A DNA stretch of 64,000 nt from a virus, in IMG/VR virus record IMGVR_UViG_3300013131_002268, positions 1-64,000 of that record. One strand, given 5' to 3'. This document shows, one piece after another, positions 1 through 64,000 of the stretch (within the stretch, counting starts at the first letter, position 1; the number at the start of each line of letters is the position of its first letter). Under the pieces are notes generated by a model, which was not told the origin of the DNA, did no database searches, and worked only from the letters and a program-made list of their open reading frames with translations. The position numbers were made by a program, and so were the translations under genes.

Positions 1-639
1 AATAGTACTATTAAAATTTAGTTTACCATGATTGAAAATTATAGATTGCTTGTCAACGTCAGGATTTAAATATTTTGGTTTAACTTTAGAATCAAATGAC
101 CTAGTGACAAAATAATTCAAATCACCAAATTCATCATACGATGGTATTATAATCCTGTTATTGTATTTACCTACTGTGGTATATCCAATATCGTAGTGTT
201 TTATTATATTATCGGTAACACCCCTTTTTTTAAGATAATTGATTACCTTATCATACAGGTAGTCTTTGGTGGTGCATTTTGATAATTTCTTATAACCCTC
301 TGGTAATTTTAATACCTCTTCATTTTTATGAGTAACGATTTCCTCATCAAAATCCAGTGATGGTAATAGTAATTTATAGTCTTCTAAATCTTTCTTACTA
401 CCATAAGTTTTAATTAGTTTAAATAGGTTACCGTGTGTGTTGTTGTAACCAGAACAAGCCCAGCATCTATAAACGTTTTTCTTATAATTTACCTCTAGAT
501 TACCCTTACCATCACCTTGTTGCATACCCTTTTCTTCAGAACAAGTGGGACAGTCAAAAGCAATCTGACCAGCCCCGTGATTATGTTTACGGGGGTTGCC
601 AAGCACTGACTCTAATATTTGCGTAACGGAATAAACCAT
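1..639 (-). CDS. DnaG-type DNA primase, N-terminal part (cut by window edge)
   Basis: A reading frame open from an ATG at 639 down to position 1 gives 213 residues with no stop, so the gene continues outside the window. Residues about 33-36 read CPTC and about 67-70 CWAC, a four-cysteine zinc-binding pattern as in the N-terminal domain of DnaG-type primases. A later stretch, RIIIPSYDEFGDL, resembles the start of the primase catalytic region. The enzyme would lay down RNA primers for the DnaB-type helicase encoded at 34608-36017. It is the last gene of a resolvase-thioredoxin-primase run, and its ATG lies 23 bases after the thioredoxin stop. A TATATTTG box ends four bases before the ATG, which may give an almost leaderless mRNA. 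The active-site Toprim part is not visible, so the call rests on the zinc motif and context. Confidence 0.75.
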   Translation of the reverse strand, partial: MVYSVTQILESVLGNPRKHNHGAGQIAFDCPTCSEEKGMQQGDGKGNLEVNYKKNVYRCWACSGYNNTHGNLFKLIKTYGSKKDLEDYKLLLPSLDFDEEIVTHKNEEVLKLPEGYKKLSKCTTKDYLYDKVINYLKKRGVTDNIIKHYDIGYTTVGKYNNRIIIPSYDEFGDLNYFVTRSFDSKVKPKYLNPDVDKQSIIFNHGKLNFNSTI

Positions 640-643
640 AACG

Positions 644-651
644 CAAATATA
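644..651 (-). promoter_or_regulatory. possible -7 box upstream of primase
   Basis: Minus-strand TATATTTG fits the Bacteroidota -7 consensus TAnnTTTG. The upstream -33 TTG is not matched (TTC at that distance). The box ends only four bases before the primase ATG, as at the better promoter at 41827-41857. This may be chance in AT-rich DNA. Confidence 0.25.
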
Positions 652-661
652 CAAAAAATAA

Positions 662-979
662 TTACATTAACGAATCGATTTTAGCTGCTAAGACATTTTT
701 AGGTACCATACCAACTTGAATGTCTTTAACCTCACCATCCTTAAAAAATAGAATTGTTGGTATATTTCTAATACCATATTTCATCGGTGTTAGTGCGTTG
801 GATTCCACATTCATTTTACCAATCACAGCTGTTTCCTCATAATCCTTTGCCAATTCATCGACAATTGGTCCAAGTATCTTACAAGGACCGCACCATGATG
901 CAAAAAAATCAACCATTACAGGTTTATCACTTTTTAACACTAACTCTTCAAAGTTTTCGTCTTTTATTTCTATTGCCAT
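662..979 (-). CDS. trxA: thioredoxin
   Basis: This small thioredoxin carries the active site WCGPC in the context DFFASWCGPCK and the cis-proline loop RNIPTILFF. It ends close to the usual thioredoxin length, 105 residues from the chosen start. The start used is the ATG at 979, which overlaps the stop of the upstream resolvase gene (TAATG). An in-frame ATG at 991 would add four residues inside the resolvase gene. Phage thioredoxins commonly reduce the C-terminal cysteine pair of class I ribonucleotide reductase. The nrdA C-terminal fragment here ends in ECFGCSA, so this is a plausible electron donor for it; that pairing is inferred. A link to DNA polymerase processivity, as for T7, is also possible. 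Confidence 0.95.
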   Translation of the reverse strand: MAIEIKDENFEELVLKSDKPVMVDFFASWCGPCKILGPIVDELAKDYEETAVIGKMNVESNALTPMKYGIRNIPTILFFKDGEVKDIQVGMVPKNVLAAKIDSLM

Positions 980-1623
980 TATATTTTCCATTTACCAGTT
1001 TTATTCATGTAGCCTCTCACCGAACAGAAGGCGTCAGCCATATCATAGTTCTCCTTTTTCAACATTTGTTTTTTATCATACAGCCAAACAACTTTCGGTT
1101 CCAATTCAGCCACTTTTTCCCAAATTACACTTTTCTTATCAACATCATACGGATAATCACCGAATAGTACTGGATTACTTTTTTTAATCGCTTGTTCGGT
1201 TAAAGGTTCACCATTTTTCTTAAACTTACGTTTTTGTAATAATTCTGGAAACCCATAAGCTCTTGAGTCGTATGATGAGATAAATTCTGGCACAACACCT
1301 AAAGTTTCATAAACAGAACGACATATCATACCATTAAATCTTAATAGTGTTGAAACAGTATATACGTTATTCGACCTTAACAGTGGTTCTTCAATAATAA
1401 CTCGACTAATACCAATATCGGCATACTTATTTAAGAATTCATCTTCAAACATATTTGCTTTATCACAAAGTTCCTGAAGTTTTGACTTTGGTGTTGGTTT
1501 AACTTTAGGTGCTACATGGTGTAGTAATTTCAACTCACCTCTATCACCTAAATCCTCAAATAGTGCGATACCAATTGTTTTGGTACTGATATCTAATCCG
1601 AGCACATAATTACTTTCTTCCAT
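979..1623 (-). CDS. RuvC-like Holliday junction resolvase (RNase H fold)
   Basis: The 214-residue protein starts with GLDISTKTIGIALFE, the first strand of an RNase H-like nuclease with catalytic Asp near residue 11. It continues with VIIEEPLL, which gives the second acidic residue, and ends with YDMADAFCSVRGY, which gives the final Asp. This order fits RuvC and poxvirus/phage RuvC-like resolvases. It would cut branched replication and recombination intermediates, the role endonuclease VII plays in T4. The gene lies upstream of thioredoxin and primase with one-base stop/start coupling, so it belongs to the replication-recombination set although structural genes precede it. Another RNase H-fold nuclease role cannot be excluded. 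Confidence 0.75.
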   Translation of the reverse strand: MEESNYVLGLDISTKTIGIALFEDLGDRGELKLLHHVAPKVKPTPKSKLQELCDKANMFEDEFLNKYADIGISRVIIEEPLLRSNNVYTVSTLLRFNGMICRSVYETLGVVPEFISSYDSRAYGFPELLQKRKFKKNGEPLTEQAIKKSNPVLFGDYPYDVDKKSVIWEKVAELEPKVVWLYDKKQMLKKENYDMADAFCSVRGYMNKTGKWKI

Positions 1624-1670
1624 TATATCGTTTTTTTTTTAATTATAATGGGGTTTAAGTTAATGTAAAG

Positions 1671-2867
1671 TTAAACTGATATTCTTACAGCAAGTACTTT
1701 AAGTTCATTTACAGTTTTAGTTATGTGTTGGTTAGTTTTACCGTAGGCAATAAGATTATTTGCCGCATCATATAAACCGATTTCAGATACTCTAGGAACA
1801 TCACCCTTTGTGAACGTTCTATTATTTGAACTTCCAAATTCACCTTTACCAGCAATACAGATTATTTCTTGATTTACCACAGTGGCTACACTATTAAACG
1901 TGCATGTGGATGCACTGGCATTTGACGCTGTAAAATCGTTAACTATTGTTGGGTCTGTTATAACAACGAAACCTTTATCCAAAAATGCAATACCAACGGC
2001 TGTATCGGCAGTGTAACCAAGCGATGAGTTAGTTCTTAGATTATATCTTTCTTTACCATTGGCCGAGAACGGTTTAATTGTTCCGTAACCAGTTGCCCAT
2101 GATTTTGAAGCATCACCGTTAGGTTTTTTAATTTGGTCTGAGAACATGAACGCATAGTTCGGGTTGAAGTATGTTGTTTGTTCTGATGTTTCAACGTATT
2201 GATTATCATCAGCGCTGGCTGATGTCGTTTTTCTTTGGAAAGTGCTATATAAACTATACGTACCACCAGTTGTGCCAGATATTGTCAATCTAATTGATTT
2301 ACCATCTAATAAGTCACCGTATTGGTCGTTTGGTACCCCAATCACCAATATTCTATCTGTGGCAAAGCCACTTAATGCTGTGTCAGCCCAACCCCCACGA
2401 TTAAACGTTGTTCCAGTATACCTTAGTTTCTCAGAATTACTTATTGGTAAATTGAAGGTGTTATATAAATTCACTAAACTGTCAGTTGTTCCAGCTGATA
2501 GATAAATGGTATCATGTGAAAGGCTGGTTCCAGTTACTGTTGTTGTACCTATACTTTCATTTGAGACAACCAATCTAGAAGAGTTGGCTTCAACATTTTT
2601 ATATGGGTTTGAGCCTAATAAAAATAGATTACTCTTAATCCCAGTATTCTGTGCAACACCGTTATTTGTCACACCGCTTGAACTGGTAAGGTCACCACCA
2701 TAACCAGGTACTTCACCTGTACTTAAAGTTAGTGTTGCATTGTAATTCGCATCTGAATCACCTAATGAAAATTTAGTGATTAGATTATTAGTGCTAGTTA
2801 TTAACCTTTGTCTACCCAAAGGTGTGAATTTAGCGGTTAATACTGTTGTTGAATTATTGAATCCCAT
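1671..2867 (-). CDS. tail fibre/collar-type structural protein, paralogue of the next gene
   Basis: The 398-residue product starts with TAKFTPLGRQRLIT followed by FSLGDSDANY, and ends with RVSEIGLYDAANNLIAYGK. The upstream 711-residue protein has the same two blocks (LTETGREKLAS, AIGDSEINY and RVSEVGVYDSNRELVVVGK), so the two share conserved ends and a variable middle. This layout resembles phage tail-collar fibre proteins of the DUF3751/P2 gpH type, in which the N-terminus joins the baseplate and a terminal block closes the module. The middle is rich in Ser, Thr, Asn and Gly and is probably beta-structured. The stop of the 711-residue gene directly precedes this ATG, so the pair is co-transcribed. 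A role in attachment is inferred. Confidence 0.55.
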   Translation of the reverse strand: MGFNNSTTVLTAKFTPLGRQRLITSTNNLITKFSLGDSDANYNATLTLSTGEVPGYGGDLTSSSGVTNNGVAQNTGIKSNLFLLGSNPYKNVEANSSRLVVSNESIGTTTVTGTSLSHDTIYLSAGTTDSLVNLYNTFNLPISNSEKLRYTGTTFNRGGWADTALSGFATDRILVIGVPNDQYGDLLDGKSIRLTISGTTGGTYSLYSTFQRKTTSASADDNQYVETSEQTTYFNPNYAFMFSDQIKKPNGDASKSWATGYGTIKPFSANGKERYNLRTNSSLGYTADTAVGIAFLDKGFVVITDPTIVNDFTASNASASTCTFNSVATVVNQEIICIAGKGEFGSSNNRTFTKGDVPRVSEIGLYDAANNLIAYGKTNQHITKTVNELKVLAVRISV

Positions 2868-5003
2868 TTAAAAATCGATTGAAAGTTCAAGTGTTATTAC
2901 GTCTGAGTCTGTTAATAAGACTGGTTTACTTAATTTACCGACAACAACCAATTCCCTGTTTGAATCGTATACACCAACTTCACTAACCCTTATATCAGGT
3001 TGATTAGGGTCGGTTGTTCTAGTTGGATTACTGGTAAAATTAAATTGATTGGCATCTACCGTAACTCTGAATATTGTTTTGTATATTGTTGCACCTATGA
3101 ATGTATTAAGATTACCATAAAAGAATCTTTCATCACCAAACTGTAATCCAGATGAATTTGAATTCAGTGGTAGATTCAACGTATTGATTATATTAAAATA
3201 TTGTGTGCTACCAGTCGCAACGTTCTGGTCAATCAAGAAACCGTTCGTTGTTGGATTTTGATTTTCCAAAGCAACAGGGTCAATTGTTTCACCAGCATTG
3301 GTTGTTATAGCTGTTGATGTAAAATCATACACATTCCATTGGTTTGTTAATGGTCTATCTTCTGGATTCTCAACAATTTGCCATAATACTTTAAAGTTTC
3401 TAGCATAGAAACCTAAACCGTCATACGATGGGTCTTCAACCTTTCTCATATAAGGTAACAAATCAACCTCAGATATTCTGAATTCAACATCTTTAGATGT
3501 TGGTGTTGTATTTGTCATTTTGGTATAATATTGACAATTTATAGGTGTTGTTATACCTGTTGTTGTTGCACCACTTAAATCATTATCCAAAATATATGTA
3601 ATATACATTGTTCTATCTGAAGGTAATGTACCGCCAGTTGATGACGATGCTGGTGCCTTTAGATTTGCAGCCAATGGTGGTAATGTCCAATTTCTATTCG
3701 CTTTATATGACATTGCCATAACAATTTCATCATCATCAATAACAACCATTTTAAGTTGTGGGAATACTCTACCGACTTGTTGTGGTACACCAGATACTTT
3801 AGTTGGGTCTTCAATCAAAGGAACATATTCAATTTGACTATTAGGTACCAATTGTGTCGCACCACTTGCAATGAAACGCATACCCATTATTGTACCAGAA
3901 CCAGTTGAATAATTTCTTCTGTGGTACATTATATCTGGCATATCTAATGTCAATGTTTTATTATTTGTTGTATCTATATAAAAGAATTCACCATAAACAT
4001 TTGACACCGTATTATTTGTGTAATGTAGTATTGATATGGATTTTCTAACGGTATCTAAAACTGATTGACCTGGTACTTCACAAAGAATATCATTTAACGT
4101 TGGGTCTTCTTCACAATCATACCAGAAATATGGATATTTTTGACCTAAATAATCAAATGAACCAAAATCCCAATAGTGTTCATAAGTCGTTCCAGAGTCA
4201 AAACCAGCAGGGTCTTCACACCAAACGTTATTCATATTCCAAATAGGCACATCACTACATGACACACCACAGCAACTATCAAAACTTAGTGTACCATTAT
4301 CCCAATATGGCGCAGTATTGCTACCATAAATATCCCAAACTTGGCCACTTGGATAAACAATTACCTGTGTTGTACCACAGTCACCGCTTAGGTTTGGTAA
4401 ATCTCTATCAACAACAATATCACTTGCTGTTGCACCAGTTCCTGTGATTTGAAACCAAAGATTTGGCATTGGTAATGTATTTGCAAAATTGGTTTGACCA
4501 GTTAAGGTACAATTACCAACTTTCATTAAAATCAAATCACCGATACTGAATGTTAGACCAGTAATATTAACTGAAGTACCACCAGTTAATGATGTGTTAT
4601 TAATTACTTGCGAACTTACAATGTATGTTGAGCTACTTAATGTTGTGAAAGTTCCACCACTATTATTGAAAAACCCTCTTTCATCAGCTTGATTATTAAC
4701 AACAGCTTTAACAACCTCAATATTAGCGCCTTGCATAGCATTAAGATTTGTCTGGTTATCCTTAGTGATAAAGTATTTAAAATTAGGTTGTCTATCTTTT
4801 GGTCTTAAAATCCTTGCTGGGTCTGTAACATTTGAATAAATCCCAGACTGATTATCATATAATTCTTCCCTAACATAGTTGATTTCAGAATCTCCGATTG
4901 CCCAATAAGAAAAGTTTAAATTACCAGATGCTAATTTTTCACGACCAGTTTCTGTCAGTTTAATACTAACAAACGGTGATGTGTTATTGATTATATAGCT
5001 CAT
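2868..5003 (-). CDS. large tail fibre/collar-type structural protein with Cys-rich insert
   Basis: The 711-residue product has the N-terminal block LTETGREKLAS...AIGDSEINY and the C-terminal block RVSEVGVYDSNRELVVVGKL, both shared with the shorter gene downstream. About 200-300 residues in is a Cys- and Trp-rich insert (DSCCGVSC, NNVWCEDP, FWYDCEEDP) that the shorter paralogue lacks. The likely role is an adhesin or fibre attached to the baseplate, as in DUF3751-type collar fibres. The insert could be disulphide-linked or metal-bound, which is not decidable here. A TATTTA box at 5029-5034 lies 25 bases upstream of the ATG. The gene follows a 50-base gap after the 645-residue protein and runs directly into 1671-2867. 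Confidence 0.5.
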   Translation of the reverse strand: MSYIINNTSPFVSIKLTETGREKLASGNLNFSYWAIGDSEINYVREELYDNQSGIYSNVTDPARILRPKDRQPNFKYFITKDNQTNLNAMQGANIEVVKAVVNNQADERGFFNNSGGTFTTLSSSTYIVSSQVINNTSLTGGTSVNITGLTFSIGDLILMKVGNCTLTGQTNFANTLPMPNLWFQITGTGATASDIVVDRDLPNLSGDCGTTQVIVYPSGQVWDIYGSNTAPYWDNGTLSFDSCCGVSCSDVPIWNMNNVWCEDPAGFDSGTTYEHYWDFGSFDYLGQKYPYFWYDCEEDPTLNDILCEVPGQSVLDTVRKSISILHYTNNTVSNVYGEFFYIDTTNNKTLTLDMPDIMYHRRNYSTGSGTIMGMRFIASGATQLVPNSQIEYVPLIEDPTKVSGVPQQVGRVFPQLKMVVIDDDEIVMAMSYKANRNWTLPPLAANLKAPASSSTGGTLPSDRTMYITYILDNDLSGATTTGITTPINCQYYTKMTNTTPTSKDVEFRISEVDLLPYMRKVEDPSYDGLGFYARNFKVLWQIVENPEDRPLTNQWNVYDFTSTAITTNAGETIDPVALENQNPTTNGFLIDQNVATGSTQYFNIINTLNLPLNSNSSGLQFGDERFFYGNLNTFIGATIYKTIFRVTVDANQFNFTSNPTRTTDPNQPDIRVSEVGVYDSNRELVVVGKLSKPVLLTDSDVITLELSIDF

Positions 5004-5028
5004 TTCTTTTTATTTTATAGTTTATTTA

Positions 5029-5034
5029 TAAATA
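5029..5034 (-). promoter_or_regulatory. candidate late promoter box (TATTTA)
   Basis: The minus strand reads ACTATTTATAAATAAAC here, 25 bases before the ATG at 5003. The same TATTTA core recurs upstream of many structural genes. The T4 late box TATAAATA is also present in this palindromic stretch. Assignment as a promoter is inferred from recurrence only. Confidence 0.35.
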
Positions 5035-5053
5035 GTCATTTGTCAATAATTCA

Positions 5054-6991
5054 TCAATAGGAATTAATTGAATTGTATCTAATTGTTATAGGTATCGTTT
5101 CACTGTACGCTTCGCTTATTATTTTATCACCACACATGGTTCGATATTCCTTAGTATTCTTCACTCGATAATACTGTACAGTATTAACATCACCACTGAA
5201 TGTTACATAGCTTGAATAATTATGTTGATTTGTAACATAATCAGTTGTCGCGCTTTGCGTTATGGCACTAAACGATTTAAAATTGGCAACCTCCAATGTG
5301 AAGAATCCGTTAGATTCTTGTGGAGCGTTATCAATCGTCCAATTAATTTGGTGGGTTGCTGTATAAATATCGTCTGATACATTTGCCAATGAATTATAAT
5401 AGATGTTTATTACATCACCAGAAAATATAGCACCTTGTAATATTATTCTATTATCAACTGACGTTGACCTATAATAATCAATGTTATTGGCCAATGTAGC
5501 ACCATTTATTGTTACGTATATGTCATTTCCTGTTGCTGGTGGAAGTTCGGTATATAATTCGTATTTACCCGTTGTCGTATTATAATAAACGTTGTTATCA
5601 CCTTGACCACCAGTGGCGCCAGATACTATTGGGAAATCAATATCAATAATTTCATACTTGAAGTTATTGGAATCGCCATTTTGTACAAAGGCGTATGTTA
5701 ACACATCACCTGTCGTGGTACCAGTAAATAATTCAAGAACCTTAACGGTTCGACCAGTTTGGTTGGTTGATGCCGATAACGTATAATCTAAGTCCTCATT
5801 TAAAACCTCACCATTAAGTGAAATTAATACATCACCATTTATGTCAGAACCAAGAACATATGTTGTACCAGTATTACAAATTGTTGTTGCTGTCGTTGCG
5901 CTTTGGCATGTAATATATTCACTTATTACCCTTAATGTACCCAATTGGGACGTAGTTGGTGCCGTTAAACTGATATTTGGTGTATCAGCTTTATAATTTG
6001 CGCTGAAATACCAATCTCTAAAACTAAGTCGATTATAATATCTATTATCACTACCGAACTTATAGTCTGAAGTATCTATTTGTTGACCCAATCGTTTACC
6101 ATAATCAGTAAGAACATCACCTAAAAAATAACCTTTAATCAAGTAATCGCCATCCAAATTCAAAGAACTATATGGTATTTTTTGATTTAAAATATAATCA
6201 CCGCCCTTATCAATTGAGAAAGCATTTTTATCGAAATAACCAGCATTATATAGTACAGGTTTTCTAAAATTACCTGAAGCTGGGAAATATTTATAAACTT
6301 CGTATCTGAATTTTAAGTTTCTTGAGTTAGTAAAACCACTGAATTGTGAAGAAGAGAATTTAAACTCAAAGTCAAATTCGGTACCACCAGTAACTCTGTC
6401 TATAACATATACACCCGTTGAACCACTATCTAATACTGGATATGTAGCACTACCAATGCTAATACACGAGTTTGAGCATGTTCCACCTGTACAAAACGCA
6501 CCATCATCGAAAAAATATAAATCAACACATAATGATACTGTTAGTCCACTTGCTCCATATGGTTTTCTTATATTGTATAATAAACTATCAGAATAATAAT
6601 CATACCCCAAAGTTGAAAAGGTATTGTTAAGTGCATTACTTAAAGCTGTGTCTGTTGGTGTGTCACCGCTATAAGTGTTACCAGTCCAAAAACCAGTTCC
6701 ACCAGTATAAACGGTCGTTCCATTTTCAGCTACATTAACTCTCCAAACCGAATAATCAAAACATGTTGCTGAAATTGTACACGCAGTGGTTGCTGCTGAT
6801 AATATATTTGTGTAGGGCGTTCCGCTGAAATCAATTGAATTGTAAATACAATTACCTGTGGTTGTACCAGTTACCTCAAAAATTGGTGGTGTGAATATAT
6901 CAATATCAGAACTACAAGAAACATTATATATTGATTTGTTTCTTATACATTCAATCGGTGAGCTAATATATGTCCTTTCTTGATATCTCAT
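5054..6991 (-). CDS. virion structural protein with repeated beta modules
   Basis: The 645-residue protein is of unrecognised family. The C-terminal third holds two similar modules: VLISLNGEVLNEDLDYTL... followed by GDVLTYAF, and IYVTINGATLANNIDYY... followed by GDVINIYY. These look like tandem beta-sandwich repeats of the kind found in phage fibres and whiskers. The N-terminal half is Cys-, Thr- and Gly-rich (FCTGGTCSNSC). Its ATG overlaps the stop of the 81-residue gene upstream (TAATG). Position within the baseplate cluster suggests a tail appendage. No enzyme motif was found. Confidence 0.5.
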   Translation of the reverse strand: MRYQERTYISSPIECIRNKSIYNVSCSSDIDIFTPPIFEVTGTTTGNCIYNSIDFSGTPYTNILSAATTACTISATCFDYSVWRVNVAENGTTVYTGGTGFWTGNTYSGDTPTDTALSNALNNTFSTLGYDYYSDSLLYNIRKPYGASGLTVSLCVDLYFFDDGAFCTGGTCSNSCISIGSATYPVLDSGSTGVYVIDRVTGGTEFDFEFKFSSSQFSGFTNSRNLKFRYEVYKYFPASGNFRKPVLYNAGYFDKNAFSIDKGGDYILNQKIPYSSLNLDGDYLIKGYFLGDVLTDYGKRLGQQIDTSDYKFGSDNRYYNRLSFRDWYFSANYKADTPNISLTAPTTSQLGTLRVISEYITCQSATTATTICNTGTTYVLGSDINGDVLISLNGEVLNEDLDYTLSASTNQTGRTVKVLELFTGTTTGDVLTYAFVQNGDSNNFKYEIIDIDFPIVSGATGGQGDNNVYYNTTTGKYELYTELPPATGNDIYVTINGATLANNIDYYRSTSVDNRIILQGAIFSGDVINIYYNSLANVSDDIYTATHQINWTIDNAPQESNGFFTLEVANFKSFSAITQSATTDYVTNQHNYSSYVTFSGDVNTVQYYRVKNTKEYRTMCGDKIISEAYSETIPITIRYNSINSY

Positions 6992-7236
6992 TAATATGAC
7001 ACTTCTAATTCTATTATCCTTCTATTTATATTTGTAAGTAGGCCAAAAGTTGTGTTTTTTGGTATATTTTCCAATGGTGCTTCAACCTTACTATAATCTT
7101 GTTGGTATACATAAAGTCTAAGTACGTTGAAATAATCACCTTCACCGAATTCACCTTCAAGACCTCTTATGTATCTTGTTTCAGCCGTTTCTGGGTCGTA
7201 TATAACTCCAACTATATTTCTAACTAATTTTGGCAT
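6991..7236 (-). CDS. small conserved baseplate-cluster protein
   Basis: The 81-residue protein (start MPKLVRNIVGVIYDPETAET) is of unrecognised family. It has no membrane segment or cysteine. It is coupled to both neighbours: its stop overlaps the next ATG by one base, and it starts four bases after the preceding gene's stop. Such tight packing between two large structural genes makes it a real gene, perhaps a minor virion protein or a chaperone for a neighbour. Confidence 0.6.
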   Translation of the reverse strand: MPKLVRNIVGVIYDPETAETRYIRGLEGEFGEGDYFNVLRLYVYQQDYSKVEAPLENIPKNTTFGLLTNINRRIIELEVSY

Positions 7237-7240
7237 TTTA

Positions 7241-10200
7241 TTATTCGGCTATTAAATTATTACCGTTATTATTATTTATATTAGTGCTAAATATTGATAC
7301 CGTACCAACAAATTCAGAACCGCAGTCCCCATTATAATAATAAATATCACTACACTCCTCGTAAGCCTTGCAAATACCATCATCAGATAAAGTATATAAC
7401 TGTACATCTACTGTGTCACCTGATGTGTTATTTGGTGTCATTGAAGTATGTCTCATTGGCAGTGTACCACTGTAATATCTATTAGGATTACATGGGAATA
7501 CTGAACCACTTCTATATTTGAACTTCTCTTGGTCGTATAGTGTGTTACCATAAATATAATTTGCCGTCCATATTGTCGTACTAGGTATTACCTGTTCAAT
7601 CAAATCAACCCAATAATTACCAATCAAATCAGAAAACTCAATCATTGTTTGGTAAGTAAATTGTGAACTTAAAGTCTCACAATATTCCGTTGAATTCATA
7701 TAACGGTGATATAATGCGTTTAATGTTGGGTATCCAGAAGATATTTTTCTACATCTAACGTTTATCAATTCGCTACTTAATATGTCGTTGAATTGTGTTA
7801 CGGTGGTTAACCCTGTTATGCTTGAGGTTAATAACTCATTGTAATCAGTGCAATGCTCGTCACTGCATTGCTTTATTAAACATTTTTGACAGTCTTGGTC
7901 CCACCTTAGGTTTGCTAAATGTCTACCAAGATACAATTCATTCTCAACGTGCCTTAAACCTTCGTTGTATGCAATACAACAATCTTCAGTTACAATATCT
8001 GTATAGTTAATTGTTGTTGATGTTACACCAGATTGTGTTATCTGTTGAAAAACCCCCAAACTGCCGTCTGGCATACCAGCTAACCAAAAACCATCAAATG
8101 TCGTTGGACTTGAGTCTGTATCAAACTTATAAATCCACGAACAATCAGTTTCTTCGATTTCAAAACCACCAGTTATTGATGTCGAACCAGTTATTGCGTT
8201 ATACACATTATTACATGGACTGGTGTCAATCAATCTGATTGGTCTAACTCTAGTGTTTTTTGCGAAAAAACTACCATTAGCGGTGTTTGCTGTCAATACA
8301 TTATTACAGGTATCTAATACGTAAATTTCATTTGGATTAATGTATGTTGAACTCCAATATGCTATTGGTAAGTTTGGACATGTTACTGAAACTGTTAATT
8401 CGCTTGGTAGTGCATTATTGATTTCTAATAGTTCATTAGCACTAGGTAAAAACCAATCATTATATCCACCAAAAGAATAAGTATCAGCTGTGTATGCGGC
8501 TGGATATTGTTGTGGTAACGTACCATTATTATTCAATATGTACTCAGTGTTTAGTTGCCCATAACCAATACCCATTTCAGTCGGTGCTGGAAATATTGGT
8601 GGATAAATACCAAGTGACCAATTAAAATCATAGTTAGTTATTACATCGAAATATGATAAGTCATTTGGACCAACTTCTAACGCTCTACAAGGATTATTTG
8701 GGTCAACCCAAAATACCGTACCGCCAGCTGGACCTGTATCACCTACAGCCCACGTACAGCCACTATAAGATTCAGTTGGTGGTAATGATATTGTTTCACC
8801 AGTTATTGATGTACCGCTTATACCATCCAAATTACAACAACATGTTGTTGCTGTTAATCCAGTTGTTGATGATGAGTAACACGGTTCTAATATACATGGA
8901 TTATCATTAACATAACACCAAACATCGGTTTCTATGGCATTATCAATCGCAATATTTAAATCAGTTTCTTTAGTGTTGATTACCAATCTGTAATTGTTAA
9001 CGTCATATTCCGTTTCACGCATTGATAAATCAAAAGTTCTGTGAACTGGTGATTCAATCGCAGTCCATGATTTTTTATTATCAACCACCCGTTTTAGATT
9101 GAAAGCTGGGTTTTCTGAAACAAAAATATCATCATTTACCTTTCGTTCACAAACTTTATTTATTTCAATTCTATCAATCAATATTGAAAAATCGATACAA
9201 CTATTAAGAACTTGTACACTTAAGTTAATAGCTTGATTCGTAATACCACTAATTACAGCTGGGTCACTTATTCTAGTTTCAAATGTTAACCAATTAGAAT
9301 CGAAATAATTTTCACCAATTAGATTAATTAATTCTTGATAATTTTGACCTCTGGTTGTTCCAGTTAATAAATCTTGTTCATTCGCTTGAGCAATTAATTG
9401 GTCAACTATTATATTTGCAAAATCATTACATGCGGTATCAGTACAGTCGATACCATTATAGTTCGGTATGTATAAACCACTATTAAAATTATTAATTAAG
9501 TATGTTAATAGATTGCCTTCACCGATATTGAAGAATGTTTCTGAATAAATTGAATCCACCAATTGTTCATATTGTGGATTCTGTATGTCGATTGACATTC
9601 CAATCTCAAGGTTTTCTAAAGTTTCAATTTCAGTTAAACAAGAGTTTGGATTATCGGCCAATAATTGATTTATCGCAGCTTGTGCTGTTATAATAACCTG
9701 TTCTTCAGTATCTATTATATTTTGCCAATATTGATTTGTTTGTATCCAATTATATGTTTCATACATTAAATTAGAACCGTCACTACAAATATCATAATAA
9801 AGCCCTTGTGGTTCTGGTTCATTGGCGACCTCATAGAATGTTCCAGATATATTTAATAATTCATTACCATTATTATCATAATATTCACCATTCAAATAAC
9901 TATTAAAATCATATTCGGTACTATTATTCATTAATATTTCCAATAGACCTACACCAGCTTCTGTTAAGCATAGATATATTGTACCTTCTTGTGTTTCATA
10001 AGGTAAAACATTATTGAATTGACCAACATTTTCAGTTAAAGCCGATTGCGCTATTGCTATTTGTGTTGTTGCTGAAGCGATTTGGTTATTATGAAATTCT
10101 ATTTGTTGATTAAATGTTCTACCAGATATACCAGTTATTGTGTCACAATTAAATTTAAATAGATATTCAAACTTTACGTCAAGAACGCATCGTTCGCCCT

Positions 10201-10501
10201 CATCAACTTCAAATATAGCACCACTATTTCCTTGTGGATTTAGGGTCACATTGAATGTTGGTAAGTTATTACAATCAACTCTTTGTAACCATCTACATTG
10301 CCCTAATTCAATATCCCATGTAAATGTGTATCCAGTTGTTGAATAGTTTTCAATGGTATTTAAAAAATTACAACAAAACTCTGAACTTATTGTTGACGAA
10401 ATTCCATCAACATATACTTGAATTGTACCATTGGGATTCGTGAAAACTTCTAAATTGTTTTCATTTGCACTGTCCAATCCACAATAATCTAAGTTAATCA
10501 T
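7241..10501 (-). CDS. giant Cys-rich tail protein with DUF1566 (Lcl C-terminal-like) domain
   Basis: The 1086-residue protein contains, at about residues 585-757, the pattern GPAGGTVFWVDP, ALEVGPND, GGYNDWFLPSANELLEI, AYWSST and TRVRPIRLI. This is the signature of DUF1566/Lcl_C domains, which have a C-type-lectin-like fold. Such a domain in a phage tail points to receptor binding. The rest is unusually Cys-rich (EFCCNFLN, TTCCCNLDG, CQKCLIKQCSDEHC), with a central Asn/Gln-rich part that may be helical or coiled. It lies between the 896-residue gpI-like protein and small baseplate genes. The long length and single module suggest a side fibre or baseplate-attached receptor binder. The domain call is fairly secure and the role is inferred. 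Confidence 0.6.
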   Translation of the reverse strand: MINLDYCGLDSANENNLEVFTNPNGTIQVYVDGISSTISSEFCCNFLNTIENYSTTGYTFTWDIELGQCRWLQRVDCNNLPTFNVTLNPQGNSGAIFEVDEGERCVLDVKFEYLFKFNCDTITGISGRTFNQQIEFHNNQIASATTQIAIAQSALTENVGQFNNVLPYETQEGTIYLCLTEAGVGLLEILMNNSTEYDFNSYLNGEYYDNNGNELLNISGTFYEVANEPEPQGLYYDICSDGSNLMYETYNWIQTNQYWQNIIDTEEQVIITAQAAINQLLADNPNSCLTEIETLENLEIGMSIDIQNPQYEQLVDSIYSETFFNIGEGNLLTYLINNFNSGLYIPNYNGIDCTDTACNDFANIIVDQLIAQANEQDLLTGTTRGQNYQELINLIGENYFDSNWLTFETRISDPAVISGITNQAINLSVQVLNSCIDFSILIDRIEINKVCERKVNDDIFVSENPAFNLKRVVDNKKSWTAIESPVHRTFDLSMRETEYDVNNYRLVINTKETDLNIAIDNAIETDVWCYVNDNPCILEPCYSSSTTGLTATTCCCNLDGISGTSITGETISLPPTESYSGCTWAVGDTGPAGGTVFWVDPNNPCRALEVGPNDLSYFDVITNYDFNWSLGIYPPIFPAPTEMGIGYGQLNTEYILNNNGTLPQQYPAAYTADTYSFGGYNDWFLPSANELLEINNALPSELTVSVTCPNLPIAYWSSTYINPNEIYVLDTCNNVLTANTANGSFFAKNTRVRPIRLIDTSPCNNVYNAITGSTSITGGFEIEETDCSWIYKFDTDSSPTTFDGFWLAGMPDGSLGVFQQITQSGVTSTTINYTDIVTEDCCIAYNEGLRHVENELYLGRHLANLRWDQDCQKCLIKQCSDEHCTDYNELLTSSITGLTTVTQFNDILSSELINVRCRKISSGYPTLNALYHRYMNSTEYCETLSSQFTYQTMIEFSDLIGNYWVDLIEQVIPSTTIWTANYIYGNTLYDQEKFKYRSGSVFPCNPNRYYSGTLPMRHTSMTPNNTSGDTVDVQLYTLSDDGICKAYEECSDIYYYNGDCGSEFVGTVSIFSTNINNNNGNNLIAE

Positions 10502-10515
10502 TTCGTCTTTATCAA

Positions 10516-10521
10516 TAAATA
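10516..10521 (-). promoter_or_regulatory. candidate late promoter box (TATTTA)
   Basis: The minus strand reads CCTATTTATTGATAAAG in the 26-base gap before the ATG at 10501. It matches the recurrent box seen before other structural genes. Recurrence is the only support. Confidence 0.3.
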
Positions 10522-10527
10522 GGTTTA

Positions 10528-13218
10528 TTATTCAATTTCAAACGTTTCACCACAATTAATACTACCAACAAATCTACCATTGTAAGTACTTACAATTGTT
10601 AACCTTTGAGACGGATTAAGTGAATTCCAATCAACCTGACAACCAAAACCAAGTTCATTAGTAAACGGGTCAACTACTGATGTCGGTACTGTTTCTCCAA
10701 CACAATGAGCGCCATTTGGTGTTGTTACTCTAAAATCACCGTTTGGTGTTACAAACTTCAAATAAGATTGGCCATCAATATATATTAATGCCGTATTAAT
10801 TGATGGTAATGGGAAATTACCAGCCAATCGCCAATTACATGTCGCATATTGAATGCATGCTTCTGAAAGTTCTGGGTTGGTTCTACAACAAATGTAACCT
10901 CGATTACTTACAGTATATCCAGTTTCACCATAAGTTAAACTTAATGGTAGTAAATCTCTAACATTTTGTGGTAAATTATAATAATCAGCTAATGATATTT
11001 GTTCAAGTTGATAGTATTCCATTGGTTGGCCGAAATATTGACTTTCACAACATTCTGGGAATAGGAATTCACTCTGTGTATTTGATGAATACGTTATTAA
11101 TAAATTGTCATTTTCGGTTGTTTCAGCAGAAGTTATACCTAATGATTGACAGTCAAATGTTTGTGATGAATAGACTACATCTATCTGTATGCTATTATCA
11201 TTTGTTGCAATATCACAACCGCAGGGTGTAATCTCATCTGTCGGTTTTGGGTCTGGAACAACATACGTATTTAACACAACACAATCAGATAGGTCGAACC
11301 CCTCACTTGACAAATCAATATACGTGTTACCAGTATAATTGTTTATTGTACCTTGATTGTAGTTTGTAAATAATGTTGTTGTACCAGTTTGGTATGAAGC
11401 ATTTACAATCGTAACTGGTTGGAAATTTGGGATAAGACCTCTAAATTGGTCAATATATGCCTGACCTCTGTCATAAGGACCTGAATGTGGGTTATTACCA
11501 GCTAAAATATATTTACTGGCGTTTCCACCACCAGTTTCCCTATACCAACCACCACCTTTTTGGAAATACATATCTGGTGTGTCTGGTAATATTCTTGGAA
11601 ACCCGTCACTATCAATATTATATAATGTTAAATCAGTATTTAGACCATTTAAATCTATCGCTGATTGTACGATGTCAGCATTTAACGCATTGTCAGCAAC
11701 ATATACATGTTCATTGAATTGCATTAACCCAGTCGGTGCCCCAATGAATTTTGTTAGGAATTCAATGGCTTTTCTAGTACCTTTTGATTTCCAAAGATAT
11801 GGCGTATTCAATATTATTCTTCTCCACATTTCATATTCAGACTCAATAGGCGTATAACCCCTTGTAAAGCCAGAATAACTGGTTCTACTGGTAGAAACAT
11901 AATTAGATAGTAAATCGTTCTCTAACACGCTTGAAATCAAGTCCCAACCTAAAGTTCTTGCTAAATTCTTTAACACAATATCTGGTGTGTTATTTCTTTG
12001 GTTATATGAAACAACATTAGCGAAAGAAATACCGTCAATGTATCTTTTTATATCATCAAATTCACGACCATAGATTCTTAATAATTTGGTTACTTTTTGG
12101 TCAGCTTCTTCATCTCTATCACCGTAGAATATAGGTATTGTGTCAAAATCACTTATAGAATCACTGGTAAGGAATCTAGTTATAAGGTCTGATTTGGTAA
12201 TATCGCTGTTTTGAGAAATTTCTATGAGACTATTAACATACTGTTCATAGTTTGGTGTGTTAAAATCCAGATTATAACCATCTGATGTTGGCCAAGTTAG
12301 TGTTGTTGTTTGAAATAATATAACACCATCTTCGCTTTGGACTGGATATCTGAATGTTGCGGTATATCTTGGTCTTATTAATGTATTTAATAAATTAGAT
12401 TCAAAATCGTTCAACCCATTGAAGAAGGTATCTACCTTTAGTTTGTTAGGTTTAATGTGGTAAACTTGGTATTGATTCTGTGTATTTCCAGTTGTATAGA
12501 ACGGATTACCATTTACCCTTACAGTAAGGCTACCAGAATTAGATGTTGTTAAACCAGTAAAACCGACTAAATCATATTCCGTATCATTTAATAATAAAGC
12601 ATAGTTTAAGTAATTTACAGTTAAATTACGTAATGGGTTACTTTCATTGAAAGTATTCAATATAGTACCATTAATTAAATAATTTAATTGGTAATTATTA
12701 TTTATTGCTAAATTAGGTATATTGAACGTTGCGGTTTGAGTTATTGGGTCAAAACTATAATTTGTTACCGTATATGTTACTGTTTCACTACCGTTTGCGT
12801 TAGTAGCGATTGGGTTCATATAAATTGAAGCTGGCCAATTGGTGATTATATTTTCAAGAGAAACCCTAATGAATTCCGTTAGTGAACCAAAATAAGCATG
12901 AGTCAATAAATCTGATTCATCCAATCTAAGCCTAACATTAGCATTATTATCTAATAGTATTGCTAATTCAGTATCTGATATATTAATATCGTTTAACGTG
13001 AAGAATTGGCTATACCGCCCTAAATTATAATTGAAACTATTAGGTGGTTGTAGGTTTGTTGATACGACAAAATTACCTAATGTGAATAGTGCGGTACCAC
13101 CATCTTCGACAAATTGGTTACCCACAAGATTATCCGCAAAGTTACGATATTCTATACCATCATTATAGAATATTTTCTGTGCGTAACCGCTAACTCGTAT
13201 TCTAGGGTTTTGAGCCAT
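10528..13218 (-). CDS. baseplate protein with P2 gpI-like (tail protein I) segment
   Basis: The 896-residue protein has, near residues 463-495, EMWRRIILNTPYLWKSKGTR followed by KAIEFLTKFIG. This resembles the core of P2-type tail protein I, which joins the baseplate to fibres (the wRr.il...w..KGT..ai pattern). Preceding text, GDRDEEADQKVTKLLRIYG, resembles the linker seen in large-phage baseplate proteins. The C-terminal 250 residues are Cys-rich (PCGCDIA, ECCESQYF, YICCRTNP, TCNWRL), like the neighbouring 1086-residue protein. It starts by one-base overlap (TAATG) with the upstream gene. It probably links the wedge to fibres. The homology is inferred from motif shape, not alignment. Confidence 0.5.
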   Translation of the reverse strand: MAQNPRIRVSGYAQKIFYNDGIEYRNFADNLVGNQFVEDGGTALFTLGNFVVSTNLQPPNSFNYNLGRYSQFFTLNDINISDTELAILLDNNANVRLRLDESDLLTHAYFGSLTEFIRVSLENIITNWPASIYMNPIATNANGSETVTYTVTNYSFDPITQTATFNIPNLAINNNYQLNYLINGTILNTFNESNPLRNLTVNYLNYALLLNDTEYDLVGFTGLTTSNSGSLTVRVNGNPFYTTGNTQNQYQVYHIKPNKLKVDTFFNGLNDFESNLLNTLIRPRYTATFRYPVQSEDGVILFQTTTLTWPTSDGYNLDFNTPNYEQYVNSLIEISQNSDITKSDLITRFLTSDSISDFDTIPIFYGDRDEEADQKVTKLLRIYGREFDDIKRYIDGISFANVVSYNQRNNTPDIVLKNLARTLGWDLISSVLENDLLSNYVSTSRTSYSGFTRGYTPIESEYEMWRRIILNTPYLWKSKGTRKAIEFLTKFIGAPTGLMQFNEHVYVADNALNADIVQSAIDLNGLNTDLTLYNIDSDGFPRILPDTPDMYFQKGGGWYRETGGGNASKYILAGNNPHSGPYDRGQAYIDQFRGLIPNFQPVTIVNASYQTGTTTLFTNYNQGTINNYTGNTYIDLSSEGFDLSDCVVLNTYVVPDPKPTDEITPCGCDIATNDNSIQIDVVYSSQTFDCQSLGITSAETTENDNLLITYSSNTQSEFLFPECCESQYFGQPMEYYQLEQISLADYYNLPQNVRDLLPLSLTYGETGYTVSNRGYICCRTNPELSEACIQYATCNWRLAGNFPLPSINTALIYIDGQSYLKFVTPNGDFRVTTPNGAHCVGETVPTSVVDPFTNELGFGCQVDWNSLNPSQRLTIVSTYNGRFVGSINCGETFEIE

Positions 13219-14144
13219 TATACGTTAGCAATATTATCAAATGTCTTAGTGAAATCGATATTATCCCTCTCTTCTCTAACCTCAAATAATGGTTTTCCAG
13301 TGAATTGGTCTTTGATTTCAAATAAGTTATATTGTTTGTAAATCTGATTATCAAAATTGTATATGGTATAGATACCATCTTCAAGACTTTTGGTCTGATT
13401 GGCAAACAACCCATAAGCTAATGTTTCGATATCATGTTCAACCATCTCAATTTCAAGCATAATTGGGTTAAAGAATGTGTTTGTAATTATAACCTCTTGA
13501 TTTGGTTGGCCGATAAATGGTAAAACGTTTGGTTTAACATTTGTTGCTGAGCTTGGTGATACTGTACAGAATACCAAAGTAGAATTATCGTTAAAGTTAT
13601 ATCTTATCGCTTTTTGGCTGGTATTTGTTAAGTTTTGATTAACTGGTTCAGCTCTGTTGTTCGATGTTACAACTTTAAAGAAATTACGTATTTTAACGTC
13701 AGCAACGTTAGTATTTGTATTTAAATATTCTATTCGATAACCGATTAAGTTATTGTTTTCGAACTTATTAACGTGTTGTGCTGGTATTGCAGCCAAATCA
13801 AATAAAACACCTTTAATATCTGGGAATGCTGATAATACACCACAATCTACAATTCTTGTTCTAATTTCAACAGGTTTAATCATTATGGTATAGATACCCT
13901 TTTGATTAAATTGGTTAACTGGTAATTTCAGCGTATACATACCACCAAAGACTTCAAACCCAGTCGTTACATTTGATTGTACTTTATTTGGGTTATCCAT
14001 TTGTAAAAGAACCTGTTGTGGGTTCAATTGTGCAACCGTTGTGTTACCAACAACATCTCTACTTGGTGTATAATGTACCCATATTTCGCAATCTGATGGA
14101 CTTACATCCGCTGGTCTATTTATACCATAAACTCCTGTTGACAT
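13218..14144 (-). CDS. baseplate-cluster structural protein, family not recognised
   Basis: The 308-residue protein (MSTGVYGINRPADVSPSDCE) is probably all-beta: many short hydrophobic strands separated by Asn/Pro turns, and no signal or membrane segment. It is coupled by a one-base stop/start overlap to the gpI-like gene downstream, which suggests the two products work together. A TATTTA box lies about 34 bases upstream. No enzyme motif is seen. Confidence 0.5.
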   Translation of the reverse strand: MSTGVYGINRPADVSPSDCEIWVHYTPSRDVVGNTTVAQLNPQQVLLQMDNPNKVQSNVTTGFEVFGGMYTLKLPVNQFNQKGIYTIMIKPVEIRTRIVDCGVLSAFPDIKGVLFDLAAIPAQHVNKFENNNLIGYRIEYLNTNTNVADVKIRNFFKVVTSNNRAEPVNQNLTNTSQKAIRYNFNDNSTLVFCTVSPSSATNVKPNVLPFIGQPNQEVIITNTFFNPIMLEIEMVEHDIETLAYGLFANQTKSLEDGIYTIYNFDNQIYKQYNLFEIKDQFTGKPLFEVREERDNIDFTKTFDNIANV

Positions 14145-14177
14145 TCAAACTTGTTTTAAATTTTCTTATTATATCTG

Positions 14178-14183
14178 TAAATA
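14178..14183 (-). promoter_or_regulatory. candidate late promoter box (TATTTA)
   Basis: Minus strand CACTATTTACAGATATAATAAG lies in the 59-base gap before the ATG at 14144. It matches the recurrent structural-gene box. Confidence 0.3.
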
Positions 14184-14203
14184 GTGATTTAACAAATATT
14201 TTA

Positions 14204-14923
14204 CTACTGAAATCTAAAATAACCATTACGATAATCTTGTAAAGCGTCCAACCCTCTTATTTCACCTAATATCAAATGGTCTTCTAATACTGTTGTCGCA
14301 CCTCTATCAATAAAAACATCGCTTTGTACTTCTGGTGGACTGACTATACCCATTAGGTATTCTCGTCTTATATAGGCTCTTAAATCAACATTAGTATCAT
14401 TCCAACCCTCACTTACAAATCTAAATTCAGTTTTTGGTTTTAAGGTTATATTATTGTCAAAATCAACCAATGGGTATGTCTCATCGGAATATGTTTTATA
14501 CCTTATACCAGTTGTTTGTGCATTGGTACCAATTACTTGGAAAAATGGTGGTTGGCTTTCAGCATCAACAGCATAGATTATAGGATTACCATCATCAACG
14601 ACTTTGGTAACGCCACTTATAGAAACACCAGAATAGTTAACGTAATTTTCAGCATCATTTATTATTGCTGGATTATATAGGTCAGCGGCATCATAAGACC
14701 TAACTAAATTAAGTTTATCATTTGTAAATCCACTTACAAATCCACCAGAAAAAAACCATTGGTTTACTGTAGCACCAGAAAACCTTGTATAAGGTGAGTT
14801 TGATATATTGGTAAATGTTGGATTTAACATTTGTGGTGTTATTCCAAACATAAATGGAAATGTAAACCCACTCGACTGTAAGTCGTTTATTAAATCTTGC
14901 GTATTATATGATATTATCGGCAT
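14204..14923 (-). CDS. baseplate-cluster structural protein, family not recognised
   Basis: The 239-residue protein (MPIISYNTQDLINDLQSSGF) is of unrecognised family. It has no catalytic motif, cysteine cluster or membrane segment. Aromatic- and Asn/Gly-rich text such as NQWFFSGGFVSGFTNDKLNL suits a virion beta protein. It sits between two other structural genes on the same strand with short gaps, and a TATTTA box occurs just upstream (14939-14944). Confidence 0.45.
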   Translation of the reverse strand: MPIISYNTQDLINDLQSSGFTFPFMFGITPQMLNPTFTNISNSPYTRFSGATVNQWFFSGGFVSGFTNDKLNLVRSYDAADLYNPAIINDAENYVNYSGVSISGVTKVVDDGNPIIYAVDAESQPPFFQVIGTNAQTTGIRYKTYSDETYPLVDFDNNITLKPKTEFRFVSEGWNDTNVDLRAYIRREYLMGIVSPPEVQSDVFIDRGATTVLEDHLILGEIRGLDALQDYRNGYFRFQ

Positions 14924-14945
14924 AGTATAATTTTATTTTAAATAG

Positions 14946-16148
14946 CTATTGTCGATTTATTACGTTTAATTCACAATCATTGCTATTACCATATGCCACC
15001 CAAATTCTATTACTTTCGGCTAATACACTATTGGTACAACCACAATCAGTTGCCCGTAAAAATATACTACATGGATATTCTGGAGGACATTGATTTGGAC
15101 TAAAGTCAAATGAAAATCCTTCTGGATTTGCTATTAGTTGTTGACCTTGATTGATTGAAAGTGGTGATAATAGACTTTCGTAATAAAGATAATGTGGGTT
15201 TGTTGGCCATTCTGAATACCAATTAGCCGATAAACAATTATAATTAGCTGGATTTATACCACTTTGTAATCTAGCTAAAAATCTATCAGTTGTTGTCGTT
15301 TCTGGATTACAAGGTAATATATATGGGTCTTGTTGTGTCCCACTACCTTGTAGACCAGAAACATCCGTCTGTGGTTCAATTACCAACTGATTAGATATCT
15401 GACTACCATTATCAGCATAAATAAATATATCGATTGATGGTGATTGACCATAGCAATCGCCATTTGATGCTGACACGCTGTAGGTGCCGTTATTTGTCAC
15501 ATTAATTTGCTCTGTACCTTCACCTGTACTCCAAAGAACTTCAGTATAATTATTATAATCATAAACACCTAGTGTAATATCCACAGTTTCACAAACTGAA
15601 ATCACATCAATTATATTCTCAAATGGTATCTCTGTGTTAGCTGGAAAATTACCATATGGTTCACTTAATATTACATACCCTGTTGGTGATACGCCATCTG
15701 ATATATTTTCAGATGTTCCACTTAATGTTATTGTACACCCAAGATTATCTTCAACTGTTACCGTATATGTACCAGCTGGTTGGTTATAAAGTGTATATGT
15801 ATTATTACTTGTTTGTATAACATCAATAACACCATTTGAACCGTTATAAAATGTATATGTAAAAGGTGGTTGACCACCATATACCGTTGGTTTGATATAT
15901 GCGTTTGATGGTGCTGGTGAATTTGGGTCATAACATGTAACATTAGTTACAATTATAGTACCGTCAAACTGAGCACATTCACTACCATTTGGTATAAATG
16001 GTAAATCGGTCACCATACCTAAATCATCAATCGTCTGAACCATTTCAACCTTCATATAGATTGATGAGGCAGTAATTGTACCATATGCTAAACCATCCTC
16101 AAAGGTTTTAAGGTCATCCAATAATATTTTTCTTCTTAATACTTTCAT
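14946..16148 (-). CDS. tail protein with SprB-like/PKD-like repeats
   Basis: The 400-residue protein carries, at about residues 70-145, a repeat of SprB type: VTCYDPNSPAP, then YGGQPPFTYTFYNG, then PAGTYTVTVEDNLGCTITLSG. A second unit reads VLWSTGEGTEQINVTNNGTY then SVSASNGDCYGQS, the WSTG...GtYsV form common in secreted Bacteroidota proteins. SprB is the gliding-motility adhesin of Flavobacterium, so the domain points to a Bacteroidota host and to extracellular binding. A related triple repeat lies at the end of the 1354-residue protein. The N-terminal 60 residues (MKVLRRKILLDDLKTFEDGL) are charged and perhaps attach to the baseplate. Confidence 0.55.
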   Translation of the reverse strand: MKVLRRKILLDDLKTFEDGLAYGTITASSIYMKVEMVQTIDDLGMVTDLPFIPNGSECAQFDGTIIVTNVTCYDPNSPAPSNAYIKPTVYGGQPPFTYTFYNGSNGVIDVIQTSNNTYTLYNQPAGTYTVTVEDNLGCTITLSGTSENISDGVSPTGYVILSEPYGNFPANTEIPFENIIDVISVCETVDITLGVYDYNNYTEVLWSTGEGTEQINVTNNGTYSVSASNGDCYGQSPSIDIFIYADNGSQISNQLVIEPQTDVSGLQGSGTQQDPYILPCNPETTTTDRFLARLQSGINPANYNCLSANWYSEWPTNPHYLYYESLLSPLSINQGQQLIANPEGFSFDFSPNQCPPEYPCSIFLRATDCGCTNSVLAESNRIWVAYGNSNDCELNVINRQ

Positions 16149-16149
16149 T

Positions 16150-17010
16150 TTATGATACTCTTACTTCATATAATTGTACCGTAACATTTGGTGTTGGTAT
16201 AATTGACCCATAAATAACATTATTACTATATTGACTATCAATAGCATAATAATAACCAGTTTGTGTTCTATGTAGAACATATCTGGTATGTAATTGGTCA
16301 ACCAATTGGTCTATTGGTACTTGCGTTGAATCTGTCATTAAACCCTTTGATATACCTGTCTTTGCATTATTGAATGTTGCCCTCATATATAATATTTCTG
16401 GTAGATTTATATCAACCTCGTCTTTAAAATAATATATGAAAAAACCTTCACCAAAAACCTCGTCATTGGTTAGTGGGTTCTTTAATTGAAGCCATAGTTG
16501 TTTATTTGTTGCTACTGGATATGCACTTATGTTTGGTTGTATGTCAGCGTAAGTAATGTTTGGGTTTATTGACATTGAGGCGACCAATCTTTGGTCTGTT
16601 AAAATGTCAGAATCATAAAAATCCAAACGGAGATATGATTTAATGAGTCTATTCTTTCGAAATCTTAAATCATCATTATCAAATCCAGCATCGGCATATG
16701 TTGTTGATGGTGAAAAATAGTTATTGTTACTATCCAATAGATTTATTTGATATGTTACTGTTTGTATTTCAATAACTGGTAAGTTTACTGTTGTTGCGGT
16801 TGCATTTGGTGAAATTATTGCTGGTAAAAACCTAACTTTCTCATAATCCAATATTGGGTTTATTGCATTTTCAACTTCAACCTCAACAAATTTTCTATCG
16901 ATTATTTCCGCTTGGTCAACCATCTGTGGTGTAAGGTCAATCGGAACGTTCAACGTTGTTGCGCTTGATTCTGGTCTTGGTATTCTTATTTGATATCTAT
17001 CAACAAGCAT
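16150..17010 (-). CDS. baseplate-cluster structural protein, family not recognised
   Basis: The 286-residue protein (MLVDRYQIRIPRPESSATTL) is of unrecognised family. Its start overlaps the end of the 614-residue gene by 11 bases, and its stop lies two bases before the next ATG, so it is translationally coupled on both sides. The composition is that of a beta-rich virion protein with Pro/Asn turns. No cysteine cluster or enzyme motif is seen. By position it may be a wedge or fibre-connecting component. Confidence 0.5.
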   Translation of the reverse strand: MLVDRYQIRIPRPESSATTLNVPIDLTPQMVDQAEIIDRKFVEVEVENAINPILDYEKVRFLPAIISPNATATTVNLPVIEIQTVTYQINLLDSNNNYFSPSTTYADAGFDNDDLRFRKNRLIKSYLRLDFYDSDILTDQRLVASMSINPNITYADIQPNISAYPVATNKQLWLQLKNPLTNDEVFGEGFFIYYFKDEVDINLPEILYMRATFNNAKTGISKGLMTDSTQVPIDQLVDQLHTRYVLHRTQTGYYYAIDSQYSNNVIYGSIIPTPNVTVQLYEVRVS

Positions 17011-18844
17011 CTTCAGCAGAGTTTACATCAAAATTATTTGTTATTCCGACACCAACTATATCGTATGGTTCAAAATTAATTTGACCACCATTAGTATCTT
17101 CTTCATACCCATAATATAAATCATATTGACCATATGGGTCTTGTCTCCTGACTGGAAAACAATAATTCTGATACATATAATGCGCACCATTTAAAAATGG
17201 ATAATTCAGCGTTTCTTGCTGACCATCATTTACGCCAATATCCAATAAATCGCGCCATATCCATCTACCCTCATTATTATTGCCATCATTTAGATTTGTC
17301 GCATAATCAGGTATACCAACGGTATTAGCATTTCCTTGTTCAATATATGTAGAATAATCTCTTATTTTAATCCTATGGTGTGGATAATAAAAATAGCCTT
17401 CATGTCTTGGCCCAGCAATACATTTTGCGCCACTACTAAACCCACACCCTATTGTTATTCCATTGGAAATACGATTTTCTGTATTGAATCTGTGACCAAC
17501 GACACCTAATGTGTGTTCAATAAGCTCATAATCATTATATTCAACCAAATCACCATAAAAGAATTGGTCGTTTATGTTAACATTAGCGGTCAGTGGGTTT
17601 GGTGAATCGCGATACTGTGGGTCTAATCCTGTTTGTGGTCCGTCTCTAAGTTGTCTTATATCTGGTATACTTGGATAGTAATCAAAAATCCCAGAAACTT
17701 TACCGCAGTCAAGACCAGCTTGTATTGGTGTGAAAAAATTATTATCCCTTGTTTTAACAACCGTTAAAAACATTTCACTTATAGGCCTACCTAAATTATC
17801 AACAATATTACTTACATCTATATCTTCATTGAATACGAACTGACAAACTTCATCATTGAATATCGTTTGTGAAAAGGCGGCTTGGTAAATTTCATAATCA
17901 TCGGATTCAATAATACCATTATTGATATTAATATTAACGGTTGTTATTTTTTTAAATAATCGTAAATAATATTTAGATTTAAAACCGTTATCCCGTCCAC
18001 CTAAAACCCTTTCCATTCTAGCACCAGTAACGGGGTTTGCATTTAAATTGTTAGGGTCAATGTCTACTGAAAAATAATATTCTTTCATTGTCCCATCATC
18101 TAATCCAGTCCTTAATACCCGATAATAACCATCTTCAGTTGTTGGATTTAGACCAGAAATAAATACCAAATCACCTTGATTTAGATTATGTCTAACAGCA
18201 GTTGAAAAGGCGTATCTGTTGCGACCACCGATACTTACTGAATTATAACCGATAATTTTCAGTCCACCTACAACTAAAAAGTGTTTTGTATCCGCAGAAA
18301 ATGGGTATGTTACGGTTAATTCCCATTTTTTATTTGATGTCGGTTTAAATGAAAATCTTTCTTTTTTAGGTTCCATTGTGTAAAAATCACAATTACCAGT
18401 TAATAAAATATCTGGATTATAAAAACCAAACCAACCATCTTTTTCTTTCAGGAATTTTTTATACGATTGTGCAAATGTTAGTCCACTATATTGACCAGTA
18501 TCATCATTATAATCGTCAATTGGGTCTTTTCTAAATTTTATGTCGTTAAATATGTTCCAACCATAGGATTCTGAACCTGAAAAGTCCGTACTTGGATTAT
18601 AATTACTGGTTAGATTGAATAGTACATTACTAACTAAAGGTTTTATGGTACCAAATACACGATATTTTTTACTTTTTTGTCTTTCATTATTAAAGACCTC
18701 AGCACTATTCACGGTTTCATTAATATCATTTTTAGGTAATAGACGTCTACTACCCTCCAAATTCAATTTAATAAACGTATCAGTATCAGTACTAAGTTGT
18801 GAATTTGTACTTTGTAACCTATACCTTATTCTATCATTACTCAT
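17000..18844 (-). CDS. large baseplate-cluster structural protein, family not recognised
   Basis: The 614-residue protein begins MSNDRIRYRLQSTNSQLSTD. An early pattern, DTFIKLNLEGSRRLLP, resembles the N-terminus of the 1354-residue protein (DDKFIKINMEQDFDF), which suggests a shared attachment region. No known enzyme domain is seen. The middle is rich in aromatic and charged residues, and the end contains YGQYDLYYGYEEDTNGGQ. It overlaps the next gene by 11 bases. A TATTTA box lies at 18866-18871. A gp7-like or fibre-linker role is possible by gene order but is not shown. Confidence 0.5.
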   Translation of the reverse strand: MSNDRIRYRLQSTNSQLSTDTDTFIKLNLEGSRRLLPKNDINETVNSAEVFNNERQKSKKYRVFGTIKPLVSNVLFNLTSNYNPSTDFSGSESYGWNIFNDIKFRKDPIDDYNDDTGQYSGLTFAQSYKKFLKEKDGWFGFYNPDILLTGNCDFYTMEPKKERFSFKPTSNKKWELTVTYPFSADTKHFLVVGGLKIIGYNSVSIGGRNRYAFSTAVRHNLNQGDLVFISGLNPTTEDGYYRVLRTGLDDGTMKEYYFSVDIDPNNLNANPVTGARMERVLGGRDNGFKSKYYLRLFKKITTVNININNGIIESDDYEIYQAAFSQTIFNDEVCQFVFNEDIDVSNIVDNLGRPISEMFLTVVKTRDNNFFTPIQAGLDCGKVSGIFDYYPSIPDIRQLRDGPQTGLDPQYRDSPNPLTANVNINDQFFYGDLVEYNDYELIEHTLGVVGHRFNTENRISNGITIGCGFSSGAKCIAGPRHEGYFYYPHHRIKIRDYSTYIEQGNANTVGIPDYATNLNDGNNNEGRWIWRDLLDIGVNDGQQETLNYPFLNGAHYMYQNYCFPVRRQDPYGQYDLYYGYEEDTNGGQINFEPYDIVGVGITNNFDVNSAEDAC

Positions 18845-18909
18845 ATTACATTTAACCTATAATGGTAAATATAATGTATTATGAATTTAACAAAAATAAA
18901 GTTGTCAAC

Positions 18910-21900
18910 CTATAATGTGGTTACTGTTATCGGTGTTGCATAACAACCAGCTTCATTACGAGCAGCGATTTGATATGTAGTTCCAGATGTTAGGCCAGTA
19001 AAGGTATAATTACCCTGTTGGACGGTAGCTTGGTCTATTAATGTGTTACCAGTACTATCATATAAATAATATGTAATCTGTTCACCACCATTCTGATTGT
19101 TGAACGGTGTTACAATTACATTAATTGTTGTTGGTGTAATTGTTGGTGGTGTAAAGCTATTGGTATCACCAACATTGAATAATGATGGTTCACTAACAAT
19201 AACTGTAATTGCAACCGTATTATTAGCATTATCAGTTATGGTAACATAATATGTTCCAGCAACAAGTGGCGCAAATGTAAATGATGGTGCTGGTGTTGAA
19301 CTGGTAATTGGTGTTATTTGTATTGGGCCGTTGTTGTCTGATAAAGTTGCATTATAAGGTGGTACACCACCAAAGATTGACGCCCTTATCTGACCATCAG
19401 TATCACCATTACAGGTTACATAAGTTTCAACACCACCATTAATATCTTGAGAATTACTGTTGTAAAGGTAGTTATCTGGGTCTGTTGGGTCATTAGGGTT
19501 ATTTATATTACCGACATTATAATAATGATTAATTAATACCGTTAACCCTTGTGGTTCTAAAACTTCAGCAGTACATGTACTACTCTCACCGTTTGAATCG
19601 GTTATTGTAATAGTATATACACCGCTTGGTAAATTGTCTATTATTTGTTCTCCAGCAATCAAATTACTAAATGGATAAATATTATTAGGGTCTGGAGAGA
19701 TGTTCATTGTGTATGGTCCTATTCCACCAGATATGCTGACATTGATTATTCCGTCCGATGCCCCTTGATTTGATGTTGGTATTGCATTAGTTACACATGT
19801 TACTGGTTGTGGTTCACCGACAATGAAAGTGATTGTTGAAGATAAACCATTTGCGTCAACTACTGTTAACACATATGACCCACCGCAAAGGTCTTCCAAG
19901 TCAACAGCATCTAATGTTGGGTTAGTATTTCCAGATATATTAAATTGTGTGTTATCTGGAAGTGTCCAAAAATATTGATATGGCGCTGTACCGCCTTGTA
20001 TCGTAACATCTATTTCACCATTACAATTATTTAAATCGGTACTATCGGTAATATCACCTAATATTAGAAAATCTGGTTTATCTTGAACTGGGCATGGTGC
20101 AAAATATTTTGCTAACATTTTAGCTAATGCGGTTTTGTTTCTATTTAAACCAAAGTAAAAATAAAAAGAGTTTAATGACTGTGGAAATGCGTCACACATT
20201 TTACCGACTTGGGTACTATCAACCCAACCATACCTAAAGCGATTATAACTTAAACCATTTAGTAATGTATCTAAATCCCCAACTTGATTACCACATGATG
20301 GTAGATTATTAAAATCTGTGTTTATACTAAAAGGTGTGGTATATAAACTATTTAATGGCGTACCATCTAAACCATAACCATTCATCCATGCAAACACGTT
20401 TCTAGTAAATCTAATGTCTATGTCGTCCGCTGTGAGTTCATCATCTGGTGGTGTATTACCTCTAGTCTCGTCAAACCCAACACCTAATTCACACTGTCTT
20501 CTTAGATTTCCGCAACTGATATTTGTTGTTCTAGCAAAAAAACAGTTGACACTGAAAAATAAAGAACTAAGAGGTGGTAAATTATCTTGACATGGGTTAG
20601 AGCTTAATTGGGCACTTAAATTATCCATTCCAGATACTGTGAAGTTTTGGTCTGTTTCATCCAAATATGGTGGTAATTTGTATGTTGTGTCAACAAACAA
20701 TTCATAAACTGATGGTAAACCTAACCAATGACACTTTACGCTTGAGCCAAGTGTAACTATGTCAGTTGCTAATAAATACTCATCATTAGTTTTAGAATAT
20801 GGAGCATAATAATAGTTTTCATCATAATAAACGATTAAACCATGTTTGATGTTATATGGTTGTCCTATATACCTATGGCCTTGATTATTCGGTCTTTGGT
20901 TATTACATAAATTAAGTTCTCCACAATTAGGATAAGTTGTATTTGGACAACCTAAAGGTATTCCAAAACAAGTATCAACTAAAAATATGTCATCGTAACT
21001 AGTATTATCTGGTGTACCATTATTATCATTATTGACACTTAGATTTGATGGTATACCGTCATTAGACCACTCACAAAACTTATGTGGGCCGTAACTAAGG
21101 TTATTTGGGTCACCGTCTTTCACTCTAACCTTGAATAAAGGTGAATATAATGTACCATTTACCCAATCGTTATAGAAATCGAATTTAAATAGATTAAGGT
21201 CTTTTGCCAGAGATATTGCAATACATTTAGTATATCCAGCATCGCCTGGTGGTAATGTCTGGTTCCAATCATTTACATTAATTTCACTTCCGACACAAAC
21301 AACACCGTTACCAGCGGCATCACAACCTAAATCAGCTCTTGGTAATGTACATGGAAACTGTTGACTATCTGATGAACAACAACCTGGTGCATATGGTACA
21401 TTATCACATTCTAACGTAATACAGGCTATATAATCAATGAGTGGTATACCAAATATATCTAAAACATCATTAATCGTACTAATAATTATGTTTAATAGCG
21501 ATATAATACCAGTATTTATAAAACTAATAAGACCAGCAAAAGCAATTGTTAAAGTGCATATGAAACCAAACAAAGCTTCGGTTTCGAAAGTCATATGATT
21601 ATATGGAAATGGTGTATACTTACCTCTGGCACTATCAACGTCTTTGATTCCAATAAAATTTCTAATCTTATCGCCACTTCTACTGCTTGGGTGGGTGTCT
21701 GATTTTTGAACTCTGGGTATATAATTTTTAACAGTATAAATACCATTCCAAACTAATTCGGCTAAATTTTCTTTTTTGGTATTTGGACCAAATTCAAAAT
21801 CGGTATTTAATCCACCAACATTTATTGGATTATTGGGAACTAAGTATGCTGCTCGTTCTCTTAGATTACCCTCGCCACCAGTTATATTCATTTTAATTCT

Positions 21901-22974
21901 AAATCTAACTTTGGCTCTAGTGGGTATACCTTTCTTTGGGTCATCGGTTGGTACTAAATTACCATATTCATCCGTAACCCTATAGTCCAAATTCATTGGT
22001 ACTTGATAAGCCCATGTACCGTCAGAATCGATTAATTGTCCACCACCGACATCAAACCTTTCGATATTGCCTGATAATGTTTCTCTGACCATTTCAATTT
22101 TACCAGTTCCAGTTGTTTGGTCATTTAGTGTACCCATATTTTCTCTGGGTTTACAGGTTAAACTTAGTGAATTAATTTCGTTATCACCAAAAATTGAACC
22201 CATGAATATTGCCTGTGGTGTGATAGCAGCTTTTAAATCAATATCCCTTCTAGTAATTGCAACATTACAATTATCGTCATCACCCCAGTATGGTTGTACA
22301 TTAACACTTATCGGTGATTGTTTGATTATTTGTAAATTGAAATCTAAATCTTCCTCACTACCCCTGAACTTTGTTGTTGATTCAAAAACCTCTTCGGATG
22401 AACCCTTTCTAACAAAGTCAAATGGTTTTTGGCTAATAATGCCTATGTCTGATACATCAGCCTCAACGTGCATTATCTGAGCGCCAGTGGGTACACCGAA
22501 TATCATATAATCACCAGCGGCATTAGATGTTGTAGTGAATTTATAGTATTCACAATATATGTCCAACATCGTGTCGTCATCCAAAAATGTCCTTTTATCA
22601 GAAAAATCACCAACAGGCGTAAAACAATCATCGTTTGTTTGATTATCCTTACTTAATAAATTATATCTTAAACCGTTAGGACCAATATCAGTAATTGTTT
22701 CAAATGGATATAAACCGAATATCTTATCGTTCTGTCTATCAAGCTCAGATACTGGAATAAACACGCTAACTTTAGCATTTGGAACACCAAAACCACCATT
22801 AATAGATACTCGACCAACTATCGCACCATAACCAGCACAAAAGGTTGTATATAATTCTTTTTGAGATATTTTTAATGATAAGATTTCAACAAAATCAAAA
22901 TCTTGTTCCATATTGATTTTAATGAACTTATCATCACCATTAGGTGTTGTCCGTATTCTAATTGTTTTAGACAT
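18910..22974 (-). CDS. giant baseplate/tail protein: Cna-B-like N-terminus, hydrophobic segment, three SprB-type repeats
   Basis: The 1354-residue protein has several recognisable parts. Residues about 52-175 resemble a carboxypeptidase-regulatory/Cna-B fold (VGRVSINGGFGVPNAKVSV ... NAAGDYMIFGVPTG). Residues about 467-520 are strongly hydrophobic (FICTLTIAFAGLISFI, then GIISLLNIIISTINDVLDIF), directly followed by a Cys-rich stretch (APGCCSSDSQQFPC). Roughly residues 970-1265 hold three SprB-type repeats, with GEIDVTIQGGTAPYQYFW, GIINVSISGGIGPYTMNIS and GQIRASIFGGVPPYNATLS as the first strands, each ending in a GxYxxTxxD motif. By position (after gp25-like and gp6-like wedges) it could fill the gp7 place in the wedge, with the repeats acting as an adhesin. 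Its ATG overlaps the upstream membrane-protein gene by eight bases. No paralogue of full length is seen. Confidence 0.55.
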   Translation of the reverse strand: MSKTIRIRTTPNGDDKFIKINMEQDFDFVEILSLKISQKELYTTFCAGYGAIVGRVSINGGFGVPNAKVSVFIPVSELDRQNDKIFGLYPFETITDIGPNGLRYNLLSKDNQTNDDCFTPVGDFSDKRTFLDDDTMLDIYCEYYKFTTTSNAAGDYMIFGVPTGAQIMHVEADVSDIGIISQKPFDFVRKGSSEEVFESTTKFRGSEEDLDFNLQIIKQSPISVNVQPYWGDDDNCNVAITRRDIDLKAAITPQAIFMGSIFGDNEINSLSLTCKPRENMGTLNDQTTGTGKIEMVRETLSGNIERFDVGGGQLIDSDGTWAYQVPMNLDYRVTDEYGNLVPTDDPKKGIPTRAKVRFRIKMNITGGEGNLRERAAYLVPNNPINVGGLNTDFEFGPNTKKENLAELVWNGIYTVKNYIPRVQKSDTHPSSRSGDKIRNFIGIKDVDSARGKYTPFPYNHMTFETEALFGFICTLTIAFAGLISFINTGIISLLNIIISTINDVLDIFGIPLIDYIACITLECDNVPYAPGCCSSDSQQFPCTLPRADLGCDAAGNGVVCVGSEINVNDWNQTLPPGDAGYTKCIAISLAKDLNLFKFDFYNDWVNGTLYSPLFKVRVKDGDPNNLSYGPHKFCEWSNDGIPSNLSVNNDNNGTPDNTSYDDIFLVDTCFGIPLGCPNTTYPNCGELNLCNNQRPNNQGHRYIGQPYNIKHGLIVYYDENYYYAPYSKTNDEYLLATDIVTLGSSVKCHWLGLPSVYELFVDTTYKLPPYLDETDQNFTVSGMDNLSAQLSSNPCQDNLPPLSSLFFSVNCFFARTTNISCGNLRRQCELGVGFDETRGNTPPDDELTADDIDIRFTRNVFAWMNGYGLDGTPLNSLYTTPFSINTDFNNLPSCGNQVGDLDTLLNGLSYNRFRYGWVDSTQVGKMCDAFPQSLNSFYFYFGLNRNKTALAKMLAKYFAPCPVQDKPDFLILGDITDSTDLNNCNGEIDVTIQGGTAPYQYFWTLPDNTQFNISGNTNPTLDAVDLEDLCGGSYVLTVVDANGLSSTITFIVGEPQPVTCVTNAIPTSNQGASDGIINVSISGGIGPYTMNISPDPNNIYPFSNLIAGEQIIDNLPSGVYTITITDSNGESSTCTAEVLEPQGLTVLINHYYNVGNINNPNDPTDPDNYLYNSNSQDINGGVETYVTCNGDTDGQIRASIFGGVPPYNATLSDNNGPIQITPITSSTPAPSFTFAPLVAGTYYVTITDNANNTVAITVIVSEPSLFNVGDTNSFTPPTITPTTINVIVTPFNNQNGGEQITYYLYDSTGNTLIDQATVQQGNYTFTGLTSGTTYQIAARNEAGCYATPITVTTL

Positions 22975-23293
22975 TTACCAGTTCTAATTTAGAATTATTA
23001 TCATATAGTTCTAAATCCACAATATCAATATCACTTTTAGTATTTAAAATTCTACTGGTTTTCATTAGCTCGACAATAGATTTTAGCGTGTGGGTCATGT
23101 CCATATTTTGGTTTTTGATTATTAATTTATATAAAAAACTAATAAAAAATGGTAAAAATAATGGTGATAATACCACCATACCAATAAAGATTAACCACTT
23201 AAATATGGTATTAGTATTTATCGATTTATTTGTTGACATTAACTTAGCGTCTGGAACACTAGTATCTCTTACATTTTTACAACCACAACTCAT
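22967..23293 (-). CDS. small membrane protein in the baseplate cluster
   Basis: The 108-residue protein begins MSCGCKNVRD and has one long hydrophobic segment at about residues 31-58 (FKWLIFIGMVVLSPLFLPFF onward), predicted to span the membrane. A Lys/Asp/Asn-rich C-terminal tail follows. Three early cysteines in a CxxC-like spacing are notable, but there is no clear lipobox. It overlaps the 1354-residue gene by eight bases (ATGTCTAA), so both are made together. It could help assembly at the membrane or act in infection. The function is unknown. Confidence 0.5.
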   Translation of the reverse strand: MSCGCKNVRDTSVPDAKLMSTNKSINTNTIFKWLIFIGMVVLSPLFLPFFISFLYKLIIKNQNMDMTHTLKSIVELMKTSRILNTKSDIDIVDLELYDNNSKLELVNV

Positions 23294-23366
23294 ATTTTTT
23301 TACCTTTAATTTAAACAAAATAACATTTAAGTCAATAACCTTAACAAAGTGTTACTTATTTTTGAA

Positions 23367-25187
23367 TTAGGACGTCCTAACTCGAACCCTTATATCTGTA
23401 CCAACATTCTTAATTTCAAACATACTAATTGGGTCACCTATAAGAGCATAATTCTGTGATAAATCAATCTCCAAAGTTTCTTCATTTATCAATGGTTGTG
23501 ATATCTCATTTAATGAGTAATTACCACCGACTTTATTGAAGACCTGCATATTTATCACATTCAACACACCGCCAACATTATTTATATTTTCAATTAATTG
23601 ACTTAAATATATTGATTCACCCATATCGAAATTATTGATATCCATATAATTTTGTACCTCTTGAATAACCTGACTAACAATTTGTGTCTGTGGATACTGT
23701 TTATCAATAAAAACATCAATATCGAAACCTAAATTTATAACCTTACCACTCTTAACCTCAACATAGTCATTCATCATTCTATACTCAGATAGATATTCTG
23801 AAATATTATTCCTTAATGTTGATGTTGTTTGGTTTGATAAACTACCGTCACTATTCAATGTCAATATATAGACACTAACCTTGTTTTGGTCTTCAATAAC
23901 GCCAGTCCTGAATGGTGAACCAAATTGACCTGGCATTAATTGAATTCGTGATTGGTAATCCTTTAATGTAACACATCTGTTCTGTGCTGAAAAATTATAC
24001 CTTACAAGGTTTCGTATCTCTTCAACTGATGGTTCATCTTTACCGCCTACAGCTGGTAATGGGTTATTTACCGTTAATGAATTTCTAACAGCAGAATTGA
24101 TTGTTGGGTTTGAACCATTAACCAACATATTAACGTTATTAACTGTATTGATTACGTTAGGCCCCAAATTAGTTGCACCACCACCACCAACACGATAACT
24201 GATAAACATTGTTGTGTTTGGTGTTAGTGTGGTACCCAAACTCATATTATTAATGAAATCACCAATTCTATTAACTAATGTAACATCAACATCAAAATCA
24301 CATAATGAACCAATATCTTGTGAACCACCACCAAATATTATGTTCGTAAAACCTAAATCAGTATATTCCCTAATAAACCGCCTATCAACTCTAACCCATT
24401 TACCTGTCTTAATTCCTGACTGTGTACTTGGTGATAGTTGGTCTTCAATAAAAACTTTATCCTCAGCCAAAGCATCCATTTCATACCACCGATTATCAAA
24501 ATTCAAGAATTGGTCAATGCTTGGCGTCTGTGTATAGTTTGTACCCTCTAAGGTTATTATTGAATTAATCGATATAACATCATTATCTGGTAGTGTAACC
24601 TCAAAGAATGGTCTAACATCATTTTGACCAATAGCTCGCTTGAAAATCTTTGTTACACCATTAATAACCATTTCACGTTTGGTTAACGTGTAGTTAATGA
24701 TATTACCAGAGCCATCTAAGTTAGGTATTACCAATCTATTAGGTATACCACCAATAGTGAAAGGTGATGAAAAATCAATATCATACATAGATTCAAAAAC
24801 CTTTCCAGCACCAGAAACTTGAGCACCTTGTCTTATAACTGGTGCATACGATAAATCAAACGTATCACCAAAAACAGGTACGGTTACACTGAAATCGACA
24901 ATCGTTGCGCTGGCTCTTTTACCTGGTACCTTTAAACCAAAAGTCCTAGCCATACTTAAAACACTTGAACGCTCCTGTGCAAAATTAATCTGGGTCTCCT
25001 GAAACATCCTATCAGTATGGAATGATAACATGTCTCCTACAGCAGCGTTGAGTTCCAAGAGCATCATCCCAACGGACGCATCATTGAAATCATTGAAGAT
25101 TTGGGGATAATATTGTCTAACATAGTTAACTAATTCAGTTCTTACATCAGCAAAGTTTCTAGCAAAGTATGGTATTTTTTGTGCCAT
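23367..25187 (-). CDS. baseplate wedge protein, gp6/baseplate J-like
   Basis: The 606-residue product from the ATG at 25187 starts MAQKIPYFARNFADVRTELV followed by NYVRQYYPQIFNDFNDASVG. The N-terminal layout, a short region then MMLLELNAAVGDMLSFHTDR, is that of T4 gp6 and baseplate J proteins, and the C-terminal GESIYLSQLIENINNVGGV block is also typical. The frame is open upstream to 25334, but that extension overlaps the opposite-strand endonuclease gene and is not conserved in kind. The duplicated copy at 26910-27020 also supports 25187 as the start. The protein would join with gp25-like (27037-27423) and neighbours to form the wedges around the hub. The two wedge genes are now split by the inserted endonuclease gene. 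Confidence 0.85.
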   Translation of the reverse strand: MAQKIPYFARNFADVRTELVNYVRQYYPQIFNDFNDASVGMMLLELNAAVGDMLSFHTDRMFQETQINFAQERSSVLSMARTFGLKVPGKRASATIVDFSVTVPVFGDTFDLSYAPVIRQGAQVSGAGKVFESMYDIDFSSPFTIGGIPNRLVIPNLDGSGNIINYTLTKREMVINGVTKIFKRAIGQNDVRPFFEVTLPDNDVISINSIITLEGTNYTQTPSIDQFLNFDNRWYEMDALAEDKVFIEDQLSPSTQSGIKTGKWVRVDRRFIREYTDLGFTNIIFGGGSQDIGSLCDFDVDVTLVNRIGDFINNMSLGTTLTPNTTMFISYRVGGGGATNLGPNVINTVNNVNMLVNGSNPTINSAVRNSLTVNNPLPAVGGKDEPSVEEIRNLVRYNFSAQNRCVTLKDYQSRIQLMPGQFGSPFRTGVIEDQNKVSVYILTLNSDGSLSNQTTSTLRNNISEYLSEYRMMNDYVEVKSGKVINLGFDIDVFIDKQYPQTQIVSQVIQEVQNYMDINNFDMGESIYLSQLIENINNVGGVLNVINMQVFNKVGGNYSLNEISQPLINEETLEIDLSQNYALIGDPISMFEIKNVGTDIRVRVRTS

Positions 25188-25218
25188 TATAAATTCTTTA
25201 GATATAAATATATTATAA
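25108..25218 (-). repeat. 111-bp direct repeat, copy at the live gp6-like start
   Basis: These bases match 26910-27020 at 109 of 111 positions. They cover the first 26 codons of the gp6-like gene and about 31 bases of leader. The two differences, at the Asp and Tyr codons, are both synonymous. The repeats bracket the plus-strand homing endonuclease gene. Confidence 0.95.
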
Positions 25219-25246
25219 ATGATTTTTTTTATTTGTGAAGTTTTTG

Positions 25247-25254
25247 TATATTTG
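25247..25254 (+). promoter_or_regulatory. possible -7 box for the homing endonuclease gene
   Basis: TATATTTG fits the TAnnTTTG consensus and ends 29 bases before the ATG at 25284. The nearest upstream TTG is only 11 bases away, so the -33 element is not convincing. Confidence 0.3.
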
Positions 25255-25283
25255 TTAGTAATTACAAGTAAACGGCTATAAGT

Positions 25284-26906
25284 ATGAAAAAAAATAACAC
25301 TAAAAATTTTATAATCAAGGCTAAAAAAGTCCATGGTGATAAATACGACTATTCTAAAGTTGACTACAAATTAAATAATATACCAGTCAAAATAATATGC
25401 CCAAAGCATGGTGTGTTTGAAAAGGCCCCCGCAAAACATGTGTCTGGGAAGCAAGGTTGCCCAAAATGTTCAATAGAGCAACAAGTTAGTAGGCAGAAAA
25501 AGGGTTTGGATGCTTTTATTAATGAGGCTAAAGAGATTCATGGTAATAAATATGACTACTCAGAGGTGGAATATATTAATAATAAAACTAAAGTAACAAT
25601 AATTTGTCCAGAACATGGTAAGTTTGAGCAAGCGCCAACTAATCATTTAAGTGGTAAAGGTTGTAAATACTGCGGTGGTACCGCTAAAATGGATACTAAA
25701 CTTTTTATAAAAAAATCTAAAGAGATTTATGGTGACAAATATGATTACTCAAAGGTTAATTACGTTAATAGTGTCACGGATGTTATTATCATATGTCCAG
25801 AGCATGGTGAATTTATAACAACACCAAATAACTTTACGTCTAAAAATCGGGGATGCCCATATTGCGCTTTTAAAATTTTTGATAATCAATCCTTTATAGA
25901 AAAAATGGGTCAAATACATGGTAATACATACGACTATAGTAAAGTTGATTATGTTGATATTAAAACGCCTGTTACAATAATTTGTCCAGAACATGGTGAG
26001 TTTGAATTAAGACCTGATTCACATAGAAACGGTAGTGGTTGTAAAAAATGTTTAAATAGTATATCTAATATTGAAAAAGACATTGTGGCTTTTATTAATT
26101 CTTTTGGGTTTAGTATATTAGAAAATTGTAGGGACATTATTGAACCATACGAATTAGATATTTATCTTCCAAAACATAAATTAGCCATTGAATTCAATGG
26201 TTTATATTGGCATTCTGAATTACATAAAGATAAAGACTATCACTTAAATAAAACCAAAGAGTGTGAAGCTAAAGGTGTTAGATTAATACATATCTTTGAA
26301 GATGAATGGTTATATAAACAGGATATTGTTAAGAGTAGATTAAAGAACTTGTTAGGTATAACTGAAAATAGAATATATGCTAGGAAATGCCAAATTAAAG
26401 AAGTACCTACAAAAGAAAAAACTAACTTCCTTAATGAAAATCACATTCAGGGTGCCGTTGGTAGTAAGGTTAATTTAGGACTTTATTATAATAATGAATT
26501 AGTTAGTATAATGACTTTTGGTAAAAGGGGTGTTATAAAACATAAAAAGACTGAGTTACTTAGATTTTGTAATAAACTTAATACTACTATTGTTGGTGGT
26601 GCTAGTAAATTACTTAAATATTTCATTAGAGAATATAAACCAAAAGAAATTATTAGTTATGCTGATAGAAGGTGGAGTACTGGTAATATGTATGAAACAT
26701 TAGGGTTTAAACTAAAATCAATCAATAAACCATCTTTCACAATTTCTAAAGGTAAAAATAGAGAGAGTAGATTTAAGTATCAAAAACATAAACTTTATGA
26801 TATGGGTTTTGATTTTAATGGTAAAACAGCTGATGAGATATTAAGAGATAATGGTTTATATAAGATTTATGATTGTGGCAGTTATACATATATTTTAAAC
26901 CAATAA
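25284..26906 (+). CDS. homing endonuclease: four zinc-ribbon repeats plus Vsr-like (EDxHD) nuclease
   Basis: The 540-residue protein is on the opposite strand to its neighbours. Residues about 1-250 hold four repeats of the form F-I-x-K-A-K-x-H-G-x-K-Y-D-Y-S-K-V-x-Y, then IICPEHGxFxxxP, then a GC-x-x-C pair, which are likely DNA-binding zinc ribbons. A Vsr-fold nuclease follows: NIEKDIVAFI, YELDIYLPKHKLAIEFNGLY then WHSE, and VRLIHIFEDEW, matching the EDxHD homing family. The C-terminal 150 residues (LGLYYNNELVSIMTFGKRG, SYADRRWSTGNMYETLGFK) form an accessory domain common in such proteins. It is inserted between gp25-like and gp6-like genes and flanked by the 111-bp repeat, as expected for DNA copied in by homing. 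It is intact, so it may be active. Confidence 0.85.
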   Translation: MKKNNTKNFIIKAKKVHGDKYDYSKVDYKLNNIPVKIICPKHGVFEKAPAKHVSGKQGCPKCSIEQQVSRQKKGLDAFINEAKEIHGNKYDYSEVEYINNKTKVTIICPEHGKFEQAPTNHLSGKGCKYCGGTAKMDTKLFIKKSKEIYGDKYDYSKVNYVNSVTDVIIICPEHGEFITTPNNFTSKNRGCPYCAFKIFDNQSFIEKMGQIHGNTYDYSKVDYVDIKTPVTIICPEHGEFELRPDSHRNGSGCKKCLNSISNIEKDIVAFINSFGFSILENCRDIIEPYELDIYLPKHKLAIEFNGLYWHSELHKDKDYHLNKTKECEAKGVRLIHIFEDEWLYKQDIVKSRLKNLLGITENRIYARKCQIKEVPTKEKTNFLNENHIQGAVGSKVNLGLYYNNELVSIMTFGKRGVIKHKKTELLRFCNKLNTTIVGGASKLLKYFIREYKPKEIISYADRRWSTGNMYETLGFKLKSINKPSFTISKGKNRESRFKYQKHKLYDMGFDFNGKTADEILRDNGLYKIYDCGSYTYILNQ

Positions 26907-26989
26907 TGGTAATATTGTCTAACATAGTTAACTAATTCAGTTCTTACGTCAGCAAAGTTTCTAGCAAAATATGGTATTTTTTGTGCCAT
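26882..26989 (-). pseudogene. duplicated 5' fragment of the gp6-like gene
   Basis: From the ATG at 26989 the frame reads MAQKIPYFARNFADVRTELV, as in the live gene. It then leaves the repeat after 27 codons and stops at 26882 inside the endonuclease gene's end. It keeps the leader and TATTTA-containing region, so it may still be transcribed and give a 35-residue peptide. It is a by-product of the endonuclease insertion. Confidence 0.85.
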
Positions 26990-27020
26990 TATAAATTCTT
27001 TAGATATAAATATATTATAA
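26910..27020 (-). repeat. 111-bp direct repeat, second copy
   Basis: This is the partner of 25108-25218, with two synonymous differences. It starts four bases after the endonuclease stop codon and ends 16 bases before the gp25-like stop, so it is the copy still in its original place relative to gp25. Confidence 0.95.
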
Positions 27021-27036
27021 TGGTTAAATTTTGAAA

Positions 27037-27423
27037 TTAAAGATTAATCACAATAACATCATTTTGTTCAAACACATCTTCAGTTACGGTGTAATCTATT
27101 GTCAATGTTACTTTATGTTCATTATTTTCATCTCTATCAACGATAACCTCATTAATTCTTAGGTTTGGTATGTACTTCTTAACGGTTTCATTAATATCAA
27201 ATTTAATATCGGACGATAGTTTAGAATCGTTTTGTTCAAAGATATACTTAAGTAGGTCTGTACCAAAATCTGGCATATATAACCTTTGACCCTTTTGTGT
27301 TAAAAGAAGGTGGAGTAGGTCTGACCTGATAGCTGTTGCATCAGTATTATTTAAATCAAGATAAAACCCTTGATTGCTATCCCTAAATGGATATCTAATA
27401 TTAATATATTTACCTTGTGCCAT
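27037..27423 (-). CDS. baseplate wedge protein gp25-like (GPW/gp25 family)
   Basis: The 128-residue protein starts MAQGKYINIRYPFRDSNQGF and contains DLLHLLLTQKGQRLYMPDFG then TDLLKYIFE, the conserved core of T4 gp25/P2 gpW lysozyme-like baseplate proteins. Its length is typical (T4 gp25 is 132). It forms the inner baseplate contact with gp6-like. It lies just before the gp6-like gene, separated from it only by the inserted endonuclease gene. Upstream is a 162-base leader holding a TATTTA box 6 bases before the ATG and, further off, the end of the cassette array. Confidence 0.9.
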   Translation of the reverse strand: MAQGKYINIRYPFRDSNQGFYLDLNNTDATAIRSDLLHLLLTQKGQRLYMPDFGTDLLKYIFEQNDSKLSSDIKFDINETVKKYIPNLRINEVIVDRDENNEHKVTLTIDYTVTEDVFEQNDVIVINL

Positions 27424-27551
27424 AATAGTAAATATACTGGAACAATAAGTTTTGTAAATTAATATATCAATTATAAGATTTCTTTTTAAATCTTTATATT
27501 TTTTAATAAAATGACCCTGTAACTATATTAAAATCAATAACTTACTAAAAG
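27424..27551. other. AT-rich spacer between cassette array and gp25-like gene
   Basis: No ORF is present. It holds the gp25-like leader (TATTTA at 27429-27434) and is the likely resident phage sequence beyond the array. A GTTATTG sequence on the minus strand near 27534-27540 could be the outer border of the last cassette, but this is uncertain. Confidence 0.4.
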
Positions 27552-27552
27552 G

Positions 27553-27577
27553 TGTGTATATATCCTAGTTATACACA
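27553..27577. repeat. terminal palindrome (element 1) of the cassette array
   Basis: TGTGTATA at 27553-27560 pairs with TATACACA at 27570-27577. On the minus strand the sequence GTATTGTGTATAAC directly follows the stop of the 115-residue cassette gene, and it is complementary to GTTATACACAGTAC at that cassette's other end. The element is much shorter than the other five and may be truncated. Confidence 0.7.
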
Positions 27578-27585
27578 ATACTACA

Positions 27586-27933
27586 TTAGTGTTTCAATTT
27601 AAGTTTGTCTATAAAACTTTTAAAAAATTTCGAGAACCAGTTTTGTTTATTTTTTATTGGTTCAGTGTATGGTACTCCAACAAAATGAAAGTTCCCATTA
27701 TCAAGTTTAAAACCAATAAATGCTTGTTTTCCAGTTGGTGAATCCTCGCTATCTTTTATAGCAAATACTTCAAACGAATGTGCATCATTCGGTATGTATT
27801 GGTTTTCAACTTTATTACCATACTCAGTCAATAAATCAACAAAATCTGGTACTCCTTCCAGTCTATCTACGAAACTTTTCCCTTTACCAAAGTCCCATAT
27901 AAATTTTTCTGCGTTTTCTCTTGTATTTTTCAT
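27586..27933 (-). CDS. cassette gene 5: hypothetical protein
   Basis: The 115-residue protein (MKNTRENAEKFIWDFGKGKS) is of unrecognised family. It has a globular mixed composition with a positively charged end (FFKSFIDKLKLKH) and no membrane segment. It is the last of five small genes in the array. Its unit is bounded by GTTATACACAGTAC and the near-complement GTATTGTGTATAAC. Its leader is AT-rich (TTTTAAAAAATTTAT before the ATG). Cargo of such arrays is often accessory, and no function can be assigned. Confidence 0.6.
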   Translation of the reverse strand: MKNTRENAEKFIWDFGKGKSFVDRLEGVPDFVDLLTEYGNKVENQYIPNDAHSFEVFAIKDSEDSPTGKQAFIGFKLDNGNFHFVGVPYTEPIKNKQNWFSKFFKSFIDKLKLKH

Positions 27934-27997
27934 ATAAATTTTTTAAAAGTTTTTATCCGCTCTTTGTATCAACATTCTACCTTAATAAACCGTACTG

Positions 27998-28053
27998 TGT
28001 ATAACAAATGATAAACAACATTACAACGATTGTTTATCATCAGACGTTAGCAA
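27998..28053. repeat. attC-like palindromic element 2
   Basis: A perfect 11-bp inverted repeat, ATGATAAACAA (28008-28018) and TTGTTTATCAT (28030-28040), is flanked on the plus strand by TGTATAAC (27998-28005) and GTTAGCAA (28046-28053). The AAC and GTT cores match each other, while the outer bases match the far ends of the adjoining cassettes, as in arrays of integron attC sites. Confidence 0.75.
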
Positions 28054-28066
28054 CAATAAAAAATTA

Positions 28067-28333
28067 TTACTGCCGTACTTCGTTGAGAGAGAAAATAACT
28101 TCTGCATCTTTCCAATATCCAAAGTCATAATGTTTTTTATGCCCTTTCTTTTCAAACATAAATTGCCTACACACCCCACCTTTTTTACGTATCTCAATAT
28201 ATTGCATAGTTGGGTAAAATTCAACGCTCATTCCAAGTTCATCTTTATGCCCACACACGTCAATGAAGTTATTTTCTTTATAGTCTGCGGTGATTCGCAT
28301 TCTTTCTTCTGAGTTTAATCTTAATTTTGCCAT
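28067..28333 (-). CDS. cassette gene 4: hypothetical protein
   Basis: The 88-residue protein (MAKLRLNSEERMRITADYKE) is of unrecognised family. It has three cysteines and a His/Lys-rich middle (FEKKGHKKHYDFGYWKDAEV). The unit is bounded by GTTAGCAATCTG on the start side and TTGTTGCTAAC on the end side. The ends are complementary for GTTAGCAA, and after a short mismatch again for TAAAAAATTAT. A shorter overlapping ORF in another frame was judged a shadow because the unit is centred on this one. Confidence 0.6.
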   Translation of the reverse strand: MAKLRLNSEERMRITADYKENNFIDVCGHKDELGMSVEFYPTMQYIEIRKKGGVCRQFMFEKKGHKKHYDFGYWKDAEVIFSLNEVRQ

Positions 28334-28346
28334 AATTTTTTACAGA

Positions 28347-28440
28347 TTGCTAACATGGTGTATAAGCCATGCCAATTAAAAGCCGTAGTAAATTCGATAG
28401 TTCCGAACAGGCACGGCTCATACACCTGTTCCGTTATCGG
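28347..28440. repeat. attC-like palindromic element 3
   Basis: A 17-bp imperfect inverted repeat, GGTGTATAAGCCATGCC (28357-28373) and GGCACGGCTCATACACC (28410-28426), has two mismatches. It is flanked by TTGCTAAC (28347-28354) and GTTATCGG (28433-28440). Its arms share GTATAAGCCA with element 6. The sequence is clearly richer in GC than the flanking phage DNA. Confidence 0.8.
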
Positions 28441-28444
28441 AAAT

Positions 28445-28747
28445 TCATTTTTCTTCCGACTCCTGCTCAGAAGAAGGTTCTTGCTTTTCAAAATCTTCCC
28501 TGATTTTATTTAGTCTTGCAAATTCAGACTCCCAAGCATCCAATGTCATTCCATTTACTGAAATATTTTCAAGTCTATCTCTACCATCACCATCCCAATC
28601 AATTACCACTTCTCTACTACTTCCCATTTGTCCAAGACTTCGTAGTCTTGAAAATAATTCTAATAGCGGTTTTACTGCATCATCAGAACAAGTAAATGAA
28701 ATGACATTTTGAAAAGCAATGTTTGGTGTTTTAAATTTTTGTTCCAT
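28445..28747 (-). CDS. cassette gene 3: hypothetical acidic protein
   Basis: From the ATG at 28747 the product has 100 residues (MEQKFKTPNIAFQNVISFTC). A TTG start at 28768 would add seven. The C-terminus is strongly acidic (KQEPSSEQESEEK), and a possible helical part lies around residues 30-45. The unit's ends are GTTATCGGATAGTTCATTTT and, on the other side, the complement of GTTATCGGAAATTCATTTTT. The family is not recognised. It sits between palindromic elements 3 and 4. Confidence 0.6.
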   Translation of the reverse strand: MEQKFKTPNIAFQNVISFTCSDDAVKPLLELFSRLRSLGQMGSSREVVIDWDGDGRDRLENISVNGMTLDAWESEFARLNKIREDFEKQEPSSEQESEEK

Positions 28748-28787
28748 TTTTAAATTCTTAAATGCCAACCCACGAAAAATGAACTAT

Positions 28788-28886
28788 CCGATAACACGGG
28801 TTTGGCGTAATGCCACCAGATAGTTTGTGCCTAAATTTAAAGTTCTTGCAAGGTGGCACTAACGCCAAGCCCGAAACCGTTGTGTG
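28788..28886. repeat. attC-like palindromic element 4
   Basis: This is the best palindrome of the set: CGGGTTTGGCGTAATGCCAC plus C (28797-28817) against GGTGGCACTAACGCCAAGCC plus CG (28852-28873), with one unpaired extra base and two mismatches. Flanks are CCGATAAC (28788-28795) and GTTGTGTG (28879-28886). An unpaired base in a long stem is also typical of folded attC sites. Confidence 0.85.
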
Positions 28887-28892
28887 TAATAG

Positions 28893-29108
28893 CTACGGTT
28901 TTACTATCTTGCAACTCCATCGCCAAAATTTTTGAAGGCTATCAAACCAAATATCAATTTCATCAGCAACCCAACCCTCTCCACCTAATAAGTGTTGAAT
29001 GTCGTGTTCTTTTGGTTCTAAACCTTCTCCGCTTCCAATGCTTGTACCTTCTGCCCACATTTGGTGTGCTTGGTCAAAAATTTCTGTATGTTCTCTATCT
29101 ACTGTCAT
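28893..29108 (-). CDS. cassette gene 2: small acidic protein
   Basis: The 71-residue protein (MTVDREHTEIFDQAHQMWAE) is of unrecognised family. It is acidic and Trp-rich for its size (five Trp), with no membrane segment. The unit is bounded by GTTGTGTGTAGTAG and the near-complement CTATTACACACAAC. A single small ORF exactly filling the space between two palindromes supports its reality, although it is too short for a confident call. Confidence 0.5.
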   Translation of the reverse strand: MTVDREHTEIFDQAHQMWAEGTSIGSGEGLEPKEHDIQHLLGGEGWVADEIDIWFDSLQKFWRWSCKIVKP

Positions 29109-29131
29109 CTTTCTGTTATTAAACCGCTACT

Positions 29132-29230
29132 ACACACAACAATGTGTATAAGTAATGGCACGTTAAAGTTTGTGGCATAATTCAAAGGTTCGGTGTATGT
29201 GCCACTACCCATACACTCGTCCGTTGTACA
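29132..29230. repeat. attC-like palindromic element 5
   Basis: An 18-bp imperfect inverted repeat, GTGTATAAGTAATGGCAC (29144-29161) and GTGCCACTACCCATACAC (29199-29216), has three mismatches. It is flanked by ACACACAAC (29132-29140) and GTTGTACA (29223-29230). Confidence 0.8.
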
Positions 29231-29235
29231 CAATA

Positions 29236-29649
29236 CTACTCTGTGCCTAACCTTTTAAGTTTCTGCACTAAATGTAAAGCAAGGGTCATATACTCTTTAA
29301 CTTGTTCATTTGTTGGTAGGTCATAATCGTACTCACTAATCGCTTGAAGAGTATCGCAACCACTACAACTACCGTAATAAGTGTCAGTCATTACATAATC
29401 TTCCACACTTGGTTGGTAAGTGTCAGTAGGCACAATAAATATTTGTGTACCTTGATAATCACCATCATCAATTACAGTCATTTTATCCAAAGCCCATCCG
29501 TTATAAGTGGTTGCTTCGGGTATGCACAATTCAAATATCTTCTTTACAATAGCTTCATAGCTATCGTATTCATCTTGTTTTGTCGTTTTGAAATACTCTT
29601 CAAGCTTATGCTTGTTTTCTTCCCATTGCTTTACTAATTCCGTTATCAT
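29236..29649 (-). CDS. cassette gene 1: hypothetical acidic protein
   Basis: The 137-residue protein (MITELVKQWEENKHKLEEYF) has a charged helical start and then YGSCSGCDTLQAISEYDYD in the second half, with a CxxC pair. It is acidic overall and has no signal or membrane segment. The composition suggests an accessory protein of host-genome type, and its family is not recognised. The unit is bounded by GTTGTACACAGTAC and the near-complement GTATTGTGTACAAC. It is the cassette nearest nrdA and would be read from the same direction. Confidence 0.65.
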   Translation of the reverse strand: MITELVKQWEENKHKLEEYFKTTKQDEYDSYEAIVKKIFELCIPEATTYNGWALDKMTVIDDGDYQGTQIFIVPTDTYQPSVEDYVMTDTYYGSCSGCDTLQAISEYDYDLPTNEQVKEYMTLALHLVQKLKRLGTE

Positions 29650-29681
29650 AATTTTATTTTTAATTCATTAAACCCGTACTG

Positions 29682-29737
29682 TGTACAACACTGTATAAGC
29701 CACATTAAAACGATGGCTTATACTCACCGTTATGCAC
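29682..29737. repeat. attC-like palindromic element 6 at the nrdA stop codon
   Basis: A perfect 10-bp inverted repeat, GTATAAGCCA (29693-29702) and TGGCTTATAC (29714-29723), is flanked by TGTACAAC (29682-29689) and GTTATGCAC (29729-29737). The TAA stop codon of the nrdA C-terminal gene (29730-29732 on the minus strand) lies within the right-hand GTTATGC box, so the array begins exactly at the nrdA end. Confidence 0.8.
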
Positions 29738-30344
29738 TACAACCAAAACATTCAAATGGACTATCTTTTGGTTTTTCTGGTGTTTCGTTTATTTTTGACG
29801 TTGCTAACTTTGTATTTGTATCTAATTTTGACTTACTTCTTGTGTAATAAACTCCAGTTTTAAGTCCACCTTTCCAAGCATACATTAAAGCACTGGCAAT
29901 CTTTGAATACTTAGCATCTGAGTGATATACATTTAATGATTGTGATTGGTCAACATATTTATTTCTAATTATTGATAGGTCTAATAATACTTTTTGTGGT
30001 ATCTCCCAAACATCCTTATATCGATATCTAACATCTTCTGGAATTTCCATTATGGTTTGTATACTACCCTTATTAGAAATCACCTTATCAATCATATCAG
30101 AATCCCATAAACCCAATTCAATCAATTCATTTACAAGATACTTATTAACCACTAAGAATTCACCTTGACCAACTCTTCTGGTAAATAGATTAGCTGTAAC
30201 TGGTTCAAATGATTCAAAACTACCTAATAAAATCGCAGAATTATGACTCACACAACCGTTACCTGTTATGTATTCATGAATTTCTGGTACTTCAATGTCC
30301 CATGTTGGTTTAACACCATTTTCTTTAATACTTTTAATCTTCAT
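29730..30344 (-). CDS. nrdA: split-intein C half fused to the C-terminal part of class Ia ribonucleotide reductase alpha
   Basis: The 204-residue product begins with a 35-residue intein C half: KPTWDIEVPEIHEYI is block F, and GNGCVSHN is block G with the terminal His-Asn. Ser36 is the first extein residue. The extein (169 residues, 30239-29733) reads SAILLGSFESFEPVTANLFT then RRVGQGEFLVVN, the normal continuation of the alpha subunit after the PTAS motif, and ends in CFGC, the redox pair re-reduced by thioredoxin. Trans-splicing with the upstream half at 31644-33626 would give 548+169 = 717 residues, a normal alpha length. Its ATG overlaps the endonuclease gene end by 11 bases. Its stop lies in the first cassette palindrome. 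Confidence 0.92.
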   Translation of the reverse strand: MKIKSIKENGVKPTWDIEVPEIHEYITGNGCVSHNSAILLGSFESFEPVTANLFTRRVGQGEFLVVNKYLVNELIELGLWDSDMIDKVISNKGSIQTIMEIPEDVRYRYKDVWEIPQKVLLDLSIIRNKYVDQSQSLNVYHSDAKYSKIASALMYAWKGGLKTGVYYTRSKSKLDTNTKLATSKINETPEKPKDSPFECFGCSA

Positions 30345-31560
30345 ATATTTTATTTTCTTTTAAAAAATTATTTACTCTTTCTTTATTTATTTCTAATTTA
30401 TCTGACGACCACAAAGTTAAAATTTTATACCCATGTTCTTCAGCAATTTTTATTTTATTTTTATCTTTATTTATAAAGTGAATTGCATCTTTTTTACTTC
30501 TTTTATGACACCAGTTTTCCATTAACCAGTCAGTTGAAAACTTCATATAGTTAGGGTGCCATGCTTCTCCATTATATTCTATTATTATTTTTTTACTTTT
30601 AATCGCAAAATCATATAAATATGGTCTTTTAGTATCAACATCATAAATAACTAACTCATAGTTATTTTCAACACCCATTTTAATATCACCAATTTTATAA
30701 CCACAATTAATAAGTTTTTCATAAAAAGGTTTTAAAATCTTTAACGATTCTTTACTAGCCCTACCTATTTTAACAGTTTTACTATTAATTATTTTTTCAT
30801 ATTCTATAGTAGCTTTTTCAACATCACCATCAAACTTTTTAAGAATTTTTTCAAAAGTAGTTTTAATACTTTTTTTCCTTTCTTTTAAAAGTTTATTGGC
30901 TTCGGAAACATTACCATTACATTTTTTTAATGCCCATTTATAACTAGTCGAATCTTTAGATTGTGTATAACTCAACCATTTTTTTTCACCAATTTCTTCC
31001 CCATATTTATCGATAAACTTATCATATGTGTGTTTTGATGTTTCTTGAAATTCTTTGAATTTTTCACTTCCTAATTTTTTACCATGTCTCTTTATAAAAC
31101 CTTTTAATGAAGTTGATTTTTTGGTTTTATATTCTTTAACCTTTAAAATAGATTCATCGTGTGTATAACCTTTTTTAACCCAATAGTCTATTTTATATGG
31201 TGAATTAATAAGTCTTTTTAAATCTTTTTCTTTAAATAGTTTTACACCTAAATCATTACCATATTTTAATTTATAAAATTCTTCATTAACAACAAATTGG
31301 TTATTATTTTTAAATTCGATAAATTTAAAATATCTGGCCATATTAAAATCATCAATTTCATTTAAATCATTTGTTATTTTAGTTAAGGTTAAACCGTTAT
31401 ACTTCATAAGAAGTATTCGATAAAAAAATAACATATTATTGTCAATCTCTTTATTTAAACCTAAAGTTTTTCTAATAATACATAATTCTTCACCATTTAA
31501 GTTTATTTTATCATTCTCTTTTAGGTATTTAGTAATATTTCGTTTGTAATTAAAATTCAT
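30334..31560 (-). CDS. free-standing Vsr-like homing endonuclease inside the fractured nrdA
   Basis: The 408-residue protein lies between the two intein-bearing halves of nrdA. The C-terminal third has a Vsr/EDxHD nuclease core: LYDFAIKSKKIIIEYNGEAW then H, and GYKILTLWSSDKL. Upstream are two similar blocks (GFIKRHGKKLGSEKFKEF and KFIDKYGEEIGEKKWLSY), likely DNA-binding repeats. Fractured phage genes with a split intein and such an endonuclease between the halves are a described arrangement (gp41 and NrdA/NrdJ types from ocean samples). Here it would spread the split-intein unit by cutting intein-free nrdA. The reading frame is intact. It is very Lys/Asn-rich, even by local standards. Confidence 0.85.
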   Translation of the reverse strand: MNFNYKRNITKYLKENDKINLNGEELCIIRKTLGLNKEIDNNMLFFYRILLMKYNGLTLTKITNDLNEIDDFNMARYFKFIEFKNNNQFVVNEEFYKLKYGNDLGVKLFKEKDLKRLINSPYKIDYWVKKGYTHDESILKVKEYKTKKSTSLKGFIKRHGKKLGSEKFKEFQETSKHTYDKFIDKYGEEIGEKKWLSYTQSKDSTSYKWALKKCNGNVSEANKLLKERKKSIKTTFEKILKKFDGDVEKATIEYEKIINSKTVKIGRASKESLKILKPFYEKLINCGYKIGDIKMGVENNYELVIYDVDTKRPYLYDFAIKSKKIIIEYNGEAWHPNYMKFSTDWLMENWCHKRSKKDAIHFINKDKNKIKIAEEHGYKILTLWSSDKLEINKERVNNFLKENKIYED

Positions 31561-31570
31561 ATATAATACG

Positions 31571-31627
31571 TTTTAACAGTTATTATCGTTATTATTATTA
31601 TTATATAAATATATTTAACTGTTAAAA
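31571..31627. repeat. 12-bp inverted repeat around an ATT-rich spacer
   Basis: TTTTAACAGTTA (31571-31582) and TAACTGTTAAAA (31616-31627) are perfect complements separated by 33 mostly A/T bases. It lies in the 83-base gap between the end of the nrdA N half and the endonuclease ATG. It may act as a terminator or attenuator limiting endonuclease expression, or it may be a scar of insertion. Confidence 0.6.
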
Positions 31628-31643
31628 AGTGTTATGCCCACTA

Positions 31644-33626
31644 CTATTTTTCTATAATATCATCATTTTCATTTAACTCATCGGCTCTCAACCAAACCTC
31701 TTTACCATCACGATTAACAAGAAATTTATGATTATGTGTGCATTCAAATATTTCACCATCTTCCATTTCTATTGCTAATGTTTCTACTTTACCGTTATAG
31801 ATAATATTATGTATATCCCTATATCCATATCTACTATCGACCTTTAATGGTACTTTTAATTTAAATACTTGTTGTTCATTTAGTGTTTCAATAGTTTCGT
31901 AATCAATACCGTTCATTTTTAAGATATCTTGATATGATAAAACACCCTTATCAGTCTTGATTTTACCTGTAGAAACAAAACAACTTGCAGTCGGCATTAG
32001 TCCCAATAAAAGGCTATTGTACATTGGTATTGGTTCACCCTTTTCATTTGGTGACCAACCATCAATATATGTTTCACCTCTTGAGTATCTACTACCTTCC
32101 CATGCTGGATAATTCTCACCAGTTTCTTCAGCAATTTTAGAAGATTCAAGTACCGCAGCTTTATACATTGTTTCAAAAATGTCATTATTCCATTGTTTGG
32201 CTTCTTCTGATTCATAAGATATTTTTTTCTTTGCAAAGAAATCAGCCATACCAGCAACACCGATTGCTAATGCTCTTTGGTTAACACCAGCGTTCTTACT
32301 CCATTCATCAGACCACTTATTCTTATCAATAACACGATTTAAAGCTCTAACCAGTACTCTGGTACTTTTAGCTATTGATTTCAAATCTGAATGTTCAGCT
32401 AAATTTAATGATGCTAATGTGCATTGCGGTGTGTAATTTGGTTTGCTTGCTTGAAAAATTTCTATGCAAAGATTACTTTGTTTAATAACACCAATATTGT
32501 CTTGCATGTTTCTTTTATTGGCGTTATCTTTGAACATAACATATGGCTTACCACTTTCCACTTGTGATTTAATTATCGCATCAAATATCTTTTTAGGGTT
32601 AATTGCTTTACCTATACCCAATTCAACAGCTTTATTATACTCCATAACAAATTCGTCACCATATAAGTCATATAGTGGTCTTAAACCAGCTTTTTTAATG
32701 TCGTTTGGACAGAATATATACCAATCTTCCCCTGATTGTAATTTCTCCATGAATAGGTCATTTATTACAACAGCCGTAAACAAATCTCTAGTTCTTAATT
32801 GCTCATCACCAACAGGAAGTGTTAATTCAAGAAAATCAATGATATCTCTATGCCATACTGATAGATACAAAGCACAACTTCCAGAGCGTGAACCTTGCTT
32901 ATAGAATCGCATCTTAGATTGAACCATATCAGCTAACCTTACCACACCACCAGCTTTACCATTAAAAGAACTTACATAACTATCTTTGCTTCTGATTGGG
33001 TCAATAAGTAAACCAATACCAGAACCTTCTTTTGAGGCATAAGAAATCTTTGTTAATGTTTCTTCGATTCCTTCAATAGTGTCAGATTCTAAATGAGTCA
33101 AGTTGCAGCTAATCATACCACCACGTTTTTCTATACCAGCATTGGTATATGTTGGTGTTGCAAAGTTAACCCTTTTTGAATTTAATTCGTCTAATAATTT
33201 TCTCTTTTCAATTGGTGTTTCGGATAAAAATGAAGCTACCCTATTATACATACAAGATGGTAATTCAATTGGTGAATTATCGTCACTCTTCATTGAATAT
33301 TTGGTTAAGAATGTTGTAGCACCAAAAAAGTCATAAGTTAGGTCAACCTCTTGTAATTCTTTACCTATTAGTTTTGATTGTCTACTTAACAATATTCTAC
33401 CACCTAATAATGAATAGTCTGGGTGTTGGATGATTTTATCAGCAGCTTTGAACGCTATAATTTCATCAACCTCAGTGGTTGTTATATTATCAGAAATTAA
33501 TGGTATTACCTCCTGAAATAATAAATCAGGATTAACGTTTAACCCTTTAGATTGGGTTTTAATTCTAGTCAATATTTTGTTTGGTGCAAAATTTTGTTTC
33601 GTACCGTCTCTTTTTACAATTTTCAT
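31644..33626 (-). CDS. nrdA: class Ia ribonucleotide reductase alpha, N-terminal part, fused to split-intein N half
   Basis: The 660-residue product has an ATP-cone at the N-terminus (MKIVKRDGTKQNFAPNKILT). The catalytic domain follows, with ISCNL (first redox Cys), NLCIEIFQ (Asn, thiyl-radical Cys and Glu) and QCTLASLNL (second Cys). The extein ends at residue 548 in LLGLMPTAS. Residue 549 is Cys1 of an intein N half of 112 residues (CFVSTGKIKTDKG ... block B FECTHNHKFLV ... NENDDIIEK), after which the gene stops. The missing C-terminal barrel end and CxxC tail are encoded at 29730-30344. Nucleotide reduction thus depends on trans-splicing. nrdB lies 12 bases upstream. Confidence 0.93.
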   Translation of the reverse strand: MKIVKRDGTKQNFAPNKILTRIKTQSKGLNVNPDLLFQEVIPLISDNITTTEVDEIIAFKAADKIIQHPDYSLLGGRILLSRQSKLIGKELQEVDLTYDFFGATTFLTKYSMKSDDNSPIELPSCMYNRVASFLSETPIEKRKLLDELNSKRVNFATPTYTNAGIEKRGGMISCNLTHLESDTIEGIEETLTKISYASKEGSGIGLLIDPIRSKDSYVSSFNGKAGGVVRLADMVQSKMRFYKQGSRSGSCALYLSVWHRDIIDFLELTLPVGDEQLRTRDLFTAVVINDLFMEKLQSGEDWYIFCPNDIKKAGLRPLYDLYGDEFVMEYNKAVELGIGKAINPKKIFDAIIKSQVESGKPYVMFKDNANKRNMQDNIGVIKQSNLCIEIFQASKPNYTPQCTLASLNLAEHSDLKSIAKSTRVLVRALNRVIDKNKWSDEWSKNAGVNQRALAIGVAGMADFFAKKKISYESEEAKQWNNDIFETMYKAAVLESSKIAEETGENYPAWEGSRYSRGETYIDGWSPNEKGEPIPMYNSLLLGLMPTASCFVSTGKIKTDKGVLSYQDILKMNGIDYETIETLNEQQVFKLKVPLKVDSRYGYRDIHNIIYNGKVETLAIEMEDGEIFECTHNHKFLVNRDGKEVWLRADELNENDDIIEK

Positions 33627-33638
33627 TCTTATCTTTTT

Positions 33639-34592
33639 TTAAAAATCTTCATCAAAAACACCATCCATGGATGAGGGTATCTCTACTCGTGTATATTCAC
33701 CATCTCTCTTTTCAAAGAAATTATTTTTAGCTGAAAGACCTATTCTGGCCATATACTCCAATGGATTATTAACATTAAATTCTCGTTCACAACCAAAATC
33801 ACTTAAAACAATATCTGTTACATACTGAACATATTTAACCATATCTGATTTTGTTAGTCCTTGAAGTCCGTCTGGCATACTTTCTTCAACAAAAATCTTC
33901 TCAACCTCATAACAACCAAGTATTATATTTCTAAGTTCTGATTTTGATAGTTTATAATTATCTTTTAGATATTCCTTATAAAGATTAAGAGCGAACTCAT
34001 AATGTGTTGTTTCGTCTCTAAGTATTAGTTCATTCATACTTCCAAGACCTGGCATTTTATTACGACTTCTGAACCAAAATACACCAGAAAATACGCTGGC
34101 AAATGAAATACCCTCTACACACGCAAACGCCACCAATCTATGGGCAAATGACGGGTGTTCAATCCAATTTTCAGCCCAAGCAGCTTTTTTATTAACTGCT
34201 GGATTTGTTTCCATTGAATTAAATAATGCGTCTCGTTCAATTAAGTCCTTAATATATGTATCTATTAATAATGAATATCCATTGGCATGTACTTGTTCAA
34301 TGAAAGTTTGATGACCGTAAAAATATTGGGCTTCCAATATCTCTACTTCATTTAGAAAATTAGTTGCAAGATTGTCAATGACTAAACCATCAGATATGGC
34401 AAAAAACGCCAATATATTCTTAAGATAAGTTTTTTCATTATCTTTAAGTTCATCAAACCTATCTTTACTTAGGTCTATCTCTTCAGCTACCCACGTTTGT
34501 GATTCAGCATTCTTATATCTTTCCCAAATGTCATTATGGGTTATTGGGAATATCGAATATCTCTTACCTACGTCTTTATTTCTTAAATACAT
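33639..34592 (-). CDS. nrdB: class Ia ribonucleotide reductase beta subunit
   Basis: The 317-residue protein has all ligand positions of the di-iron radical subunit: ISDGLVIDNL (Asp), LEAQYFYGHQTFIEQVHANG then YSLLIDTY (Glu, His and the radical Tyr), CVEGISFASVF (Glu) and RDETTHYEFA (Glu and His). It lacks only the long eukaryotic N-terminus. The C-terminal tail MDGVFDEDF is acidic and aromatic, as needed for docking to alpha. It pairs with the split nrdA directly downstream and supplies dNTPs for phage replication. Confidence 0.96.
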   Translation of the reverse strand: MYLRNKDVGKRYSIFPITHNDIWERYKNAESQTWVAEEIDLSKDRFDELKDNEKTYLKNILAFFAISDGLVIDNLATNFLNEVEILEAQYFYGHQTFIEQVHANGYSLLIDTYIKDLIERDALFNSMETNPAVNKKAAWAENWIEHPSFAHRLVAFACVEGISFASVFSGVFWFRSRNKMPGLGSMNELILRDETTHYEFALNLYKEYLKDNYKLSKSELRNIILGCYEVEKIFVEESMPDGLQGLTKSDMVKYVQYVTDIVLSDFGCEREFNVNNPLEYMARIGLSAKNNFFEKRDGEYTRVEIPSSMDGVFDEDF

Positions 34593-34607
34593 TATATTTT
34601 TTTTTTA

Positions 34608-36017
34608 TTAATCAATTATTTGACCGCTTTCAAGTTGTTTTGCGGCTTTAATTCTATCTAAAGCATTACTAATAATAGCTTGGTTACCACCATTTATACC
34701 AGTCTTAGCTTCAAAGGATGTTACAGCGTTTTGCTCTTCACCGATTTCAATCTGAATTTTAGAGTTATCAAAAATGCAATCTTGGAACACCAAACCGTCT
34801 CTACCAAATCTAGATTTAAGTATCGCAATATTAGCATGGCCACTTTCTTTTTGTGTTAAACTTTTAGCTATACTCATAATAAAGTGACCAATTTGACCTT
34901 TTTTAATTGAACCACCAATTTGGTCAGCCTCAACAACATCAGCCTTTATTGAACTTCGATTACCTTGAACAAATGTCCATCCAGCCATATTAAGGTCTAA
35001 TATCATTGTTTCAAATTCACGCATAACATTACCTTCACCAGCATAATAATCATCGAATTTCTTAGATGGTTGAATACAATCAATATAATCCAATATAATT
35101 AAATCTGGTCTGAAACCTTCTGAAATTTTCTTATCAATATATTTTCTAATTGTTTTAATCGTTGTTCCATCACTAGCAAATCTTTTCAGTTTAAGGTTAC
35201 CTTTAGAGTTTTGCTCCATTTCCTTTACTTTGGTGATAACCTCATCCCTAAATAACCCTAAATTATTTAATTCAATCTTGGTCCAACACGAATAGTGTTT
35301 TCTTTTAATTACTTTAGGTTGGTCTTCAAAGAAGATTTGAAGTACATTGTAACCGTTATTAAATGCGCTATTTGCCAGTTTAGTAGCTAAGGTAGTTTTG
35401 CCAATCCCGAATGGCGCAACAACAACCGCTAATTCCGTCTTTGACAGACCACCATTCATAATTTCATCCAATTTTGGTATACCAGTTGAGATTGGATTTC
35501 GATAATCATCCGCTAAAACCTCTTCCATACCATCAAATAAGGTCGTATCGTCCTCTTTAGTATATCCAACATCCAACGCTTTTTTTATAATTTCATTGGC
35601 GGTATCAAAATCACTAGATTTACCACCATCAATTAATTTTTGTATTTTTTTGACAGCTTTACTTAACTCTTGTTGTTTACAGAATTTAATAGCCTCTTCC
35701 TGTATTAATTTAGGTGTTTTTACTGTTAAACCCCTAACTTTATCTAAACTAGCTAAAACAAAGTTAAGTACAATACTATCGTTACTTTGCTTTAATTTCA
35801 ACTCTAAGGTCGGATAGTCTGGTATTGAACCGTAAGAATCTTTAATATTCCTAATCTCAGCAACAATATTTTTAAGGTCCACTGTTTCAAAATAATTTGG
35901 GTCAATAGCGTCTATGATACCCTCACCAAATTTAGTATCAACAATGATTTGGTTTATCAAACTATATTGATAATCAACACCTAGATAATTAAAATTAGTT
36001 TTTTCAATTTTACTCAT
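34608..36017 (-). CDS. replicative DNA helicase, DnaB/gp41-like
   Basis: The 469-residue protein has a DnaB-type ATPase: Walker A VVAPFGIGKTTLA at about residues 199-211, Walker B PDLIILDYIDCIQ, and a later AILKSRFGRDG giving the arginine-finger region. The N-terminal 160 residues are helical, as in T4 gp41. No intein is present, although gp41 is a frequent intein target in relatives. It would unwind the fork with the primase encoded at the left edge. It lies upstream of nrdB and downstream of an unknown 161-residue gene. Confidence 0.9.
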   Translation of the reverse strand: MSKIEKTNFNYLGVDYQYSLINQIIVDTKFGEGIIDAIDPNYFETVDLKNIVAEIRNIKDSYGSIPDYPTLELKLKQSNDSIVLNFVLASLDKVRGLTVKTPKLIQEEAIKFCKQQELSKAVKKIQKLIDGGKSSDFDTANEIIKKALDVGYTKEDDTTLFDGMEEVLADDYRNPISTGIPKLDEIMNGGLSKTELAVVVAPFGIGKTTLATKLANSAFNNGYNVLQIFFEDQPKVIKRKHYSCWTKIELNNLGLFRDEVITKVKEMEQNSKGNLKLKRFASDGTTIKTIRKYIDKKISEGFRPDLIILDYIDCIQPSKKFDDYYAGEGNVMREFETMILDLNMAGWTFVQGNRSSIKADVVEADQIGGSIKKGQIGHFIMSIAKSLTQKESGHANIAILKSRFGRDGLVFQDCIFDNSKIQIEIGEEQNAVTSFEAKTGINGGNQAIISNALDRIKAAKQLESGQIID

Positions 36018-36046
36018 ATTAGAACATTAAATATTGTTATTATAAA

Positions 36047-36064
36047 TACCATATATATATGGTA
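36047..36064. repeat. 18-bp perfect palindrome before the helicase gene
   Basis: TACCATATATATATGGTA reads the same on both strands. It lies 30 bases upstream of the helicase ATG and overlaps a TATTTA box (36043-36048). It could be an operator or a short hairpin. An AT run of this kind can also arise by chance. Confidence 0.5.
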
Positions 36065-36089
36065 TAATTGACTTAATTTTCAGGTTTTT

Positions 36090-36575
36090 TTAAACGTTAC
36101 TCGTATGTTCCCTGATAGTTCTAATGATGTCTGGTATAATGTCCTTAATGTTAATTTCATAGCGAACTTTTGGTGGGAAAAAGTTACCACTGAACTGTGT
36201 TTCACCAACTAAACGCTCTTCATTTCTTCTAAAATCAAAAAATGTTACTTTAAAACCGATAATATCTTCATTTTCAAACACGTCACGTCTGTCAATCATA
36301 TCTTCAGTTTGTTTATAATGTGGATTATATGTTCTCCACAAAAAATCAACACTTTTATCTTTCAGAAATGTCGGGATAATACCCATGCTACCGAATCGGT
36401 CATTGTTCATACCTGAAAGTTCATCCATCATTGGTTTAATGTCTTTTAGTTTTTCAAAATCAACATCTCTAACTGAGAAATATCTTTTACATAAAATATT
36501 ACCATTAATTGTTAACAGAAATTCGAAATTTTGATGTGGTTTTCTTTCGTAATTGTGAGTTTGTTTTTGTTCCAT
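36090..36575 (-). CDS. conserved unknown protein between exonuclease and helicase
   Basis: The 161-residue protein (MEQKQTHNYERKPHQNFEFL) has a regular alternation of hydrophobic strands and charged turns, with no cysteine motif or membrane segment except one Cys near residue 34. The family is not recognised. It sits in a tight replication operon, five bases after the exonuclease stop, which suggests a replication-related role such as a loader or accessory factor; this is inference from position only. Confidence 0.55.
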   Translation of the reverse strand: MEQKQTHNYERKPHQNFEFLLTINGNILCKRYFSVRDVDFEKLKDIKPMMDELSGMNNDRFGSMGIIPTFLKDKSVDFLWRTYNPHYKQTEDMIDRRDVFENEDIIGFKVTFFDFRRNEERLVGETQFSGNFFPPKVRYEINIKDIIPDIIRTIREHTSNV

Positions 36576-36580
36576 TTTTT

Positions 36581-37624
36581 TTAATTTTTATATTCTCTAT
36601 CATTTAATTTTTTGAACGGTAAGAAATAGTCTGACATATAATATTCCTTTATTACATCATCTAAACTATCCCGTTTAACCATTTTATATACATTCATAAT
36701 GCTTCTGTCATCACTTAAAGGTGTGTCAATAACATCATAAAAATGTTTTATTGATTTCTCGGTCATTTTTGGTTTACTCAAATTAACCAATTCATCGTTT
36801 ATTTCATATATCTTTTCACCTTGAATACCATCAGTAACTGAATTTATCAGATTATCCAAAGCTTTAAGTGGTTTCTTCTTATCTAAAACCCTATTCTCTT
36901 GTATCTGTTTAGCTTCATTTAGTATCTCATCAAGTTTAACAGACCTTTCAGTTATCTGTGGAAAATGCTTTAGTAACGTGTTTTCTTTAACACCTTTAAT
37001 ACCTTTAATGCTATCTGAATTATCACCAGCGATAGTTTTAATTAACGCAATATTTGTATAGTGGTGGTTGAAATATTCACTATAATTTTCCTTAGTTAGA
37101 TATACTTTCTTATCACAAAGATATATTTTAATTTGGTCATTTACAAGTTGACAGATGTCTCTATCGCTAGTACAAATTGTAATATCTTCATTATCAGCAC
37201 GATTAATGCAATAAAAAGCTATATAATCATCAGCTTCTACAACGTCATCTTCAATTTGACGAATGGATAAGTGGTATAGATATTCTTTAACCATGTACTG
37301 TTGGAGTTTTTCATCCATATCGTCTGGTTTGGTGCCAGTCTCATAGTTTTTACCCCTATCAGATTTATAGTCTGGATATATTGCATACCTCAGTTTACCA
37401 CTGAACTCACCGTCCCAGAAGACGTATACTCTATGGTATACATCTTCGGACAGCAATTTTTTAAGAATAGTTATGAATTGATATAATCCACCAATATGTT
37501 GACCCTCTTTGTTATAAGCGTCATGGCTACCATGGTAACCTCTTTTGAATAGCGCATTACCATCTATCAAAAGCGTGTTAATCCTATCAATACGTTTACC
37601 TTTTTTTGGAGGTAATTTAGGCAT
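36581..37624 (-). CDS. 5'-3' exonuclease / RNase H (FEN-like, PIN fold)
   Basis: The 347-residue protein shows the FEN/T4 RNase H pattern: TLLIDGNALFKRGYHG near the N-terminus (first Asp), VYVFWDGEFSGKLRYAIYPD then YKSDRG, EDDVVEADDYIAFYC (acidic cluster), ICTSDRDICQLV, and IAGDNSDSIKGIKGVKENTL (helix-hairpin-helix-like with Asp pair). It removes primers and flaps during lagging-strand synthesis. It lies between uvsX and the unknown 161-residue gene in the replication set. Confidence 0.88.
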   Translation of the reverse strand: MPKLPPKKGKRIDRINTLLIDGNALFKRGYHGSHDAYNKEGQHIGGLYQFITILKKLLSEDVYHRVYVFWDGEFSGKLRYAIYPDYKSDRGKNYETGTKPDDMDEKLQQYMVKEYLYHLSIRQIEDDVVEADDYIAFYCINRADNEDITICTSDRDICQLVNDQIKIYLCDKKVYLTKENYSEYFNHHYTNIALIKTIAGDNSDSIKGIKGVKENTLLKHFPQITERSVKLDEILNEAKQIQENRVLDKKKPLKALDNLINSVTDGIQGEKIYEINDELVNLSKPKMTEKSIKHFYDVIDTPLSDDRSIMNVYKMVKRDSLDDVIKEYYMSDYFLPFKKLNDREYKN

Positions 37625-37660
37625 TTACATTAGTTAAAATGGTTAAACATTCTATTAATT

Positions 37661-38782
37661 TCAGTTTAAGGTTTGCGCCAAATCTTCTTCAGTTAAACCT
37701 TGTTCTTCTTTAACGATTTCAAAATCATTATAAGGTACATTCAATCGACTTAAAATGAAGTCTCTATGTTTAGATTTATAATCGTTGATTTTATCTGGGT
37801 TCCAATATCCGTGTGGCGTTGAAGCTAACTTACCTTGTTCTTCGATACCATTGACTTGGTTTTTCTCGCACCTAACCTTTGTTTCAATACCAAATTGGTA
37901 TGTTTCACCACCAGATGTGGCTTTAAGTTTGCTTGTTGAATGCGTTAGTATACCGCCAAAATGTACGATAACTCTAGCTGAATAGAATAAAGCCTCGCCA
38001 CCCTTGTGTTTGACTACTTTATTTTCATTATCCAACCATATTTTTTGAACAACAGCAAGCGTATTGGTAAATTCTTTACCTTCTTTTTTAGAAGCTGGTA
38101 TTCTATAATTTACCAAAGTTTTGAAAGCTGATTCCATAGCGCCAGCGTTCCATTGATTATTATTGTTCTTTGATGTTGCTGAACGATAACCGTTTATTGA
38201 ACCTACAGAATCCCAAAGGAAACAAAGATTTCTTGGTAGGTCACCATTTTCCTGTGCATCCAATAAATCATTGATTAGTTTAGCAACATCTTCAATTACT
38301 GGCTCAAATCTTAACGGTTTTGTACCCTCTTTACCAGATGAATAATCATAGTTTTGATATCTTTTGACTAAATCATCACCACTGATAAAGATGAAATCAC
38401 CATCATAATCATAGATTTCACCTGTTGACTCGTCAACGATTTCGGTGAATTTTACACCAATATTTTTGGCATGCTCCCAATTCCAGTTACCTTCAGTTTC
38501 AATAATCACTGGTAAGTCACCAATTTTTTGTGCGCCAGCAACAGCCTCATAAATTGCTGTTGATTTACCAGTATTACTATAACCTCTAAATGCCGTTACA
38601 TAACCTCTGGCTAAACCTGGCATTTTTAATGCGTCATGATAGGCTTCTGACATTGGTATCCAAGATATTTCTTTTTCTTTTACCGTTACATCGTAACCAT
38701 TATTTTTCTTAAATGAATCTAAATCGAATTTTTTGTTAGCTGTGTTTGTTTCAGAACTTTTTTTAGGTGCTTTTTTAGCCAT
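37661..38782 (-). CDS. uvsX: UvsX/RecA-like recombinase
   Basis: From the ATG at 38782 the product has 373 residues (MAKKAPKKSSETNTANKKFD). The frame is open 25 codons further up, but that extension is unlike the family and lies over the ssb terminator. Walker A is GYSNTGKST at residues 67-75 and Walker B is LCFLWDSVG. The order and size fit T4 UvsX (391 residues). It forms the strand-exchange filament with the gp32-like protein encoded just upstream. The C-terminus is acidic (KEEQGLTEEDLAQTLN), as in other recombinases. Confidence 0.9.
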   Translation of the reverse strand: MAKKAPKKSSETNTANKKFDLDSFKKNNGYDVTVKEKEISWIPMSEAYHDALKMPGLARGYVTAFRGYSNTGKSTAIYEAVAGAQKIGDLPVIIETEGNWNWEHAKNIGVKFTEIVDESTGEIYDYDGDFIFISGDDLVKRYQNYDYSSGKEGTKPLRFEPVIEDVAKLINDLLDAQENGDLPRNLCFLWDSVGSINGYRSATSKNNNNQWNAGAMESAFKTLVNYRIPASKKEGKEFTNTLAVVQKIWLDNENKVVKHKGGEALFYSARVIVHFGGILTHSTSKLKATSGGETYQFGIETKVRCEKNQVNGIEEQGKLASTPHGYWNPDKINDYKSKHRDFILSRLNVPYNDFEIVKEEQGLTEEDLAQTLN

Positions 38783-38824
38783 AATATACTTTTTAATTAA
38801 AATGTTATTTTTTTTTGAATAAAA

Positions 38825-38852
38825 AAATAAGTGGTTTTTACGCCACTTATTT
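38825..38852 (-). terminator. intrinsic terminator after ssb
   Basis: The 10-bp perfect stem AAATAAGTGG (38825-38834) and CCACTTATTT (38843-38852) lies between the ssb stop and the uvsX start. On the minus strand the stem is followed by a T run (TTTTTTTATTC). It would end the abundant ssb message, with read-through into uvsX. The A/T arms make it workable in both directions. Confidence 0.75.
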
Positions 38853-38870
38853 TTCATTCAAATTAAATGA

Positions 38871-39770
38871 TTAGAACGGTAAATCGTCTTCGTCATCATC
38901 AGTACCAGCTGCTACAGCTGTAGGTTGCATTGCTTCATCACTAGTCAATTTACTATTTGATGAACCGATTGATAATTCACTTTCCAAATCATCAGTTGTT
39001 GATTCTGAATCATTATTTTCGGATAGTGATTCCTTATCAACCCAACATTCTTTAACTTTATCCCAAGCTGGAACACCACCTCTAACAACCACTTCCAAGT
39101 AGTCGTATGATTTAACAGCATAAATACCGTCTCTCCAAGTTCTAGTATCACCCAACCACTCAGTAACTTTAGCTTTATCTTCAGATAGTGGGGTTTTATC
39201 CAATTGAATAATTGATTGAACAACTGGTGAGCCGTTAGCGTTTCTAGCTAAATTAATCTGAAGGTCTCTACCTGTTTCTGGGTCAGCAATATCATGCTTA
39301 ACAGCCTTATAGATACCAACAATCTTATCGAAGGTACCAGTTTTTTGCCAGTTATCTGCGAATCGCCAGAATTTAACACCCTCGTTCTCTTTATCTCTAT
39401 CAATAACTTTTACAATATAGAATTTACGAACGTTGAATTTTTTAGCAAGTTCTTTGCTTTCTTCGGTACCTTCGGCTCTTAAAGCATTTCTTGTCTCACA
39501 AAATGGACAATCTTTACCCTCTTCTTTGTCCAAACAAGGAAATGTTTTCCAATCACCATCAAGTTTATACTTATGGGCATGCATTTCTACGAATGGGGTT
39601 GCTTGACCTTCAGCAGCTGGAAGGATTCTAATTGTTTTAGTACCTTCTTTAACACCGTCTGGAAGGTAGGTGCTGAAATAATTTGCTAAGTCATATGTCT
39701 TAGCCTCGAAATTTGAATTACTACCAGATTTACTATACTGGTTTAAAATTGCGTCTAATGGATTACTCAT
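38871..39770 (-). CDS. single-stranded DNA-binding protein, T4 gp32-like
   Basis: The 299-residue protein is close to T4 gp32 length (301). It has a zinc-binding stretch HAHKYKLDGDWKTFPCLD followed by KDCPFCETRNAL (His plus three Cys), the OB-fold core typical of gp32, and an acidic tail ending DDDEDDLPF used to dock replication partners. It would coat single strands for UvsX, helicase and polymerase. It has its own host-type promoter (39837-39867) and is followed by a terminator, which suggests strong independent expression. Confidence 0.9.
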   Translation of the reverse strand: MSNPLDAILNQYSKSGSNSNFEAKTYDLANYFSTYLPDGVKEGTKTIRILPAAEGQATPFVEMHAHKYKLDGDWKTFPCLDKEEGKDCPFCETRNALRAEGTEESKELAKKFNVRKFYIVKVIDRDKENEGVKFWRFADNWQKTGTFDKIVGIYKAVKHDIADPETGRDLQINLARNANGSPVVQSIIQLDKTPLSEDKAKVTEWLGDTRTWRDGIYAVKSYDYLEVVVRGGVPAWDKVKECWVDKESLSENNDSESTTDDLESELSIGSSNSKLTSDEAMQPTAVAAGTDDDEDDLPF

Positions 39771-39836
39771 GTTTTTAAAATTTAAATGTTAATAATTATT
39801 ATTGTTATGTTATATATGTTCGTATAACACACATTG

Positions 39837-39867
39837 CAAATGTACCACAAAATTGCAGCGGTGTCAA
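39837..39867 (-). promoter_or_regulatory. Bacteroidota-type promoter for ssb
   Basis: Minus strand TTG (39867-39865), 20 bases, then TACATTTG (39844-39837) fits the primary-sigma consensus TTG-N19/20-TAnnTTTG of Bacteroidota. The first transcribed base should lie near 39832, about 60 bases before the ssb ATG. Confidence 0.7.
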
Positions 39868-39891
39868 CAGTTATGTTAAAAAAATTTTTTT

Positions 39892-40584
39892 TTAGATGTC
39901 TTCCTCTTCAAAATCACCGAAACTATCCTTTATATCGGTATTTGAAAAGTCATTAACGTCAGCTTTGGTTAAAACATATTCCTTTGGTTTTGTTTCACCC
40001 ATATTACTTTGTGAACTTTGAACCGTTGTCACCTTATCTGAATGGTCAGACCAAAAATCACTAAGCTTAATGTTATATGGGAATGAATCCAATGAACGCA
40101 TTTCAATCTTTTCCGTTGGTGTTGGATTACGTTTGGCAATCTCAGCACTCATTTTTGTTAACTCATTATCCAAAGAATCAATCTTTTTTGTCATTTGACT
40201 CATAGAGTTAACTTGTGCAGCCAATTTATTGAAGTTATCCAGAAGCTCGGCCATTTTAGCGCTATTCTCTTCTGAAGAAGCTTTAAGGTCATTTGATGTA
40301 TTTACTAAATCTGTCACATCAAGTTCAACCTCATCACCACCCATATCATCAACAGGTTCTTCTTCACCAAATGATTCTTCACCACCCATATCATCAACAG
40401 GTTCTTCTGGTGTTTCTGAGTTTTCAGCATCATCTGCTGGTGGTAATTCCTTTTCTAAATCAGCAAGTTCTTTATCTAACTCATCATCCTCAGCTTCATT
40501 AACACCAATGAAAGAGTATTCTGATATTTGCATAAATCGTTTAGCTTCTTCAGTGATAAGCTTATTTTTATTCTCTATCTTCAT
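39892..40584 (-). CDS. acidic coiled-coil protein with tandem repeat, function unknown
   Basis: The 230-residue protein is very acidic between residues 30 and 95. It holds a 15-residue tandem repeat with core EEPVDDMGG (30-bp identical DNA at 40334-40363 and 40379-40408). A coiled-coil-like stretch follows (KASSEENSAKMAELLDNFNK onward to about residue 150), then a conserved-looking end (SLDSFPYNIKLSDFWSDHSD). The start KLITEEAKRFMQISEY resembles N-termini of structural or scaffold proteins in such phages, but no family is recognised. It follows the 60-residue gene with one base between stop and ATG. Confidence 0.5.
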   Translation of the reverse strand: MKIENKNKLITEEAKRFMQISEYSFIGVNEAEDDELDKELADLEKELPPADDAENSETPEEPVDDMGGEESFGEEEPVDDMGGDEVELDVTDLVNTSNDLKASSEENSAKMAELLDNFNKLAAQVNSMSQMTKKIDSLDNELTKMSAEIAKRNPTPTEKIEMRSLDSFPYNIKLSDFWSDHSDKVTTVQSSQSNMGETKPKEYVLTKADVNDFSNTDIKDSFGDFEEEDI

Positions 40585-40585
40585 A

Positions 40586-40768
40586 TTAAGTAAGTAATTG
40601 TCTTCCGTCCTGTGTTATTACTTTTTTATTGACAACTTCAATAAGACTTTTGTCGTTTTTGATTATGCAAACGTCATCTTTACATTCGATGGTTTTATTA
40701 TCTTTGTTTTCATTCTGAGCTAAGAACTCATCCAATTCAGTGAAAAGTTTTTCTCTTTTATTTTCCAT
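40586..40768 (-). CDS. small hypothetical protein
   Basis: The 60-residue protein (MENKREKLFTELDEFLAQNE) has a Cys pair (IECKDDVCIIKND), a helical start and a strand-rich end. It directly precedes the acidic 230-residue gene (stop then one base then ATG), so the two are probably one transcript. A TATTTA box lies at 40800-40805. The family is not recognised. Confidence 0.5.
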   Translation of the reverse strand: MENKREKLFTELDEFLAQNENKDNKTIECKDDVCIIKNDKSLIEVVNKKVITQDGRQLLT

Positions 40769-40816
40769 AACTAATTAATTTTAAATAATGTTATATAAGT
40801 AAATATCTCAAAATGA

Positions 40817-41221
40817 CTAAAAAATTCTTTTTATATCATTAATAATGAGTTCATTTTCAAAAGAGGTTATTAATTTATTCTGATATTCCGACCAATCTAT
40901 TTTAACTGATGTATAATCAATATTACCAATCGCGTTTGGATTAAGGGTTTCTATCAATCTATTCAGACCGTTTATTGTGTAAAGACAATCACCCTTTTTA
41001 TGTACAATAAGTGAATTTGTGAAATCTTTGCTTAGATTAAGTTTATCATCTTGCGGAACTGAATATCTGAATGTCATAACATAATGCTCTGGATTATCGT
41101 TATTAACATATGTGAATATATGTTTTTGTTTGATGTTGAACCTGCCCTCCATAAAACCATAAAACCATTCTATCTTGTTTTTTTCAACAAATGTGGCTAT
41201 GATTACTTGTTTGTCATTCAT
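40817..41221 (-). CDS. hypothetical protein
   Basis: From the ATG at 41221 the product has 134 residues (MNDKQVIIATFVEKNKIEWF). The chosen start overlaps the preceding stop as ATGAATGA, a coupled arrangement. The open frame reaches 41269, but the added residues lie inside the preceding gene. Alternating strands and helices and no catalytic motif are seen. The family is not recognised. Confidence 0.5.
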   Translation of the reverse strand: MNDKQVIIATFVEKNKIEWFYGFMEGRFNIKQKHIFTYVNNDNPEHYVMTFRYSVPQDDKLNLSKDFTNSLIVHKKGDCLYTINGLNRLIETLNPNAIGNIDYTSVKIDWSEYQNKLITSFENELIINDIKRIF

Positions 41222-41822
41222 TTTTACGTATAGAATATAAATATGGAATGTATTTATAATCATTTTCATACATATCCATAAAATCTTTATATTCTATAAT
41301 TATCTCGTTACCTTGCAGAAAGACATCCGATACTTTTTTTATTTTAGATATTATTTTTTCTCTGTCATCACCAATAAATTCATAGAACATTATATTAATA
41401 CCTAAGATAACACCCATGGTATAGATATAAAGCATATCCTTATTGTGATAAGTGATTATTTTATCATCGGTTTTTTCTATTTTATCAAACATTCTCTGAT
41501 GTTTATCTTCTGACATCAGTAATGGGTCAATAAAATAATAATCAGTATCTTTAATGATTAAGTTATAGCAATACTTCTTAAATTCATATAAATCTAAGTC
41601 ATGATAACTTCGGTGTTCATCTATTGTGAAAGTCCAATATTTATTGTTATCAAGCTTTCTATCTAAGATATCAATAGACTCACCAAACATTGTTTTAACG
41701 TCTTTAAATCCAATAAAAATAGCTGGTGAATGTATTAATTCATTATAGTCAGCATAGGATATCACCTCGAAATTATTTTCGGGCTTTATTCGTTCATCTG
41801 ATATAATATAACCAATTGTCAT
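41214..41822 (-). CDS. hypothetical protein with own host-type promoter
   Basis: The 202-residue protein (MTIGYIISDERIKPENNFEV) is acidic and Tyr/Asp-rich, with a hydrophobic patch DMLYIYTMGVILGINIMFYE at about residues 128-147 that may be a core helix. The family is not recognised. Its promoter ends four bases before the ATG, so the mRNA may be nearly leaderless. It starts a small four-gene group running to 39892, between the hub gene and ssb. Confidence 0.55.
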   Translation of the reverse strand: MTIGYIISDERIKPENNFEVISYADYNELIHSPAIFIGFKDVKTMFGESIDILDRKLDNNKYWTFTIDEHRSYHDLDLYEFKKYCYNLIIKDTDYYFIDPLLMSEDKHQRMFDKIEKTDDKIITYHNKDMLYIYTMGVILGINIMFYEFIGDDREKIISKIKKVSDVFLQGNEIIIEYKDFMDMYENDYKYIPYLYSIRKNE

Positions 41823-41826
41823 CTTG

Positions 41827-41857
41827 CAAAGATACTAAATAATATTAAACTTATCAA
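41827..41857 (-). promoter_or_regulatory. Bacteroidota-type promoter for the 202-residue gene
   Basis: Minus strand TTG (41857-41855), 20 bases, then TATCTTTG (41834-41827) is a full match to TTG-N20-TAnnTTTG. The -33 element overlaps the hub gene's stop codon. The -7 box ends four bases before the ATG at 41822. Confidence 0.7.
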
Positions 41858-44800
41858 GCAGTATATTCGGTTATCTGACCAGCATTTAAAGCTGCTACAG
41901 CTTCTGATGTAAAGGCATCACCTTCGTTACCACCATTTTTATCATAAGAAATATGGAAATGGGAAGCTGTTGCTGTTGGTGATGGGTATCTATATTCATC
42001 CAAAAATTTAAATTGTGGGTTTTGACCAACCACAAACCCTTGAAGTATCTTTTTAACATTGTTTATTATTATCTCATTCTGTGGGGAGTATGTTACAGCT
42101 GTTTGTTGGTTTAATGGTTTTGATTTATTGTCGTTACGAATACTTATATAATTACTCGGTGTTGGTATTTTTTGTCCATTACCTATTACAAAATCTATTG
42201 CGTTACCCTTTGCATGTCTACTTTTGGCGCTATCTTTATGTGATTGGTCGTTACCAGCGGTAACCTGAACATAATATGTTGGGTATAGTTGTTTAATTTT
42301 ATTAAATACGGCTGATGCGTATCTCTCAATATCAGTACTTATGTCATTACCAGAGTTATCTATCGCTCTACCATTTTCAGTGTAATCTAATTTATTTAAG
42401 GTTTCTCTTAACTTATCAGCATTGGGTGTTTTCGGTACATCTAGCGATGGTTTATATTCTTTTGTTATTTCATAATAAGCAGCATCAATTCTACCACACC
42501 AACCGTTATACCAATCAAGATATATTTTAAGATTGTCTATTTTATCATATAACGGTTTGTTATTATTCATTCTACCCGATAAATCACTACCATCACTCAA
42601 TTCGGACAAATTATTTTTTACAATTGTATTATAACCACTCTTACCTTGTTGATGACTCAAATATGCGTCCCTAGTATTTTGTAGTGATGTTGGGTTAGTA
42701 TCAAGATTAAATATTGCTAATTGTGAAGCTGCAATGATAGAAATTAAATCATCAAATAATGAATTTGTTATTCGATTATTATCAGCTGGGTTTGCATTAT
42801 ATTTATCACGGATAGGTATTTTTAAAGATTTTCTTTGTTGGTCAACATTAGCAAAAAATGTATATTGATTGAAATCCTCCAGTTTATTGAATAATAAATC
42901 TGAAACCGATTTATTCACTTGATTTGCCGCATCAACACCAAACTGCATTAACCCAACATACCCAAGTGGGTTCATGCCGTCACCTATACCACCCTTATTA
43001 ACACCAACAACGGTTTCTAATACTGATATGGTTTTTAGAACGTTTATATCAACTTTAGTTAACTTAGCCGCGATGTCGAATATTTGATTATAGGTTAATC
43101 TTTGACCATTTTTAATTGTATTTGATTCTCTATCAAATAATGAATTGTTAAAACCATATTCTCTATTTGAGTTTTGGAAGTTGTATTGATAGATGTTCGT
43201 ATTTGTACTATTTGTAGCTTGATTTTTACCAGTAGCGGTATCTTCATTGGCATTTTTAACTGGAACTGGTTCATTACCTGTAGTACTATCTGTATTCACA
43301 GCTGGCTCATCTAAATCATATTTGATTGATGCTAAATCTTCTGACCCAGCTATTAATGACTTGATTTCGTAAAGGTCTTGATTTAGTTCAGTGTCAATAT
43401 CTTTAATTCTAACACCAGTAAATTGAGTAGTCATATGGTTCGGCTTGATATTATGCGTGGTATTAATTATAATATACCCACCCCTAAACATTGGTATATT
43501 GTTCAACTGAAAATACATCATAGGTTGTATCATCGGCATACCTAAAGCCTCAACTTTAGCACTATAACTTCTAGTTTGATACACATTATATAAATTTTGA
43601 CCCTTAAATGCTGGATTATTTTTATCCCCGCTATTACTTAACTTATCAATTATGACCAATGATTCTTCAGTTTCAACAAATTCTTTTTGGTCTAAGGTTA
43701 AGTCTTTGAAGAAGTTTTGATTTTGTTGTGCATAATTTACCTCAAATATTGGTATTGCCCTTTCACTTTTGCTTAAATCAGTATTAAAAGCTGAACTTTT
43801 TATTTGTTTGCCACACGGACTAAAATCAACACCATCATCAATAAAATCACTATTTTCACCTAAATCTAAATTTGTTGAGTTTTGACCAATATAGACACAA
43901 ACGAATGATGGTCCATATGTTATATTCTCGTCATTAGTCACCATGTCCAAATAACTAATTGGTCTAAATACAGACTTAAGACCTGCTTCATTTTTAAAAT
44001 TAACAAAAGTGGGTAACGGAATGAAGTTAAAATTATTATTAGCTAAAATATTACTAATAATATCAAAAAAACTTTGATTGTAATTTTTAATTAATAATTC
44101 AGAAATAACATCAGGATTGAGTATAAACTTATCGCTAATATCATTGTAGCCTTTATCTAAAAAGATAAAGGAATCAAATAAGTTATCATATTCACCAGTA
44201 TAGCCATAATTTGAACAGGGATAAAACATTTGACCACCTATTTCCCCCGAACCAATCCATTTATTATTTATTGCTGATAAATGTCGATAAATTTGTAATT
44301 TAATTAAATCATTTGAGGTGCTTTTAAAAATACCATTTTTAATTGTGTCCTCATCGATTTTTTGTTCACGGTACTCATCATAAAGTCTTCTAAATTCTTC
44401 AACAAATACTTCTAAGAATTTTTTAAATGTCGTTTTTTTAACCGTGATTGGTTTATAAGGGCCTGTCAATTTGTTATCCTCCCTTTGACTTTGATAAAAA
44501 GTATACGGTGATGCATTAAGTATTACCAACTGTTTACTAAATAACTTCATCAACGGGTTGTTTAATTCTGGTTTAAAATCAAAAGTTAATGAATAGAATC
44601 TACTATCCCCACCAACTGGTGGTTTATTAGGGAATATATACTTATAATTACTGCTATTTATCGGTTCATTAGAATACCATGGGTTATCTATACTAACATT
44701 AGCTGTCATAGCTGAATAGTTTATAACACTACTTCCTTGCCATGTCGTTAGGTTAGCTAAGTTATTACTATTTGTAATGTATCCATCTGGAAACACCTCT

Positions 44801-47800
44801 AAAAGTGTTCTTAAATATTTAAAGCCAGAGTCTATTGAAATATCATTGTATGACCAACTTTTAAATCTTTCTATGAACTCATCTTTTACTTGTTTTGGTA
44901 ACTTTAATAATGTTTCATCAACCTTACGATATTTACCAGTCGGACTAAAAAACATTGCTGGTTTATCCTCATTATCAATTTCTTTTGTTGATAAATTAAA
45001 AAATAACTCATCTGGTTTTGGATATACTGTTATACCAGGCACTAAATTAACATTAGTATCTACAGTTTTTGTTATTATGAGGTCTTCCCCAGTTTTTTTA
45101 AACTCTTCGTATCGCCATAATATACTACCAACCCAATAAACCCACAATGCTGGAGCATTAATAAATGCTGATGAACTAGTGAACATTCCCATTACACTAC
45201 GATAATTACCTAGTGAAAAATTATTGGACAGCGTGTTTTCAGTAAAGTTATTTTCGGTACCATCAATTAAACCTTTTAATGGTAATGTGTTTAAAAATAA
45301 AAATGATTTAGCTAAATCGGGGGACTTAGATATTGATTGTGCATAATACAAAGGGCTACCGAATAAGCTCACACCCCATAAATAACTTGAACTCGCTCCA
45401 GTTTTTGAAAAACCAAAACTAATATCTGTTACTACATTATTTTCGGTATTATTATTAGTTATTTGGTTATTAACGATTTGTATATTACTACCGTTACTTT
45501 CAAACTCATATAAAACAGGCCTTTGTGGAACGCCACCAGTAACAGTTAATTTATCACTACCTACGTATTTTGGATTTACACCTAATTTTGTACCATAGTT
45601 ACTTTCTGTGTTTGAAAAAAATAATGGTGACATTAACGAATAACCTTCACTGTTAGATATTGATTTAGCTTCATCATATGTCGCTTTGACTTTAGAAAAA
45701 TTGGTAACGCCAAATTTGTCCCTCTCAATCGGGTTGGTATTTTTTACTAATCTTGGTCTATCTGTTGATGCACCGCCAGATTCATTTAACGAGTTTTCCT
45801 CTGGATATTTACCATATAGATTACTTGATTTATAGTCATCATAGGTCTTTGTGGCTTTTTCTACTGGTAATGTATAATCGCTATTAGCATAGGTAGTATA
45901 ATCAATTATACGCAAATAAGTTGCACCATCATCAACTTTATTATCTTCAGAAGTGCCATTAACATAGTTACCTAAATACGTGGAAGTTACATTACCAGAT
46001 AGTGCTGGGTTATTAATCAGCTTAAATCCATTATAGAACGCAATACCATCATAATCACCATCTATCGGTATGTAGGCTCTACCAGTATCTTCAGTGTTAA
46101 TATATGTATATTTATATTCATCTGCAACCTCATCCATATATATAGTACCACCTGCTGGATGTTTTAAATCACCAGAAATCATAAATTCACCCTTTGTATA
46201 TGAATTGATAACAGAATCTGCTGTTTTATAAAAATCGACAAGTGCTGATTTTTTAGTAAAATCGGAATCATCATACCCTATACCATCAAACATGTTCCAA
46301 GCCTCAAACTTTGCCATAAATTCTAACAGGTCTGGATTTGGTACGTTATTATTATCATAACCTGCGTTACCAATACCTAAATAAATAAACATTCGATACA
46401 TTAATAACCTAAAATATTCGTCAGGTTTGGCTTTATTACCTAATCTGAAATATGGGTTTTTATTGTAACCAAAAATGCTTATTGGTGTATCTAAGGGATT
46501 TAAACAAAACCAAGTGCGTGGAGGGTTGTTTAAAAATGACGAAAGATTAATATCATCCCGTTTACTCTTTATTAAAGCCTCTAATAATTCTTCAACAAAT
46601 TTTAACTCATCAACTTCGTTGGCGTCAACTACAGAACCAAGCCATGTTTCATTACCATCTTTATTATATTCTGGCCAAGGATAAATGTCCGAATTTTGTT
46701 TAATATTTAAACTACCAGCTTTAAGTAATGATTCCAGTTGTTTTATTCTATCGTTAGATTTAGATGCTTTATCAGACACTCTAGCTATTGTTCTTAAAAA
46801 AGTATCACAACTAGCAACTAATGTTCTAAATATGGTTCCAATCGTAGGGTCTATATCAAAATTTCGCTTACCGTATCGTCTAATCTCTTTAGAAAATTCT
46901 TCCCGTAATTCTTTATCGTATACCTCATTAGCATCGATAATTTCATTTATCTCTATTGCATTCTTTTTGAGGTCATAAACATAAAAATTACCAGTATACT
47001 TTGATAATTTACTGTCATTAGTTCTAATCAAATTTGTTACCCTATCTTTATCCGTATCTATTGTCTTATCATAACCATTATTTGACGCATTAATAAAATT
47101 ATCAATTGAAGTTTCAATATTACTCGCTGAATCACCAATTTTTATTTTTTGATATGTAAGTGGTCCAGAAATAATTGGTAACATATTTTCTGGTTCAAAT
47201 TTAGTAGATTTTAAATATTTGTTTATTTCGGAAATTTTTTCGTTTAGTTTAGATTTATAGTCGTTTAATACATCATCTTTTTTTTCTTTTACATATACAA
47301 AATCATTACCGCTTATACCACTACCGATTCTATTAGCATCATCACCTAAACTTAAAATAAATTCTCGATTAAGTGATTTTATCTGTGATAAGATTTGATT
47401 GACTTTGTTTAACGAAGCTAATTTTTGGAAACTTTCACTATTTTGTTTTATATCTGGTATTGCACCCTTTAATTTTGCAAGTTTTTCTAACAAATCATTT
47501 ATAGTGTTGGTTTGCTTTGAAGCATCAGCATCAACTATCTTTTTATCATAATCTGATTTTACATTTATAAATTCTTCACTACCAATGGTTGTATATGGTA
47601 TGGCCTTTAAATAACCAATTAACATATCGGTTAACATTGCATAAGTGTAACCTATGAATTCAGCCTCAATTTCAAAATTTCCAGTTTGTGAATTAAATTT
47701 GGCATTCCATTTGGTTAAATGTAAACAATAACTGACCGCTTTACCATAATAACCCTTAACCGTCAAATTAAATAATGGGTATGGTAATTCAAAAAACATA

Positions 47801-48234
47801 CTGTATTTTGAATTATTTCCTCTAGCTATCATATTACCCCTAGTGTCAATAAAATTAATTTTAACTAATGGTGTATATGCGGTATCAAATGATATGTCGA
47901 TAGATGTAATACCAAAACCTTCTAAAGAATCATCACCTGATGGTTTATCAAAAGTTGTACTAATATCAGTATAACTAGTCGTAAGTGACCTATCGCAATC
48001 GTCAGAGCCAACTTTACTTCCGTGTATGAAATTTATAAAACCAATATTATTACCACTATTTGTTAGGGTATCATTAACAATTCTAGAACGAGATTTTGAT
48101 GTTGTGGTTAAACTGACATATATCGATAAATCTTCATGATTAATAGGTGTATTAGTTAATATATTATCATCCAAATTATTTGGGTCAACATATAAAGCTC
48201 TAGGTATTTTTGGTGTATTATCCATGTCTATCAA
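41854..48234 (-). CDS. giant baseplate hub protein with lytic transglycosylase and M15-like peptidase domains
   Basis: The 2126-residue protein has a hub-like N-terminal half (TKWNAKFNSQTGNFEIEAEF then IGYTYAMLTDMLIGYL). At about residues 1715-1775 is an SLT-type lytic transglycosylase pattern: YNQIFDIAAKLTKVDINVLK, catalytic Glu in SVLETVVG at about 1740, then NPLGYVGLMQFG. From about 2005 a metal-dependent M15-like peptidase pattern follows: SRHAKGNAIDFVIG (His and Asp ligands) and SHFHISYD near 2091. So it can cut both glycan and peptide parts of the cell wall during injection, like T4 gp5 but with two activities. Its stop precedes a promoter. It overlaps the LysM/gp53-like gene upstream by four bases. 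Confidence 0.75.
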   Translation of the reverse strand: MIDMDNTPKIPRALYVDPNNLDDNILTNTPINHEDLSIYVSLTTTSKSRSRIVNDTLTNSGNNIGFINFIHGSKVGSDDCDRSLTTSYTDISTTFDKPSGDDSLEGFGITSIDISFDTAYTPLVKINFIDTRGNMIARGNNSKYSMFFELPYPLFNLTVKGYYGKAVSYCLHLTKWNAKFNSQTGNFEIEAEFIGYTYAMLTDMLIGYLKAIPYTTIGSEEFINVKSDYDKKIVDADASKQTNTINDLLEKLAKLKGAIPDIKQNSESFQKLASLNKVNQILSQIKSLNREFILSLGDDANRIGSGISGNDFVYVKEKKDDVLNDYKSKLNEKISEINKYLKSTKFEPENMLPIISGPLTYQKIKIGDSASNIETSIDNFINASNNGYDKTIDTDKDRVTNLIRTNDSKLSKYTGNFYVYDLKKNAIEINEIIDANEVYDKELREEFSKEIRRYGKRNFDIDPTIGTIFRTLVASCDTFLRTIARVSDKASKSNDRIKQLESLLKAGSLNIKQNSDIYPWPEYNKDGNETWLGSVVDANEVDELKFVEELLEALIKSKRDDINLSSFLNNPPRTWFCLNPLDTPISIFGYNKNPYFRLGNKAKPDEYFRLLMYRMFIYLGIGNAGYDNNNVPNPDLLEFMAKFEAWNMFDGIGYDDSDFTKKSALVDFYKTADSVINSYTKGEFMISGDLKHPAGGTIYMDEVADEYKYTYINTEDTGRAYIPIDGDYDGIAFYNGFKLINNPALSGNVTSTYLGNYVNGTSEDNKVDDGATYLRIIDYTTYANSDYTLPVEKATKTYDDYKSSNLYGKYPEENSLNESGGASTDRPRLVKNTNPIERDKFGVTNFSKVKATYDEAKSISNSEGYSLMSPLFFSNTESNYGTKLGVNPKYVGSDKLTVTGGVPQRPVLYEFESNGSNIQIVNNQITNNNTENNVVTDISFGFSKTGASSSYLWGVSLFGSPLYYAQSISKSPDLAKSFLFLNTLPLKGLIDGTENNFTENTLSNNFSLGNYRSVMGMFTSSSAFINAPALWVYWVGSILWRYEEFKKTGEDLIITKTVDTNVNLVPGITVYPKPDELFFNLSTKEIDNEDKPAMFFSPTGKYRKVDETLLKLPKQVKDEFIERFKSWSYNDISIDSGFKYLRTLLEVFPDGYITNSNNLANLTTWQGSSVINYSAMTANVSIDNPWYSNEPINSSNYKYIFPNKPPVGGDSRFYSLTFDFKPELNNPLMKLFSKQLVILNASPYTFYQSQREDNKLTGPYKPITVKKTTFKKFLEVFVEEFRRLYDEYREQKIDEDTIKNGIFKSTSNDLIKLQIYRHLSAINNKWIGSGEIGGQMFYPCSNYGYTGEYDNLFDSFIFLDKGYNDISDKFILNPDVISELLIKNYNQSFFDIISNILANNNFNFIPLPTFVNFKNEAGLKSVFRPISYLDMVTNDENITYGPSFVCVYIGQNSTNLDLGENSDFIDDGVDFSPCGKQIKSSAFNTDLSKSERAIPIFEVNYAQQNQNFFKDLTLDQKEFVETEESLVIIDKLSNSGDKNNPAFKGQNLYNVYQTRSYSAKVEALGMPMIQPMMYFQLNNIPMFRGGYIIINTTHNIKPNHMTTQFTGVRIKDIDTELNQDLYEIKSLIAGSEDLASIKYDLDEPAVNTDSTTGNEPVPVKNANEDTATGKNQATNSTNTNIYQYNFQNSNREYGFNNSLFDRESNTIKNGQRLTYNQIFDIAAKLTKVDINVLKTISVLETVVGVNKGGIGDGMNPLGYVGLMQFGVDAANQVNKSVSDLLFNKLEDFNQYTFFANVDQQRKSLKIPIRDKYNANPADNNRITNSLFDDLISIIAASQLAIFNLDTNPTSLQNTRDAYLSHQQGKSGYNTIVKNNLSELSDGSDLSGRMNNNKPLYDKIDNLKIYLDWYNGWCGRIDAAYYEITKEYKPSLDVPKTPNADKLRETLNKLDYTENGRAIDNSGNDISTDIERYASAVFNKIKQLYPTYYVQVTAGNDQSHKDSAKSRHAKGNAIDFVIGNGQKIPTPSNYISIRNDNKSKPLNQQTAVTYSPQNEIIINNVKKILQGFVVGQNPQFKFLDEYRYPSPTATASHFHISYDKNGGNEGDAFTSEAVAALNAGQITEYTA

Positions 48235-48545
48235 CCATATAAGTTTTTATACCTATTAACAGCACTGATATATCTTTCAACAGCACTGTCAAATGGAAAT
48301 GGAACCCTAATTATATCCCTATCTTTAATATCAAACTCCAAACCACCATATTGTGGATTCGCAGCCATAATTAGAAATCCATGATAACCATTACCATAAT
48401 AGGTTTGACTCAATATGTCAAGCCTTGTTTCACCAGCTTTGTATAAAACTTGTTTATCTGTATTCGCAATAGGTATCTTTATACCAGGCACTGGCTTAAC
48501 AGTACCATTCACTTTAAATTTTTCATATCTATCAAAATAAGGCAT
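48231..48545 (-). CDS. LysM/gp53-like baseplate protein
   Basis: The 104-residue protein contains VLYKAGETRLDILSQTYYGN then GYHGFLIMAANPQYGG and IKDRDIIRVPFP, a LysM-like fold found in T4 gp53 and P2 gpX baseplate proteins. These small proteins clamp the wedge to the hub. It lies between the 1342-residue and the hub genes and overlaps the hub gene by four bases (ATGA). The length fits gpX better than gp53. Confidence 0.7.
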   Translation of the reverse strand: MPYFDRYEKFKVNGTVKPVPGIKIPIANTDKQVLYKAGETRLDILSQTYYGNGYHGFLIMAANPQYGGLEFDIKDRDIIRVPFPFDSAVERYISAVNRYKNLYG

Positions 48546-48558
48546 TGGTTATTAAAAA

Positions 48559-51500
48559 TTAATTAGTTGTTATGTTAGCTGTTAATGGTGTATCTATACC
48601 ATCTAAAGTAACCGTTAGTTTATTTAATAGACCAGGAAACTCAAACTGGTTAACATCATAATTTTGGTTATCACTGGTTCCATATGTAATAGCGGTGATT
48701 TCTAAAATATATGTCTGAGCTAAATCAACGCTGTTAAGCTGTTGGTTAGGATATTGGACATCTTGAACCGCAGCCGATACATTAACTGTGGTGCTATCAT
48801 CAACCTTAACAGATATTATATAATCTTTAGACAATGCTGTATTATCAGTACCCTCAACTCTAGTTATTGAAAAATTAAGAGTGGTGCCATCCCAGAACGC
48901 TCTACTGATTGTTAATCGTTCAAAATCAGATTGTTCTGGCGAAACCTCGACTGGTGGTTGATTAGCATCATTTGCTGAATCTGCTTCTTGTTCTTGATTT
49001 GTATCTGGAACAATTGTGTTATTTGTATCAATACCTTCAGTATCAACTGGGTCTTCATCAATTGGGTCAACCAATGTTGTTGGGTATTTACCTCTATTAA
49101 TTGTAGCATTACCAAACTCACCATCAACCGTGTCAGATTGTGGACTGTACATTTCAGTGTTTGCAAAGAAGTTATATGATACCGCATTTTGTAATCTATT
49201 TATAGGTGCGCTCAAACTAGAACCACCAATAAATGCGAAATTAAGGTCTACAGTACATATCATAGGTTGTACACCAACACCCTCTGGGTTTAAATCCCAA
49301 ACTAATGGGTCAAAACTGAAGTTCATTGAGTCAATCACAATCTTTGTGTGGTAAAAATCACCAATTCTTAGTATACAAATTGGTGGTCGACCGAAAGCTA
49401 AATTGTCAGGACTACAATTTCTAGTAGCGTTTGATACATTATTTAAATTGGTTATCGTGTTACCAGCTTCATCCTTAAAAAACCCTGTTGGTCCTTGTCT
49501 GGTACATTGCTGTAAGAAGGTTAATCGACTATTAAAACCTTCTGGTGTTATTGAATGAAATGATGGGTGAAAAAATGATATTTTCTCACTTATTGAGTTA
49601 TAGACAAATTTATTTTCCTGAGCTAATTTTTTAAAATACAACGACTCATTATACCATCTACTTTTAACTTTTTGATTAAGATTAAATTCAATCGTTTCTC
49701 TTTGAGGTTGTTTTTTGTTTGGATTTATTAATTCGGCTAATACAGAATCAAATTTGAATTGGACTGTTACCTTTATATTTTCTTTGAAGATTTTGTTATC
49801 AGTTCTCAAAGGAACTCCATTAAAATCAACTAATGGTACATTAATTGTACCTCCATCAACTAATTTATAACGTTTATTAACTAATGATGCCCCATTGCTA
49901 TCAACATCTTGAAACTGTATTATTTCATTTTCAAACCAATTCTGTATTTCAACACCACGACCCCTTCTAGCTAAATCAGATTCACCAGTAACGCCATATG
50001 TTGTTATTATTACTCTACAGGCTTGGCAATTTGTCATACCTTCAGCTAAACTTTCAAAAAATTGAATTGATGATTTACCTTCGTTTAGACCATAATTTGT
50101 AAAATCAGTTCTAGTAATTCCATCTTCGTCACCATAACTACCTAAACCAGCACCATAACCATTTGGGTTTTGTTGATAATTTATGTCAGTACTGCCACTT
50201 AAACCATCTTCAAAACCATTATCTAAAACATCACTTAATAAACTATCATTATATGGGAAATATATTGTGAATTCAGGTGGCTCTGGTTGAGGTGTATTGT
50301 TGACTTTATCAATTGCTTGGTTGTTAGCTATTTCAAGAGCTTGCAATTCATTTGCTGATAGTCGGCTTCTAACTCTATCATCAACTTCAAAACCACCAGC
50401 AAAGAATGAACTTATCAACTCATCACTTTCACCTTTTAAACTATTCAAATACGCTGGATGGTCAATAATCATTTTGAACTGTAATGTACCAGTTCTAGTT
50501 GTATTATTGTATGTATAAATTGGTTCACCTCTACCAATAAAATCTGTTTTTTCCCAATTAACTGATGTGTTATCAGTAAACGCCATATCATAAGGTGGAA
50601 ACCACATTATTCTACCTCGTTTACCTGTCGTTGGGTCACCATTACCAATTTCTTCTGGAATTAAATTTTGTTCATAACCAGCCCATGCCAAATTCTCAAT
50701 TGAAAACATATATTTTTTAGTTTCAACAGCTGGAAGTATTGAAAGGTCACCTTGTCTACTAAAATCTGATGGTTGGTCACTATATGGTGTTATTTTAACA
50801 AAACCATTATCATCTAATACCGATTTTTCAGTGTTACGTCTTTGATTGGTACCAGCATTACCTAAAACACCACTATGTTTCTGTAATCTATTAACCCTAT
50901 CATATCTTCTTGATGAATTAAACGTTCTGAAAAACATTGTTTCTGGGTCACTTTCCTGAGTTTGACCATTGAATTTAACCTTATTACTACCCCTAGAAGC
51001 ATAGCTAAACCCGTTATTATTAACAACAGCTGAATTAACCTCTGTCTTATCTTGAATCCTAAAACGGTCATTGACCATAGTTTTCATCTTTTCATTTTGA
51101 ATAGAATCAATACCAGCACCAGCATTAAATAATTGTTGAGTTTTACCCAACATTGATTTCTTATCAAAATTTCTACTATCCAACCCCCATGTAAATGGTA
51201 TCGTTTCACTACCACCATCACCGTCATCGACTGTTATTGTCTTATCAGCTAATGATTGAAAACCAGAATCCCTAACCATCCCTTCCAATTGATAGTTACT
51301 TCTTGATATCGGATTATTCTCTGAACCAAATTCAATATCAATCACTTGACCATCAGTGGTTTGAAAAGCATATATATTAGCATTTAAACCTTGATTTGGA
51401 CTTCTTGGGTCTCTGAAACCTGGTGCATATCCGCTTTTTCTATCGTTAGAACTTAATAAATTTTGACGTAAATTGAAAAATAAAGCTTCAATCTGACCTC

Positions 51501-52587
51501 TACCAGTATTCTCAATCATACTGTTAGCCCTTTCAATATTACCAATAGGGTTCTCTGATGAAAATATAGATGACGTTGTTGATAATAGACTTACTGGTGT
51601 TTGAAATCCTAATATGCGTTCCGCATAATCCAAAAATCCTCCAGCAGTACCCTTTGCAACGGTTATACTATAATTTGGTATTAGAAAACTATCACCTTGA
51701 AGTATACTTATTGGATTGGTATTGATATTACCTAATGTTTCTTCAACTAAATTGAATGCAGCATTCTGTCTTATTGCAAAACCTAATCTATCAGCAGCAA
51801 TAATACCTAACGGTGTTTCTGGTGTATCAGTGCTTCTACCACCACTTAAAAGGCTTGTAACGTCAAATAACGGGTCTGTGCCACTAACTGAATAATTTGG
51901 AACAATACCACCTAAAAGATTATCTATGACCGTAGAAGCGTTGTTAGAGGGTCCTCCGCCAACAATACCAGCCATTCTTTCAGCATAATTTGGTAAATTC
52001 TTATCAGTAACAACTGGTGTAGTTATAATATCAGCTAATATTTGAGATTCAAAATCTAAATATTTGTTCTTAGTAGTAATATTTTTCCTATATGATTTTG
52101 AATCATCACTTGTACCTAAATCAGCTAAACTATAATCATAATTGATAAAGGTCTCTTCAGTTGGTTGATATGTAACTAAAGATATTGTTGTATTATTCTC
52201 TAATAAACCTTGATATTTGTTCTTTAAAGCATTGAACTCTTTATAAAATTCACTGTTTTGAACTATTGGACTATTTGCTGGTTCTGGACTTGTATTATAC
52301 GGTTGTCCGTCTGAATAATTAATTGGTGTTGTTACTATGGATACTCTTTGGTAATCTGTTAGTTCACCTTGAAATTTATTATTGATTATCAATAAATCCT
52401 TATATAAATCACCAAGTTCTTCTATATTGTCAGAAGGTCTAACATTCTGTGTACCATTGGTAGTACTTGCTAACTGACCAATATCAAATAATAAACCAGA
52501 AAGACCATTTTCTTCAACAGTATCTGAAATAATATTCCTTGCAAGTAAACTTTCTCTAATACTTGGTGATAAACTACTTATATCCAT
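48559..52587 (-). CDS. giant baseplate/tail-tip protein
   Basis: The 1342-residue protein starts MDISSLSPSIRESLLARNII. It is located after the tape measure and before the hub, a place held by tail-tip or baseplate proteins. About residues 850-890 read CQACRVIITTYGVTG then ESDLARRGRGVEIQNWF, a weak match to the OmpA-type peptidoglycan-binding consensus, but the usual N-x-x-L-S step is missing. A later stretch, PPICILRIGDFYHTKIVIDS then MNFSFDPLVWDLNPEGVGVQ, resembles tail proteins that bind the tube end. The C-terminus has a fibronectin-like beta domain (ISRAFWDGTTLNFSITRVEG). Confidence 0.5.
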   Translation of the reverse strand: MDISSLSPSIRESLLARNIISDTVEENGLSGLLFDIGQLASTTNGTQNVRPSDNIEELGDLYKDLLIINNKFQGELTDYQRVSIVTTPINYSDGQPYNTSPEPANSPIVQNSEFYKEFNALKNKYQGLLENNTTISLVTYQPTEETFINYDYSLADLGTSDDSKSYRKNITTKNKYLDFESQILADIITTPVVTDKNLPNYAERMAGIVGGGPSNNASTVIDNLLGGIVPNYSVSGTDPLFDVTSLLSGGRSTDTPETPLGIIAADRLGFAIRQNAAFNLVEETLGNINTNPISILQGDSFLIPNYSITVAKGTAGGFLDYAERILGFQTPVSLLSTTSSIFSSENPIGNIERANSMIENTGRGQIEALFFNLRQNLLSSNDRKSGYAPGFRDPRSPNQGLNANIYAFQTTDGQVIDIEFGSENNPISRSNYQLEGMVRDSGFQSLADKTITVDDGDGGSETIPFTWGLDSRNFDKKSMLGKTQQLFNAGAGIDSIQNEKMKTMVNDRFRIQDKTEVNSAVVNNNGFSYASRGSNKVKFNGQTQESDPETMFFRTFNSSRRYDRVNRLQKHSGVLGNAGTNQRRNTEKSVLDDNGFVKITPYSDQPSDFSRQGDLSILPAVETKKYMFSIENLAWAGYEQNLIPEEIGNGDPTTGKRGRIMWFPPYDMAFTDNTSVNWEKTDFIGRGEPIYTYNNTTRTGTLQFKMIIDHPAYLNSLKGESDELISSFFAGGFEVDDRVRSRLSANELQALEIANNQAIDKVNNTPQPEPPEFTIYFPYNDSLLSDVLDNGFEDGLSGSTDINYQQNPNGYGAGLGSYGDEDGITRTDFTNYGLNEGKSSIQFFESLAEGMTNCQACRVIITTYGVTGESDLARRGRGVEIQNWFENEIIQFQDVDSNGASLVNKRYKLVDGGTINVPLVDFNGVPLRTDNKIFKENIKVTVQFKFDSVLAELINPNKKQPQRETIEFNLNQKVKSRWYNESLYFKKLAQENKFVYNSISEKISFFHPSFHSITPEGFNSRLTFLQQCTRQGPTGFFKDEAGNTITNLNNVSNATRNCSPDNLAFGRPPICILRIGDFYHTKIVIDSMNFSFDPLVWDLNPEGVGVQPMICTVDLNFAFIGGSSLSAPINRLQNAVSYNFFANTEMYSPQSDTVDGEFGNATINRGKYPTTLVDPIDEDPVDTEGIDTNNTIVPDTNQEQEADSANDANQPPVEVSPEQSDFERLTISRAFWDGTTLNFSITRVEGTDNTALSKDYIISVKVDDSTTVNVSAAVQDVQYPNQQLNSVDLAQTYILEITAITYGTSDNQNYDVNQFEFPGLLNKLTVTLDGIDTPLTANITTN

Positions 52588-52825
52588 TTAACTTATCCTT
52601 TACCATAAATAGTTTAATCATTGAAAATTGAAAACTACTATACTCAAAATAAGTCACTATACTATAAAAGTATATAATATATATTATATTATTATTTATA
52701 TTATATATTATTAATTATATATATTTAGTTATATTGGCCCCCCTTTTATTCCCCCCGTTAGGTTAATGCAAATTAACAATATTTTTTACCAAAAGTCAAG
52801 TCTCTTAGTGAAAAAAATCAAATTA
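52588..52825. other. intergenic region: AT repeats and C-tracts after the tape measure gene
   Basis: No gene is seen. The middle part (about 52665-52730) is almost pure A/T with many TATA steps able to form cruciforms. The right part holds two runs of six C on the plus strand (GGCCCCCCTTTTATTCCCCC plus C, about 52737-52758), unusual in this genome. It probably separates the tape measure and baseplate transcripts. Confidence 0.6.
52606..52611 (-). promoter_or_regulatory. candidate late promoter box (TATTTA)
   Basis: Minus strand AACTATTTATGGTAAAGGATA lies 18 bases before the ATG at 52587. It matches the recurrent structural-gene box. Confidence 0.35.
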
Positions 52826-55318
52826 TTAGTATCTCGGTATCGGATTTGGTGATAATTTACCACCTGCAAGGTTAGTTCTAAGCTGTTCTTGTATCATAGT
52901 TGACAGTTTTCTTACAAATTCTGGCTCTCGTGTTAAATCAATATTGGCAACATTTCCACCAGGCATATCTATCGATATCTTACCACCAATTTCAAGCTTT
53001 CCGAACTCAATTTTTTGTTTTTTAACACCTTTACCTTGAACTAATTCATCAATTTTACCCTTATTTGTTGATGCCACAAGACCATCATCCATTGATACAA
53101 TCTTATCCTGTGGATTGAATTTTATGATTGCGTCATCTACAAAATTTGTTGATATCGCGTCACCACCCATCTTACCTAATGCTGAACCAGCCAATGAGCC
53201 TATTGCAAACCCAACACCTGGTATTGGTATCAGTGTTTGACCAATTGCACCACCAATAAGTCCGCCAGCCAATGAACCCGCATCACCAATTGCGGTGTCT
53301 TCTAAACCCATAGCTTCACTACCTTTACCGCCTAAAAAGTCACCCAAAAAGCCAGCACCTAAACCTGCCGCACCACTTGCCAATTTTGCACCACCAACAG
53401 CTAACTTAGTACCAGTTTTACCAATTTTTGGTAATAAATTTCTAACCATTTTACCTTTGGTACCCTTACCTAATAGAGTTTTATCTAAAAAAGAATCTTG
53501 TAATCCACTTTTACCACCAGCCTTAGCTACACTATTAAAGCCCATACCCAATTGCACACCTTGAGCATACCATTTAGCGGCATTAAAAAAAACTGTACCA
53601 CCCAATGCCGTCACTAAACTAGCTACAGGGTTTTCAATAATAAACTTACCGATAGAACCTATTAATGTACCGACTTTTTCAGCTAATGATTTAAGATTAG
53701 CTAATACATTTTCATTTTTTAATAATTCTTGTAAATTAGCGATTGGTTGAACCAAAGCAGTATTTAATGCTTCAACAAATGGTAACATCACTGTTTTAAA
53801 TTGATTAACCAAATTATTAAAAGCATCATCAAACGTCTGTGCTTGTTTGGCTCTAGCATCTAAGGCTTGTTTTTCATCTTTATATCTTTTAAGCGCATTT
53901 GTATCCAATTGATTAAGCAACATATCTTGATTATCAATATGTACTCGCCATTGACCATCTTCACCCATTTGTGCCAACGATGATATTAATTGTTTATCAT
54001 CTTCTTCAAATGTGCTTGGAACCAATGATTCAATCTTATTGAATTTGGCGGCAGCTTTTGCCATTTCAGATAATTGTTCCTCACTAATACCAGTTATCTT
54101 TGCAATCTCTCGCATTCTGTCCAATTGAAGACCACCAATTTCAAACTCACCAGAATTTTCATTGAATTGCGCCAATTCAGCCGTTGCATTTGCCACATCC
54201 TTTGTGAAAGCACCGAAATCATTTCTAGCTTTGAACATCAACTCAAATGGGTTACCCAATCTAGCAAAAGACCCACCCATGGTCTGCAATTGTGCCGCCA
54301 TTTCAACAGCACCCTCTGGTCTGAATACTTTTCCAGCCATACCAGCTATCGAACCCATATCCACTTTCATTTTTTCAGCGAATACGGCCATCTCAGCCAT
54401 ACCTTTAACACCACCTTTAAAGTGATACGTATTGGCAATCTTAAGATTCTTACTAAGACCCTTTAACGCTTTTTCAGCATTAACACCCATACTATGTGCA
54501 ATATCAACAGTCTCTTGAACCGCATTTCTTGATGATTCAACACCCAAACCAAAACGCTCCATATCAGCAGCCATTTGAGCAGCACCTTGCATACCCAAAG
54601 TTGTACCCTTAGCCATTTCAGCCATTGCTTGGTATCCAGCCTCAGATAACATTACTGACCTACCTATCTCAGCTGAATATTCAGCTTGTCCTTTAGCCAA
54701 ATCACTTACACCAACACCCAACTGTATTGTTGATTCAGAAGCTGTTGAAATTGTCTTTGAAAAGAACTTTGATTGACCATTAAGTATACCCATACTTAAT
54801 TCAGCAGCTTTAATGTCTTTTGACATTTGAACCGCTGCCAAATTCTTTAATTTACCATAAAAACTTTGAGCTAGACCTGGTAACTTACTCCAAATTTTAC
54901 CAGCTTCAACATATGCAATATTAGCTTTATTAGCTTCTTTAGCGATTTGTTGTTGAATTTTTAATTGCTCCTCTAATTTTTTTGTTTGCTTTTTATTGTA
55001 TTTAACTAAACCTTCGGCTACTTTGCTAGCTTTTTTTGCTTCTTTAAGTTTTTGTTTTGCAGCGGCTATAGCTTGGGTATTATTACTATTTTGAAGCGCA
55101 TTATAAGCCTGTAGAGCTGCGGCTTCTTCCGCAGCAGACTCACGAGCTTTTTGGTCTAATTCAGCTTGTTGGTCTTTTAATTTTTTTATATTTTGCTCTA
55201 AAAGACCAATCTCTTTTATTAATTTAAGATATTCAGCCGCACTAGTATTTACTTTATTTTGTAAAGCTTCCTGTTCGGCTAATCTTTTAGCTATATCATC
55301 CCAATTATTACTTACCAT
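52826..55318 (-). CDS. tail tape measure protein
   Basis: The 830-residue protein has a long helical, Lys/Ala/Gln-rich N-terminus (QEALQNKVNTSAAEYLKLIK and on to about residue 130), a repeated-helix middle (GAAQMAADMERFGLGVESS; EMAVFAEKMKVDMGSIAGMA), and hydrophobic Gly/Ala-rich segments near residues 630-720 (GGAKLASGAAGLGAGFLGDF; GSLAGGLIGGAIGQTLIPIP). This is the usual design of a tape measure that sets tail length and enters the cell envelope. It follows the chaperone-type frameshift gene and the 414-residue gene. At about 1.5 A per residue, 830 residues would give a tail tube near 120 nm. Confidence 0.85.
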   Translation of the reverse strand: MVSNNWDDIAKRLAEQEALQNKVNTSAAEYLKLIKEIGLLEQNIKKLKDQQAELDQKARESAAEEAAALQAYNALQNSNNTQAIAAAKQKLKEAKKASKVAEGLVKYNKKQTKKLEEQLKIQQQIAKEANKANIAYVEAGKIWSKLPGLAQSFYGKLKNLAAVQMSKDIKAAELSMGILNGQSKFFSKTISTASESTIQLGVGVSDLAKGQAEYSAEIGRSVMLSEAGYQAMAEMAKGTTLGMQGAAQMAADMERFGLGVESSRNAVQETVDIAHSMGVNAEKALKGLSKNLKIANTYHFKGGVKGMAEMAVFAEKMKVDMGSIAGMAGKVFRPEGAVEMAAQLQTMGGSFARLGNPFELMFKARNDFGAFTKDVANATAELAQFNENSGEFEIGGLQLDRMREIAKITGISEEQLSEMAKAAAKFNKIESLVPSTFEEDDKQLISSLAQMGEDGQWRVHIDNQDMLLNQLDTNALKRYKDEKQALDARAKQAQTFDDAFNNLVNQFKTVMLPFVEALNTALVQPIANLQELLKNENVLANLKSLAEKVGTLIGSIGKFIIENPVASLVTALGGTVFFNAAKWYAQGVQLGMGFNSVAKAGGKSGLQDSFLDKTLLGKGTKGKMVRNLLPKIGKTGTKLAVGGAKLASGAAGLGAGFLGDFLGGKGSEAMGLEDTAIGDAGSLAGGLIGGAIGQTLIPIPGVGFAIGSLAGSALGKMGGDAISTNFVDDAIIKFNPQDKIVSMDDGLVASTNKGKIDELVQGKGVKKQKIEFGKLEIGGKISIDMPGGNVANIDLTREPEFVRKLSTMIQEQLRTNLAGGKLSPNPIPRY

Positions 55319-55325
55319 AACTTAT

Positions 55326-56570
55326 TTAAAAAATATTATTTTTAATGACATTTATTGTAGTTTCTTTAGGTATATGGTTATCAGTATAAACCTCAATACC
55401 AAACTTATTACCACCAAGTTCATTTTTTAATAAGATTTTAACTGTAATAGATTTTTTATTATCTATTTTATACGAATATTTTAAATTTATTTTACCTTTT
55501 GATTTTTGAATTTTAGCTTTAATATCTGAACCACGTCTAAGTAATAGTTTAGATTCGTTTGAACCAGGTCTTGTATTTAAAGTAATATCCTCTAAATATC
55601 TAAATTCAACAAATCTATTATTGGTAAATTCAGTTCTAATATTATTGACTTCATCGTCATCAGATATAAAACCCTTATCATTTAATATTTGATATACTCT
55701 AGACAATCCAGTATAATCAGCGCCTTCAATAAAACCCAATAGTTTAGGCCTATCAACAAAAAACTTTTTAAGACTAGGGTCTGAATTTATAATATTAAAT
55801 AACTCTTTCGATGATAATTTTTCATCTTGATTATCTTCATCATCATCATCAGATTTATCAACCCATTCAGTAACATTATAATCAGTTACATTTACTAACC
55901 TATCCGCAATATTATCATCAACATTAGTTAAATTAATAAATTTATCACCCTCATCTGATTCTTCAATGGCTTCATCATTAAACATTAATTTAAACCGCTT
56001 ATTGACATCATCTTTATAATCTGAATCTTCAGTCTTCATAAGTTGGATAACAGCATAAGCATCTGTTTTTTCGAGAACATTGAAAATAATTTTATCAACA
56101 TTATCAGTTTCAAAGAAGAAACCCTCTTCTTCCTTCATTAAAGCTTTTAACCGTTCAATTTCACTTTCTTCTGGATGTTCAACATCCTCACCATCAACTG
56201 GAGCCTCATCTTCACCATCAATGTCTGATGGGTCTTCCAAATCCATTGTTGTAATCCTCTTTAATGTATATGGTCTTTCCTTTTTACTCTTCTTACCTTT
56301 TAAAGTTGATTTAATATCAGCATCACTTACATCCTCGTTCTTTTTAACAACCCAATCAAAACCAGTGAATGTTGAACCCTCGGTTAAACTCTCCAATCTC
56401 CAAGAATCACCCAAATCCTCAACAACCTTGAATTTAAAATCAAAAGGTTCACCGCTCTGTTTACTTTTGGCTGTAATAACAATGATTTTACCTACAGATA
56501 AATTCATAAATGGTGACTTTAAATTCAAAGCCTCCAATAACTGTCTATATTGATTTTCAGTGAGTAGCAT
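55326..56570 (-). CDS. acidic protein upstream of the tape measure, function unknown
   Basis: The 414-residue protein starts MLLTENQYRQLLEALNLKSP. It is very acidic between residues 110 and 260 (EDPSDIDGEDEAPVDGEDVE; DKSDDDDEDNQDEKL). The last 120 residues are basic and strand-rich (KAKIQKSKGKINLKYSYKID). It lies seven bases before the tape measure ATG, a common place for a virion or assembly protein. A scaffold or tail assembly role is possible, but the family is not recognised. Confidence 0.5.
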   Translation of the reverse strand: MLLTENQYRQLLEALNLKSPFMNLSVGKIIVITAKSKQSGEPFDFKFKVVEDLGDSWRLESLTEGSTFTGFDWVVKKNEDVSDADIKSTLKGKKSKKERPYTLKRITTMDLEDPSDIDGEDEAPVDGEDVEHPEESEIERLKALMKEEEGFFFETDNVDKIIFNVLEKTDAYAVIQLMKTEDSDYKDDVNKRFKLMFNDEAIEESDEGDKFINLTNVDDNIADRLVNVTDYNVTEWVDKSDDDDEDNQDEKLSSKELFNIINSDPSLKKFFVDRPKLLGFIEGADYTGLSRVYQILNDKGFISDDDEVNNIRTEFTNNRFVEFRYLEDITLNTRPGSNESKLLLRRGSDIKAKIQKSKGKINLKYSYKIDNKKSITVKILLKNELGGNKFGIEVYTDNHIPKETTINVIKNNIF

Positions 56571-56604
56571 AATTAATATATCATTTAAATGTAAATATGT
56601 TTAA

Positions 56605-56925
56605 TTAGGCATTTATCTCACCATTTCGCAATTTACTCTTTAACTCTTCACCACTGATACTTCTGGTTCTTCTACCTTTGGCAGAATTGCTATGCTCCCT
56701 TCGCATATTCTCATAATGCTCCTCTCTTGCCCTATTTTCAGTTTTAAGCAAGTGAATCTGATAACGTCTACTGTTTATAGACATATCCATTAAATCCTGA
56801 CGAGACCACCCTATATGCTTTCTACAGATATAAAGTTCCTCTTCCCAATTGGCTCTATAATCAGAGTTCAGGCCAAAAAAAGCTTGACTCAATGGGAAGA
56901 AATGTAGAAATGGACTCACCCCCAC
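56605..56925 (-). CDS. probable frameshift extension of the tail assembly chaperone
   Basis: This frame has only a GTG at 56925 inside the upstream gene and no clear ribosome site, so it is probably reached by ribosomal frameshift at the U7 run (56875-56881). The part after the slip (89 residues) reads EEELYICRKHIGWSRQDLMD then MSINSRRYQIHLLKTENRAR, a helical, charged text like the C-terminal domains of tail chaperones made by frameshift. The fusion would be about 412 residues. It lies between the chaperone-like gene and the genes before the tape measure, the expected position. A separately started small protein is the alternative. Confidence 0.6.
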   Translation of the reverse strand: MGVSPFLHFFPLSQAFFGLNSDYRANWEEELYICRKHIGWSRQDLMDMSINSRRYQIHLLKTENRAREEHYENMRREHSNSAKGRRTRSISGEELKSKLRNGEINA

Positions 56926-57844
56926 TTGTCCGAACTTGTACCTGTAAGTCGATACCTGACTCTATGTTATCTACATACTTTCTAAAGGCTTTTATATCAC
57001 CTATTCGCATATTCTCAATGAACTTCTTTACATTTGAACTATTAAAATCACCATTAATACCAACAATTTGTTTATGTAATGTATAAGTTGAACGGTTATT
57101 AACCTCAACACCGTTCTTAGTTTCTTCAGCTAATTTGGCTTCAATCTCATCCTCATCACCAGCTGTTAAAAACTTGAATTTTAACATATCACCACTAACA
57201 GGACATTTGAAATCAAATAAACCATTCTCATCTGGCTCAGCACCCAATGGTTTATACTTCAATTCAGATAAATCAACCTCACCCTCAACAGGTTCATATT
57301 TATCATTGTATACCGAAACATTATAAATATTACCAAACGCACTGGCCCTTAACCAAATCATCAAAGCGTTTCTATCACCAACATGCAAATCCTTATACTT
57401 TAAATTTGGCTCTAATAAGTTTCTACTTATTAATATTTCCAAGAATTTACCACTCTGAACCAAATTAGGTGACGTTAAAATATTCTCATCAGAACCTGTC
57501 ATATATGAAACCTTAACACTTTCCCGTACACCTTTATATAGTTTACCCTTTGATGGTAATGGAACCAAATCAAATGCCGCATCCCACTTAGGTTCAGCCA
57601 ATGGATGTAATTCCGCTTTTTTGACATTTACATTAACAACCTCTTTTGGTTGCTCAATAACTTTACTTGCTTCCATAGCAGCTTTTCTTGCAGCAACTTC
57701 TTCATCAGCTCTTCTTTTTAACTCCTCAGCCGCCTTTCTTTGTTCCTCTGGTATTTCAAAAACACCAGGTATCCCAGCATCATTAGTTTCACTTGATGCT
57801 TTCCCACCATTCTGCGGAAAAACATTTGGTTTTGTGTCAGACAT
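56861..57844 (-). CDS. tail/baseplate assembly chaperone-like protein (T4 gp26-type)
   Basis: The 327-residue protein has an Ala/Glu/Lys-rich helical start (EEQRKAAEELKRRADEEVAA) followed by FDLVPLPSKGKLYKGVRESV then KVSYMTGSDENILTSPNLVQ. The LPSKG-Y...V.vsymTgsDE.iLtsp pattern is typical of T4-type gp26/base-plate assembly proteins of large phages. A later core reads CPVSGDMLKFKFLTAGDEDE. It would help assemble the tail tube or hub before incorporation. Frameshifting near its end would make a longer form carrying the 89-residue extension. Confidence 0.55.
   Translation of the reverse strand: MSDTKPNVFPQNGGKASSETNDAGIPGVFEIPEEQRKAAEELKRRADEEVAARKAAMEASKVIEQPKEVVNVNVKKAELHPLAEPKWDAAFDLVPLPSKGKLYKGVRESVKVSYMTGSDENILTSPNLVQSGKFLEILISRNLLEPNLKYKDLHVGDRNALMIWLRASAFGNIYNVSVYNDKYEPVEGEVDLSELKYKPLGAEPDENGLFDFKCPVSGDMLKFKFLTAGDEDEIEAKLAEETKNGVEVNNRSTYTLHKQIVGINGDFNSSNVKKFIENMRIGDIKAFRKYVDNIESGIDLQVQVRTSGGESISTFLPIESSFFWPEL
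56875..56881 (-). promoter_or_regulatory. candidate frameshift slip site (U7)
   Basis: The minus strand reads AGCTTTTTTTGGCC with the zero-frame codons AGC TTT TTT TGG. The zero-frame stop (TGA, 56863-56861) is four codons further on. The downstream ORF is reached by +1 or -2 slippage, not by the more common -1. Confidence 0.55.
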
Positions 57845-57854
57845 TATAAAACTT

Positions 57855-58133
57855 TTATTTCTTATTGTTATTTAAAAACTTCATCATCTCATCAAATAAA
57901 GCTTTTGGAATCTGAATAGTTTCAGTATCGTCAATCTGTTCAATATCCTTTAATTCGTTTAACTTTTTAGGTTCATTATCACCACCGAATTCCTCAAACA
58001 AAGCCTTGTGTATTATTGTCTTGGTTTTTATCGGATTCTTTATATCAGAATACTCAATTAACTTTTTGATATATTCAACATCAAACCTCTCATAGATTTG
58101 TTGTTTAGTCAATAACCTGTAATTTCTATCCAT
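57855..58133 (-). CDS. small hypothetical tail-cluster protein
   Basis: The 92-residue protein (MDRNYRLLTKQQIYERFDVE) is helical and charged, ending in Lys/Asn residues. The family is not recognised. It sits ten bases before the chaperone-like gene and after the tail tube gene, from which it is now separated by the inserted endonuclease gene. It may be a tail assembly factor. Confidence 0.55.
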   Translation of the reverse strand: MDRNYRLLTKQQIYERFDVEYIKKLIEYSDIKNPIKTKTIIHKALFEEFGGDNEPKKLNELKDIEQIDDTETIQIPKALFDEMMKFLNNNKK

Positions 58134-58213
58134 AACTCTTTTACATTAAATACTGGTAATGAAACATTTTTAAAAAAAAATGCTCTACCTTCCACAAATT
58201 CTAATAACGAACC

Positions 58214-58244
58214 TGTAAAAAGTAAAGCAAGTACTGTTTTTGAT
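58214..58244 (-). repeat. 31-bp direct repeat, left copy
   Basis: A perfect match to 59194-59224. It lies 13 bases beyond the stop of the homing endonuclease gene. Together the two copies bracket that gene. Confidence 0.95.
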
Positions 58245-58257
58245 AAGACCTTTTACA

Positions 58258-59151
58258 TTAAGTTAATACAGTCTTCAATATAGACTTAACATTCTTAATG
58301 TTATTGTTAATGTCCGATTCCCAAAACCTGATTAAAGTAATATTATTTTCATGACACCAGTCATTTTTAATTTTATCTTTTTCTAAATTCTTAAATTGAC
58401 ATTCATATAATGGTTCGTTAAAATCAGTATCTGGATTACAATGCCAAAAATCACCATCAACCTCAATTAATGCATTGTTTTTAATAATTTTGAAATCAAA
58501 ATAAGATTTAATTGGTCTAACATAATATTGTCTTATATAGTCAACGTTCTCAACTAATCCAACGTCTATTAACATATTATTTATAACTTCTTCCAATTTA
58601 GACTTAACAGTATAATCGTTTTCACGCATCCACAACATACGTCTATTACTTTGTTTTTCTCTTTCTTTTGGGTCAGCCCATCGCTCTTTAGCTACCCTTG
58701 ATAAATTTTCTTTATGTTCTTTTGATTTTGGTTTATTGGTCAAAGCTTTAGATATATTCTTACCCCTATCTGGATTTGATAACATCTTTTCAATATTATC
58801 CTTAATTCTAGGGTCATCAATCGTTAAACCTTTATTCCAAACGGTCAATTCTCCAGATTCATACATCTTTTTTTGTGTCTCATGAGATTTTTTAATCGCC
58901 TTTGGATTATGACCCCAATTGTTATGAACTCTTGATGCATGACCAAGAACGTAATCAACAAAACCCTTACCAAACGACAAAAAACTGGTATTCTCACCAC
59001 AACCACATTCACACGTTGGTCTAACACCATTTAACTTATAATCAATATAGGTCTGCTCAGATGATATGTTATGAACCTGAGACCTATGACGTCTTAATGA
59101 ATCTAAACTTTTAAAATCTCTATTACAATCTATACAAATAATTTTTTCCAT
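58258..59151 (-). CDS. homing endonuclease: C2H2 finger, NUMOD3-like and Vsr-like nuclease
   Basis: The 297-residue protein begins with a C2H2 zinc finger (CIDCNRDFKSLDSLRRHRSQ then VH). The middle has NUMOD3-like DNA-binding segments (WNKGLTIDDPRIKDNIEKML; NKPKSKEHKENLSRVAKERW). The end has a Vsr/EDxHD nuclease: SKLEEVINNMLIDVG (Glu), SYFDFKIIKNNALIEVDGDF then WHCNP (Asp and His), and ITLIRFWESDI. It is inserted between the tail tube gene and the 92-residue gene, in the same orientation as its neighbours, flanked by the 31-bp repeat. The coding frame is complete, so it may be active. Confidence 0.85.
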   Translation of the reverse strand: MEKIICIDCNRDFKSLDSLRRHRSQVHNISSEQTYIDYKLNGVRPTCECGCGENTSFLSFGKGFVDYVLGHASRVHNNWGHNPKAIKKSHETQKKMYESGELTVWNKGLTIDDPRIKDNIEKMLSNPDRGKNISKALTNKPKSKEHKENLSRVAKERWADPKEREKQSNRRMLWMRENDYTVKSKLEEVINNMLIDVGLVENVDYIRQYYVRPIKSYFDFKIIKNNALIEVDGDFWHCNPDTDFNEPLYECQFKNLEKDKIKNDWCHENNITLIRFWESDINNNIKNVKSILKTVLT

Positions 59152-59193
59152 AATAAAAATGCTTTACTCTTTACACAAATATATAAATAAATA

Positions 59194-59224
59194 TGTAAAA
59201 AGTAAAGCAAGTACTGTTTTTGAT
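59194..59224 (-). repeat. 31-bp direct repeat, right copy
   Basis: It lies 12 bases after the tail tube stop. Next to it, TGCTTTACTCTTTACA at 59159-59174 is an inverted copy of its first 16 bases with one mismatch, giving a possible hairpin before the endonuclease ATG. Confidence 0.95.
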
Positions 59225-59236
59225 GGGGCGATTCTG

Positions 59237-59725
59237 CTAGAACAAAAGTATAGCGCGGTCAAACCTAAGCGTGGCGGTAATTTCAGCAATACCGTCATCA
59301 TCCATACCTAAGTCTCCAAAGTTAACAGTTGTTAACATTGTACCTTGAAGTTCCCATTTCTCAACGACAACGCCAGTTGGGTCAAGCATTTCAAGATAAA
59401 CATCTCTTTTATATCCAGCGGCATAACCTTGTCTACCAGTAATTGATTCAGAACCTAATCGAACCCACTCCATAATAGCTTGTGCGGTAGATGGACCAAT
59501 TGCGTCCCTAAAAGTAACATCAATAGCTTCCCAAGTGAAACGACCCAACACGAAAGTTGATGTGTTCAAAAATGGAATTTCAACGTCAGATTGCGTAATT
59601 GTAGGTCTAGAAGCTGAAGCTAACCACCACTCTTGAATACCCAAATCTGAAGGGAATCTCAAGAGCCACCTATTCTTTCTTTTAGGCTCATACGGTGTGG
59701 GCATTTTCATTAATAAGTCTGCCAT
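59237..59725 (-). CDS. tail tube protein, T4 gp19-like
   Basis: The 162-residue protein matches the T4 gp19 length (163). It shows the typical start (RKNRWLLRFPSDLGIQEWWL), middle (ITQSDVEIPFLNTSTFVLGR then FTWEAIDVTFRD), GPSTAQAIMEWVR, and end (ITATLRFDRAILLF). It polymerises into the inner tube on the baseplate. It lies just downstream of the sheath gene, as in T4, but with a plus-strand repeat protein inserted between the two and an endonuclease gene inserted after it. Confidence 0.93.
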   Translation of the reverse strand: MADLLMKMPTPYEPKRKNRWLLRFPSDLGIQEWWLASASRPTITQSDVEIPFLNTSTFVLGRFTWEAIDVTFRDAIGPSTAQAIMEWVRLGSESITGRQGYAAGYKRDVYLEMLDPTGVVVEKWELQGTMLTTVNFGDLGMDDDGIAEITATLRFDRAILLF

Positions 59726-59730
59726 TTTTC

Positions 59731-59760
59731 TTGTTTTTTAAATATTTATTATTATCTTTG
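59731..59760 (+). promoter_or_regulatory. Bacteroidota-type promoter for the repeat protein
   Basis: TTG (59731-59733), 19 bases, then TATCTTTG (59753-59760) is a full match to TTG-N19-TAnnTTTG. It drives the plus-strand gene at 59788 against the direction of all neighbours. Confidence 0.7.
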
Positions 59761-59764
59761 TATA

Positions 59765-59770
59765 TAAATA
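59765..59770 (-). promoter_or_regulatory. candidate late promoter box (TATTTA)
   Basis: Minus strand AACTATTTATATACAAAG lies 39 bases before the tail tube ATG at 59725. It overlaps the leader of the plus-strand gene, so the two transcription starts face each other. Confidence 0.35.
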
Positions 59771-59787
59771 GTTAGAAATTAAAAAAA

Positions 59788-60603
59788 ATGATAGACCGTA
59801 AAGAAAAATTCATAAATAAATGTGAATTAAAATTTAATAATAAATTTGATTATTCAGAAATTGATTATATTGATTCAAAAACCAAAATAAAAATACGTTG
59901 TAAAAAACATGATTACTCCTTTTACCAAGCACCTTCGGAACATTTAAGAGGTAAAAATGGTTGTATACATTGCAATGGTAAAATTAAGTGGTCTGTTGAG
60001 TCATTTATCAAAAAAGCTAAAGAAGTTCATTCTAATGCTTACAATTACGATAGTATAACTAAAGTCGATACAGTTAATAAACTTAAAATTAATTGTCCAA
60101 AACATGGTGATTTCTATCAATTATTACATAATCATTTAAATGGTCAAGGGTGTCCGATATGTGGTACACTTAAAACCTCAATCGAAAATCGGTATGATAC
60201 TGATGGTTTCGTAAATAAAGCTAAATCAATTCATGGTAATAAATATGATTATTCTAAAGTAGATTATATTGATTCGAAAACTAAGGTTAAAATAATTTGC
60301 GAAGAACATGGTGAATTTGAACAACAACCATATAATCATTTACGTGGTAAGGGTTGTCCTAAATGTGGTAATAATGAGGTTAAGTTAAAATTAACTTATA
60401 CTGTTGATGATTTTATAGGTAAAGCTAAAGAGGTACATAAAGACAAATATGATTATTCTAAGGTTGACTATAAAGATATTCGAAATAAAGTTTTAATTAA
60501 CTGTCCGACACATGGTGATTTTGAACAATCACCTTATATACATATAAATGGTCATGGATGTCCTAATTGTGGTACACTTAAATACAAAAAAAGCCTAGAA
60601 TAA
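59788..60603 (+). CDS. repeat-only zinc-ribbon protein, homing-endonuclease relative without nuclease domain
   Basis: The 271-residue protein is made of four repeats of about 55-60 residues: FIxKAKExHxxKYDYSKVDY, then a KIIC-x-x-HGxF step, then H-x-x-G-x-GC-x-x-CG. They are the same repeats as in the endonuclease at 25284-26906, but the Vsr-like nuclease and C-terminal domain are missing. It ends inside a terminator stem-loop. It is either a decayed homing endonuclease that lost its nuclease or a DNA-binding protein in its own right. The intact frame, own promoter and terminator argue for the latter. It lies between sheath and tube genes on the opposite strand. Confidence 0.75.
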   Translation: MIDRKEKFINKCELKFNNKFDYSEIDYIDSKTKIKIRCKKHDYSFYQAPSEHLRGKNGCIHCNGKIKWSVESFIKKAKEVHSNAYNYDSITKVDTVNKLKINCPKHGDFYQLLHNHLNGQGCPICGTLKTSIENRYDTDGFVNKAKSIHGNKYDYSKVDYIDSKTKVKIICEEHGEFEQQPYNHLRGKGCPKCGNNEVKLKLTYTVDDFIGKAKEVHKDKYDYSKVDYKDIRNKVLINCPTHGDFEQSPYIHINGHGCPNCGTLKYKKSLE

Positions 60604-60615
60604 TCTAGGCTTTTT
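60588..60615. terminator. bidirectional intrinsic terminator
   Basis: Stem GCCTAGA (60593-60599) and TCTAGGC (60604-60610), extended by A/T pairs, with loop ATAA. It is followed by TTTTT on the plus strand and TTTTTTT on the minus strand. It ends the repeat-protein gene, whose stop lies in the loop, and the sheath gene. Confidence 0.85.
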
Positions 60616-60638
60616 CTTTTTATCATCTTTCTTAATTC

Positions 60639-63545
60639 TTATACATTCTCGAAAGAAGCACCAGTATTAAGGATATTGAATTCGATTGAAATATATTCAA
60701 GAGAACGAGTAGGTTTCAAGAATATCTTACCATTCAATTCATTTCTATCGATAGATTCTGGTGTATCAACAAGAACCACACGGAAATCTGTAAGACCTCT
60801 TTCACTTCTAATGTTATCCAATATTGGGTTAACAAGGGTCAAGAATTGATTTCTAACAACATCATCGTTTTGTTCGAATAGCAATCTGATAGATACAGCA
60901 GAAATAAGTTTTCTTGCTTGAAGAAGAAGTCTTCTAACGTTAACTCTATCAAGTGCAGATTCTCTAACTTGCATTGTTTTGTTACCCCAGATTTTAATAC
61001 CTTCTGAAGCGAAAGTTGTAACTGGGTTAACTCTTGCGGCATACAATGTATCTCTTTCATCCAATGTAAGTTTCTTTCTAGCCTTAATTGCATCCACGTT
61101 ACCTCTTTGGATACCAGCTACTGCAAACCATGGGAAAGCGATATTATCAGTTAATGCTGTGTTTCTAACAACGTCTCTTGTTGGTGGTAACCAAATATAA
61201 ACGTTATTTTCGGTATCATTAACTTGAATCCATGGGAAGTAAGTAGAAGTATAGCTACTATCATACAAACCATCTAAAGTATCTGATACATCTTCAGCTG
61301 TAAGAACTTCACCACCAGCGTCAACGTCTGGTATTGTCATAATATACCATGAGTCAGCTCTATCTTCTTCAATCATTTCGATTGAAGCTTCGATAAGATT
61401 ACTGTTTTCAAATCCATCGATACCTGGTGTTGCAAACACATTAATGTTAACAGCTTCAGGGTTTCTGAATGTCCAAATACCTTCTAAGTAAGCGTAGTAA
61501 TCTGAAGTAATACCTAAGTCACCGTTAGAAAGAACTTTATTTTCGAAAGTTTTATCTAAACCTAATTGACCTTTAACACCATTAATAGCGTATGTGTCGG
61601 TATTGGTTCTTCTATCTCTATATACATCCCAACCATCGAAACCACCGTATGGTGCCAATGTAAATTTACGGGCATATATTTTTTCGTAAGCAGTACCTTG
61701 AATTCCTAAATCAGTTCTGAATGGGCAGCATCCCGTATCGAATAAGAATACTGGTGAATAGGTATCACCTGAACTATTGATAACGATTTCAACACCGTCA
61801 ATTGTTGCACCAGTAGCTGCAAAGTCCATGTGGAAACCTTTTGTAAGGCCAGTCCACATATCGATATCTGGACTATCTGGAATACCTTTATAATCAAAGA
61901 AATCAGCGTCAATACCTTCAGTATTTGAAAGACCTAAGTAATACTTACGTTTGTTTTCAAATTCGCCATAAGTTTGTTTATAAAGGATATTTGGTGCTAA
62001 TACGTTAGTATTTGTTGATTGAGTATAATCTCTGATTGGGAATCCTACGAAACCAGCTGGGAATGCCTCACTAGTATCGTTGGTATCATCAAGTTCAATT
62101 AAAATATGATTAGATTTTGATGCGTATTCACCATCTAATGTACCAATTCTTTTAGCGATAAAGTTATTAGATTGTGGATTCATTGTCAATCTAGAGAATT
62201 TCTCCAATACAACTTTATTAGCGTCAGTATCATAGAAAGCTCTAATTTCAATATCAAACTCTCTTTCATCTGGTTTAATATTTGTTATTGATATTTTAAT
62301 CAATTCGTTAGCTGAATTACCATCAGAAATTGTCCACATTCTGAACAATCTCAATAGGTTTGTACCACGAAGTTCTGATACAACATATGGTGTAACCGCT
62401 GGTTTGTATTCTTGTTTATAATCATCAAATGGGTTACCTTGTGAGACTGAGTTAGTGTAATCAACCAATGATACAATATTAATTGCTCTAACTTTATTTT
62501 CATTTACGAATTTATCAAACATTTTTTGATAAAGTTCTTCAACAAATAAAGCTGGTCTACCATCTTTTTCATTTCTACCTAGTACTTTACCGATATAGTT
62601 TCGTTTAGTTGTATCAAATGAGCATTCATAACTGAAGTTACCCAAAGTTAATGCGTTACCAGTAAGTGAGAAATCACCTAATGGGTCCAATGCTGCGGTT
62701 GATGGAGTTGAACCAAATTCAACAAATGTTACACTTGAGTTAGTGTAACCAGTAACTTCAAATAAGATATTTTCTTGACCATCATATTCGCCTCTTGACC
62801 TAAGTAATGCAACCAATTTATTTTCAACATCAGCATATCCAGTACCTGTGTAAGATATAGTAACACCAGATGTAAAACCAGTGTAAGCTGTTGAACCAGT
62901 TGGGTTTGGTGGTACTGTATTAGTAACGGTAACATTGAATGATACACCACTAAATGTGTTATTACTTTGTGTATTAAGATAAGTGGTATTAACGTTTAGT
63001 GTTGTTGTTGCTGAAGTAGCTGTTGACAAATATGTGGTCAAACTATTCAATTGACCTTCAGCCAATAATGCTGAAATTATCGGGTCATTTACAGCATTGT
63101 AAGTAACAGTTCCAGCACTGCTAACACTATAAGTAATCATTGGGTTACCAGTGTTTCCTGTGTAAGTTGTTGTTGATGCACTTGAAACTGTAGATGGGTC
63201 CAATGCAGCATCCAAAACAATACCCCAAGCTGGTCCAGCATCATAACCAGAAAAACCTAAGATTCTTGATACGAATAATTGGTTTGATTGTGTTAAATAT
63301 GATTTTGCAATATATGGTAATTCATATTGTGGGTAACCAGAATCTTTAAATTTTGTTGGATTCAATCCACCAAAAAAAGTTGTGAATTCGTCATAGTTTG
63401 ACACGAAAACTGGTTGAAAAGCTGGTCCTTTAGTAGTCTCACCAACAAGACCAAGAGTAGTAACACCAACTTGACGTGTTACGAATGAAAGGTCTTTTTC
63501 TGAGGTATAAACACCTGGACTTACGAATACTCTATCTATAGCCAT
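60639..63545 (-). CDS. tail sheath protein, T4 gp18-like, with large insertion
   Basis: The 968-residue protein has the sheath N-terminus (RVFVSPGVYTSEKDLSFVTR; GLVGETTKGPAFQPVFVSNY) and C-terminal core (EGIKIWGNKTMQVRESALDR then VNVRRLLLQARKLI; LTDFRVVLVDTPESIDRNEL). T4 gp18 has 659 residues. The extra length includes a Ser/Thr/Val-rich region at about residues 120-300 (STTTYTGNTGNPMITYSVSS), probably surface-exposed insertion domains. The sheath contracts to drive the tube through the envelope. A terminator follows the gene. A TATTTA box at 63588-63593 lies 42 bases upstream. Confidence 0.93.
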   Translation of the reverse strand: MAIDRVFVSPGVYTSEKDLSFVTRQVGVTTLGLVGETTKGPAFQPVFVSNYDEFTTFFGGLNPTKFKDSGYPQYELPYIAKSYLTQSNQLFVSRILGFSGYDAGPAWGIVLDAALDPSTVSSASTTTYTGNTGNPMITYSVSSAGTVTYNAVNDPIISALLAEGQLNSLTTYLSTATSATTTLNVNTTYLNTQSNNTFSGVSFNVTVTNTVPPNPTGSTAYTGFTSGVTISYTGTGYADVENKLVALLRSRGEYDGQENILFEVTGYTNSSVTFVEFGSTPSTAALDPLGDFSLTGNALTLGNFSYECSFDTTKRNYIGKVLGRNEKDGRPALFVEELYQKMFDKFVNENKVRAINIVSLVDYTNSVSQGNPFDDYKQEYKPAVTPYVVSELRGTNLLRLFRMWTISDGNSANELIKISITNIKPDEREFDIEIRAFYDTDANKVVLEKFSRLTMNPQSNNFIAKRIGTLDGEYASKSNHILIELDDTNDTSEAFPAGFVGFPIRDYTQSTNTNVLAPNILYKQTYGEFENKRKYYLGLSNTEGIDADFFDYKGIPDSPDIDMWTGLTKGFHMDFAATGATIDGVEIVINSSGDTYSPVFLFDTGCCPFRTDLGIQGTAYEKIYARKFTLAPYGGFDGWDVYRDRRTNTDTYAINGVKGQLGLDKTFENKVLSNGDLGITSDYYAYLEGIWTFRNPEAVNINVFATPGIDGFENSNLIEASIEMIEEDRADSWYIMTIPDVDAGGEVLTAEDVSDTLDGLYDSSYTSTYFPWIQVNDTENNVYIWLPPTRDVVRNTALTDNIAFPWFAVAGIQRGNVDAIKARKKLTLDERDTLYAARVNPVTTFASEGIKIWGNKTMQVRESALDRVNVRRLLLQARKLISAVSIRLLFEQNDDVVRNQFLTLVNPILDNIRSERGLTDFRVVLVDTPESIDRNELNGKIFLKPTRSLEYISIEFNILNTGASFENV

Positions 63546-63587
63546 TATTTTTTTTATTTTTTTATTTGATATTATAATACTTTATTA

Positions 63588-63593
63588 TAAATA
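63588..63593 (-). promoter_or_regulatory. candidate late promoter box (TATTTA)
   Basis: Minus strand CATATTTATAATAAAG precedes the sheath gene. The plus strand reads TATAAATA, the T4 late box, in the opposite sense. It matches the recurrent structural-gene box. Confidence 0.35.
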
Positions 63594-63680
63594 TGAGACA
63601 ATTGGCAAAAGATTTATTGAATGTTAAATTCTTCATATATCTTTAATTAGTGTTACAACATATTGAATTGATTGTTGCCA

Positions 63681-63887
63681 TTAATTTAAAGGTTCAATAA
63701 TTGTACTTAACCATTCAATATATTCTATTGGCGCTTCATCATACCAAGTCCATCCTTCATATGGATAAGTGTATGTGTCTTTAAGTTCACGAAGTAATTC
63801 CCACGAACCATACGGACCTAGTACTGCATTAGGACCAAAAAACCATTGGTCATCTATTAATTTATAAAAACCTGATGTATCTTCCAT
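63681..63887 (-). CDS. small aromatic acidic protein
   Basis: The 68-residue protein (MEDTSGFYKLIDDQWFFGPN) is very rich in Trp, Tyr and Glu. The family is not recognised, but the GFYKLIDDQWFFGPNAVLG pattern occurs as a repeated small protein near structural genes in phages of this kind, as far as I can recall. It lies between the cut-off gene at the right edge and the sheath gene, on the same strand. The upstream gap is 21 bases. Confidence 0.5.
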   Translation of the reverse strand: MEDTSGFYKLIDDQWFFGPNAVLGPYGSWELLRELKDTYTYPYEGWTWYDEAPIEYIEWLSTIIEPLN

Positions 63888-63908
63888 ATTTATAATTTTT
63901 TAATTCTA

Positions 63909-64000
63909 TTAAATTATTACTGTCCAACCTTTTCCAGTAGCAATTGCTGTATTGCAAGTTGAAGAGCCTGGGTTCTGTGACACCGTTATTGTTTGACCTA
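63909..64000 (-). CDS. C-terminal end of a protein cut by the window edge
   Basis: The minus frame reads GQTITVSQNPGSSTCNTAIA then TGKGWTVII and stops at 63909. Only 29 residues are visible. The Gly/Ser/Thr-rich, strand-like text suits the end of a fibre or other virion protein. It would be the first gene in this run. Confidence 0.5.
   Translation of the reverse strand, partial: GQTITVSQNPGSSTCNTAIATGKGWTVII

Follow-up and report, generated by a model that had tools for sequence, protein, structure and literature searches.

The window analysed here, a 64,000-nucleotide stretch of IMG/VR record IMGVR_UViG_3300013131_002268, carries a genuine array of five gene cassettes between an nrdA gene and a gp25-like baseplate gene. 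Comparative sequence analysis makes it very probable that this is one of three arrays in the genome of a large tailed phage whose host is probably a member of the Bacteroidota, and that the arrays belong to a phage-borne integron-like system with a recombinase devoid of the integron-specific patch and with inverted cassettes. A first-pass annotation of this DNA had proposed an integron-like interpretation, which stands with three corrections, namely an attI-like site at one array end, the inversion of the ORFs and a recombinase that is not a classical IntI.

The array comprises five minus-strand ORFs alternating with five hairpins. All five ORFs lie exactly where they had first been placed: ORF 5 (29236..29649; 137 aa; PHROG 12588), ORF 4 (28893..29108; 71 aa), ORF 3 (28445..28747; 100 aa; with relatives in cassettes of L020, L021 and L024), ORF 2 (28067..28333; 88 aa) and ORF 1 (27586..27933; 115 aa; with relatives in L016-L019). 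They are of unknown function: searches against Pfam and PHROGs returned nothing beyond PHROG 12588, itself functionally uncharacterized, and PADLOC, applied to cassette proteins of the window together with those of relatives, assigned none to the window ORFs. Each ORF unit lies between two 8-nt boxes that are specific to it and exact complements of each other, read on the minus strand as GTTGTACA (29689) and TGTACAAC (29230-29223) around ORF 5, GTTGTGTG (29140) and CACACAAC (28886-28879) around ORF 4, GTTATCGG (28795) and CCGATAAC (28440-28433) around ORF 3, GTTAGCAA (28354) and TTGCTAAC (28053-28046) around ORF 2, and GTTATACA (28005) and TGTATAAC (27575-27568) around ORF 1. The five unit-specific pairs originally noted thus all proved exact, with complementarity in the window units being exact over 8-10 nt (11-14/16). 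Against 200 first-order shuffles of positions 26000-31000, the region shows 6 box-pair units (shuffle mean 0.03, maximum 1) and 8 chained pairs (mean 0.04, maximum 2).

Complementary R''/R' boxes within the cassette, together with an imperfect hairpin, occur in all five units. The attC-like hairpins, all on the minus strand, are a (29682..29736; TGCATAAC...GTTGTACA), which travels with ORF 5, b (29133..29230; TGTACAAC...GTTGTGTG), c (28788..28886; CACACAAC...GTTATCGG), which travels with ORF 3, d (28347..28440; CCGATAAC...GTTAGCAA) and e (27998..28053; TTGCTAAC...GTTATACA). Each has 10-19 Watson-Crick pairs, with a 5-6-nt spacer following AAC and a 1-3-nt spacer preceding GTT, and one of the five has a single bulged base, in keeping with the long imperfect stems and extra unpaired base first reported. 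An Rfam search of these hairpins gave no match. Six palindromes had been counted, of which five are the hairpins; the sixth (27552-27575; AACTAGGATATATAC) is non-palindromic and consists of the terminal AAC box followed by TAGGATATATAC. It is an attI-like site (27556..27575, minus strand; TGTATAACTAGGATATATAC), corresponding to the recombinase-proximal end of an array.

The cassette content of this locus differs between relatives. On one side of the array lies the C-terminal part of a split nrdA (29730..30344, minus strand; Pfam Ribonuc_red_lgC, 6.8e-36), whose stop codon (GCA TAA C) falls inside the outer box of the first hairpin and marks the array boundary; on the other lies the gp25-like gene (27037..27423, minus strand; Pfam GPW_gp25, 8e-16). 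The finding of the same five genes in the same order in related phages had been named as evidence against cassettes, but in the relative L026, whose gp25 is 92% identical, the same two genes enclose other cassettes, and in L027 and L035 the gp25-like gene abuts nrdA with no cassettes between. The GTGCATAACGG junction at nrdA recurs in L026 and is absent from L027. A pattern scan of IMG/VR for the exact empty nrdA-attI site found none. We also considered a remnant of a recombinase leader downstream of the window attI; this was rejected, as the alignment to recombinase leaders was no better than with shuffles and likeness beyond the motif was not significant.

A longer record of the same phage (162.5 kb) has three cassette arrays, each with one of the record's exactly three attI-like motifs at its end. 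Next to one array is the gene of a tyrosine recombinase that has lost 69 residues, among them the catalytic Arg and Lys, and another array abuts a recombinase fragment, a stub of about 30 residues. A PF00589 search of the 92.5-kb window record gave no match, in agreement with the earlier statement that no integrase is seen at the array, and the guess that one might reside elsewhere in the genome is borne out by the damaged gene beside the third array of the longer record. It had further been suggested that such an integrase be sought by its integron-specific patch: tyrosine recombinases do adjoin arrays of this kind, but they lack the patch and are not classical IntI proteins. To judge from the three arrays, their attI-like motifs and the linked recombinases seen on comparison, the window array is not an isolated relic. 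Since both recombinase copies of this phage are damaged, any present-day cassette movement in its arrays probably depends on a recombinase provided in trans by a co-infecting phage or the host.

An IMG/VR scan yielded 167 relatives of the recombinase; intact ones, of about 265 aa, are common in other phages and retain all the catalytic RKHRHY residues. Of the 42 non-identical loci that could be tested, each having 1.5 kb or more of upstream sequence, 41 have same-sense cassettes immediately upstream of the recombinase and 3 have any downstream. The attI-like motif is present in 65 of 76 recombinase loci, mostly about 40-55 nt ahead of the recombinase start, and L155 has an exact 394-nt cassette duplicate, the second copy of which abuts the attI beside the recombinase, as expected of insertion there. 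In an HMM alignment to the IntI structure 2a3v, the I2/patch region spans 33 residues of the phage protein versus 81, IntI being longer by about 48 residues, and the patch insertion is absent from the phage recombinases. Consistent with this, all 4 intact phage proteins and all 6 genome-scan proteins fall below the TIGR02249 cut-off (150-161 bits for the phage recombinases against 265), and an AlphaFold2 model (pLDDT 80, low at 245-254) has no extra helix. The TIGR02249 search of bacterial genomes, in which the controls gave no match, is silent on classical IntI in Bacteroidota. ARAGORN detected no tRNAs in seven array-bearing loci.

Whole-cassette exchange can be traced between phages. Hairpin c, upstream of ORF 3, recurs in L020 and L021 with both flanks different, so that in this family hairpin and ORF move together across three phages. 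An identical 315-nt unit is shared by L114 (4598-4912) and L174 (1245-1559) amid unrelated flanks, a cassette pair from L133 and L163 is 99.8% identical, and identical cassettes were found in unrelated arrays. The relatives of ORF 5, 13 of them in viral contigs, include cassettes with other boxes and ordinary phage genes; some have a different hairpin, indicating that hairpin and ORF are not inseparable. The classical arrangement, in which an ORF lies upstream of its own attC, is not seen here: the hairpin travels with the downstream ORF, and the ORFs are consequently inverted relative to attC polarity. It is by sequence comparison that the unit boundaries, the attI, the linkage of arrays to recombinases, whole-cassette exchange, duplication at attI, cassette inversion and patch absence are established.

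These results bear on one alternative, that the phage, without a system of its own, picked up part of an integron array from a host chromosome as an ordinary integrase-less cassette cluster (CALIN). The window locus, with its five hairpins, does conform to a CALIN as at least two attC-like sites with no integrase nearby; the window record has no recombinase, related arrays occur in Bacteroidota chromosomes, and CALINs are known from phages (Qi et al. 2023, PMC9892861). However, the ORFs are inverted in 170 of 173 distinct phage hairpins, while 39 of 47 bacterial hairpins have the opposite polarity, and most of the bacterial exceptions adjoin phage-type recombinases. Moreover, the phage recombinases group in a supported clade of their own, with upstream arrays, different phages have cassettes in common, and members of one cassette gene family are found as plain phage genes as well. 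We hence consider this alternative unlikely. The published study noted "divergent directions" of attC sites and found one site to be active with IntI1, and its Polaribacter phage P12002L CALIN has three units of the same hairpin type and polarity as the window; for the virulent-phage clusters, it does not report a recombinase, attI or inversion rule. The initial remark that no established description of such a phage array was known therefore does not hold for integrase-less clusters, but for the dedicated phage recombinase, the attI and the inversion, which tie these clusters to a system specific to phages, no description seems to exist in the searchable literature.

Under the favoured phage-borne system, the patch-less recombinase of about 265 aa would recognise folded attC-like hairpins on single-stranded cassette DNA, and would insert circular cassettes into a short attI (top strand TATATATnnTAG|TT) located where its own gene begins; beside the attI copy between nrdA and gp25 there is no recombinase gene. 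A cassette comprises a hairpin and an ORF that points away from it and toward the recombinase gene, the reverse of the classical order. Among the 173 phage hairpins, G.T pairs outnumber A.C pairs (321 versus 64) and 159 fold better as the ORF-sense strand, a bias that use of a single strand as substrate would predict; in the window, two of five fold slightly better on the antisense strand. As in classical integrons (e.g., Vibrio, class 1), there are cassette-specific complementary GTT/AAC boxes, hairpin sites, insertion at attI beside the recombinase gene and arrays of small unknown ORFs. Unlike those, with an IntI bearing the I2 patch and ORFs in the other orientation, the phage hairpins do not show extrahelical bases in one stem arm: bulges are balanced between arms (51 versus 48) and the spacers are asymmetric instead (5/2), whereas a Vibrio control displayed the 3-nt bulge and symmetric spacers.

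Another possibility, in which host XerC/XerD act on short double-stranded dif-type sites to move the units, gains some appeal from the Xer-like sequence of the recombinase, which has the two-domain build and catalytic residues of XerA/XerC/XerD, and whose closest structures are XerA and IntI (4a8e and 5hxy are among the best PDB matches). We regard it as quite improbable: the sites are long hairpins that vary in all but AAC/GTT, the repeat search of the window array found no conserved ~28-bp dif-like site, and a dedicated recombinase, scoring below the NCBIfam XerA cut-off, is linked to hairpin cassettes and attI rather than to dif. Least probable of all are T4-type mobile regulatory stem-loops (PeSL) or terminators, with genes shuffled by homologous recombination, which would suit intergenic hairpins in a T4-like plastic region of differing gene content but are rejected because the boxes are unit-specific, complementary across the ORF and not common to units, thus offering no homology for exchange, with no repeat common to the five hairpins, no recurring promoter plus stem-loop among them, and a recombinase and attI motif linked to the arrays.

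Patch-less systems are also found in Bacteroidota chromosomes (e.g., L250 Flavobacterium terrisoli, L244 Arenibacter and L216 Arundinibacter), with 40-50% identical recombinases and the same asymmetric hairpins; in Arenibacter, an exact 777-nt duplicate again reveals insertion adjoining the recombinase. They differ in that the array lies downstream of the recombinase gene, the ORF precedes its hairpin in the classical polarity and the cassettes are longer. We see an even chance that phages and Bacteroidota share cassette capture by a patch-less Xer-like recombinase acting on single-stranded hairpins, and that the phage branch reversed its cassettes. According to the accepted account (eLife 2020, PMC7790495), it was the gain of the I2 helix, a docking element for the bases that protrude from attC, that shifted integron recombinases from double- to single-strand recombination. 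If the shared-capture scenario is right, this helix would not be required for integron-type recombination, and the patch-less system would either represent a forerunner of integrons or have arrived at the same principle independently; a large I2-less family linked to attC-like arrays whose hairpins lack the usual protruding bases makes the account directly testable. Detection based on the IntI patch would score such systems only as CALINs, and this may be why IntegronFinder 2.0 found hardly any complete integrons in Bacteroidetes (PMC9024848).

For the phages, the system would amount to a dedicated gene-capture platform and could plausibly supply, to their possible benefit, accessory and counter-defence functions that change quickly. 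Of 196 sense hairpins, 10 contain a two-box Bacteroidota-like promoter motif, compared with 4 on the antisense side and 2.6 after shuffling; at this low frequency, promoters within hairpins do not amount to a general rule. Many phage contigs have several cassettes, with up to 17 detected beside one recombinase, and their content is mostly unknown genes along with DNA methyltransferases.

The window forms part of a 92.5-kb IMG/VR record, and on its minus strand, between nrdA and gp25, five hairpins alternate with five ORFs (ORF 1, 27586-27933; ORF 2, 28067-28333; ORF 3, 28445-28747; ORF 4, 28893-29108; ORF 5, 29236-29649), whose products received no functional assignment from Pfam or PHROGs. 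A GTTnnnnn box stands on one side of each ORF and its perfect reverse complement, nnnnnAAC, on the other; the boxes are specific to each unit. This bracketing, together with complementarity confined to AAC/GTT within the hairpins, had been proposed in the first-pass annotation and is borne out by the sequence. A sixth "palindrome" claimed there is instead TGTATAAC followed by TAGGATATATAC, without a stem. Across 26000-31000 we counted 6 hairpin-plus-matching-box units, where 200 shuffles gave a mean of 0.03, and 8 chained pairs, where they gave 0.04.

A longer record of the same phage (G001, 162.5 kb), 100% identical at this locus, confirms the arrangement. Among the relatives of the nrdA-gp25 locus, found via gp25, L027 and L035 lack cassettes and have a gap of ~120-135 nt, and L026 (gp25 92% identical) carries 1.4 kb of different content. 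L026 and the window have both outer junctions in common, with GTGCATAACGG at the stop codon of nrdA and TATAACTAGrATATATAC on the gp25 side. Between these junctions L026 has different hairpins and ORFs; its box pairs are also its own, and two of the pairs match at 4/5 variable positions as read from the sequence. The first-pass annotation had named an identical gene order in all relatives as speaking against cassettes, and the relatives therefore do not show that pattern. One L026 cassette (2210-2707, minus strand) has its ORF opposite in orientation to those of the other L026 cassettes.

G001 has three arrays, and directly after the third lies a tyrosine recombinase gene, in keeping with the earlier suggestion of an integrase elsewhere in the genome. 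Its 199-aa product has integron integrase as the best NCBIfam family, with a partial match. Alignment with a full-length relative shows that 207 nt (69 codons) of the gene are missing, and the catalytic Arg and Lys are lost; in that relative the short repeat TATTCAGTwGGT stands at both ends of the missing segment. An IMG/VR scan found 167 recombinase relatives, of which 80 were fetched; the intact phage enzymes are ~265 aa long with all catalytic residues present. Of the 42 non-identical loci that extend 1.5 kb or more upstream of the recombinase, 41 have same-sense cassettes there, with up to 17 detected at one locus, and 3 have any downstream. In many loci the last box falls ~40-55 nt before the recombinase start, inside an attI-like motif, AACTAnnATATATA, found in 65 of 76 loci. 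G001 has this motif exactly three times (38926, 93943 and 143410), each ending one of the three arrays, with a chance expectation of 0.75 anywhere in the genome; a truncated recombinase start (MNEKGCSTLKICEKKFNYLNYSEKT...) follows the second. No tyrosine recombinase was matched in the 92.5-kb record, and the window array therefore occupies an attI copy that lacks a recombinase gene. Without a recombinase provided in trans, the arrays of this phage have probably stopped moving. In the L164, L173 and L174 recombinases, the N-terminal domain is replaced by another (MKILKIFQEKLRYKNYS...) and the catalytic domain is nearly unchanged.

Several comparisons delimit the unit that moves. The ORF 3 relatives of L020 and L021 are still preceded by the same hairpin, with both flanks differing; L114 and L174 share an identical 315-nt segment, from one AAC to the next, within unrelated flanks; the segment shared by L133 and L163 is 99.8% identical; and L155 has a 394-nt unit twice, the second copy abutting the attI motif adjoining the recombinase. 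The cassette unit is therefore C-hairpin-GTTbox-ORF-boxAA. The classical cassette is TTbox ... boxAAC-hairpin-G, and the phage unit read on the other strand has the same form, except that the ORF is inverted. In the ORF 5 family some homologous ORF pairs carry different hairpins, so hairpins are separable from ORFs. Other ORF 5 relatives (L008, L010, L011, L013 and L014) are ordinary phage genes without hairpins or boxes, which suggests phage genes as the source of cassettes. About 21 of 242 distinct phage hairpins, such as those at 29687-29731 and 28003-28048 in the window, are of a short form and have almost the same loop, TCGTTTTAATG, possibly marking a conserved subtype.

Bacterial genomes encode recombinases 40-54% identical to the phage ones, patch-less in those examined; many, mostly in Bacteroidota, have an array directly downstream. 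Phage and bacterial hairpins have an asymmetric spacer in common, whereas in the control, a Vibrio IntI array, the spacers are symmetric and one arm bears a 3-nt bulge. In the ORF-sense orientation, the longer spacer is 5' in 170 of 173 phage hairpins and 3' in 39 of 47 bacterial ones, and five of the 8 bacterial exceptions come from L182-L184, beside phage-type recombinases. Moreover, an exact 777-nt duplicate inserted next to the recombinase in Arenibacter (L244) has the classical order, ORF then hairpin. Thus the orientation of phage ORFs is inverted relative to attC, and that of bacterial ones is not. The ORF-sense strand folds better in 159/173 phage hairpins (G.T 321 vs A.C 64). In a tree with long-branched references and rough bootstrap, the phage recombinases form one supported group (100/90), whose arrays lie upstream and which includes four from metagenome-assembled genomes (MAGs), and bacterial recombinases with downstream arrays fall outside it. 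L182 (Methylophaga), L183, L184 and L189 are contigs that were assigned to bacterial MAGs and carry a recombinase of the phage type; since L182-L184 have phage-polarity units upstream of the recombinase, these contigs are probably phage contigs or prophages.

The intact phage recombinases score 150-161 bits against TIGR02249 (cut-off 265) and 167-195 against the archaeal XerA family (cut-off 220). In alignment with IntI 2a3v, the patch region spans 81 residues in IntI versus 33 in the phage enzyme, and an AF2 model (mean pLDDT 80, pTM 0.59), closest in structure to XerA and IntI, has no extra helix there. The phage recombinase is not a classical IntI.

Most likely, the recombinase would cut folded cassette DNA at the box between G and TT and join the cassette to the attI beside its own gene, so that new cassettes would enter at the recombinase-proximal end. 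Because transcription of the ORFs runs toward the recombinase gene, a promoter of the classical kind at attI cannot express them, and upstream read-through or cassette promoters would have to do so. Phage cassette proteins have a median length of 82 aa, and 103 dissimilar ones matched only nine Pfam families, among them DNA methylases (three proteins), RNA ligase, YopX and ADP-ribosyltransferase.

Seventeen CALINs, attC clusters without an integrase, have been reported in phages, with IntI1 active on some (Qi et al., PMC9892861). One of them, in Polaribacter phage P12002L, has three units of the window type in phage polarity, with genes for DNA methyltransferases and a Mom-like gene; it has no annotated recombinase, and the attI-like motif was not found at its array ends. 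The searched literature, with preprints and most subscription papers outside its scope, held no description of a phage-specific recombinase with attI or of ORF inversion.

The viral status of the contigs follows the IMG/VR assignment and, in part of them, hallmark genes: among 37 virus records, terminase scores over the cut-off in 13 and below it in a fourteenth, tail sheath exceeds the cut-off in 3 of 30, and G001 has baseplate and nrd genes. The host of the phage is presumed to belong to the Bacteroidota. In the window (29730-33626, minus strand) nrdA is split: the N-part (31644-33626, minus) has an intein-like segment at its end, a separate 408-aa ORF (30334-31560, minus) lies between the two parts, and the C-part opens with the C-terminus of an intein (...GNGCVSHNS). 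The arrangement resembles a fractured gene in which a split intein surrounds a free-standing, endonuclease-like ORF. Between the baseplate genes, and on the strand opposite to theirs, lies a 540-aa ORF (25284-26906, plus strand) that combines treble-clef repeats and a nuclease-like region of the MTES_1575 type with a Mom-like C-terminus.
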